36,597 bases of DNA from a virus. Shown here one piece after another: positions 1 through 36,597 of the stretch (positions are counted from its first letter, which is position 1; every line of letters begins with the position of its first letter). The translations under genes were made by a program, and so were the position numbers. The notes below the pieces were generated by a model. The model was not told where the DNA came from, searched no databases, and saw nothing but the letters and a program-made list of their open reading frames with translations. The stretch lies in IMG/VR virus record IMGVR_UViG_3300017735_000035, positions 1 to 36,597 of that record; one strand, given 5' to 3'.

Positions 1-582
1 ATACACTGGGAACGAAGTAAAGGGATTGACTATGGTTATGCTTCAGAGAGTGCATGTGTATGGGGCGCAGTTGACCCAAGTGACGGTACACTGATTATAT
101 ATCGTGAACTGTACCGCAAAGGTTTGTTGGGCACTGACCTTGCAAGAATGATTACAGAGATGGAGTATGAAGACCCCTTCTCGGTAGCAGGAGTGCTCGA
201 TACAGCGTGTTGGAGCCGAACAGGTACTACAGGCCCAACAGTAGGAGAAACCCTTCAGAGAGCAGGACATAAGCTCAGAAGGGCAGATAAAAACAGAATA
301 CAGGGAAAGATACAGATTCACGAATACTTGAAGCTCAAGCAAAGCGGTAGGCCCAAAATACAAATATTTAATACATGCCCTAACCTGATACGCGAGCTTC
401 AAAGTATTCCACTAGATAAGTCTAAGCCAGAAGACGTAGATACGAATGCATCAGACCACGCATATGATGCACTAAGATACTTAATAATGGCTAGACCACG
501 TATCAATGATACAATAAACCAACTTAGACAGTTTAGAAAAGAATCACATTTTAATCCGTCTGACTCAACATTTGGATACTAA
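1..582 (+). CDS. terL: Terminase large subunit, C-terminal nuclease part (5' end outside window)
   Basis: The reading frame is open from base 1, so only the last 193 residues of the packaging motor are present; the N-terminal ATPase lies outside the window. What remains is the RNase H-fold nuclease that cuts concatemeric DNA during packaging. Three acidic positions typical of this family are visible: Asp in GIDYG (codon at 28-30), Asp in GVLDTACW (199-201), and Asp in the C-terminal SDHAYDALRY block (454-456 and 466-468). The DHAxDALRY ending is a reliable terminase signature. It stands directly upstream of a small unknown gene and the portal, the usual order in podoviruses. A TTG at 124 could be read as a start but is simply an internal Leu codon. 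Confidence 0.93.
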   Translation: MHWERSKGIDYGYASESACVWGAVDPSDGTLIIYRELYRKGLLGTDLARMITEMEYEDPFSVAGVLDTACWSRTGTTGPTVGETLQRAGHKLRRADKNRIQGKIQIHEYLKLKQSGRPKIQIFNTCPNLIRELQSIPLDKSKPEDVDTNASDHAYDALRYLIMARPRINDTINQLRQFRKESHFNPSDSTFGY

Positions 583-583
583 T

Positions 584-934
584 ATGGGTAAATGCAAATA
601 CAACAACGGAGGCTTAGTAGCCCGTAAAGAATTCAAAGGTATCGGTTCTATTGAAGGAAACCTATCTGGAAATCAAAACTACCGTGCTGGAGAAATAAAA
701 GCATCTACCAACTTAGGCGGTACACGAGTAACGGCAAGCAAGTTTAAAGACTCTATGGGTAACTCGTCTACAAACTACAGCTTAGAAAAACAAATGAAGG
801 GTAAGTCTTCTGCTGGTGTAAAGTTAGGTAAAAACCCAAGCGCTACTTACTCAAAAGATTTAGGAAAGGGGTTTAAACTAAAAGCACAGGTAGGTAAAAA
901 CTATCGTGGCATGTCAATCTCTAAGCCCCTATAA
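584..934 (+). CDS. Small basic protein between terminase and portal, function unknown
   Basis: This codes for 116 residues, starting at the ATG one base after the terminase stop; an upstream in-frame TTG at 572 is less likely. I see no convincing Shine-Dalgarno site, so translation probably depends on coupling to the terminase. The protein is rich in Lys, Gly, Ser and Asn, with alternating polar and small residues that suggest beta-structure, and it has no membrane segment. Its N-terminus carries YNNGGLV, a variant of a GG-motif that recurs in two other proteins of this phage. I do not recognise a family. The position between packaging and portal genes suggests a role in the virion or packaging, but that is inference. 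Confidence 0.75.
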   Translation: MGKCKYNNGGLVARKEFKGIGSIEGNLSGNQNYRAGEIKASTNLGGTRVTASKFKDSMGNSSTNYSLEKQMKGKSSAGVKLGKNPSATYSKDLGKGFKLKAQVGKNYRGMSISKPL

Positions 935-945
935 AGGAACAGTAC

Positions 946-3135
946 ATGAACGAAGAAAACGAATCATACGAAAACGCTGATTACCTCTACTTCGAGCCTG
1001 AAGAAACAGCAGGCGGTCTTGAAATGGACTTAGAAGAAGATGTACGCAATCGTTTTGTCGGCTTAGTAGAAGACCGTTACGCCTCTGCTGAACAAGCGCG
1101 AGATTTTGATGAAGCACGTTGGCTTAAAGCTTACCATAACTTTCGTGGCATTTACAACAAAAATGTTCGTTTTCGTGAAAGCGAGAAGTCAAAAGTATTC
1201 GTAAAAGTAACTAAGACCAAAGTATTAGCAGCCTTCGGCCAGCTAGTAGACGTTATCTTTGGCACTGGTCAGTTTCCTATTGGTGTACGCGAAACACAAC
1301 TGCCCGAAGGTATTGCAAAGTATACACACCTAGAAGCTGGTGGAACTGGAATAGAAACCAGCGCACCAAGTTATGAAGAACCCGCAGAAGAGTCAGAAGG
1401 CCCTAAGCCTATCTCTCCATATGATGTTGGTTATGCTGGAGACGGTCGTGATGAGCCACTAAAAGCAGGCGCAACACTAACAGCAACTAAAGATGTACTA
1501 AGCGTAGCAATAGAAGAAGCAGGAATACAGTTTGCAGAAGGAGCCTCTCCAGACCCACAAGTGCTAGAGCGTTCCCCCGCCAAAGAAATGGCACGGAATA
1601 TGCAGACACTAATACATGACCAGATTGAAGAATCCGGCGGCTCTAGTGAATTGCGTAACGCATTACTAGAAGCAGCACTATTCGGAACTGGTATCGTAAA
1701 AGGCCCTTTCAACTATAACAAGACGCTTAGCCGTTGGACAGTTGATGAGGATGGAGAGCGAAGCTATGACCCACTTGAAGTTCGTGTTCCTCGTATTGAG
1801 TTTGTAAGTATTTGGGACTTTTTCCCAGACCCTAGTGCAACTTCTATTGAAGACTGTGAGTATATTGTACACCGCCACAAAATGAATAAATCTCAGTTGA
1901 GAGCGCTAACAAAAATGCCTTTCTTCAACAAAGATGCAATTCGTGGTTGTTTGCAAATGGGGCCTAATTACAATGAAAAAGATTACGAGCACGAACTAAA
2001 AGACGACCAGCGTACAGAAGACTATGGTGCTGCACAGTTTGAAGTCTTAGAGTATTGGGGAATCATGGATGCAGAATATGCCAGAGAAGTAGGAATGTCC
2101 CTACCCGACGAGGTTGATGATTTAGATGAAGTGCAAGTTAATGCTTGGGTTAGTAATGGTAAGTTGCTACGTGGGGTTGTTAATCCATTTACTCCATACC
2201 GACTCCCATACAATGCCTTTCCTTACGAGCGTAATCCTTATTCTTTCTTCGGTATTGGCGTTGCTGAGAATATGGACGACTCTCAACAAATAATGAATGG
2301 TCACGCACGTATGGCTATCGATAACCTTGCACTTGCAGGCTCGTTAGTCTTTGACGTAGATGAATCAGCCCTTGTGGGTGGACAGTCCATGGACATCTAT
2401 CCCGGCAAAGTATTCCGCCGTCAGGCTGGAATGCCCGGTCAGGCTATTCATGGTGTCAAGTTTCCGAACACTTCGCAAGAAAATATGATGATGTTCGATA
2501 AGTTCCGACAGTTAGCTGACGAACAAACAGGTATTCCAAGCTACTCGCACGGTCAGACAGGCGTACAAAGTATGACCAGAACTGCATCGGGCATGAGTAT
2601 GTTGCTAGGTGCAGCGTCATTAAATATTAAAACAGTAATTAAAAATATTGATGACTTCTTGCTAAAGCCTTTAGGCGAAGCATACTATCAGTGGAACATG
2701 CAGTTCTTTGAAGGCGAGCTGGATATTCAGGGCGACCTTGAAGTACGTGCAATGGGAACAAACAGCTTAATGCAAAAAGAAGTACGCAGTCAGCGACTGA
2801 CTATGTTTCTTCAAACTGCACAGAATCCTGCTATTGCACCGTTTGTTAAAATTTCTAAGATTGTTAGTGAGTTGGCTTACAGCCTTGACCTTGACCCCGA
2901 TGAGATTCTTAACGACCCTGAAGAAGCAGCAATCATGGCACAAATCATAGGAGCACAGAATGTTGGACAAGGAAATGGCGAACCGACTGGGGCCGCTGGT
3001 CAACAACCCGGAGCTATGGGGGGCCTTGAAGGAGCACCTCAACAACCTCCGGAACTTGGAGCTACAGGGACTGGCGGTGGCAACATCGGAACTGGAACTG
3101 TACCGCAAGCAGGGGAAAGCGAGTTCACTGGCTAA
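946..3135 (+). CDS. Portal (head-tail connector) protein
   Basis: The 729-residue portal forms the ring at the capsid vertex through which DNA is packaged and ejected, and onto which the tail is built. An AAGGA site precedes the ATG. Family features are a central WDFFPDPSA segment (about residue 290), the RNPYSFFGIGVAENMDDSQQ block (about 430) and the DEQTGIPSYSHGQTG...RTASGMSMLLGAAS stretch (about 525-560), which corresponds to the region before the tunnel helix in P22/T7-like portals. It is longer than T7 gp8 (536 aa), partly through an acidic insertion near residues 130-165. The last 55 residues are Gly/Pro/Gln-rich and end in GNIGTGTVPQAGESEFTG, a tail type I have seen in related marine portals. 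That tail is overprinted by another gene in the +1 frame. Confidence 0.93.
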   Translation: MNEENESYENADYLYFEPEETAGGLEMDLEEDVRNRFVGLVEDRYASAEQARDFDEARWLKAYHNFRGIYNKNVRFRESEKSKVFVKVTKTKVLAAFGQLVDVIFGTGQFPIGVRETQLPEGIAKYTHLEAGGTGIETSAPSYEEPAEESEGPKPISPYDVGYAGDGRDEPLKAGATLTATKDVLSVAIEEAGIQFAEGASPDPQVLERSPAKEMARNMQTLIHDQIEESGGSSELRNALLEAALFGTGIVKGPFNYNKTLSRWTVDEDGERSYDPLEVRVPRIEFVSIWDFFPDPSATSIEDCEYIVHRHKMNKSQLRALTKMPFFNKDAIRGCLQMGPNYNEKDYEHELKDDQRTEDYGAAQFEVLEYWGIMDAEYAREVGMSLPDEVDDLDEVQVNAWVSNGKLLRGVVNPFTPYRLPYNAFPYERNPYSFFGIGVAENMDDSQQIMNGHARMAIDNLALAGSLVFDVDESALVGGQSMDIYPGKVFRRQAGMPGQAIHGVKFPNTSQENMMMFDKFRQLADEQTGIPSYSHGQTGVQSMTRTASGMSMLLGAASLNIKTVIKNIDDFLLKPLGEAYYQWNMQFFEGELDIQGDLEVRAMGTNSLMQKEVRSQRLTMFLQTAQNPAIAPFVKISKIVSELAYSLDLDPDEILNDPEEAAIMAQIIGAQNVGQGNGEPTGAAGQQPGAMGGLEGAPQQPPELGATGTGGGNIGTGTVPQAGESEFTG

Positions 3136-3190
3136 CTTAATGAATCTCAAAGAACAAGCAACAGAAGCTAAACAACGGATAGAGGAATAA
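2960..3190 (+). CDS. Overprinted 76-aa helical protein starting inside the portal gene
   Basis: This gene begins inside the portal tail in a different frame, shares 176 bases with it, and ends two bases before the next gene. A GGAG site (2950-2953) lies six bases upstream of its ATG. The product looks like a real folded protein. It is Leu-rich and helical, with a NPELWGALKEHL motif, then repeated Leu/Glu heptad-like spacing to a charged C-terminus. By contrast the portal frame here is low-complexity. I recall similar small proteins after the portal in other podoviruses, with the same 'pLvnNPELW' start, but cannot name a family. It may assist portal or capsid assembly (inference). The arrangement invites translational coupling with both neighbours. 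Confidence 0.75.
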   Translation: MLDKEMANRLGPLVNNPELWGALKEHLNNLRNLELQGLAVATSELELYRKQGKASSLANLMNLKEQATEAKQRIEE

Positions 3191-3192
3191 CA

Positions 3193-4554
3193 ATGAAAGT
3201 ACCTAAACTAAAATATGCAGTAGGCTCAGTAGCTCAAGCAGCAGCAGAGGGTGCCGATTCATTGTTGTCTGAAGCTCGTAAGGATGTGGTGGCTGCTCGT
3301 GAACCAGAGCCAGCAGTATCTCCTGAAATTGAAGAGCTTGCAGAAGCTGCATCTAAAGTAGAAGCAAGCCCAGATACACAAGCCTCTGAAACAGAAGTAA
3401 ACATGAAGGACACTACTAAGCTTGTAAACTCTTTTGAGTTTCAAGGCGGCAACAAGAAAATGGACAAGGCTTTCATTATGGAGTCTCTGGGCGAAGTAGC
3501 TGACTCTCCTATTGTTGAGTCTAAACAATCTATTGCTGAGTTTATTACTGACCTTCACCGTGTACAGTTGGAGCAAGAGTCTAAGCCCTTACTATCTCCT
3601 AAAGACTTTAAAAAGCTGACTAGCTTTGCAAGTACTGAAGAGCGCATGGAAAAGAAAGAAGGCGGTGAAGTATCTGACGTAGATAAATACATTAGTCTAT
3701 ACGGACAAATGGAACAGTCTATGGACAAAGCAGAAACCCCTGAAGATAAAAAAGCAATTTATGAGCGTTGGTCTGAGGTAGAAAAAACATTTGACGGTAA
3801 TATTATTAGTGCTGCTTTACAGAAGATGGATTCTGAAAGTGAAGGACGAGAAGGTAAATTTATAGGCGGCTTACTCGGAGCAATTGTAGAAGAAGTAACA
3901 TCTTCTAAAGGAACTACTACTGAGCCTGTAGGTCAAGAATCTGAAGCAAGTATAAGCAACCTTGAAGGCCCTGACCCAATTGCTGCGGCTAACAACGCTC
4001 CAATTTCTAATACAGGCTTTGCGGAAGGTGGTTCACTTATGGCTCCCGATATGCCCGTAGATACTTATGATAATATACCACCAGAGGAAATGGAAGCCGT
4101 AAAAGCTACACAGCTTCCAGATGCTGAGATGGAAGATGAGTACGCAGGCTTTGTACTAAACGAAGCGCTGTCCCCAGACGACCAAGATTATTTAATAAAT
4201 GCTCTCGAAGGCGATGAGCGTTTAGGGCAAATCTTTGATAACATCATGGATATTGCCGGAGAATTCGCTGGTGAGGGAGCTGTAAAAGGCCCCGGCACTG
4301 GTACATCAGATTCGATACCCGCAAGGTTGTCGGATGGTGAATTTGTTTTCACCAGAAAAGCAACCGACCAAATAGGCACAGATAAGCTTCAGGCTATGAT
4401 GGATGATGCAGAACGTGCTTATGATGGCGGTGTAATGAAAAAGTACGCAGGCGGTAGCATACTTGATGGCGTTATGGAGATGGAAGACCCTGATGAAGGA
4501 GTCCATAATCAAATGCTAAGCTCGAATCCAATGCCTAGTGTACGAAACCGATAA
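3193..4554 (+). CDS. Acidic virion/assembly protein with SDSIPA motif
   Basis: The 453-residue protein lies between portal and scaffold, with a GAGGAA site before its ATG. It is acidic and rich in Ala, Glu and Ser. The first 120 residues look disordered, followed by a helical middle (about 90-230). A conserved block near residues 365-395, GPGTGTSDSIPARLSDGEFV, matches a motif I know from phage tape-measure and other structural proteins; its function is not established to my knowledge. FAEGGSL (4018-4038) and YAGGSIL (4444-4464) are copies of a GG-motif found elsewhere in this phage. The position suggests a head or neck component or an assembly factor. I cannot assign a firm role, and a protease or decoration function cannot be excluded. 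Confidence 0.7.
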   Translation: MKVPKLKYAVGSVAQAAAEGADSLLSEARKDVVAAREPEPAVSPEIEELAEAASKVEASPDTQASETEVNMKDTTKLVNSFEFQGGNKKMDKAFIMESLGEVADSPIVESKQSIAEFITDLHRVQLEQESKPLLSPKDFKKLTSFASTEERMEKKEGGEVSDVDKYISLYGQMEQSMDKAETPEDKKAIYERWSEVEKTFDGNIISAALQKMDSESEGREGKFIGGLLGAIVEEVTSSKGTTTEPVGQESEASISNLEGPDPIAAANNAPISNTGFAEGGSLMAPDMPVDTYDNIPPEEMEAVKATQLPDAEMEDEYAGFVLNEALSPDDQDYLINALEGDERLGQIFDNIMDIAGEFAGEGAVKGPGTGTSDSIPARLSDGEFVFTRKATDQIGTDKLQAMMDDAERAYDGGVMKKYAGGSILDGVMEMEDPDEGVHNQMLSSNPMPSVRNR

Positions 4555-4576
4555 GGCCACCCGCAAGGCCCCTTAT
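4551..4576 (+). terminator. Hairpin spanning the stop codon of the preceding gene (possible weak terminator)
   Basis: ATAAGG at 4551-4556 pairs with CCTTAT at 4571-4576. The adjoining CC/GG extends the stem to eight pairs, with a two-base bulge and an eight-base loop. There is no clear T-run after it, only CTTTT a few bases later. It may be a weak terminator, a processing site or an RNA stabiliser for the scaffold and capsid message. A near-identical 22-base copy lies inside the scaffold gene. Confidence 0.35.
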
Positions 4577-4682
4577 CACTAACTTTTAACCTAGAGGCCA
4601 CCTTGTAGTATCAAGCCCTATTCTTCAGTCGCGAGTTGAATAGCTACCTTGAAAAGACGACAAGCCCCAAAAGGAGTGCGAC
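4577..4682 (+). promoter_or_regulatory. Leader region upstream of the scaffold gene, promoter not identified
   Basis: This belongs to the longest non-coding gap in the window (4555-4682). It contains two imperfect copies of an ACCTTG...CAAGCCC element (4600-4618 and 4646-4667), each able to pair CTTG with CAAG. Between them CTATTC (4618-4623) and GAATAG (4638-4643) form an inverted repeat. An AAAAGGAG ribosome site lies just before the scaffold ATG. The abundant scaffold and capsid proteins justify a promoter here, but I recognise neither a sigma70-type nor a T7-type promoter. Confidence 0.35.
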
Positions 4683-5489
4683 ATGACTGACTTACAAGAA
4701 ACAGAAGAAGAAGTAGCAAATCCATACAACATGAGAAAAGAATGGCATGATGAAGATGACCAACTCTTTGAAAGTGCTGATGGTGTTTACTACGAAAAGA
4801 AAGCTAAGAAGGCCACCCGTAAGGCCCCTTCTGAAGAAGAATCTGCTACAGATTACAAGAAGCGATACGATGACCTAAAAAAACATTACGATACTAAGGT
4901 TAACGAGTTTAAACAGAAAGAACAAGAACTTCAAGCCGAAGCTCGAATGACACAGCAAGTTGAACAGGCCGTTCGTCACGAGGATACAGTAGAGGCACAA
5001 GAAGAAGTTCAGGACGAGTATGTAGAAACAGCACCCGCTGTAGAGTCTGATGATAGACTTTCAGCACTTGATGAGCGTGAAGCTAGGATTGCACGAAAAG
5101 AGGCTGAAATGACTCTGAGTTCAGCACATCCTGACTTTTCAGAAATACGGCAAAGTGATGAGTTCCACGAGTGGGCTAAGTCACAGCCAGAAGCAATTCA
5201 AGATTGGGTATACAATAATCCTAATAACGTAGACTTGGCGGTCAAAGCTATCGACCTTTACAAACTGGAGTCAGGTTTAAATGCTCAAAATTCTTCCAGT
5301 AAGAAAGTACAGTCGCAGCCTGTGTCACCATCGGCAGCAGACATGGTTTCAACTAAAACAAAAACCGTGAATGCTAACGAGCCGAAGGTATGGACACAAC
5401 GGGAAATTGCTGCACTGTCTATGGATGATTATGATAAATATGAAAAAGAAATCGATTCAGCCATAATTGAAGGCAGGGTAGTAGCTTAA
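4683..5489 (+). CDS. Capsid scaffolding (assembly) protein
   Basis: The 268-residue protein sits immediately before the major capsid gene, the standard position of the scaffold that guides procapsid assembly and then leaves. It is highly charged. A predicted coiled coil covers about residues 55-95 (DYKKRYDDLKKHYDTK onward) and another about 128-145. A conserved HPDFSEIRQSDEFHEWAKSQP block lies near 150-170. The C-terminus (REIAALSMDDYDKYEKEID) is helical and charged, as in scaffold C-termini that contact the capsid protein. AAAAGGAG precedes the ATG at good spacing. I recognise the layout from marine podovirus scaffolds; identification rests on composition, motif and position together. Confidence 0.85.
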   Translation: MTDLQETEEEVANPYNMRKEWHDEDDQLFESADGVYYEKKAKKATRKAPSEEESATDYKKRYDDLKKHYDTKVNEFKQKEQELQAEARMTQQVEQAVRHEDTVEAQEEVQDEYVETAPAVESDDRLSALDEREARIARKEAEMTLSSAHPDFSEIRQSDEFHEWAKSQPEAIQDWVYNNPNNVDLAVKAIDLYKLESGLNAQNSSSKKVQSQPVSPSAADMVSTKTKTVNANEPKVWTQREIAALSMDDYDKYEKEIDSAIIEGRVVA

Positions 5490-5522
5490 TAACTATTGTC
5501 TTAAATAAAAGGAAAAATAATC

Positions 5523-6485
5523 ATGGCTAATAACGTATCAGACCAGTTTTTTGCAGATGGCTCAAACAGTAACTTTGGCACTAGCAGCAACTTTATGCCT
5601 GCTATTTACTCGAAGAAGGTTCTTAACTTCTTCCGTAAAGCTTCGGTTGCTGAAGCAATTACCAACACTGACTATGCAGGTGAGATTTCTGCATTCGGTG
5701 ATTCTGTAAAAATCATTAAAGAACCCACTATTACTGTACATCAGTATGAGCGTGGCGCTGACACAACTGCAACTGCACTGACCGACACCGAAGTAACTCT
5801 GGTTGTTGACATTGCTAACGCCTTTAAGTTCATCGTAGACGACATCGAAACTTCTATGTCTCACGTAAACTTCAAGGAAGTAGCTGCTTCATCTGCTGCT
5901 TACGCTCTGCGTGATGCATTCGATGCTGGCGTACTGGCTACTATGGAAGCAGGTCTAAGCGCTTCTACTCCTGACCACATTCTAGGTGGCGACACTACCG
6001 CTTCAGCCGCTTCTGGCGTATTGACTGGTACTGACGCTCTGGGTCTGCAACACGCAGGCACTGACCCTCTGGATGTTCTGGCTCGTATGGCTCGTCTGCT
6101 TGACGACGAAAACGTACCAGAAGAAGGTCGTTGGATTGTAGCTCCCCCTGTATTCTACGAAGAGCTGTCTCAGTCTGACTCTAAGCTCTTGTCAGTAGAT
6201 TACAACGGTGGTCAAGGTTCTATCCGTAATGGTCTAGTAAGCTCTGGTAAGCTTCGTGGATTTAGCATGTACAAGTCTAACAACATGACTGGACTTGTTG
6301 CTAATGCTGACGGCCTTATTCTAGGCGGTCACATCTCTGCGGTATGTACTGCACAGACTATCACCAGCACTGAAGTCATTCGTGACCCAGATAGCTTCGG
6401 TGACATCTGTCGTGGTTTGCACGTATACGGCGCTAAGGTTCTACGACCTGAAGCTCTCGTTGGTGCATACTTCAACGTAGCATAA
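5523..6485 (+). CDS. Major capsid protein
   Basis: The 320-residue HK97-fold coat protein builds the icosahedral head. It follows the scaffold gene directly, has an AAAGGAAAAATAATC leader before ATG and shows biased codon use (GCT, GGT, CGT, many AAC/TAC/TTC), as expected for the most abundant virion protein. Recognisable capsid features are an N-terminal MPAIYSKKVLNFFRKASV segment, the FGDSVKIIKEPTITVHQYERG strand region (about 60-80), and FKFIVDDIETSMSHVNF (about 100-117), the family's long-helix entry. WIVAPPVFYEELSQSD near 205-220 is also typical. Length matches small T7-like coat proteins. A terminator-like hairpin follows. Confidence 0.92.
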   Translation: MANNVSDQFFADGSNSNFGTSSNFMPAIYSKKVLNFFRKASVAEAITNTDYAGEISAFGDSVKIIKEPTITVHQYERGADTTATALTDTEVTLVVDIANAFKFIVDDIETSMSHVNFKEVAASSAAYALRDAFDAGVLATMEAGLSASTPDHILGGDTTASAASGVLTGTDALGLQHAGTDPLDVLARMARLLDDENVPEEGRWIVAPPVFYEELSQSDSKLLSVDYNGGQGSIRNGLVSSGKLRGFSMYKSNNMTGLVANADGLILGGHISAVCTAQTITSTEVIRDPDSFGDICRGLHVYGAKVLRPEALVGAYFNVA

Positions 6486-6504
6486 GCTGTAACCTAATAA
6501 GTGC

Positions 6505-6524
6505 GGGGGCTGTAAAAGGCCCCC
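6505..6524 (+). terminator. GC-rich hairpin after the capsid gene
   Basis: GGGGGC (6505-6510) and GCCCCC (6519-6524) form a perfect six-pair stem around an eight-base loop. The sequence after it is AATCTTTAAC, so the T-run is weak. The place matches the terminator T7 carries after its capsid gene, which lowers transcription into tail genes. Partial read-through is likely because the tail genes lack another visible promoter. Confidence 0.6.
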
Positions 6525-6556
6525 AATCTTTAACAAATTTAAAGGCAAAATAAACT

Positions 6557-7327
6557 ATGGCAACATCATACTTAGAGTTGACTAATGAACTTCTTAGAGA
6601 ACTTAATGAAGTTCCGTTAGATTCAGGTAACTTTAGTACAGCTATCGGTGTTCAAGGACACGTAAAAGATGCTGTAAATAAAGCTTACTTTGATATTATT
6701 AATGATGAACCTCAGTGGCCTTTTTTATCTGCTGGCGAAAGCGGCGAAGTAGACCCCATGTACGGAAACGTATATGTTGAAACTGTCGTAGGTCAGAGAT
6801 TTTATGAATTAAAACCCGCTAGTGATTCAATTAAAACAGACTATGGTTCAATAGACTGGGATAATTTTTATGCAACTACTGTGGGCGTAGCTGGCGAAAC
6901 AGCACCTTATACTGGAAAAAATCTTAGGTTTATGACCACCGAAGCTTGGAAAACATTTAGACGAGTTTCAGAAAACCTAGACGATGCAGACAGTCAAACC
7001 TTTGGTGTTCCTGATAGTGTAATTAGAAGTCCTGATTCACGTAAGTTTGGACTTAGCCCCATACCTGATAAAGTGTATCGCGTGTGGTTCTATGCTTGGA
7101 ATCTCCCAACAAAATTTACCAGTTATAGTGACGAGATAGTATTTCCTGAAATGTATACTACAGTTCTATTAGCTAGAGCACGTTATTATATTTGGCAGTT
7201 TAAAGATAATCCACAGGCCGCTTCATTTGCAATGGACGACTATAGAAAGGGATTACGCAGTATGCGCTCAAACCTTATTGAAGCCGCACCAACCACAATT
7301 AAAGATGACCGAGTGAGATTCATATAA
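6557..7327 (+). CDS. Tail tubular protein A-like (portal adaptor)
   Basis: The 256-residue protein directly follows the capsid gene, as gp11 does in T7, where it forms the adaptor ring between portal and nozzle. Visible features include the N-terminal helix ELTNELLRELNEVPL, the VKDAVNKAYFDIINDEPQWPF motif (about 38-58), a central VIRSPDSRKFGLSPIPDKVYRVWFYAW block (about 155-180), and DEIVFPEMYTTVLLARARYYIWQFKDNP near 192-220. I recognise this combination from tail tubular A proteins of marine podoviruses. It has no membrane segment. Two bases separate its stop from the next start, so the two tail genes are probably co-translated. Confidence 0.82.
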   Translation: MATSYLELTNELLRELNEVPLDSGNFSTAIGVQGHVKDAVNKAYFDIINDEPQWPFLSAGESGEVDPMYGNVYVETVVGQRFYELKPASDSIKTDYGSIDWDNFYATTVGVAGETAPYTGKNLRFMTTEAWKTFRRVSENLDDADSQTFGVPDSVIRSPDSRKFGLSPIPDKVYRVWFYAWNLPTKFTSYSDEIVFPEMYTTVLLARARYYIWQFKDNPQAASFAMDDYRKGLRSMRSNLIEAAPTTIKDDRVRFI

Positions 7328-7328
7328 T

Positions 7329-8957
7329 ATGGCAGCTTCACAACCTTTTGGTTTCTCTTGCAAGGGTGGTTTAAATACCAACATAAGCAAGATAGAATTG
7401 CTTAGTCAGCCCGGAATTGCAACAAAGTTGCTTAATTTTGAGGTTGACCCCGATGGTGGCTATCGCCGTGTCAGCGGGTTTACAGCTTATGGAGCAGGCT
7501 CAGCAGCAAGGCCCAACGGAGCAAACTCTGTACTGGGCATCAAAACTTACGCAGACGGCGTTGTAGTATGTAGCGGAACAGACATTTTTTTTAGCAATGA
7601 CGGAGTCACTTGGCTTCAAATAAACCGTGCCGGTGTCCATAGTAGTGGCGACAACTACACAACTTTTACAGGCCGTTCAGCATTAGCTAGAACTAATCAA
7701 GGTCAATCTTCTATCGACATCTACGAAGGTAGTAAATCCGTATACGGTGAAATAGTAATCTGTGACGGAGCAAATAAGCCTTATTATTTTTACATGACAG
7801 GTACAGGCGCATTAAACACCCGTACTTTTTTTGCAGAAGAAATTACAGTATCAAACACAGAAGCTCCTATAGTCGGAACAGTACACAGTAATCACTTTGT
7901 AGTGGGCGGAACAGCAGAAAATCCCAACCAAGTATATTATAGCCATCTACACGAAATAAATAACTTTGTAGGTGCAGGAGCAGGTGAGATACGCTTAGCA
8001 GATAAAATTATAGGTCTTAAAAGTTTTCGTGGTGACTGCATTGTATTCTGTAAAAATAGTATTTATAAATTAATAAATATTGAAGCTAACGATGCAACCA
8101 CTGCAATTGTTCCAATCACAAAAAATGTAGGCTGCATAGATGGACAAAGCATTCAAGAAATTGGAGGCGACCTTGTATTTTTAAGTCCCGATGGTGTTAG
8201 AACACTTGCGGGTACTGCAAGAATTGGAGACGTTGAGCTAACATCTGTAAGCAGAAACATTCAAAGAATTTTGAGTAACATTGCAGACAACATAAATACT
8301 TATACTGTTTCAAGTGTTGTGTTGCGTTCTAAGTCTCAATATCGTTTGTACTATTCAAACCCTACTGAAGGTGGGGCATTTGCAAAAGGAATCATTGGAA
8401 CCTTTACGGGCCAAGGATTTGAATGGTCTGAAACAGAAGGAATTGAAGCACCTGCTGTAGATAGTGGTTTTTTGTACGGCGGTGTTGAGCAAATCATACA
8501 CGGAGATACAAAAGGTTATATTTATAATCACGATGTAGGTAATTCTTTTAGTTATCAAGGAACACTAGAAGATATTAAAGCTGAGTATGAAACTCCTTAC
8601 TTAGACTTTGGTGATATGGGTACACGAAAGACTTTGCAATATGCTAAAATATCTGTAACTCCTGATGCAGGAGCTGGTGGTTTTTCACAGCCTACACTAA
8701 GAGTTAAGTTTGATTTTGAAGACGCTAACATTCAACAGCCTTTACCTTATACTTTTCCAGAAATCAGAGGCGGTGCGTTCTTTGGTGATGCTGTGTTTGG
8801 AGACGCATATTTTGGTTCGGCAGAAAGCCCACTTATAAGACAACCTATTCAGGGGAGTTGCTATACGTCAAACTTTTCTATAAACAGTGACGACCAACTT
8901 CAACCCTACACAATTAACGGTTTATACATAAACTATGTTCCCGCAGGCAGGAGATAA
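7329..8957 (+). CDS. Tail tubular protein B-like nozzle / tail structural protein
   Basis: The 542-residue protein lies between the adaptor and the tail fibre, the place of the T7 gp12 nozzle. The start is conserved in type: FGFSCKGGLNTNISKIELLSQPG, then LNFEVDPDGGYRRVSGFTAYG, which resembles the opening of beta-propeller nozzle proteins. The body is predicted all-beta, with repeated blocks such as YVHSN/VVGGTAENPNQVYYSHLHEINNF-type strands (about 185-215) and many aromatic residues. It is shorter than T7 gp12 (794 aa). The nozzle would extend the DNA channel below the adaptor and anchor fibres. Function is inferred from order and N-terminal similarity; a different tail hub role is possible. 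Confidence 0.72.
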   Translation: MAASQPFGFSCKGGLNTNISKIELLSQPGIATKLLNFEVDPDGGYRRVSGFTAYGAGSAARPNGANSVLGIKTYADGVVVCSGTDIFFSNDGVTWLQINRAGVHSSGDNYTTFTGRSALARTNQGQSSIDIYEGSKSVYGEIVICDGANKPYYFYMTGTGALNTRTFFAEEITVSNTEAPIVGTVHSNHFVVGGTAENPNQVYYSHLHEINNFVGAGAGEIRLADKIIGLKSFRGDCIVFCKNSIYKLINIEANDATTAIVPITKNVGCIDGQSIQEIGGDLVFLSPDGVRTLAGTARIGDVELTSVSRNIQRILSNIADNINTYTVSSVVLRSKSQYRLYYSNPTEGGAFAKGIIGTFTGQGFEWSETEGIEAPAVDSGFLYGGVEQIIHGDTKGYIYNHDVGNSFSYQGTLEDIKAEYETPYLDFGDMGTRKTLQYAKISVTPDAGAGGFSQPTLRVKFDFEDANIQQPLPYTFPEIRGGAFFGDAVFGDAYFGSAESPLIRQPIQGSCYTSNFSINSDDQLQPYTINGLYINYVPAGRR

Positions 8958-8961
8958 TTAG

Positions 8962-11900
8962 ATGGCAGGCACAAGCTACACAAGACAAAGTACAATTACA
9001 GACGGTAATCTTATTACTGCTTCTCTTTTTAATAATGAGTATAATCAGCTTTTAAATGCTTTTGTATACTCTTCAACGGGAACTACGGGCCACACACACG
9101 ACGGTAGTGCAGGACAGGGCGGCGCAATTGCTAAAATCGGCGACCAAGATTTTAAAAACAAAATAGAAATCAGCGCGACTGATAATCGTATTGAATGCTA
9201 TATAGAAGTTGGCGGTTCGCCTGTTGAACAGCTTCGTATTCAAGACGGAGCTATTGTACCTGTAACTGATAGTGATATAGACCTTGGAACAACTTCTTTA
9301 AGATTTAAAGATGCTTTTGTAGATAGCTTGACTGTAACTGGTGTTGTTACTGCTACAGGATTCACAATAGGCTCAGCAGTTATTACTGAAGCAGAACTAG
9401 AAATCCTAGATGGCAAAACATTCTTGGACGAAGATGACTTGGTTTCTGATAGTGCTACAGGCATTCCATCACAACAGTCTGTAAAAGCTTACGTAGACGC
9501 ACAGGTTACTGCACAAGACCTAGACCTAACTGACGGCACAACAAGCATCTCAATTGATTTAGATTCAGAAGCTTTGAGTGTGTTGGGCGGTACTGGTGTT
9601 ACTTCTACTGCAAGTGGCAATGGCGTAACGCTCGCAATTGATAGCACTGTTGCAACGCTTACAGGCTCTCAGACGCTAACCAACAAAACTCTTACTGCTC
9701 CTGATGTAAATACGCCTGACATTGATGGCGGTACTATTGACGGTACTATTATTGGTGGCACAACAGCCGCAGCAGGTTCATTTACTACTGTAGATGCTAC
9801 AGGAAACATTACAGTAGGAGGCACAGTAGATGGCCGTGACGTTGCTGCTGATGGCACTAAGCTTGATGGTATTGAGGCTTCAGCAGATGTAACAGACACT
9901 ACAAACGTAACAGCCGCTGGCGCACTAATGGATTCTGAAGTAACTAACCTTGCACAGGTTAAGGCTTTTGATTCTTCAGATTATGCTACAGCCGCACAAG
10001 GTACTACAGCAGATGCTGCGTTGCCTAAAGCTGGTGGTGCTATGACTGGAGCTATTACAACTAACAGCACCTTTGATGGGCGTGATGTTGCTACAGATGG
10101 CACAAAGCTAGACGGCATTGAAGCCTCCGCAGACGTAACAGACACAGCTAACGTGACAGCCGCTGGTGCCTTGATGGACAGCGAGCTAACGTCTATCGCA
10201 TCGGTTAAAGCTCTCAACCAAGGTGTTGCCACTACTGACAGCCCTACGTTTGCAGGGATTACATTAGCCACAGCAGACATCAACTCAGGCACTATCGACG
10301 GCACGACTATCGGCGCATCGTCTGAATCAACAGGCGCGTTTACTACGCTGACTGCTACTGGTGCATTCACAAGTGTTGGTATTGATGACAATGCAACAAG
10401 CACTGCAATCACTATTGATTCTTCAGAGAACGTGGGTATTGGTACTAGCTCGCCTAGCTACCCCTTCCATCTAAGTAGTAGTGGCGACACAGTAGCAGCT
10501 GTTACCGCAGGCGCATCTTCAATAGCGGCACTTAATCTAGGCAACTCAACTAATCTAGCCGACGGCGGCATACGTTATGACAACTCTGCGAATGCTCTGA
10601 TACTCAGGGCTTCTAACGCAGAACGCATGAGAATAGACGCATCAGGGAATGTGGGTATTGGTAACACTGTTGCATCAAGCATGAACGCAGGGGCTAATCA
10701 ATTAGTTGTGGGTAGTGGCTCTACTGGACAGGGTATAACGCTTTACTCTAGCACCTCTACAGCAGGCTCTATTCACTTTGCAGATGGAACTTCGGGCAGT
10801 GAGGCTTATCGTGGTCAGCTAGTGTATAACCACAATGGCGACTACATGGCTATGTATACGGCTGCAACAGAACGCTTCCGCATAGCAGCAGACGGCTCTC
10901 TATCCACCCCAACCGCAGGAACCTCAAACGTCCGCTTTGGTGTCAACGCAGGTAACAGCATTGTTAGCGGTGGTAATTATAATACTGTCGTAGGCGATGA
11001 AGCAGGTACTGCGATTACTACTGGTGATTACAATGTTGCTCTTGGCTATAACGCAGGTCAAGCAGTAACCACAGGCCAGTTCAACACTCTAATTGGTAGT
11101 GTTGCTGGCGATGCTTTGACCACAGGGTCAGAAAACGTCGCTGTTGGCGTAAGTGCTTTGACCACAGATACTCTAGGCAAAAAGGCAGTTGCGGTAGGTA
11201 ATGGCGCACTGGGAGTGCAAAACTTTACTTCGGCTACAGATAGTTACAACGTAGGGGTTGGTTATCTTGCAGGAGCCGCAGTAACCACAGGCACCCAGAA
11301 TACCATTATTGGTGGTCTAGCAGCGGATTCACTTACTACAGGAATCCATAACGTAGCGTTAGGTTATGCCGCGCTAACAACGGACACAAAAGGAAGTGCT
11401 TCTGTTGCGATAGGTAATGAGGCTCTTAGCACTCAGAACTTTACTTCTGCTACGGATACTTACAATACAGCAGTAGGAGACCAAGCAGGTAAATCAGTAA
11501 CCACAGGCACACAAAACACACTCATTGGTGGTCTTGCGGGTGATGCGATTACTACTGGCGAAAGAAACACCGCTATAGGTACTGACGCACTAGGTCATAA
11601 TACAACTGCATCTGCTAACTCCGCAGTGGGTTACAAGGCATTGTTTGAAAACACGACAGGCGCTAGTAATACTGCATTGGGTCAAGACGCTTTACGGTTT
11701 AACACAACCGCAAGCAACAACACCGCAGTTGGTTTGTCGGCTTTAAAAGCAAACACCACAGGTGCTTACAACACAGCGACTGGTTTTAATGCTTTAGTAG
11801 ATAACACTACAGGTGCTAGTAATACTGCTTCAGGGGCGCAGTCTCTCACAGCAAACACCACTGGCTCTAATAACACAGCATTTGGTAGAAGCGCCTTACT

Positions 11901-13431
11901 GTTAAACACCACAGGCACAGCCAATGCGGCTATGGGCGGAACTACGCTGACCACTAACACCACAGGGTCGTACAACTCTGGTTTTGGGCGTGATTCTTTA
12001 GGTTTAAATACCACAGGAAGTAACAACACTGCCGTAGGTGAGAGTGCTTTATATGCTAATACGACTGCATCTAACAACACGGCAGTGGGTAAAAGTGCTT
12101 TAGTCGCAAACACCACAGGCTCAGAAAATACAGCAGTAGGTCAGAGGGCTTTGGAGGACAACACTACAGCGAGTGATAACACTGCATTGGGTTGGGGTTC
12201 GCTAACACAAAACACCACAGGGACTCGTAATACTGCACTAGGGCGTAGTTCTTTAGCAAACAACACCACATCAAGCAACAACACAGCAGTCGGTTATTTT
12301 GCTTTATTAGACACCACAGGCAGTGAGAACACTGCACTTGGTAGAGATGCTGGGTACGGAATCACTTCTGGTGCATCTAACGTAGCCATTGGATATAAGT
12401 CTCTAGCCACCTCAAACTCAGCAAGCAAAAACGTAGCCATCGGTGACTCTGCGCTGAGGGCGTTTAGCGGAAGCGGAGATGGAAACAACACCGCTGTCGG
12501 ACATAATGCTTTGACCGCAACCACCACAGGCGCAAACAATGTGGCGATAGGTAAAGACGCATTAGATAGTAATACTACAGGAGGTACAAATGTAGCCATT
12601 GGACTAGATTGTTTACAAGCAAACACGACTGCATCAGATAATGTAGGAGTTGGACACAGCGCATTAGAAGCAAACACCACAGGCGCTTCTAATACAGCAG
12701 TTGGTAAAAATTCTTTAGGCGCAAACACCACAGGCGCTGATAACGTCGCAGTAGGAGCATCTGCGCTAACTGCTGCTACTAACTCAAATAATACAGCCTT
12801 GGGCAGGTATGCTGGTAGTGATATAACGTCGGGCTACTCTAATACCTGTGTTGGATATGATGCAGGTGCTTCAGCAGACCCTGTAACAACAGGCATAGGT
12901 AATACGCAGTTAGGTGCTTTTACAAGGGTTAGTTCAGGTTCAGAAAGCTATGCGAATACTATTGGCTATAACGTAAAAGGCTACGGTAACTATACAACTC
13001 TTGGTAAAAGTGGAGATGACATCAGGACACAACACGGTAGTACGTCTTGGTCTACTGTATCTGATGAACGCTACAAGAAAGACATTGTAGATTCTGAAGC
13101 AGGTCTATCATTTATCAATACGTTACAGCCTCGTATTTTTAATTATAGAGCTAAAGGTGAGTTGCCTGAAGCATTTGATGCCTATGAAGAAGGCTCAACC
13201 GAAGTCTTTAAAAGCTCGCAAACTCAGCACGGCTTTATAGCCCAAGAAGTTAAAGCAGCTATTGATGCTGACGACAGCATTAAAGATGGCTTTAAACTTT
13301 GGGACGATAGAGAAGATGGCTCTCAGGAAGTAGCTGAAGCGGCACTAATCCCTGTGCTTGTAAAAGCAATTCAAGAACTCTCAACTCAATTAGACGCAGC
13401 ATTAGCTCGCATTGAAACCTTAGAAGGATAA
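8962..13431 (+). CDS. Tail fibre with ~38 short beta repeats and C-terminal S74 chaperone peptidase
   Basis: The 1489-residue protein is the likely receptor-binding fibre. The N-terminus (about 1-60, with GHTHDGSAGQGG) resembles virion-attachment ends of marine phage fibres. Residues about 190-480 carry LTNKTLTAPDVNTPDIDGG-type and duplicated DGTKLDGIEASADVTDT...AAGALMDSE modules (9832 and 10078, 82 residues apart). NVGIGTSSP follows. About 38 repeats of 17 residues (consensus NTAVGxxALxxNTTGxx) run from 674 to 1331. The C-terminus is an intramolecular chaperone: SDERYKKD places the catalytic Ser at 1367 and Lys at 1372, and HGFIAQEV follows near 1424. In this family the domain drives trimerisation and then cuts itself off before the Ser. 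A final coiled coil ends the chain. Confidence 0.93.
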   Translation: MAGTSYTRQSTITDGNLITASLFNNEYNQLLNAFVYSSTGTTGHTHDGSAGQGGAIAKIGDQDFKNKIEISATDNRIECYIEVGGSPVEQLRIQDGAIVPVTDSDIDLGTTSLRFKDAFVDSLTVTGVVTATGFTIGSAVITEAELEILDGKTFLDEDDLVSDSATGIPSQQSVKAYVDAQVTAQDLDLTDGTTSISIDLDSEALSVLGGTGVTSTASGNGVTLAIDSTVATLTGSQTLTNKTLTAPDVNTPDIDGGTIDGTIIGGTTAAAGSFTTVDATGNITVGGTVDGRDVAADGTKLDGIEASADVTDTTNVTAAGALMDSEVTNLAQVKAFDSSDYATAAQGTTADAALPKAGGAMTGAITTNSTFDGRDVATDGTKLDGIEASADVTDTANVTAAGALMDSELTSIASVKALNQGVATTDSPTFAGITLATADINSGTIDGTTIGASSESTGAFTTLTATGAFTSVGIDDNATSTAITIDSSENVGIGTSSPSYPFHLSSSGDTVAAVTAGASSIAALNLGNSTNLADGGIRYDNSANALILRASNAERMRIDASGNVGIGNTVASSMNAGANQLVVGSGSTGQGITLYSSTSTAGSIHFADGTSGSEAYRGQLVYNHNGDYMAMYTAATERFRIAADGSLSTPTAGTSNVRFGVNAGNSIVSGGNYNTVVGDEAGTAITTGDYNVALGYNAGQAVTTGQFNTLIGSVAGDALTTGSENVAVGVSALTTDTLGKKAVAVGNGALGVQNFTSATDSYNVGVGYLAGAAVTTGTQNTIIGGLAADSLTTGIHNVALGYAALTTDTKGSASVAIGNEALSTQNFTSATDTYNTAVGDQAGKSVTTGTQNTLIGGLAGDAITTGERNTAIGTDALGHNTTASANSAVGYKALFENTTGASNTALGQDALRFNTTASNNTAVGLSALKANTTGAYNTATGFNALVDNTTGASNTASGAQSLTANTTGSNNTAFGRSALLLNTTGTANAAMGGTTLTTNTTGSYNSGFGRDSLGLNTTGSNNTAVGESALYANTTASNNTAVGKSALVANTTGSENTAVGQRALEDNTTASDNTALGWGSLTQNTTGTRNTALGRSSLANNTTSSNNTAVGYFALLDTTGSENTALGRDAGYGITSGASNVAIGYKSLATSNSASKNVAIGDSALRAFSGSGDGNNTAVGHNALTATTTGANNVAIGKDALDSNTTGGTNVAIGLDCLQANTTASDNVGVGHSALEANTTGASNTAVGKNSLGANTTGADNVAVGASALTAATNSNNTALGRYAGSDITSGYSNTCVGYDAGASADPVTTGIGNTQLGAFTRVSSGSESYANTIGYNVKGYGNYTTLGKSGDDIRTQHGSTSWSTVSDERYKKDIVDSEAGLSFINTLQPRIFNYRAKGELPEAFDAYEEGSTEVFKSSQTQHGFIAQEVKAAIDADDSIKDGFKLWDDREDGSQEVAEAALIPVLVKAIQELSTQLDAALARIETLEG
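10981..12954 (+). repeat. Array of ~38 tandem 51-base (17-residue) repeats in the tail fibre
   Basis: Reading the protein gives units starting NTAVG, NVAIG, NTALG or similar at a 17-residue step. A few units are 16-21 residues long. Two kinds alternate: one with AGxAxTTG, mostly at the left, and one with ALxxNTTG that fills the middle. A larger duplication of 72 residues (216 bases) is visible at 11134-11349 and 11350-11565, each with one 21-residue FTSATD unit. The spacing fits stacked beta-roll or beta-helix coils, as in YadA-like heads. Confidence 0.9.
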
Positions 13432-13435
13432 TACA

Positions 13436-13678
13436 ATGGAACCACGCACCGAAGAACAACTAGCACAAGATTACTCAGCAATGGGTGACAGTGTAACTCT
13501 AATCACAGCAATCATCGCAGGTGACGCTATGGCAGAAGATAGTGCCGAAGACCGTCAAGACTGCATAGACCGCAACGTACAGCACCTAGAGCTTATGGTA
13601 GCTAAAGAGGACTGGAACAGCGAAGACATGGCCGCAGTTAATGCAGCTATCAGCGCAGGTAACGGGTACAGCGCGTAA
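13436..13678 (+). CDS. Small acidic conserved phage protein after the tail fibre
   Basis: This 80-residue acidic protein starts five bases after the fibre stop and shares its last base with the next ATG (TAATG). I recognise the type, with a SVTLITAIIAGDAM core and an EDRQDCIDRNVQHLELMVAKEDW motif, from positions next to fibres in marine phages, where it has no assigned function. It looks helical and soluble, with no signal or membrane segment. The tight spacing suggests a partner or assembly helper for the fibre, which is inference only. Confidence 0.72.
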   Translation: MEPRTEEQLAQDYSAMGDSVTLITAIIAGDAMAEDSAEDRQDCIDRNVQHLELMVAKEDWNSEDMAAVNAAISAGNGYSA

Positions 13679-14136
13679 TGATTGCAGAAATCTCAGCAGT
13701 TGTAGGCGTATTAAAGGCTCTTAATGACGGCATAAAAACCGTCAAAGAGTCTGGCGACCATTTGTCGGGATTGACAGGATTATTTACCAGCCTCACGGAC
13801 AGCAAGGTAGCTGTCGAAAGTATTGAGGAAGCCACGAAAGCAGGCGACCACGTACTAACACAAGAAGAGGCTCTGGAGCTTGCATGGGCTAAAAACGCCA
13901 TACGAGAACAAGAAAAAGAGTTAAAGAAAATAACGCCTAAGCAAGTTTGGCGTGACATGCTGATGATACAGAATAAATCTATTTTAGACCATAAGCATAA
14001 GTTAGAAAAAGCTAGACTTGCTAAACTAAAAAAACAGCGTGAGTTAGGAGATGCAATCAAAAACGTACTAGCTACTATAGTAGTTCTTGGTTTATTTGCT
14101 GGCATATACTGGTTATTTAACACAGGAATACTTTAA
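13678..14136 (+). CDS. C-tail-anchored membrane protein, lysis or envelope candidate
   Basis: The 152-residue protein begins MIAEISAVVGVLKALNDGIK, has a charged helical middle with Lys/Glu-rich coiled-coil character (about 60-120), and ends in a single membrane helix (about 127-147, NVLATIVVLGLFAGIYWLF) with only three residues after it. The layout, soluble helical domain plus C-terminal anchor, is seen in marine phage proteins beside holin-type genes. Its start overlaps the previous stop, and its stop overlaps the next start, both TAATG, so four genes here form one translation chain. It might act in lysis or in membrane-bound assembly; I cannot decide from sequence. Confidence 0.72.
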   Translation: MIAEISAVVGVLKALNDGIKTVKESGDHLSGLTGLFTSLTDSKVAVESIEEATKAGDHVLTQEEALELAWAKNAIREQEKELKKITPKQVWRDMLMIQNKSILDHKHKLEKARLAKLKKQRELGDAIKNVLATIVVLGLFAGIYWLFNTGIL

Positions 14137-14297
14137 TGGAATACTTAATTGATATTTATTTACTGGCTACTTCAATAGTTACTATTGCTAGTATTGTATG
14201 CAACTACACTGAAACTCCGAAAGATGATGAGTTTGTTGCTAAGGCTTATAAAGTCTTAGAGCAATTTGCATTTCTAAACAATAAAGCTAAGCAATAG
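14136..14297 (+). CDS. 53-aa single-span membrane protein of the phage TPKDD type
   Basis: The gene starts within the preceding stop (TAATG) and encodes 53 residues. A membrane helix covers about residues 5-22 (IDIYLLATSIVTIASIVC), followed by TETPKDDEFVAKAYKVLEQFA and a Lys-rich end. I recall small proteins with this 'helix + TPKDx + KAYK' pattern from many phage lysis regions, where they remain hypothetical. Size and single span fit a small holin or antiholin partner for the next gene. The evidence for a real gene is the conserved pattern, the overlap with its neighbour and the AGGGG site that follows for the next gene. Confidence 0.7.
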   Translation: MEYLIDIYLLATSIVTIASIVCNYTETPKDDEFVAKAYKVLEQFAFLNNKAKQ

Positions 14298-14307
14298 GGG
14301 CAATCTA

Positions 14308-14481
14308 ATGGCTGTAGAAGAATCAGTAAAAGAAACAGTAGATGTAGTAGCCGCCTCAACTGGCATACTTTCTTTAGTTGCTTGGCTTCCTCCTACAGCC
14401 TCGTTGTTCACTATTATATGGTTAGGTATAAGGATATACGAATCAGATACCGTAAAGAGGCTTTTAAACAGGGAAGATTAA
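14308..14481 (+). CDS. 57-aa putative small holin
   Basis: An AGGGG site precedes the ATG. The 57-residue product has an amphipathic N-terminus (MAVEESVKETVDVVA), a hydrophobic stretch interrupted by Pro-Pro (about 20-43, LSLVAWLPPTASLFTIIWLG) and a charged IRIYESDTVKRLL tail. I recognise the LPPxAxLxTIIWxxIRIYExxTV pattern as that of small conserved membrane proteins in marine podoviruses, often annotated as holins. A holin would open the inner membrane at the end of infection. No endolysin lies beside it; the peptidase gene is about 15 kb downstream next to a second holin candidate. Confidence 0.68.
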   Translation: MAVEESVKETVDVVAASTGILSLVAWLPPTASLFTIIWLGIRIYESDTVKRLLNRED

Positions 14482-15495
14482 ATGCAGTTCTATATTTTAA
14501 CATCTATTAATTATGATGCTCTTGTTAGGCATTTTGATTCTAGATATAGTAACATAGAAAAAAAAGATGCTGTAGTAGTCATAAACACATTAAATGAGAA
14601 GTATAGTGTTCAGGCCAAAAACTTTTGTAAAGAAAATAACATTGAGTATTACATTACAGAAAGCAACGGAACTCCTGCAAAAGGCAAGAACTCTGTATTA
14701 GATATTTTTTTAGAATCTAATAATGATTATTGTGTTATGATAGATGGAGATGATTTTTTAACTCCGCACGGGGTTTGGATGTACAAAAATTTAGAGACGA
14801 TGGATAATCCTCCAGATGCGGTATGTCTAATAAATCAAAAGTCTTATAGGTATGTAAAAAATACTTTATACTCTTTGCAGCCCTTTACAGTAGACTATAG
14901 TGATTTGTTAAGCTCTGATTATTATACAATGTTTAAAGACAAATATGGGCTAAGCGAAGAAAAATCAAAATACTTTGAAAGCTTGCACTACAAGTTTTAT
15001 GCACAACACAAAAAGTATTCACAAGATAACGAAGTACATTGCCGTGTTACGTGGCTTAGTAAGAAAGCGGCAAAGTTTAGATTTAATGAAGATATAGTTG
15101 TAGGCGAAGACACTCTTCAAATGTTTGAGTTAAAAAATCAAGCAGTATTAGGAAACTTAAATTTTTATACTACAGATGAAACTCCTGCAACCTATGTATA
15201 TGACGAAAGAAATGCAGGTACAGTAATGGCAGTATCTAAGTTTGGTTATGATTATGAGTGGATGGATGCATACTTAAACGAGCTTAAAAAAATGGAAGAC
15301 GAAAATAAACTACATGAAAATGTAAAGCTTCCTGAATTAGAAATGGATTATCCTGTAGTATATAATAAAAGTGATTATAAACTTACAGATAAGTATATTC
15401 ACAAATATAATGAAACTGATGTAGAGCTTCCACGAAATGCTACAGAAAAGTCAATACGCAAAAGCTATTTATATTTTAAAAAATATGCTGCGTAG
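14482..15495 (+). CDS. GT-A type glycosyltransferase
   Basis: The 337-residue protein starts directly after the preceding stop. Its N-terminal half follows the nucleotide-diphospho-sugar transferase (family 2-like) plan: MQFYILTSINYDALVRHF, a GTPAKGKNSVLDIF segment, then VMIDGDDFLTPHG with the metal-binding DxD-type motif at residues 88-91. A later GEDTLQMFELKN (about 210-220) matches the conserved acidic ED motif near the acceptor site. It has no signal or membrane segment, so it acts in the cytoplasm. Base composition is more AT-rich than its neighbours, which hints at separate acquisition. The acceptor could be a virion protein, phage DNA or a host surface precursor; sequence does not tell. 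Confidence 0.78.
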   Translation: MQFYILTSINYDALVRHFDSRYSNIEKKDAVVVINTLNEKYSVQAKNFCKENNIEYYITESNGTPAKGKNSVLDIFLESNNDYCVMIDGDDFLTPHGVWMYKNLETMDNPPDAVCLINQKSYRYVKNTLYSLQPFTVDYSDLLSSDYYTMFKDKYGLSEEKSKYFESLHYKFYAQHKKYSQDNEVHCRVTWLSKKAAKFRFNEDIVVGEDTLQMFELKNQAVLGNLNFYTTDETPATYVYDERNAGTVMAVSKFGYDYEWMDAYLNELKKMEDENKLHENVKLPELEMDYPVVYNKSDYKLTDKYIHKYNETDVELPRNATEKSIRKSYLYFKKYAA

Positions 15496-15510
15496 TATAA
15501 GGAAACTTTA

Positions 15511-18500
15511 ATGATTAAAGCTCGACAAACTTTAAAAAACTTGCAAGCTAGTCGCATACGAGCACAAGCTTACGGCGGGGGATTGCAGTATAATTACGGC
15601 TCTGGTGGAGGCGGTGGCGGTGGCGGCAGCATGGAAGGCTCTACTGTTTATGGCTATAGTACTCCGGGCGGCAGCTATAACAATGCTGGTGTAGGACAGT
15701 ACAGTCATACAAACTTTGGAACTCCGGCTGGTGTTGGCTCAACTTATTCTGGCGGAGGTTATGGTGGAGGAAGCTCTAGCGGCTACGCCAGTGCTCCGGC
15801 CCCTAAAGAAGAAGAGCCAGAAGTAAACGAAGTAATAGTAGAAGCTGAACCTTTACCACCAGAAGACGACCCAGAACCTATTCTTGTTTCAGAAAATAAA
15901 GAAACAGGTGTAAATATATATGATGCTCAACCTACTATGACTGAAGGTGGCTCTAGTACAAACGATAAAGAAACTGAAGACAAAGAAGAAGAAACAGATT
16001 CTTCAGAAGAAGAAGAAAACTCAGAAGATACTGAAGACGACGGAGACAGCAGTATGGCAAATACAGAAGGCAAAGAACTTCAAAACGGAAATGGTTATGG
16101 TGGTGGAAACCCACCCGGCGGCGGCGGCCCAGTCGGAGGTGGTTCAGAGCAAGAAGGTACTGGTGCTCCAATTAAAATTGAGCAAACAGCTCCTGAGTAT
16201 ACTATTCCAGAAATGGAAGCTGTAAAAGCTAGTGCATATGGAATGACTACAGCTAAAAAAGATATTCAATCTGTAGGCGATGCTGGCACTGTAACTGTAG
16301 GCGAAGAAGTTTCTGCTCCCGACATGGGCGCAACTGCGGAACAAGCAGCTCCAGATAAAGTAGGCCCCGCAGCAAAAGTTGAGGGCGCTAAGTTTGATGC
16401 TTCTTTAGTCGGCACGGGCGCTGATGTTACAGCAGCTCAAGGACAACTTTCTCCAGAAGCTGTAGCTAGAGCAGAAGATGCAAAGCTTAGTGAAAGAGCC
16501 GTTGCAGCACAAAGAGATACTCAAGCTGAAAGAGAAGCTCAGGCAGGCAACGTAGTTTTTGATGTTGACTCAGGAGCCTACGTAAACAAAGTAAGCGGTA
16601 AGACTGCCTCTGTTGAAGAAGCTAAAGCTGCTGAAGCTCAAACACGTAAAGCTATTACAGACGACACTCTTTCTGAAGGCGAAGCCGCTAAAATTGTAGA
16701 TACTGTAGGCTTTGAAGCTGCACAGCGCAGAACAGTTCAAGGCACAGCAGCTAAAGGTGCAGCGGCTGGAATGCTTGCAGAAGTTGGTGAACTTCCTCCA
16801 GAGATTACAGCGGCGATTGTAGAAGACCCTGCAACTGTTGAAGCTGCTATAGACGAACAACCTGTAGAAGTAAGAGCTGCCGTTGCAGCACTGCCCACAG
16901 AAGCTTTAGTATCTTCACAAATGGAAAGCTTGCTGGGTGGACTTGAAGACGGTAAAACTCCTGCGTGGGCTAAACCAGCACTTGCGGCTGTTGAAGCTAA
17001 CTTAGCTAGACGGGGAATGAGCGCTTCTAGTGTTGGCCGTGATGCAATGTTTAATGCTATTATTCAGAGCGCAATGCCAATGGCTCAAAGCAACGCTCAA
17101 GCTTTGCAGCAGCGAGCAGCTCAAAACCTAAGCAACGAGCAACAAGCTAACATGTCTACAGCAACACTAGACATGCAGAGACGCATGGCTAACCTTTCTA
17201 ATCAACAAACAGCCAACTCTCAAACAGCTCAGATGGCTCAGCAAATGGCTACAATGCAGAGCCAGTTTAGACAAGATGCCGTAATGACTACTGCACAGAT
17301 GCAGCAGCAAACACGTACTCAAAACCTTGCTAATCTTCAAGAAGCTGCTAAAGTTACTGCTATGAATGAGCAGGCTATGAGAGCGCAGAACTTGGGCAAT
17401 GAGCAGCAGATTGAACTGGCTAATATGCAGTACATGAATGCTACTGAATCCGAAAACATGTCGGCAGTTCAACAACAGCGTCTAGTTGAAATGCAAACAG
17501 CCGCAGATTTCTTGTCTAAGAATGCTGGATTCAAACAACAGATGGAGCTGGCTAATCTGTCTAATGACCAGCAAATGAGGCTTGCTAACTTAACAGCTTT
17601 AAATCAAGCTGAATCTGAAAACCTTAGTGCTGCACAGCAAACAGAGCTTGCAAACTTAAATAATCGTATGCAAACTAATATGCTTCAAGGCAAGATTGCA
17701 GCCGAAATGAATCAAGCTCAGCTGACTGTTGACCAGCAAAGAGCAGTTCAAAATGCTTCAATGGTAGCTAATGTAGATTTAACTAAGTTTAATGCAGCAC
17801 AGCAAGTAGAACTAGCTAATAGTAAGTTTATGCAAACAATGGTTGCCGCAGAGTTCAGTGCGGAGCAGCAGGCAGCAATACAAAATGCAACTGCTTTGGC
17901 TTCTTTAGATATGGCTAATCTCGATAAGAATACTAGGCTTGCAGCACAAAATGCTCAGTCATTTTTACAAATGGATATGTCTAATCTAAGCAATAGGCAG
18001 CAAGCAAACATAATGAAGTCTCAAAACCAGCAGCAAGCAATGCTAAGCGACCAAGCAGCTACTAATGCATCAAGACAGTTTGCGGCAGCTAGTCAACAAC
18101 AAGCAGACCAGTTTATGTCTAATCTTGGTGTACAGATAGAGCAGTATAATTCTTCTGCTGCTGCGGCCCGTGAACAGTTTAATGCTACTGAAAAAAATAG
18201 AATGGCCGCTATAGATGCAGGAAACGAGTTACAAGCACAACAGTTTAATAATCAATTAGCTGTAGATGTGCAAAAGTTTAACGAACAAGCAGACTTTCAG
18301 CGTGACCAGTGGAATGCAGCAAATGCACAAGCTGTTGAGCAGTCAAACATTCAGTGGCGCAGACAAGCTAATTTAGCTAACACAGCAGCACAGAATGCAG
18401 CTAACCAGCAAAACGTGCAGATTGCATACAATATGACATCTCAGGAGCAGACTCAACTGTGGCAGCAGCTACGTGATGAAGCAGCTTACATACGGCAAAA

Positions 18501-18633
18501 CTATGAAAACGAACAGCAACGTAAAGCTCAGATGATTGCAACTGCTATTGGTAATGAATCAGTATTTAAGAAAGCAGGTGATGCAGAGTCGTTTATTGCT
18601 TCAATAATTAGTTCAATAAGTGGAACAGGCTAA
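15511..18633 (+). CDS. Gly-rich/Gln-rich long virion protein, putative ejection protein
   Basis: This protein has 1040 residues. Residues about 23-80 are Gly/Ser/Tyr-rich, 95-190 strongly acidic, and 195-215 again Gly-rich. A helical Ala-rich part (about 290-490) follows, with pairs such as ELPPEITAAIVEDPATVEAAI. From about 500 to 1000 it is Gln/Asn/Ala-rich with repeated NLSNxQQxxLAN-type units roughly every 30-40 residues, compatible with a very long helix or coiled coil. ANLARRGMSASSVGRDAMFNAIIQSAMPMAQ near 495-525 is a block I recall from marine phage structural proteins. It opens a run of five genes that resemble an internal ejection set. The long helical part loosely recalls T7 gp14, but homology cannot be shown here. 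Confidence 0.7.
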   Translation: MIKARQTLKNLQASRIRAQAYGGGLQYNYGSGGGGGGGGSMEGSTVYGYSTPGGSYNNAGVGQYSHTNFGTPAGVGSTYSGGGYGGGSSSGYASAPAPKEEEPEVNEVIVEAEPLPPEDDPEPILVSENKETGVNIYDAQPTMTEGGSSTNDKETEDKEEETDSSEEEENSEDTEDDGDSSMANTEGKELQNGNGYGGGNPPGGGGPVGGGSEQEGTGAPIKIEQTAPEYTIPEMEAVKASAYGMTTAKKDIQSVGDAGTVTVGEEVSAPDMGATAEQAAPDKVGPAAKVEGAKFDASLVGTGADVTAAQGQLSPEAVARAEDAKLSERAVAAQRDTQAEREAQAGNVVFDVDSGAYVNKVSGKTASVEEAKAAEAQTRKAITDDTLSEGEAAKIVDTVGFEAAQRRTVQGTAAKGAAAGMLAEVGELPPEITAAIVEDPATVEAAIDEQPVEVRAAVAALPTEALVSSQMESLLGGLEDGKTPAWAKPALAAVEANLARRGMSASSVGRDAMFNAIIQSAMPMAQSNAQALQQRAAQNLSNEQQANMSTATLDMQRRMANLSNQQTANSQTAQMAQQMATMQSQFRQDAVMTTAQMQQQTRTQNLANLQEAAKVTAMNEQAMRAQNLGNEQQIELANMQYMNATESENMSAVQQQRLVEMQTAADFLSKNAGFKQQMELANLSNDQQMRLANLTALNQAESENLSAAQQTELANLNNRMQTNMLQGKIAAEMNQAQLTVDQQRAVQNASMVANVDLTKFNAAQQVELANSKFMQTMVAAEFSAEQQAAIQNATALASLDMANLDKNTRLAAQNAQSFLQMDMSNLSNRQQANIMKSQNQQQAMLSDQAATNASRQFAAASQQQADQFMSNLGVQIEQYNSSAAAAREQFNATEKNRMAAIDAGNELQAQQFNNQLAVDVQKFNEQADFQRDQWNAANAQAVEQSNIQWRRQANLANTAAQNAANQQNVQIAYNMTSQEQTQLWQQLRDEAAYIRQNYENEQQRKAQMIATAIGNESVFKKAGDAESFIASIISSISGTG

Positions 18634-18648
18634 GAGGGTACAAAAAGC

Positions 18649-19836
18649 ATGGGATTTTTTAAAAAAGTATTTAAAAAAGTTAAGAAAGGTTTTAAAAGCA
18701 TTGGCAAAGGGATTAAGTCTGTTTTTAAAAAAATTGGTAAGTTTATGGGCAAGATAGGCATTGTAGGCCAGTTGGCTCTTATGTTTACTCCTGTAGGTGC
18801 TATGATGGGTAATATGTTTGCGAGTATAGGCAACGTAGCCGGACAAGCATTTAGAGGCGTTACAGGCGCTTTAGCTCAAGGCGGAAAGATTGCCCAAGCC
18901 GCAGGTAAAGTTCTTGAGGCAGGAGGAAGCTTTGCAAAAGCAGGACACTCTGCGTTTAAGACTGTGACTGAAGGCGTTACTACTTTTATAAGAGAGTTTA
19001 GTGGAGCTGCATTAAATAAAATGGGAATAAGCACTGATATTGTTAGTAAAGACTTTACTGCTGCTTGGAACGCTACTCAAGATTCCGTATTAAAAAACTC
19101 TAAAAATATAATGGTTAATTTTGAAAACGCTATTAACGGCAGGATGCCTACTGCGGCTCAACAGGCTGCTTTAGATGCTAAGAAGGCTACGGCTGAAATA
19201 ACTAAATCCGATTATGTTCAAAGCAAAACCAAGGCGCTGCAAGACCAAGCATCTAAGTTTCCTGATTCTATAGATGAGCGTTTTAAATCTTCAGATGACT
19301 TTAGCTCAAAGGCATCTAGTGATATGCCGCAACAAACCTCGTTGGGTTCTCAGTCATCTTCAGCCATTAACCCTATTACAAACAAGCCTTATGACCTAAG
19401 CAACACTATGGAAAACTACGGGTTAGAGACAGCGCCGCCTCAAAAAAGTTTGTTAGGTAAAGTTACAGACTACACTTCAACAAAATATAAAGAGTTTCTT
19501 GATGATAGACCTCTCGGTCAGGCCCTTACTGAAGAGGGCGTAGATTATCTTAGCGAGCAAGTGGCTCAAATTCCAGACGAAATGACAAAGCTAGGTAAAC
19601 AGCGACTATATCAAAACATAGGTTTAGAAGCTAAGCCTGAAGCTGCTAATGTATACTATGGAGCTGTTGCTCAGTTTGATACAGCCCCAGCAGGAACTTA
19701 CGGCTCTCCAGAAATTAACGACAGAGCCATGCAAGTTCAGCTTGCGGGTACTGATTTTTATAACTTGGCACCCTTTGGAGCTGGCGCTAATTTCTATACA
19801 CAAACAATGGCTAGAGGAATTGGAGGTACAGCGTAA
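18649..19836 (+). CDS. Virion protein with cationic amphipathic N-terminus, putative membrane-active ejection protein
   Basis: This protein has 395 residues. The first 37 residues are dominated by Lys, Phe, Gly, Ile and Val in a pattern like that of pore-forming antimicrobial peptides (FFKKVFKKVKKGFKSIGKG). A Gly/Ala/Met-rich hydrophobic stretch comes next (about 38-90, with IGIVGQLALMFTPVGAMMG). The rest is mixed helical and polar and ends in a Gly/Ala-rich tail. I recall this N-terminal type from marine cyanophage and podovirus structural genes. It sits among ejection-protein candidates, so insertion into the host inner membrane during DNA entry is a reasonable inference. Its stop overlaps the next start (TAATG). 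Confidence 0.7.
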   Translation: MGFFKKVFKKVKKGFKSIGKGIKSVFKKIGKFMGKIGIVGQLALMFTPVGAMMGNMFASIGNVAGQAFRGVTGALAQGGKIAQAAGKVLEAGGSFAKAGHSAFKTVTEGVTTFIREFSGAALNKMGISTDIVSKDFTAAWNATQDSVLKNSKNIMVNFENAINGRMPTAAQQAALDAKKATAEITKSDYVQSKTKALQDQASKFPDSIDERFKSSDDFSSKASSDMPQQTSLGSQSSSAINPITNKPYDLSNTMENYGLETAPPQKSLLGKVTDYTSTKYKEFLDDRPLGQALTEEGVDYLSEQVAQIPDEMTKLGKQRLYQNIGLEAKPEAANVYYGAVAQFDTAPAGTYGSPEINDRAMQVQLAGTDFYNLAPFGAGANFYTQTMARGIGGTA

Positions 19837-20435
19837 TGGAAGAAGAAGTATATATGGAAGAAGTGTCTAAAATGAACAGACCTATTCCGGGCCAGTCGCT
19901 TACTACAGACCCGGAAAATCCTGCTCCATATGAAAGACCTCCAGAGTTTACTAATGTACACGAAGCTAGTATGTATATGTGGGACTTTGTAACTGAAGAT
20001 GAAACCTACATAGCTTTAATGACTGGAATATCTAAGGGTGTCCCAGTAATGAGCATTGTACAGGTCTTATTATTTGACCAGTTTCAACAAGGCAAGTTTA
20101 ATCCTGACTTGATGATGATGCTTGCTGAGCCTTTAGCTTATATGCTTATTGCACTTGCTGAGCGTTTAGACCTAGACATTAAGATTGACAACGATGAAGA
20201 AGAAGGCGATGTCTTTGGAGTTGATATGGAAGAGGCTTCTTTGCAAAAACTTAGAGATGCCGCTACAGAAAGCGGTATGCTTCCACAAGGTTTTTTAACT
20301 GAAGAAATGACTGCTGATATAGTAGAGCTTCCGGAAGTTAGCTTGTTAGAAAAACCAGAAGCTCCCTTAGAATCACCAGTAGAAGAAACAACACCTGCAC
20401 AACCTAGCCTTATGGCACAACCTGAAGGACAGTAA
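19836..20435 (+). CDS. Conserved phage virion-associated protein (PIPGQSLT type)
   Basis: The 199-residue acidic protein begins in the stop of its neighbour. An internal Met at residue 13 precedes the conserved opening NRPIPGQSLTTDPENPAPYERPPE, which I recall as the N-terminus of a conserved protein in marine podo- and myoviruses; the true start may be that Met. A helical region (about 48-110) with ISKGVPVMSIVQVLLFD and MMMLAEPLAYMLIALAERLDLDI follows. The last third is acidic and Pro/Glu-rich, probably disordered. Its function is not known to me. Its place between two putative ejection proteins points to a virion component. Confidence 0.7.
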   Translation: MEEEVYMEEVSKMNRPIPGQSLTTDPENPAPYERPPEFTNVHEASMYMWDFVTEDETYIALMTGISKGVPVMSIVQVLLFDQFQQGKFNPDLMMMLAEPLAYMLIALAERLDLDIKIDNDEEEGDVFGVDMEEASLQKLRDAATESGMLPQGFLTEEMTADIVELPEVSLLEKPEAPLESPVEETTPAQPSLMAQPEGQ

Positions 20436-20437
20436 AC

Positions 20438-22381
20438 ATGGCACAAGATTCAATTGCATACGGTGAAAGTCTTTTAGCTGACATCCGTAAAAGGAATGAT
20501 AAGCTTAGAAGCCAAGCAAAAAAAGAACGAAACAAAGACCTATGGAAGTCTGTTGCTGTAAAAATAGGGTCAGATGTTGTTTCAGATATTTTTTCTCAAA
20601 GGCAAGAAGCTTTTTTAGAAAATGAAAAAGCTGCTCAAAATAAAATTATGCTCGGACAGCTCGAACAAGAAGCAAAAGATTGGAACACTACTTTTCAAAC
20701 TGCCCAGCAAGCTCCGGGAGGAGAGTTAAAGTACTTGCAGGGTGTTGCTAATTCATCCGTTGAGGCACATCTTAGAGGTCAATATGGGCCTAAAGGAACT
20801 TATAACGAAGCCGATTTTCAGATGTTATTAAACAAAACATCTAAAGCATACTTGCCTACTCTGCAAGAGCAGTGGGAAAAACGAAAAGAAGCTAACAAGG
20901 TTTATTTGTCTAGCGGAAACAAAGCAGCCTATGAAAAATACTTAGAGAATAAAAAAGAAGAAGTAGGTTTTACGGGAAGTATTATAAAAGGTTTAGGGCT
21001 AGACGGACTTACCGGCAAGCCTGCTGATGGTATACTTTCAACCAGCACATTCATAGATAGAGCAGAAAAACAAAGGGAGTTGATAAACAGCTACAACAAA
21101 GCTAAAAACGCAGGTGTAGCTGAGTTTATAGCTGAAAACTACACAGAAAAAGATTTAAAACTTGATGTTCCTCCACCAGTAGTAAGCGACACAGCAAGAA
21201 AAATAAAAGTTTTTACTGCAACTGGAGATTCTGTTGAGCACGAAATATATAAAGTTACCCAAATGCGTGAAAATGGTCAGACCGATACGCTCGGTTTTGT
21301 TTATGCAGACGGAAGTAAATATAACTCTGCATCTCCTGAAACATTAGGAGTACAGCAAGAGTTTATTAATAACGCAGCAATACAAATTAAAAAAGATAAT
21401 ATTCAGATGGGAAATGTTCACTTGAGAACAGTGGATGAATCGAGATATGAAGACATAAAAGAATTTGTTAAAGAAAAGCATGGTAAAAAATATTTTAATA
21501 CTGACCCTAATTTCGAAGTTGAAATGATGGAAGAATATAAAACAATAGCAGCATTTGTAACTCAAGGTGGCTACCAAGCTAAATTTGAAGGGTGGGGAAC
21601 TTTAGGTGATGGTGCTGAAATTCAAGCTTCTATGATTTACGATTCTTTAAAATCTGACCTTTCACAAGGAATGCCTATTTCGGGGTTAGGTAATCCTTTT
21701 AACACGATGTTTAAAATAGACACGATTTCAGACAGACTTGCTTCTGGGAATTTAGGAATTTCTAAAATTGTTTCTAACGGTGTATTTTTATATGATAACT
21801 TAAAAGGTATTCAAGACGTAGAAAAAAGAAATGATATTGAAACCCAGTTTTTTAGCATGAACTATTTTACTGGAGAAGGAGCACAAGAAGCTCCAAGTAG
21901 AGTAAGAGCTACTAAATCTTTTCTTGCTGTAAAATACGCTGTAGATAATAAACTAAACCCTAGAGAATATAAGGGCGGTAAAGCCGGAATGCTTGCTTAT
22001 GCTGAAGCTAAAGTAATAGAAGAGCTGCAAAGCCAGAACTCTTCAACAGCAAAACAAACTATTAAGGGCGTTAAAGCTGCTACACCTAAAACTGGTGTGG
22101 AAGGCGTAACAACTTCAGGTCTGTCTGAAGTTCCTGCTCCTGAAGGAAAGCCTAAAGTAAAGACAGCTAGAGGCTTAAAGTGGTCTTCTCCTCAGCATAA
22201 AGAGTATTCAGAGCTTAATAAAGCCTCAGAATTGATAGCAAAGTTAGAAGCTGAAGCAGCCGACCCTAAAATAATAGAAGCGCCTAAGGCTAGTAAAAAT
22301 TTAAAAAGAAGAATCGCAGTAGCAAAAGCTAACTTTGTAGCTTTAAGAAATAAGTATTTAGAAAGCTATAGCAATCTTTAA
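20438..22381 (+). CDS. Putative internal virion (ejection) protein, 647 aa
   Basis: The protein starts three bases after the previous stop, with GAAGGA upstream. It is mostly helical, Lys/Glu/Ala-rich, and lacks membrane segments. The N-terminus (SIAYGESLLADIRKRNDKLRSQAKKERNKDLWKS) and a charged coiled-coil part (about 30-180) are followed by a mixed domain. Its length and position just before the giant protein recall T7 gp15 (747 aa), which forms the periplasmic tube of the ejectosome with gp16. I see no sequence motif that proves this, so the role rests on size, order and composition. Codon use is AT-richer than in the capsid genes. Confidence 0.65.
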   Translation: MAQDSIAYGESLLADIRKRNDKLRSQAKKERNKDLWKSVAVKIGSDVVSDIFSQRQEAFLENEKAAQNKIMLGQLEQEAKDWNTTFQTAQQAPGGELKYLQGVANSSVEAHLRGQYGPKGTYNEADFQMLLNKTSKAYLPTLQEQWEKRKEANKVYLSSGNKAAYEKYLENKKEEVGFTGSIIKGLGLDGLTGKPADGILSTSTFIDRAEKQRELINSYNKAKNAGVAEFIAENYTEKDLKLDVPPPVVSDTARKIKVFTATGDSVEHEIYKVTQMRENGQTDTLGFVYADGSKYNSASPETLGVQQEFINNAAIQIKKDNIQMGNVHLRTVDESRYEDIKEFVKEKHGKKYFNTDPNFEVEMMEEYKTIAAFVTQGGYQAKFEGWGTLGDGAEIQASMIYDSLKSDLSQGMPISGLGNPFNTMFKIDTISDRLASGNLGISKIVSNGVFLYDNLKGIQDVEKRNDIETQFFSMNYFTGEGAQEAPSRVRATKSFLAVKYAVDNKLNPREYKGGKAGMLAYAEAKVIEELQSQNSSTAKQTIKGVKAATPKTGVEGVTTSGLSEVPAPEGKPKVKTARGLKWSSPQHKEYSELNKASELIAKLEAEAADPKIIEAPKASKNLKRRIAVAKANFVALRNKYLESYSNL

Positions 22382-22411
22382 GCAAAAACCTAACCAAAAG
22401 GTACAGCATTA

Positions 22412-25400
22412 ATGAAAGAAGAAAACTCAAACACTTATACAGGTTCAGCTTACGATGGCTCTGATTGGGAATTATATACAGAAGGAGAGGGAAGTGAACG
22501 AGGAATTATGGAATCTGGTGAAAATGTTTTTACTCCACCAGATTACTCAGTAACTGATTGGGAAAACGATGAAGTAGTTTTATCAAGTTTTGAAATCCTT
22601 ACAGATTACTTAGCTGAAGAACAAGGGTTAGGCAGCTATATCATTGACCAAGCAGCTACTGGTCAAACTACTGACCCCGCTGAGTACATGCGTGACCTAA
22701 CTATGCGTTTAGGTGCGCCGCTTGCTCTTGCTAAAGCAATGGAAAATGCACCTGAAAATGTAAAGAAAGCCTTTAGAACAATGAAAACTCGTTGGGACAA
22801 AGCTGAAATTTCAGGCTTAGGGGAAAGATTAGAGGCTGTTGTAGACTATTCTGCGGATGTTGTGTTTAGTCCAGAAAATGTATTGACCCTTGGCTCACTG
22901 CTTTCGGGAGTAACTACAGGAGGTACAAGTGCCGCTGCGGGATTAGCAGCACGTAAAACTGGACAACAAGCAGCCTCAAGAACTCTTATGAATGCTGTAA
23001 GAGCTACTGCTGCTGCACAATCTAAAAATCCTTATAAGGCTTCTGCACTTATTGGTGCTACTTACGGAGGAGCAGACGCGCACATACAACAAGAATTAAA
23101 CATTGCTGCGGATATTCAGGATGATTATAGTGTTTCAGATACAGTTTTTGGAACGGCTGCAAGTGCTGTAGCTGGCATGGGGCTATATGCTGCTGGCTCT
23201 AAATTAGCTAATAAATATTTTAGGGACGGAACTAAACCTGCTAAAGAGCTTTCAGTTAGAGAAGCTAATCAGTATTTTGATGAAGCTCTTGAGGGTGACT
23301 TTATTCCTGCATCCGGCGGAAATGTAATCGAAGAAGCCTTGCGTATTAGCGGCCCTGAAGGTTCAATAGCAAAAACAGTAGAAGGCGCAGATGATGCACT
23401 TAATTCAGCAGCTTCTAAGTTTGCCGAAGATTTAGGTGGCGGCGAAAAAACACGTAAAGAAATTCTAGCAATGATTAGAGCTGCCGCTGATGCTGAAAGC
23501 ACTGTAGAAGGACAGACAAGCCGTATAAAGCAAGGTTTGTATACTATAGCTTCTGACCTATCAGGAAACTTTTTAGGTAAGGGAGCAGGCATTCTGTCGC
23601 CTATTACAAAGTTTTCTGGAACAGCAGCGCAACTACAGAAAAAACTAAGCCATGAGTTTGGAATAAAATATAAAGTACAAGATGAAGTAGTTCAAAAAGA
23701 TTTGTCAGAAGTACAGCGCGAAGTTACCGGAAAGTTCAATGAACGCTTCCGTGTTATTGTTGACTCTCTTTCGTTAAGTGAGATGGACACTAAACTTGCT
23801 ACAGATATAAACGATGCATTAAGCAAAAGCATGCGTAGCGAAAAAACAATTAATCATCCTCAGTTTAATGATGAAACAAACTCAGCTATTGCAAAGGCAG
23901 CCACAGAAGCAAAAGCTTTGTATAATGAAATGGGTGTACAGCTTAATGACATCGGTGTTATTGATAAGCTGGTAGATAACTATGTTCCTCGTATGTGGAG
24001 CCGTAGCGCTATTGAGGCTAACCCCAATAAGCTTTTAGACTTGTTTGTGCAGAAAGCCGGTATGAGCAAAGCAGAAGCTAGGCGAACCGTAAACAATATG
24101 TTGGATGTTAAGAATCAGGTAGACCAAGGAACTTCAAGCGGATATTTCTTTTCATCCAAACGTAAAATTGATACCATTGGAAACGATGCAGACTTTGAAG
24201 AGTTTTTAAACTCTGATGTTTTGGGCGCACTACACGCTTATACTTATCAGGCGGGTAAGTCTGTAGCTAAGCACCGTGTGTTAGGTGTAAATAACTTTGA
24301 ACAGTTTAAAGGCTTTTACGTCAATCGCATACGCAAAGAGATGACTGATAACGGAGAAAACTTTACGCCTAAAATAGAACGTCAACTAGAAAAACTATAT
24401 CGTACTGCTACAGGTGAAGGTATGGAAAGATATGGCAAAACTGCTCAAACAGCGGTAGATGCTTATAGCTTTACTAACCGTGTAGCTTTGTTGGGATTAG
24501 CTACACTGTCTAGTTTGACAGAAGTCTTTATTAATTTAGGTAAAGCAGGTGCGGTAAACTCTGTAAAAGGCTTTAAAGAAGCTTTAAGTACTTCACATAA
24601 AACAATTACTAAAGACATGCAGTCTAAGCTAATGACAGAAAATGGCTTAACCGCAAAAGAAGCTTTGTCTGAAATGCGTAACTTTAGCATCCACGTAGAC
24701 CAAGCGCTTGCACAGGTAGGCGATAGGCTGGCAGGTGATGAGTTAGTTTCTGAAGGAATGCAAACTGCAAGTAATAAGTTTTTTCGTATTACACTTCTTG
24801 ACCAGTGGACTAAGTTTGTACAGAATGTTTCTTTTGCAAGCGGTAAAAATCTTATTAATGATAATATTACAAAGCTTGCTAGTCGCTACAAAAATAAAAC
24901 TCTAGACTCAGATGGTGAAGTATTAGCTGGCGAACTAGCAGAGCTAGGCATTGACTGGAAGAAAGCGGTTGACTGGCATAATAGCGGCGCTAAAACAGAC
25001 AATGATTTTTATAAGACTGATTTCTTAGGAGGTGCCGCACGTTATACAAACTCTGTAGTATTGCAGCCTACTGCTATGTCGGGCATTAAGCCTCTATTGT
25101 TTTCAAACCCTAAAACTGCGGTAATGTTCCAACTGCTTAGCTATCCTGCTGCGTTTACCAACACTGTGCTGAAAGGTGCCACTAAAGCTATGATAAAGGC
25201 CCCTAAGCGCAATGCGCCTAAGCTCTTAGCTGCGGGTGCCATAATGACTGGAATGGCTCGTTGGACTAACTACGTCCGTACAGGAGGGGAAAACGAAAAA
25301 AATAAAACTGAGTTTGAAATTACTAAAGAAGCTATTGCACGTTGGGGCGGCAACGGTTTGTTGCTTGACAGCTTAAAACGTGCTCAAACTGCTGCTAAGT

Positions 25401-28400
25401 ATTCAAAAAGTAACTTAGCTTATGCTACTCTTCCATTTGGCCCTGCGGCTTCAGATGCTTTAAGTTTAATACAGCAAGGAATTGTACCTACTCTTGGAAA
25501 CAAAGTACCTTTAGTTTCTGGTAGTTATTTTGGTAAACAAATTTTAGGTGACGATTACGTTACTCATTATAGAAGAAGTTTAAGAAAAACTCAAAAAGAT
25601 GTATTTGGCGAATTTATTCCAGAGTTTGAAAAGTCTGCACCGGTTCCTCGCTATGCTACCGGAAGCGTAGTACGTGGTGCAAGCGCAGCATTTAAAGGGC
25701 TTATGAATAAAGCTTCTGAAATTATGGAGCCTACTGAACTAAGCAATATAAACGCTTCTAAAATTTCAGAACTTACAGAAGGAATGATAGACGGAAAAGC
25801 TATTGAGTCTGTAGCTCGTAATATAGATTCTGAGATTACATCTGCTCAAGCTCTTGGAAATATTTCTTTTGCTGATTACGAACTGTATGAATTAGCTGAA
25901 GCTAATGTTGTTCAAGCTATGAAATATAATCAAAAAACTCAAGAAGAAATAATTTCTAATCCTTTATTCTTAGAAATTGTAGAAGAGACTGACGCTTTAA
26001 AGTCTAATCAAAAACTATATGACTTTCAAAAAAGCTTAGGTTATGATGATGAACAAATACTAGCGCTTAAAACTATTGAGTCTATAGATAAAGACACAGG
26101 TCAAAACAATATAATTTTTGAAAAAGTAAATAATCAAGTTAAAAATATCAAAGCTTTTTACGACAAGGCTAAAATCAAAGTATCTCCAGAAGAAATTGAA
26201 AAAGCTTCTGTAAATAAATATGATGAAGATTCTTTAGATTTTATGCATGACTACTTTAGAAATGAAATTAAAAAAACCTTTCCGCTGTTAAGCGATAAAG
26301 GAGCTTTTGAACTATCTAAAAATGCTATAGTTAAAGTAGCAGCCAAAGGAGATGTAAACTTTTCACGTTTTAAAACTCCTAACATTTCTGCTAAGGCTGA
26401 AGAAAGTGTATTGCTTTCTCCGGAAGCCAGAAAGAAAGCTCAAGAAAAATATGTTGAAGACTCTGAAAACAAAAATACTGTGTACAGGGTTGTTTCAAGC
26501 TATGAGAACGCAGACTCTAATATTTCTTTTCCGTTTGCTCGTGAAGTAGGAACTCACGTAGGAACAAAGGGCGCAGCAGATAAAGTTATGATTAGAGACT
26601 TAGCTTTAGAGTTTACAGGTAATGATGAAAAAGCAGCAATGTCTTTAATGAAACAATACATTGGAACTTCTAAAAGTCCTAAACCTGAAGCTTATGACAA
26701 GTTCTTTAACTATGTTTCATCTGAGTTAAAGAAAAGCGATAAGACTATTAGGCCGTACACTATGCAGGAAGGCTACATTAATGTTAAAAAGCCTTTAATT
26801 ATTGAGGAAGACATGCCTAGCTGGAGAGCTGAATATATTATTCAAGACATGGAGTCTATTTCAACAGTAATTAAAGCTGCTAAATCTCAAGGAGCTAAAA
26901 TATCTGAAGAAGATATTGACATGATAGATATTCTTCAGATTGAATCAGATGATTATGTTAAGTACATAGGGGCAGACACCAAGCCATACTCAACTCCGCT
27001 AGAAAAAGTTGAGATGGATTTACAACGTGCTGAGTTTAATATGAAGTTTAAAGACTTTATAAACAAACTAGGGTTTGATTCTATTAAATATCGTAACACT
27101 GCCGAGCCTAGTTACGCTGGAGAAGACCCTTATTCTTATATACTCTTTGAGCCTGAGCAGTTTAAGCTGTCTTCTTCAAAGTCTTTTAATACAAAAGACC
27201 CAAGACACGGCTTTGTTTTGGGTGGTGCTGTAAAAACCATTACTAAAGGAGCTAAAGCTTTTGCACCTAAAATGGATTCAGGTTTCTTTAGTGCTGCACA
27301 CAAAGCAGCTTTACAGTTAGAAGGCTCTAAGCCAAGACCGGGACAGTCTTTCTTGAACGAGTTAAAGAAAAAAGAAAACGTAAGCGATGAAGAGCTTGAG
27401 TGGACTGGCGCTGTTGAAAAGTTCGGCAACAGCAACCCTGCAACTAAAGAAGAAGTCCAGCAGTTTTTTGAAGACAATGACTTCGACTTTGAGGTTCAGG
27501 TAGGTCGCAGTAAGCCAGAAAAAGTAGAAGCAATAGACGATATGCCTACACTTGTAGGAGATGAGCTAGACGAAGATGATGCTTTCTGGGCTTGGGCAGA
27601 AGAAAACTATCCGCACGATGTAGATATGCTGGATGACTTGGTTGATAACCCAGAACAGTTTGACGCTTGGTTTAATTCTAAACAAGAAGAGTTTTTAGGT
27701 AAAACTGAAGGTGACTTTGTAACTCAATCGGCACACTTAGACTATTCGTTTGAAGGAGCAAATACACAGAACTACCGTGAGCTTGTAATTTCAGTTCCAG
27801 ATAAATTCAAAAAAGTTGATTTAGATTATGTAAACACGATACATCATCCCGAAAGCAAAAACCAAATAGCTCATGTGCGCTTGGCTGATGTTGAGCAAAC
27901 TGATGATGCGTTTACTAAAACTTTGTTGATTGATGAAATACAGTCAGATGCCCATCAAACTGCTACAGGTAAAGATGGTAGAGGTTATTTAACAACAGAA
28001 AAAGCAAACGCAAAAGCTTTAAAGCGAAAAGAACTAGAAGAGCGCAGGCAAAAAATAAATAACTCAGACATTTCTGAAGAAGAAAAAGATAAACTATTAG
28101 ATGAACTCTTAGCAGATGCTCAAAATGCAGGCGTAGTATTTGATTCGTCTGATGTTCCAGACCTTCCACTTAAAAAGGACAAGCAATGGGGCGCTGTTGG
28201 CCTCCGTCAGGCTATGAAGGTAGCAGCGGAAGAAGGCTACGACCAAGTTGCTTTAACTACTGGGCGTTTACAGGCTGAAAGAAATAGAAAAATAATGGAA
28301 GCTACAGACACTACTTTAATAAAAACTCCTAGTGGACGTTATCAAATAGACTCAGATGTTCCGGTAGCAAACGAACAAGCCATTTACAATACATTTGAAG

Positions 28401-29962
28401 AAGCCGAGTCTGAATTAAAAAAATATTTAGGGGAAAAGAACGCACAAAAACTTATTAAATCTGTTCCAGAAAAAGACGGCGATAGAACTTATTGGACTTT
28501 AGACGAACCTCACACAGTAAAGAGAGGCGGCCAAAAGTATATGGACTTTTATGACCGCACTCTACAAAAGATTTGGAAGCGAGACTTTGCTAAGAAGTAC
28601 GGTGTAGATATTAAGATGGTGGAGTACAAGCAAAACGATAAGACTGTACAACTTCCAACTCTTGAAATGACTGAAAAGATGAGGGAAGATATTCTCAAAG
28701 GATTAAAGATGTTTGCTGAAGGCGGCTATGTAATTCAAAAAGGCGACACGCTTTCTCAAATTGCTAGAGACGAAGGAATGACTATAGCTGAAATAGCTAA
28801 GCTAAATAACATTCAAGACGTAAACAAAATATATGCTGGACAAACATTAACTTTCGGTCAGGATATGTCTACTGATATATCTAATAAAGCTGAAATAATA
28901 AAAGAATCAGAGCCTGTCATAGAATCTAAGCAGGATGTGTTTGAAGGTGTACCTAAAAAAATAAGCGACATTACATCTAGCATAGCAGAAAAGTCTGATG
29001 TTGTTATTGACACTGTAGAATCAACAGCCGATAAGCTGTCAGATGTTTCTAAAGATGTACAAAGTACAATATCAGAAACATTTGATGACGTTAAAGAAAC
29101 TGTTAGCGGTGCTACAGGCCGTACACTTTCAGCATTAAAAAAGCTAGTGGGTTCTGACTTTAGTTCTAGAGGTCGTACAGCAGAGAACACAACAGGAGCT
29201 ACAGCAGCGCCTAAGCCTACATCCATTATGGGTGATATGACTATGGAGCAGGTACGCGAAGCTAACACATCTGATGCACCTGACCTGTCAGATGTTAAAA
29301 TGCCAGACGTAGACTTTAGTTCTAAAGGGCGTACAGCAGAAAACACTGCGGGTACTACAGAAGAGCCTAAAGAAATAAAACTACCAGCAATAGAGTTTAA
29401 GCCTAAAGATATTGAGATAGAATCTGAAAAGCAGATGGAAGACCAAGAAAGTCTTGTAGATACGCTAAAAGGTTTTTATAATGCTTCACAATCTCAAGTA
29501 GCTAAAAACCTTATTGCGTTTTTTAACCCGCTTGCTGGTGATAAAACAGAAGACGATTACAACCCACAAGTTGTTGACGCGCTAGGATTTGCTGCTGCTA
29601 ATGCTTTGAAGAAAAACAAAAGCACTATCGACTACGGTGACTATAACTTAAAAGAATCTAATGTTAGGGCGCAGGTCGGAAGCGCAGCGCAAAGAAAGCG
29701 TGACAATTTAGAAGCTCGTATGAAGTCTGGTGACATCACACCCACAGAAGAAGCAGCATTTTCTGTAGGTGGAGGAGGCGTAACTGTAGAAGGCGACAAG
29801 GTTTACGTTACAGACACATACGACTTTAGCAAACTAGAAAGACAAATAAACTCTGTTCTTCCTGATGACTATGCAAGGCTTAGAGACTGGATAAGCAACT
29901 ACAAGGGTAATGAATTTAAGAGCAAGATATTTGTTGGCACATTGAAGGACTTAGGGCTATGA
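22412..29962 (+). CDS. Giant polyvalent ejection protein with channel-like, ART-like and LysM domains
   Basis: The protein has 2516 residues. Residues about 1-100 are acidic. Hydrophobic Gly/Ala stretches (about 150-190, 245-267, 687-713, 903-960) and a large helical body with DNYVPRMW near 520 suggest a membrane-interacting ejection part. Residues about 1357-1590 look like an ADP-ribosyltransferase domain of polyvalent phage proteins: YRVVSS...GTHVGT at the start, YINVKKPL in the middle, and LGFDSIKYRN...YSYILFEPEQFKL at the end. Residues about 1770-2100 form a second recurrent phage domain (QNYRELVISVP, LLIDEIQSDAHQ, GYDQVALTTGRLQAER). A LysM peptidoglycan-binding repeat spans 2106-2148. 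GG-motifs mark the borders. Its stop overlaps the peptidase start (ATGA). It probably takes the T7 gp16 role, with added host-directed functions. Confidence 0.82.
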   Translation: MKEENSNTYTGSAYDGSDWELYTEGEGSERGIMESGENVFTPPDYSVTDWENDEVVLSSFEILTDYLAEEQGLGSYIIDQAATGQTTDPAEYMRDLTMRLGAPLALAKAMENAPENVKKAFRTMKTRWDKAEISGLGERLEAVVDYSADVVFSPENVLTLGSLLSGVTTGGTSAAAGLAARKTGQQAASRTLMNAVRATAAAQSKNPYKASALIGATYGGADAHIQQELNIAADIQDDYSVSDTVFGTAASAVAGMGLYAAGSKLANKYFRDGTKPAKELSVREANQYFDEALEGDFIPASGGNVIEEALRISGPEGSIAKTVEGADDALNSAASKFAEDLGGGEKTRKEILAMIRAAADAESTVEGQTSRIKQGLYTIASDLSGNFLGKGAGILSPITKFSGTAAQLQKKLSHEFGIKYKVQDEVVQKDLSEVQREVTGKFNERFRVIVDSLSLSEMDTKLATDINDALSKSMRSEKTINHPQFNDETNSAIAKAATEAKALYNEMGVQLNDIGVIDKLVDNYVPRMWSRSAIEANPNKLLDLFVQKAGMSKAEARRTVNNMLDVKNQVDQGTSSGYFFSSKRKIDTIGNDADFEEFLNSDVLGALHAYTYQAGKSVAKHRVLGVNNFEQFKGFYVNRIRKEMTDNGENFTPKIERQLEKLYRTATGEGMERYGKTAQTAVDAYSFTNRVALLGLATLSSLTEVFINLGKAGAVNSVKGFKEALSTSHKTITKDMQSKLMTENGLTAKEALSEMRNFSIHVDQALAQVGDRLAGDELVSEGMQTASNKFFRITLLDQWTKFVQNVSFASGKNLINDNITKLASRYKNKTLDSDGEVLAGELAELGIDWKKAVDWHNSGAKTDNDFYKTDFLGGAARYTNSVVLQPTAMSGIKPLLFSNPKTAVMFQLLSYPAAFTNTVLKGATKAMIKAPKRNAPKLLAAGAIMTGMARWTNYVRTGGENEKNKTEFEITKEAIARWGGNGLLLDSLKRAQTAAKYSKSNLAYATLPFGPAASDALSLIQQGIVPTLGNKVPLVSGSYFGKQILGDDYVTHYRRSLRKTQKDVFGEFIPEFEKSAPVPRYATGSVVRGASAAFKGLMNKASEIMEPTELSNINASKISELTEGMIDGKAIESVARNIDSEITSAQALGNISFADYELYELAEANVVQAMKYNQKTQEEIISNPLFLEIVEETDALKSNQKLYDFQKSLGYDDEQILALKTIESIDKDTGQNNIIFEKVNNQVKNIKAFYDKAKIKVSPEEIEKASVNKYDEDSLDFMHDYFRNEIKKTFPLLSDKGAFELSKNAIVKVAAKGDVNFSRFKTPNISAKAEESVLLSPEARKKAQEKYVEDSENKNTVYRVVSSYENADSNISFPFAREVGTHVGTKGAADKVMIRDLALEFTGNDEKAAMSLMKQYIGTSKSPKPEAYDKFFNYVSSELKKSDKTIRPYTMQEGYINVKKPLIIEEDMPSWRAEYIIQDMESISTVIKAAKSQGAKISEEDIDMIDILQIESDDYVKYIGADTKPYSTPLEKVEMDLQRAEFNMKFKDFINKLGFDSIKYRNTAEPSYAGEDPYSYILFEPEQFKLSSSKSFNTKDPRHGFVLGGAVKTITKGAKAFAPKMDSGFFSAAHKAALQLEGSKPRPGQSFLNELKKKENVSDEELEWTGAVEKFGNSNPATKEEVQQFFEDNDFDFEVQVGRSKPEKVEAIDDMPTLVGDELDEDDAFWAWAEENYPHDVDMLDDLVDNPEQFDAWFNSKQEEFLGKTEGDFVTQSAHLDYSFEGANTQNYRELVISVPDKFKKVDLDYVNTIHHPESKNQIAHVRLADVEQTDDAFTKTLLIDEIQSDAHQTATGKDGRGYLTTEKANAKALKRKELEERRQKINNSDISEEEKDKLLDELLADAQNAGVVFDSSDVPDLPLKKDKQWGAVGLRQAMKVAAEEGYDQVALTTGRLQAERNRKIMEATDTTLIKTPSGRYQIDSDVPVANEQAIYNTFEEAESELKKYLGEKNAQKLIKSVPEKDGDRTYWTLDEPHTVKRGGQKYMDFYDRTLQKIWKRDFAKKYGVDIKMVEYKQNDKTVQLPTLEMTEKMREDILKGLKMFAEGGYVIQKGDTLSQIARDEGMTIAEIAKLNNIQDVNKIYAGQTLTFGQDMSTDISNKAEIIKESEPVIESKQDVFEGVPKKISDITSSIAEKSDVVIDTVESTADKLSDVSKDVQSTISETFDDVKETVSGATGRTLSALKKLVGSDFSSRGRTAENTTGATAAPKPTSIMGDMTMEQVREANTSDAPDLSDVKMPDVDFSSKGRTAENTAGTTEEPKEIKLPAIEFKPKDIEIESEKQMEDQESLVDTLKGFYNASQSQVAKNLIAFFNPLAGDKTEDDYNPQVVDALGFAAANALKKNKSTIDYGDYNLKESNVRAQVGSAAQRKRDNLEARMKSGDITPTEEAAFSVGGGGVTVEGDKVYVTDTYDFSKLERQINSVLPDDYARLRDWISNYKGNEFKSKIFVGTLKDLGL

Positions 29963-30321
29963 GCGAATTTAAATACTTTGAACTAGAAGACTTTAATTGC
30001 CAAGAAACTGGCGAAAACGAGATGTCAAGGGACTTTATACACAAGCTTGACGAACTGCGGGAGGCATGCGGCTTTCCGTTTATTATCACGAGTGGTTACA
30101 GAAGTCCAAATCACTCCATTGAAAAACGTAAGGAGAAAGCAGGAAAACATGCCCAAGGTATTGCAGCCGACATTAAAGCGGCAAATGGTTATCAAAGATA
30201 CAAGATTGTGGAAGAAGCTATTAAGATGGGATTTAATGGTATTGGAGTCGCTCGTACTTTCATCCATGTGGATAGCAGGATTTGTGGAGCTGACAAAGCT
30301 CCTGTGATGTGGTGTTATTAA
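29959..30321 (+). CDS. Peptidase M15-type zinc peptidoglycan peptidase (endolysin)
   Basis: The 120-residue protein is a compact M15_3-family enzyme that cuts peptide cross-links of peptidoglycan. The zinc ligands of this fold are visible: His64 and Asp71 in GKHAQGIAADI and His103 in FIHVD, with Asp105 after it. ITSGYRSPNH upstream and MWCY at the C-terminus are also family signatures. It has no signal peptide, so it needs a holin to reach the wall, and one follows 12 bases later. The start overlaps the giant gene's stop by four bases. It may also act as part of the virion, since it is translated together with a LysM-bearing ejection protein. Confidence 0.9.
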   Translation: MSEFKYFELEDFNCQETGENEMSRDFIHKLDELREACGFPFIITSGYRSPNHSIEKRKEKAGKHAQGIAADIKAANGYQRYKIVEEAIKMGFNGIGVARTFIHVDSRICGADKAPVMWCY

Positions 30322-30333
30322 GGGGATATACTT

Positions 30334-30732
30334 ATGTTGCAATCATTGATTGGGCCGGTTACTGGACTGTTAGATAAATTCATAGAAGATAAAGACAAAA
30401 AGAATGCTATTGCTTTTGAGCTTAGTACGATGGCAGAAAAACACGCACAAGAACTTGCTAAAGGCCAGATTGAAGTAAACAAAGCTGAAGCAGCGCACAA
30501 AAGTTTGTTTGTTGCGGGTTGGCGACCAGCCGTTGGGTGGGTTTGTGTGTTTGGCATGGCCGGGAATTTTATTACTATTCCAATTACTAACATGATTTTA
30601 GAGCTTCTTGAATCAAGTGTCACTGTTCCTTTAATACCTACTGGAGAAATGATGCCTGTATTAATGGGCATGTTAGGTTTAGGTGCTATGCGAACCGCAG
30701 AAAAAGTTAAAGGCGTTCAAAGGGAGAAGTAA
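30334..30732 (+). CDS. Three-helix holin (Holin_3TMs type)
   Basis: The 132-residue protein starts after an AAGGGGA site. An N-terminal helix is followed by a charged KGQIEVNKAEAAHKSLFVAGWRPAVGWVC segment, then membrane helices around residues 50-75, 80-98 and 105-120, ending LMGMLGLGAMRTAEK. The AEAxHxSLFVAGWRPxxGWVC pattern and the GMLGLGxxRTxEK end are the signature of the holin family first described for gene-transfer-agent release. It follows the peptidase immediately, so the pair is the clearest lysis cassette here: holin opens the membrane, peptidase cuts the wall. Confidence 0.88.
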   Translation: MLQSLIGPVTGLLDKFIEDKDKKNAIAFELSTMAEKHAQELAKGQIEVNKAEAAHKSLFVAGWRPAVGWVCVFGMAGNFITIPITNMILELLESSVTVPLIPTGEMMPVLMGMLGLGAMRTAEKVKGVQREK

Positions 30733-30733
30733 T

Positions 30734-30916
30734 ATGGCAGCTAAAAAGAAATCAACAGTTAATAAGGCAGGTAACTATACTAAGCCTACTATGCGTAAGA
30801 ACTTGTTTAATAAAATTAAAGCAGGTTCAAAAGGTGGTAAGGCGGGTCAATGGTCAGCTCGCAAGGCTCAGATGCTTGCGAAGGAATATAAAGCTAAAGG
30901 GGGAGGTTACAAGTAA
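30734..30916 (+). CDS. 60-aa highly basic protein A of a three-gene set
   Basis: The start chosen is the ATG at 30734, which has GGGAGAAG upstream, rather than a longer in-frame start within the holin gene. The 60 residues are Lys-rich: AAKKKSTVNKAGNYTKPTMRK, then a GSKGGKAGQWSARKAQMLAKEYK core and a GGGYK end. I recall the 'KKSTVNKAGNYTKP...GQWSARKAQMLAKxYK' pattern from many marine phage genomes, always without an assigned function. The charge suggests nucleic acid or acidic-surface binding. Its stop overlaps the next start (TAATG). Confidence 0.78.
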   Translation: MAAKKKSTVNKAGNYTKPTMRKNLFNKIKAGSKGGKAGQWSARKAQMLAKEYKAKGGGYK

Positions 30917-31170
30917 TGGCGCTTAAAAAATCACAGAAGTCTTTAAAGAAATGGACTAAAGAAGAGTGGGGTACTAAGTCAGGTAAACCTAGTACCCAAG
31001 GAAAGAAGGCAACTGGGGAGCGCTATCTGCCTAAGAAAGCTAGGCAGGCTTTAAGCTCTAAGGAGTATGCGGCAACCACAAAGAAGAAGCGAGCTGACAC
31101 TAAGAAAGGTAAGCAGCACAGCGCTCAACCCAAAAAGATTGCAAAGAAAACACGGAGCTATAGAAAATGA
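30916..31170 (+). CDS. 84-aa highly basic protein B of a three-gene set
   Basis: The gene is translationally coupled to its neighbours, with TAATG before and ATGA after. The product is very basic (Lys, Arg, Thr, Ser, Gln), with SLKKWTKEEWGTKSGKPSTQG, GERYLPKKARQALSSKEYAAT and a Lys/Arg-rich end. I recall homologous small proteins in marine viruses and contigs under uncharacterised family names, but cannot state the number with certainty. It probably binds DNA or RNA, perhaps as a condensing or packaged protein; this is inference from charge. Confidence 0.78.
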   Translation: MALKKSQKSLKKWTKEEWGTKSGKPSTQGKKATGERYLPKKARQALSSKEYAATTKKKRADTKKGKQHSAQPKKIAKKTRSYRK

Positions 31171-31457
31171 GCAAGAAAAAAGACCCACGTTTAGCTAGAG
31201 CAGGAGTAAGCGGATATAATAAACCGAAGCGTACACCGAATCACCCGAAGAAAAGCCATATTGTTGTGGCAAAAGAAGGCGACAAAATCAAGACAATCCG
31301 ATACGGAGAGCAGGGAGCCAAGACAGCAGGTAAGCCAAAAGCCGGTGAGTCAGAAAAGATGAAGAAAAAACGTGCAAGTTTTAAAGCCCGCCATGCTAAG
31401 AACATTGCCAAGGGCAAAATGTCTGCGGCATATTGGGCTAATAAATCTAAGTGGTAG
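31167..31457 (+). CDS. 96-aa highly basic protein C of a three-gene set
   Basis: The third coupled basic protein has a more structured look. DPRLARAGVSGYNKPKRTPNHP is followed by a beta-type SHIVVAKEGDKIKTIRYGEQG segment, then FKARHAKNIAKGKMSAAYWANKSKW. This pattern is strongly conserved in my memory of marine phage genomes, yet no function is attached. The central strand pair and basic ends could form a small nucleic-acid-binding fold. It is the last gene of the late module and overlaps the opposing operon's last gene by 11 bases. Confidence 0.8.
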   Translation: MSKKKDPRLARAGVSGYNKPKRTPNHPKKSHIVVAKEGDKIKTIRYGEQGAKTAGKPKAGESEKMKKKRASFKARHAKNIAKGKMSAAYWANKSKW

Positions 31458-31668
31458 AGAAGGCTGTTAGCTCACGCTCAAGGTAGTCGTGCATCTTCTC
31501 TAGCTTGGGTTTAGCGTCACGGATAATCTTACGCACGAGCATCAGCTCATCACCCTTAAACACTTCATGTAGTCGGTCTTCGGGGAGGCCACCCATCTCA
31601 GTTAGGATGGCCCCCGAATGATTGACAATAATTTTAAACGATAGTATATTAGCTTCCTTTGCTTTCAT
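31447..31668 (-). CDS. 73-aa protein ending the minus-strand operon, unknown
   Basis: The gene has a strong AAGGAGATATAC leader right before its ATG and follows the reductase by 10 bases. The product is mixed in charge: a likely beta start (NILSFKIIVNHSGAILTEMG) and a helical end (DELMLVRKIIRDAKPKLEKMHDYLERELTAF). I see no membrane segment and no known motif. Good translation signals suggest a real, well-expressed small protein. Its 3' end overlaps the convergent basic-protein gene. I cannot assign a function. Confidence 0.7.
   Translation of the reverse strand: MKAKEANILSFKIIVNHSGAILTEMGGLPEDRLHEVFKGDELMLVRKIIRDAKPKLEKMHDYLERELTAFSTT
31455..31502. repeat. Inverted repeat at the convergent gene ends
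   Basis: TAGAGAAG (31455-31462) and CTTCTCTA (31495-31502) are perfect complements with 32 bases between them. The repeat sits at the meeting point of the two transcription units and could fold in either transcript. No T-run follows on either side, so a classical terminator is not supported. It may be chance, because one arm lies in coding sequence. Confidence 0.35.
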
Positions 31669-31680
31669 GTATATCTCCTT
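31666..31680 (-). promoter_or_regulatory. Strong ribosome binding site resembling the T7 gene 10 leader
   Basis: Read on the minus strand, AAGGAGATATACATG precedes and includes the start of the 73-aa gene. It differs from the well-known T7 gene 10 initiation leader only by two bases less of spacing. It overlaps the end of the reductase gene. This predicts strong translation of an otherwise unknown small protein. Confidence 0.65.
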
Positions 31681-33562
31681 ATACTATCTCACAAGCTCCA
31701 CCGACACACGCTAATTCCTGTGAGCCTGTGGTATTGTCTTCCTGTTCAAAGTAAATTAAGTCATTCCAATTAACATCTTTAGGCATGGAAGCTACTAACT
31801 CTTCATACTTCTCTGCACTAATGTCCTCATATGGAGCTTGCTGATATACATGGTCACTAACTGGCAACAGACTAATACCCGAACATATATCAAAGTTTTC
31901 CCATATCCACTGAGCTACCTGAAGGTACTCGTCATCAGTGTAGTACACAGTGATACTTGGCTTATGTTCGCACCAGTGATTTTGATAAGCCTTCCAAAGA
32001 GCTAACTGCTGCATAGCCCCTACTTCCTTTACAACCACACTAGCTTCTGGAGCCTTAACTGGAAAGCTGTAGACCACTGAAGACTCTGACATAACGTCTT
32101 GTTCTACTGGGAATCCGGCTGCTTCCATAAAGATTGCAAGCGGGTCTTTCTTGTCGCTACGTACTCTGCGAATGTAATGCTTAGAGAAGCGAGGATGGAT
32201 ACCAGAAGCAGAATCAACAAGCTGAGATACAGTGCCGCTAGGCTTAACGCACGTAATAGCCGCAGACTGTTCAATACCAAGCTTCTTAGCCCATTTCTCG
32301 TTGACCTTAATAGCGTGGTCACGAAGACCTTCCAGTGTTGATGCAAGCTCTTCTGCACTTCCTTTACCCGATAGTAACTCATTGTCCATAATTCCTGTCA
32401 TGCTTAAACCAAGCAACGCTTCTTCTGCTGTGTTCTTCTGCCAAATGTTTCTCAGGTATCGGAAGTCTGTAAGCGTTGCCTGTAGTGTGCCAATGATAGC
32501 AGCTAGTTCTACTTTTTCTTTAAGTGTTTCTGCTGTGTCGTCTTCACGCACAACAACCTCAGATAGATTACAGAACTGGTTAGAGCGTAGGATAATCTCA
32601 GAGCACGGGTTAGTGCCAAAGTCTTGCTCAGAATCTCTACGTCCATTACGAGATGCAATATTTTGTGCAGCTACACGGCTAAACAATCCTCGCTCACCTG
32701 CCCTGCTTTCGTAGAGTGTCTTCATCTCATTGATGAATGCCTCAAAGTCTGGCTTCTCAGTGTATGCTACGCTGTTGTTAGCCAGTCTACGATGTCCGTC
32801 TACTTCCCACCATGCGCCAGTCTTAGCTTTAGCCATGCGATTGTCAGAAAGATTTGACAGGCTGATAAGTGCTGAACGGCGTACACCACCTACAACTACA
32901 ATGTCAGCTACCTTACACACTACATCGTGACACTCAATAGAGGTTAATTTGCGGCCACCTGCTTTTTGAAAAACTTCAACACAGAAGCGAAACAAATCTT
33001 CAAGAGGCGCTGAGCCTGAAGCACGGCCACCAAAGGTTTTAAGTCTAGCCCCAGCGGGACGTACTTTGCTCATGTCCCACTTAGGAATCTTACCGGCATA
33101 TAGCATTGCAATCAACTCACGAAACGCAGAAGCCCACCCTATCTTACTGTCGGCAACAACAATCGTTGTGTCAGTTGGGTGGAATGTCTCAGCAATTATT
33201 GGGAGCTTGTTGATAAAAGCTCGTTCAACACTAAAGCCTACACCAGTACCACACATCAAAACATACATCAATTCATCAAAGCTTCGTGGTGAATCAATAG
33301 CCAAGTAACTACAATTAAATCCAGCCACATTATCTTTATCTAAAGCTTCACCCGCTGTCATCATACAACGCATAGACGGCATAACTTTCTGTGTTACAAT
33401 GCCATCGTACAGGCGGTCTGCTGTTTTCTTATCTATCTGTTTACGGTTGACCCAGAAATCTACGTAACGCTGTACTGTTTCTTCCCACGTTTCTCTACGG
33501 CCTTCAGTGCTCAACCATCGTGCGTATCTGCTTTTGTGTATAAACTGCTGGTACTTGTCCAT
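31679..33562 (-). CDS. nrdJ: Adenosylcobalamin-dependent (class II) ribonucleotide reductase
   Basis: The 627-residue enzyme reduces ribonucleotides (probably triphosphates) to deoxyribonucleotides with an AdoCbl-derived radical. Key residues fit the monomeric class II type: Cys320 in NPCSEI (thiyl radical site) with Glu322, Cys331 in FCNLSE and Cys84 in NCSY (redox pair), and the C-terminal shuttle pair CVGGAC (619, 624). Spacing between Cys320 and Cys331 equals that in the Lactobacillus enzyme. The chain is about 110 residues shorter than that enzyme (739 aa), mainly between the first Cys and the radical Cys, so regulation may differ. It starts within the stop of a micro-gene (TAATG). The phage thus depends on host cobalamin. 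Confidence 0.93.
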   Translation of the reverse strand: MDKYQQFIHKSRYARWLSTEGRRETWEETVQRYVDFWVNRKQIDKKTADRLYDGIVTQKVMPSMRCMMTAGEALDKDNVAGFNCSYLAIDSPRSFDELMYVLMCGTGVGFSVERAFINKLPIIAETFHPTDTTIVVADSKIGWASAFRELIAMLYAGKIPKWDMSKVRPAGARLKTFGGRASGSAPLEDLFRFCVEVFQKAGGRKLTSIECHDVVCKVADIVVVGGVRRSALISLSNLSDNRMAKAKTGAWWEVDGHRRLANNSVAYTEKPDFEAFINEMKTLYESRAGERGLFSRVAAQNIASRNGRRDSEQDFGTNPCSEIILRSNQFCNLSEVVVREDDTAETLKEKVELAAIIGTLQATLTDFRYLRNIWQKNTAEEALLGLSMTGIMDNELLSGKGSAEELASTLEGLRDHAIKVNEKWAKKLGIEQSAAITCVKPSGTVSQLVDSASGIHPRFSKHYIRRVRSDKKDPLAIFMEAAGFPVEQDVMSESSVVYSFPVKAPEASVVVKEVGAMQQLALWKAYQNHWCEHKPSITVYYTDDEYLQVAQWIWENFDICSGISLLPVSDHVYQQAPYEDISAEKYEELVASMPKDVNWNDLIYFEQEDNTTGSQELACVGGACEIV

Positions 33563-33666
33563 TAATCTTTATCCCCTGTGTAAATGTTGTGTATGGCTGC
33601 AAAAATAACTACGCTACTGAGCACTATTAATATAAAATAAAGTATCCCTGTAATAATATCAATCAT
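33562..33666 (-). CDS. 34-aa single-span membrane micro-protein before the reductase
   Basis: This short frame, easily missed, reads MIDIITGILYFILIVLSSVV and continues with a further hydrophobic stretch and a hydrophilic HNIYTGDKD tail. Nearly the whole chain is one membrane helix. It overlaps the previous gene by eight bases (ATGATTGA) and its stop overlaps the reductase start (TAATG). GGAAGATGGAAA lies upstream. Either it is a functional membrane micro-protein or it serves mainly to couple translation of the reductase. A purely random 34-codon frame with both overlaps and this hydrophobic pattern is unlikely. Confidence 0.6.
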   Translation of the reverse strand: MIDIITGILYFILIVLSSVVIFAAIHNIYTGDKD

Positions 33667-33823
33667 TTTCCATCTTCCACACGTTGCCAATAGTTATAAC
33701 AAAAAAAGGTATAGAAAAAACTAATCCATCAAACTCTCCTGCTTCAATCTTTTCGTCCATGCTAGTAACCCAAACAGGTCTACTGCTACACGACTCAACG
33801 TCAAGACCCACACCTAACCTCAT
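33659..33823 (-). CDS. 54-aa small phage protein, unknown
   Basis: The ATG at 33823 is preferred because GGAG lies seven bases upstream and it comes one base after the previous stop; an upstream in-frame ATG at 33862 would give 67 residues. The product begins MRLGVGLDVES and ends with FDGLVFSIPFFVITIGNVW, a hydrophobic amphipathic strand-like block that I recall from small phage proteins of unknown function. No cofactor or catalytic motif is visible. It overlaps the membrane micro-gene downstream by eight bases. Confidence 0.6.
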   Translation of the reverse strand: MRLGVGLDVESCSSRPVWVTSMDEKIEAGEFDGLVFSIPFFVITIGNVWKMEND

Positions 33824-33824
33824 G

Positions 33825-33974
33825 TTAATGCTCCACAGCATGTCCATAAATTGTACTGTCATTGTCTTTCCTTTTATTTTTTTTGCGTTCGGTCTTAGCT
33901 TTAGAAGACCTTGTTAATTTTTTAAACTTCTTCTTGCGGTCAAACCTATCCCGCCTTTCTTCTTTTCTATCCAT
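33825..33974 (-). CDS. 49-aa extremely basic micro-protein
   Basis: The start overlaps the previous stop (TAATG). The 49 residues are dominated by Lys, Arg and Asp/Glu (MDRKEERRDRFDRKKKFKKL), with no hydrophobic core, so it is probably disordered and may bind nucleic acid. It has no strong ribosome site of its own and would depend on coupling. I do not recognise it. It could be a translated spacer rather than a functional protein, hence moderate confidence. Confidence 0.5.
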   Translation of the reverse strand: MDRKEERRDRFDRKKKFKKLTRSSKAKTERKKNKRKDNDSTIYGHAVEH

Positions 33975-34156
33975 TATAAAAGACCCAGTGCCTTTACGTT
34001 GCCTGCAATAATAAAGATGCATGTAACCATATGAGTAAGCCACCAAACAGTCCTAATACCAGCAACAGTATTAGCTTGCTTATCTGTCTCGCCAACCTTT
34101 TCACCTAGACTTTTTGCCCATATCCGCCACCACTTAGTTAATGTCTTTTGTTTCAC
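33974..34156 (-). CDS. 60-aa membrane protein (WWRxWAKSLGEK type), GTG start
   Basis: I place the start at a GTG with AGAGGG five bases upstream; longer frames would run through the gene before it. The product opens with KQKTLTKWWRIWAKSLGEKV, then GETDKQANTVAGIRTVWWL, and ends in a membrane helix (about residues 38-58, THMVTCIFIIAGNV). I recall similar small membrane proteins in cyanophage and marine phage genomes without known function. It overlaps the upstream gene by 23 bases in another frame and the next gene by TAATG. Confidence 0.62.
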   Translation of the reverse strand: MKQKTLTKWWRIWAKSLGEKVGETDKQANTVAGIRTVWWLTHMVTCIFIIAGNVKALGLL

Positions 34157-34307
34157 GTTTACCCTCTTGCCTAAATCGTTTGTTGTAACCCCGCTTAATG
34201 CTCTTAGCAACTCCAGACTTTTTTAAATAACAATAAAGTTTTTTAGCGTTAGTAAGAGCATCCCACTCTGCGCCACCCTTCAGTGGTATTCTTTTATTCT
34301 TCCTCAT
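34134..34307 (-). CDS. 57-aa basic small phage protein (PLKGGAEWD type)
   Basis: This frame begins MRKNKRIPLKGGAEWDALTN and continues with KKLYCYLKKSGVAKSIKRGYNKRFRQEGK. I recall small phage proteins with the same 'PLKGGxEyDal ... RPGVaKxIKrxynRRfRr' layout, usually labelled hypothetical. It is strongly basic, with helix-forming segments and no membrane span. Its start overlaps the preceding stop (ATGA) and its end overlaps the next gene. RNA or DNA binding is plausible from charge. Confidence 0.65.
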   Translation of the reverse strand: MRKNKRIPLKGGAEWDALTNAKKLYCYLKKSGVAKSIKRGYNKRFRQEGKRETKDIN

Positions 34308-34414
34308 CTAGTGGTATGTGGTAGGAGCATGCTTTTAAAAAGTAATTGAACTGCTCTCTCTGCTTCTCCGAACTCTGGATAGTGTATAAACTCAAACACT
34401 GGTTGTCTATCCAT
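34304..34414 (-). CDS. 36-aa micro-protein, first of the small-gene string
   Basis: This has a strong GAGGAGAAC site, and its start overlaps the stop of the DUF3310 gene (TGATG). The 36 residues include FEFIHYPEFGEAERAVQLLF and a short His/Thr/Arg tail. Its stop overlaps the next gene by four bases (ATGA). No family is recognised. The excellent ribosome site and the overlaps on both sides argue for real translation, at least as a coupling device. Confidence 0.55.
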   Translation of the reverse strand: MDRQPVFEFIHYPEFGEAERAVQLLFKSMLLPHTTR

Positions 34415-34920
34415 CAGCTGTTCTCCTCGGCAACCATTTTTGTTAGCTTGTTCAAGTACCAGCCAGCTTTCTGTAGGTCTTCTACCTGTTTGCCTTTGTA
34501 GTCATAGCGCCACAGGTACTTCATGCAGTTGCCCTTGAGGTAGCCTTTGAATGCATGACTGGACATGGACTCTTCAATAGCTTCAATACACTCTATATTT
34601 CCTGAGTTGTAGTGCTTTGGAGCGCTTACCATATCTTCTTCATCTTGTCGAGCAATTATGTCCTCCAGAGACTCGTCTTCCCAAAGCTCTGAATTTTCTC
34701 GGTGAGCTGCTCGCATCCAAGCGTCTAGTCCTCTATGCTCTGTACCTGTATCCCAACAATCTGCAAAATCTCCTGCATCGTTAGTAACTTCATTGCCGTA
34801 GTTTTCGGTGCTGTCATAAACATAATTAGACTTTAGTCGTTTCATATATTCCTCGAATGTGGGTTGTCCGGTTTGCCTCACCCTGTCCCAGTCTTGGGGA
34901 GTAGCGTCATTAATGCTCAT
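34414..34920 (-). CDS. DUF3310 protein, T7 gp1.7-like nucleotide metabolism protein
   Basis: The start at 34920 (MSINDATPQDWDRV) is chosen; a longer frame would lie almost wholly inside the upstream resolvase gene. The 168-residue product has a short N-terminal TPQDW module, an acidic middle, and a C-terminal DUF3310 domain (about 98-160): APKHYNSGNIECIEAIEE, FKGYLKGNCMKYLWRYDYK and DLQKAGWYLNKL. T7 gp1.7, which belongs to this family, is reported as a nucleotide kinase. The role here is probably in dNTP supply, matching the reductase in the same operon. It overlaps the resolvase by 11 bases. Confidence 0.85.
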   Translation of the reverse strand: MSINDATPQDWDRVRQTGQPTFEEYMKRLKSNYVYDSTENYGNEVTNDAGDFADCWDTGTEHRGLDAWMRAAHRENSELWEDESLEDIIARQDEEDMVSAPKHYNSGNIECIEAIEESMSSHAFKGYLKGNCMKYLWRYDYKGKQVEDLQKAGWYLNKLTKMVAEENS

Positions 34921-35386
34921 CTTTAAAGTCCTCTTTCTTCTTCGTGTTAATCCAGTTATCAGGTATACTATCTTCACTAAACCATTTAAAGTTATTTGCA
35001 GAGGCCCACTCACCATGTGACCGTCTTGTTCCATCTTTGCGTACCTTGGAAGCAGGCATTGGAGCGTTAGGGTTAGCAAACAAAAACACCAGTTCAACGT
35101 CAGTCGGTAGAACTTTTGCTATCCAGATATACTTAGAGTATTCTGCGCTGTCCCAGAACCGGCCCTTTGCTTCAAGCAGTATTTTCTTGCCGTCTATTTC
35201 TTTAACAAAGTCTGGCTCGTACTTGTGTGTAACAGTGTACTCAACTTTGTCGGCATGAAACTCCCAAGCATCTAGGATGCCAGAGTGCAGCTCATATTCC
35301 CAGTTTGAGTCATAGCCTTTAACTAAGTCCTTTTCAACTGGGCGCTTCACCCTCGGTTTCCTATATCCCTTGCGTATTTTTTTCAT
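34910..35386 (-). CDS. T7 endonuclease I-like Holliday junction resolvase
   Basis: The 158-residue start at 35386 is chosen because it overlaps the upstream stop (ATGA) and has GGAG nine bases before it. The PD-(D/E)xK core is visible: Glu in WEYELHSGIL (residues 30-32), Asp59 in YEPDFV, Glu72 and Lys74 in LEAKG, with spacing close to T7 gp3 (E20, D55, E65, K67). SHGEWASANNFKWF and the IPDNWI end match the C-terminal part of that family. The enzyme cuts branched DNA, which debranches concatemers before packaging and can degrade host DNA. The N-terminus is strongly basic. Confidence 0.88.
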   Translation of the reverse strand: MKKIRKGYRKPRVKRPVEKDLVKGYDSNWEYELHSGILDAWEFHADKVEYTVTHKYEPDFVKEIDGKKILLEAKGRFWDSAEYSKYIWIAKVLPTDVELVFLFANPNAPMPASKVRKDGTRRSHGEWASANNFKWFSEDSIPDNWINTKKKEDFKDEH

Positions 35387-35670
35387 CGCTGCTCCATCTT
35401 CCATGCAATGTCTTGGGGAGTTACGTCCTCAACATCCTTGTCGGGAAAGATTTTTATTAGTTGTTTTATTTTATTGCTCAGCCACTTCAGTGTGTAAAAG
35501 CTAGTGTGTATTGTGCCTTGTGCCCACAAGTGTGTTTGTTTGGGCAGCATGTCTTTGAAGTTATCTTTAGTAATCTTAGAAGCCTCCTCGTCATTGAGGA
35601 GACTTTTAAGCCATTCAATCTGCAAAGTTTCTGCATGCTTCCTTATACGCTTAGACTTCTTGCGATTCAT
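35383..35670 (-). CDS. 95-aa conserved phage protein in the nuclease operon, unknown
   Basis: The gene lies between the RecB/Cas4-like nuclease and the resolvase with ATGA overlaps at both ends. The 95 residues are basic at the N-terminus (NRKKSKRIRKHAETLQIEWLK) and carry LPKQTHLWAQGTIHTSFYTLKW, a block I recall from marine phage proteins of unknown role. A VTPQDIAWKM segment closes it, similar to the TPQDW opening of the DUF3310 protein. Tight coupling to two nucleases suggests a DNA-related helper function (inference). Confidence 0.75.
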   Translation of the reverse strand: MNRKKSKRIRKHAETLQIEWLKSLLNDEEASKITKDNFKDMLPKQTHLWAQGTIHTSFYTLKWLSNKIKQLIKIFPDKDVEDVTPQDIAWKMEQR

Positions 35671-36530
35671 AGTATCTCATCCACCTTTGGTTCTGCCTCT
35701 ACGTGAGTTAGATATTTATATCCTGTAGAGTATTTGAAAGTTCTGAGGCCAGCTCCATCGTTGGCATCCTTGTGGCATTCATACTTATACTTACACCACG
35801 TACAACCTTTAGGCAATTGCATGTTTCCTTTCTTGCCATCAGGTGTGGGAGTATAGCATAGTTCTGGTGGCGTGTCAAGTTTTAATTCGTCTAGCAGCGT
35901 ATTTATTTTAGTATCTATGTTCGGCTTATCTAAATCATCCGGCACATACATACAAAGCTCACCACTCTCTTTGTTTATAACAAGAAACCCACCCTTGTCT
36001 GTGCCCTCTGCTTTCTCGTAACCGGCAAGCTGTCCTAAGTAACCGAAGGGGTCATCATCGGCCAGTGTTCCTTTGACAAACTTATTGAAAGCAAACTTGG
36101 ATGCAGACTTAACGTCTACTACCTGACCGTTAATCTTACAGTCCATGTGTCCTACAATACCGTTGACTGTAACTTCTTTCTGCTCATCGGTGACGCTGTG
36201 TTGTGCCATTCGTACAAGCATAAGTACAATCTCTTCAAGGATATGACCATACAGAAACTTAATTTGAGTTGCTCCGTCAACACTGCCACGGCCATTAGGG
36301 TCACGCTTCTCAAACCACATCTGACGAGAGGGCTTACCTACATTAGACATTCGGACGGTGAAGTCAGTGTCTCTGGGTCTTGGTGTTGCCCAATGAAGGA
36401 TAGCTTCTTTCATAGATGCCATCGTTGCATCGAGCGCCTCCTCCGTTATTGGAAGAGGCTCTCCGTTTGAAAGGTTTTCAAGCAGCCCATAGATGTCAGG
36501 GACTATAGTATTAAGCGGCTTCTGGTTCAT
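35667..36530 (-). CDS. RecB/Cas4-like PD-(D/E)xK exonuclease
   Basis: The 287-residue protein shows the order typical of the RecB/Cas4 nuclease superfamily: RMSNVGKPSRQMWFEK (61-75), YGHILEE with His96 and Glu99-100, GHMDCKINGQVVDVKSAS with Asp130, Asp139 and Lys141 (metal-binding D...DxK), and the YLGQLAGY Q-motif (Gln167, Tyr171). Near the C-terminus Cys225, Cys243, Cys246 and Cys252 could bind an iron-sulfur cluster or zinc; the usual N-terminal Cys of Cas4 is not present. In T7-type phages an exonuclease degrades host DNA and removes primers. The start lies inside the end of the preceding frame. Confidence 0.85.
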   Translation of the reverse strand: MNQKPLNTIVPDIYGLLENLSNGEPLPITEEALDATMASMKEAILHWATPRPRDTDFTVRMSNVGKPSRQMWFEKRDPNGRGSVDGATQIKFLYGHILEEIVLMLVRMAQHSVTDEQKEVTVNGIVGHMDCKINGQVVDVKSASKFAFNKFVKGTLADDDPFGYLGQLAGYEKAEGTDKGGFLVINKESGELCMYVPDDLDKPNIDTKINTLLDELKLDTPPELCYTPTPDGKKGNMQLPKGCTWCKYKYECHKDANDGAGLRTFKYSTGYKYLTHVEAEPKVDEIL

Positions 36531-36597
36531 CTTCTAACTCCTTGAATGCTTTGATTACATCAGAAGAGAATAGCTTCTGAAGGTTTAACAGGTACAT
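36511..36597 (-). CDS. 3' end of an upstream gene (or a 28-aa frame), cut by the window edge
   Basis: Twenty-eight codons run from the window edge to a TAA that lies 20 bases inside the exonuclease gene. The residues (LQKLFSSDVIKAFKELED) are helical and charged. The edge happens to coincide with an ATG, but a longer gene entering from outside is more likely. The overlap with the nuclease continues the coupled style of this operon. No function can be given. Confidence 0.45.
   Translation of the reverse strand: MYLLNLQKLFSSDVIKAFKELEDEPEAA

What the first reader, a model, noticed from the sequence alone, without database searches (positions are those of the whole stretch)
26480..28860. Ejected giant protein carries an ADP-ribosyltransferase-like domain, a second polyvalent domain and a LysM repeat
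Residues about 1357-1590 follow the pattern I know from ART domains of large polyvalent phage proteins, ending in GFDSIKYRN...YILFEPEQ. Another recurrent domain lies at 1770-2100 and a LysM at 2106-2148. The carrier looks like an internal virion protein with membrane-type segments, so these domains could enter the host with the DNA. That would parallel T4 Alt, an injected ADP-ribosyltransferase that modifies host RNA polymerase. A B12-dependent podovirus delivering such an enzyme would be a new early-takeover system.
Basis: partly seen in the sequence, partly recalled or inferred. Interest (0 to 1): 0.75.

Follow-up and report, generated by a model that had tools for sequence, protein, structure and literature searches.

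The report
Divergent ADP-ribosyltransferase-like domain in phage injection protein
A marine short-tailed phage carries, in the giant protein it most likely injects with its DNA, a domain related to known phage ADP-ribosyltransferases but with an altered active site; injected ADP-ribosyltransferases were already proposed for such phages, and the fresh points are the changed active site and the swapping of this whole injection cassette between otherwise near-identical phages.

Summary
Residues 1340-1615 of the 2516-aa protein (window 26429-27256) form a domain conserved in all 20 homologues aligned; residues ~1771-2105 are a second, widespread phage domain; 2106-2147 is a true LysM. Homology to ART-PolyVal is supported: profiles built only from outside ART-PolyVal sequences find the family (E 1e-4 to 1e-8; reversed decoys at most one weak hit), and the AlphaFold model matches ART-PolyVal-like viral proteins. 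However, PF18760's cut-off is not reached, no solved ART matches well, and the H-Y-D signature is not met: strand-1 His is Arg (R1359), strand-2 Tyr is His (H1382). Catalysis is open.

The carrier sits at the gp16 (last ejection protein) position of an HMO-2011-like podovirus; its core matches the last ejection-module gene of two other podoviruses. Ejection is likely but unproven.

Injected ARTs in podoviral polyvalent proteins were proposed in 2017, so the idea is not new. New here: the variant active site, and exchange of the ejection cassette, ART included, between phages with 99-100% identical portal, capsid and RNR proteins (ART then 32-34% identical). Verdict: new variant of a known kind.

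The parts
22412..29962 (+). 2516-aa giant protein P0001, gp16-position ejection protein with C-terminal accessory arm
   Evidence: (PHROG 7348, 4828 bits; PHROG 6958 'virion structural protein' E 2e-16 at residues 688-921)
23954..25273 (+). residues 515-954, core shared with the last ejection-module gene of Pseudoalteromonas phage Slicky01 and (711-920) Vibrio phage Phriendly
   Evidence: BLASTP E 2e-12 and 1e-10 in a 14-protein set; profile E 4e-9 and 1e-12
26429..27256 (+). ART-PolyVal-related domain, residues 1340-1615 (motif part 1357-1590)
26486..26488 (+). R1359, at the strand-1 position held by His in most other ART-PolyVal domains
26555..26557 (+). H1382 (HxGT motif), strand-2 position held by Tyr or another aromatic in canonical ART-PolyVal
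27077..27079 (+). D1556 of GFDS, invariant; most likely the Asp of the H-Y-D set
27104..27106 (+). E1565 of the NxxE loop motif, 19/20 Glu, 1 Asp
27134..27136 (+). S1575, invariant Ser directly before the last strand (SYILF)
27722..28726 (+). second polyvalent domain, residues 1771-2105 (conserved stretch starts near 1630); absent from one allele class of the protein
28727..28852 (+). LysM domain, residues 2106-2147
   Evidence: PF01476, E 3e-12
29312..29959 (+). exchangeable C-terminal module, residues 2301-2516
20438..22381 (+). 647-aa protein, syntenic with the middle ejection-module gene (HTVC115P gp41, HMO-2011 gp23); no detectable sequence match to them
19836..20435 (+). 199-aa protein homologous to HTVC115P gp42, HMO-2011 gp24 and a Slicky01 173-aa protein
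   Evidence: E 5e-24, 3e-6, 3e-25
15511..18633 (+). 1040-aa protein homologous to HTVC115P gp47 and HMO-2011 gp25
   Evidence: E 7e-66, 2e-36
29959..30321 (+). M15 peptidase, the likely endolysin
30334..30732 (+). holin (GTA_holin_3TM)

Best explanation
The protein is the last ejection (internal virion, gp16-position) protein of an HMO-2011-like marine podovirus. Its residues 1 to about 1340 are the ejection machinery; residues about 1340-2200 are an accessory arm that positional equivalents in other phages lack in part or whole. The arm's ART-PolyVal-related domain most likely enters the host with the ejected protein and acts there on a host target as a divergent ADP-ribosyltransferase with an R-H-D-(NxxE) set in place of H-Y-D. 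Shown: gene, domain, homology, synteny, conservation of the altered residues. Inferred: packaging and ejection (about 0.75), NAD-dependent catalysis (about 0.4), the target (unknown).
For: Homology to ART-PolyVal: held-out test with decoys; hhalign 97%, E 2e-10, C-terminal 43 columns only. Fold: AlphaFold pLDDT 80, pTM 0.79; 13 BFVD matches below 1e-3 and others slightly above, several named ART-PolyVal-like. Selected residues: R1359 19/20, H1382 18/20, D1556 20/20, N1562 20/20, E1565 19/20, S1575 20/20, Q1583 20/20, while allele classes share only 31-34% of the domain. The HxGT...GxDxxxYxNxxE...S[YW] layout recurs in unrelated phages that keep His in strand 1. Ejection context: gene order and homology with HTVC115P, HMO-2011, Slicky01, Phriendly; PHROG 6958.
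Against: PF18760 cut-off not reached; the window's own domain is invisible to Pfam alone. No PDB match below 1e-3; PARP4 ART fragments only at E about 2. The strand-1 His is lost, a change expected to abolish or alter activity in H-Y-E enzymes (general knowledge of PARP-type ARTs). The homology by sequence rests mainly on the C-terminal half; the strand-1/strand-2 alignment rests on motif comparison through bridging sequences (L043, pT24, Tunturi_5). No virion proteomics.
Confidence: 0.45

Rival explanations
1. The domain is a catalytically dead ART-like fold kept as a binding or structural module, for instance gripping a host protein, NAD/ADP-ribose, or a partner in the ejectosome.
For: Strand-1 His replaced in every member and strand-2 Tyr replaced; no acidic residue directly before the last strand (invariant Ser). 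The closest PDB fold match is a chain of the cyanophage A4 pre-ejectosome (9k3a_B, E 0.029, prob 0.82), which fits a structural role, though weakly.
Against: The replacing residues are themselves near-invariant across allele classes only 31-34% identical, including the Asp and the NxxE Glu; dead scaffolds usually lose such residues. R in strand 1 is normal for the R-S-E ART class (PMC5512222).
Confidence: 0.35
2. The whole accessory arm works in the periplasm, with LysM holding peptidoglycan while the ejectosome crosses the wall, and the ART-like part has no cytoplasmic role.
For: Canonical LysM in the same arm; ejection proteins of podoviruses span the periplasm and can carry wall-degrading domains (PMC8954989).
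Against: ART-PolyVal domains occur in many phage proteins without LysM, including stand-alone genes of pT24 and JA29; NAD is cytoplasmic. No muralytic domain was found in the protein.
Confidence: 0.15
3. The protein is an endolysin, as PHROG 7348 labels it.
For: PHROG 7348 carries the label 'endolysin'.
Against: The only lysis-linked feature is LysM; no lytic catalytic domain in Pfam or NCBIfam. The next genes are an M15 peptidase and a holin, a complete lysis pair.
Confidence: 0.03

Closest known systems
ART-PolyVal (PF18760) / Tox-ART-HYD2 domains of polyvalent phage proteins (Iyer et al. 2017, PMC5512222)
   Same: Homologous C-terminal half (nikNPl, GyDGi, yvvFdpnQIKS), similar predicted fold, same setting in giant late-gene proteins, often beside other effector-like domains.
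   Different: Arg for strand-1 His, His for strand-2 Tyr; long helical insertions (276 aa against a 140-position model); below the curated cut-off.
HxGT-type ART-PolyVal domains (Tenacibaculum phage pT24 BPT24_156/157, Tunturi_5 ORF225, third domain of Dolichospermum phage Dfl-JY45)
   Same: HxG[TD], GxD[GS]xxY.N..E, S[YW] before the last strand.
   Different: These keep His in strand 1; they are small single genes or jumbo-phage giant proteins, not podoviral ejection proteins.
T4 Alt
   Same: Works-like parallel: an ART injected with phage DNA; an Arg in strand 1.
   Different: R-S-E clade; no detectable sequence kinship here; a head protein of a myovirus.
Podoviral ejection proteins (T7 gp14/15/16; HMO-2011 gp22-24; HTVC115P gp40-42)
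   Same: Same gene order and position; the small member is homologous; core of the large member matches Slicky01 and Phriendly counterparts.
   Different: Extra ART-like, second polyvalent and LysM domains between core and C-terminal module.
Hypervariable internal-virion-protein region of HTVC010P-type pelagiphages (cited in PMC10504331)
   Same: Internal virion protein locus differs among otherwise similar marine phages.
   Different: Another phage type; no ART domain reported in the passages read.

Membership tests
ART-PolyVal / Tox-ART-HYD2 | Score over the curated PF18760 cut-off (31.2 bits) | tested here: not met
   Window: no match; best relative 20.6 bits
ART-PolyVal / Tox-ART-HYD2 | Homology detectable by profile | tested here: met
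   Held-out profiles E 1e-4 to 1e-8 for relatives, decoys 0-1; hhalign 97%
ART-PolyVal / Tox-ART-HYD2 | ART fold | tested here: inconclusive
   BFVD: matches to ART-PolyVal-like proteins, 13 hits below 1e-3; PDB: nothing below 1e-3
ART-PolyVal / Tox-ART-HYD2 | His in strand 1 | tested here: not met
   Arg 19/20, Asn 1/20
ART-PolyVal / Tox-ART-HYD2 | Tyr in strand 2 | tested here: not met
   His 18/20, Asn 2/20
ART-PolyVal / Tox-ART-HYD2 | Asp in strand 5 | tested here: inconclusive
   GFD Asp invariant 20/20, and it is the only well-kept Asp of outside ART-PolyVal members; that it is the Asp meant by Iyer et al. is inferred
ART-PolyVal / Tox-ART-HYD2 | NAD-dependent ADP-ribosyl transfer | not testable with these tools
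   needs an assay
T4 Alt/VIP2 (R-S-E) ARTs | Detectable sequence kinship to an R-S-E family | tested here: not met
   No such family in Pfam or NCBIfam scans
T4 Alt/VIP2 (R-S-E) ARTs | Packaged in the head and injected | not testable with these tools
   no proteomics
Podoviral gp16-position ejection protein | Last gene of the small/medium/large ejection trio | tested here: met
   Gene order and W199 homology in HTVC115P, HMO-2011, Slicky01
Podoviral gp16-position ejection protein | Homology of the large protein to other ejection-module proteins | tested here: met
   Slicky01 and Phriendly last genes; not detected for HMO-2011 gp22; HTVC115P gp40 only in the C-terminal module (hhalign 95.8%, no hit with hmmsearch)
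Podoviral gp16-position ejection protein | Present in virions and ejected | not testable with these tools
   needs mass spectrometry and an ejection assay
LysM (PF01476) | Score over cut-off | tested here: met
   46.7 bits against 20.9
GNAT (for the second domain) | GNAT fold | tested here: inconclusive
   AlphaFold pLDDT 89; most of the top 50 PDB matches are GNATs (SSAT, Eis2, GNA1, Naa50), but each at E 0.5 or worse
Endolysin (PHROG 7348 label) | A lytic catalytic domain | tested here: not met
   None in Pfam/NCBIfam; separate M15 peptidase downstream

The most novel reading that the evidence does not exclude
The HxGT-type ARTs use a changed active site (His in strand 2, loop Glu of NxxE), and the podoviral branch adds Arg in strand 1; this branch is an injected effector exchanged together with the ejectosome genes as discrete alleles between near-identical marine phages, driven by host counter-adaptation.
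Probability: 0.25. Interest if true: 0.65.

Novelty: new variant of a known kind. Interest (0 to 1): 0.42.

Why it matters
Phages of the HMO-2011 type are abundant in the ocean and use short tails. If the injected arm is an active enzyme, it gives a testable case of host takeover before any phage gene is expressed, in a lineage where little is known of early infection. The discrete alleles, with capsid and RNR unchanged, offer a natural experiment on what in an ejectosome is under selection by the host. If the domain is dead, it is a clear example of an ART fold reused for binding.

Tried and rejected
Pfam, NCBIfam and PADLOC scans of the window's own ART region: nothing informative. PDB sequence profiles of the ART, second-domain and N-terminal alignments: chance-level hits only; the outside ART-PolyVal profile reaches PARP10 only at E about 1. 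DNA-level search of phage records: no match. Two genome-contig scans (ART and core): no relative in any bacterial genome held, so no host or prophage clue. I first took the residue after LF (E1580) as the catalytic Asp position; rejected because it is E/K/R in the family and not kept in outside members. I then took the residue before the last strand (the PARP E988-like place) as the site; it is invariant Ser here and variable outside, so it does not define ART-PolyVal either. PHROG 'endolysin' label rejected. A regex tally miscalled strand 1 and the NxxE columns in some rows because of flexible spacing; the alignment counts are used instead, and only for reading the printed motifs. Paper on the cyanophage A4 pre-ejectosome is not held.

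Full report
What is there. The window holds the late half of a podovirus: terminase end, portal, capsid, tail proteins, an S74 tail fibre, a set of large late proteins, a 2516-aa protein at 22412-29962, an M15 peptidase, a holin, and a class II RNR on the other strand. The portal is 61% identical to Pelagibacter phage HTVC115P and about 50% to HMO-2011 and Roseobacter CRP phages; the RNR is about 60% identical to HMO-2011's. So it is an HMO-2011-like marine podovirus, probably of an alphaproteobacterium (inference).

The giant protein. It has 18 homologous loci in IMG/VR; no relative was found in bacterial genomes. In HTVC115P and HMO-2011 the structural module ends with a trio of about 170, 500-540 and 1130-1890 aa. 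The window has 199, 647 and 2516 aa in the same order. The 199-aa protein is homologous to HTVC115P gp42 and HMO-2011 gp24, and the 1040-aa protein to gp47 and gp25. Residues 515-954 of the giant match the last gene of the same kind of module in Slicky01, and 711-920 the last gene in Phriendly. I did not detect sequence kinship to HMO-2011 gp22, and HTVC115P gp40 matches only in the C-terminal module. Together this supports an ejection protein in the T7 gp16 position; virion presence is untested.

The ART-related domain. Residues 1340-1615 are conserved in all 20 aligned homologues, including an allele class that lacks the second domain altogether. Sequence homology to ART-PolyVal was tested without circularity: seven outside ART-PolyVal domains (A6) were used to build a profile, iterated only on sequences outside the family, then run on the family and on reversed family proteins. 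The seed profile hits 24 family domains (best 1.2e-4; window 0.0017), later rounds 23-28 (best about 1e-8), decoys 0-1. The window's own sequence drops out of the reported hits in later rounds, so its placement rests on its close relatives. hhalign gives 97% but over only 43 columns. The AlphaFold model matches viral ART-PolyVal-like models but no solved ART convincingly.

Active site. Iyer et al. (PMC5512222) define this clade by His in strand 1, Tyr in strand 2 and Asp in strand 5. Here strand 1 reads VYR (R1359, 19/20), strand 2 HVGT (H1382, 18/20), and GFDS keeps Asp (D1556, 20/20); N1562, E1565, S1575 and Q1583 are also kept. Domains of the same HxGT type in unrelated phages keep His in strand 1 (VVYH, VMYH), so the Arg is a mark of the podoviral branch. 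Some other ART-PolyVal-like domains have YRG in strand 1, so Arg need not mean loss of function. I therefore do not file it as a canonical ART-PolyVal member; it is a divergent relative whose activity is open.

Second domain and LysM. Residues 1771-2105 belong to a widespread phage domain with the pattern DEIQSDxHQ...GY...P..P..W...AAEEGYD...G..Q..RY...GG.GM..FYD. Pfam has no model that fits. The AlphaFold model is good (pLDDT 89); PDB matches are individually insignificant but mostly GNATs. A GNAT-like nature is a lead only. Iyer et al. note a GNAT family that typically neighbours ART in such proteins, which would fit. LysM is certain.

Allelic exchange. Against the L014 genome, the window's portal is 99%, capsid 100%, RNR 99%, M15 99% and C-terminal module 98% identical, but the 647-aa protein is 31%, giant core 59%, ART 32%, and the second domain is missing; several tail proteins lie between at 75-87%. 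Pairwise, phages with 97-100% identical RNR carry ART domains either 73% identical or more, or only 30-35% identical. L016, from another metagenome, repeats the L014 pattern, so chimeric assembly is unlikely. The breakpoint on the right lies near 29.03 kb, inside the giant gene. A hypervariable region with an internal virion protein is already reported for HTVC010P-type pelagiphages (PMC10504331), and mosaicism of ejection proteins is known (PMC8954989), so the phenomenon has precedents; that an ART-related domain is part of the exchanged cassette I did not find described.

Mechanism. Most likely: assembled in the virion as the large ejection protein, ejected ahead of or with the DNA, with the C-terminal arm reaching the cytoplasm and acting on a host target. 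Steps shown: gene, domains, homology, synteny, conserved altered residues, exchange. Steps inferred: packaging, ejection, catalysis, target. The strongest rival is a dead ART fold used for binding.

Verdict. New variant of a known kind.

Noticed in passing
window 20629-29030 against L014 (G003) and L016 (G005): The ejection cassette (647-aa protein and most of the giant protein) is strongly divergent between phages whose portal, capsid, RNR and lysis proteins are 97-100% identical; at least three allele classes (window-like, L012/L013/L014/L016, L009/L015).
   Followed up: yes
window 29357-29957 (residues 2316-2516): C-terminal module is exchanged independently: 96-98% identical to L004, L012 and L014, whose ART and cores differ, but unlike that of L001, which is about 95-98% identical in core and ART.
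   Followed up: partly
L125 and L127 (from the genomes of L015 and L012), ORF after the portal gene: A second, His-bearing ART-PolyVal domain is joined upstream of the homologue of window gene 3193-4554; the window gene starts after it and lacks it.
   Followed up: partly
L003:9224-9228: The giant ORF ends early and its last ~338 residues continue as a separate ORF; split gene or frameshift.
   Followed up: no
A4; window 27722-28726: Widespread phage domain (DEIQSDxHQ...AAEEGYD...GGxGMxxFYD) without a fitting Pfam model, possibly GNAT-like.
   Followed up: partly
L141 (Dolichospermum phage Dfl-JY45, 66403-73566): One giant protein with three tandem ART-PolyVal domains, of both the aromatic (WF) and HxGT types, two further ART-PolyVal matches downstream, and the second polyvalent domain.
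   Followed up: partly
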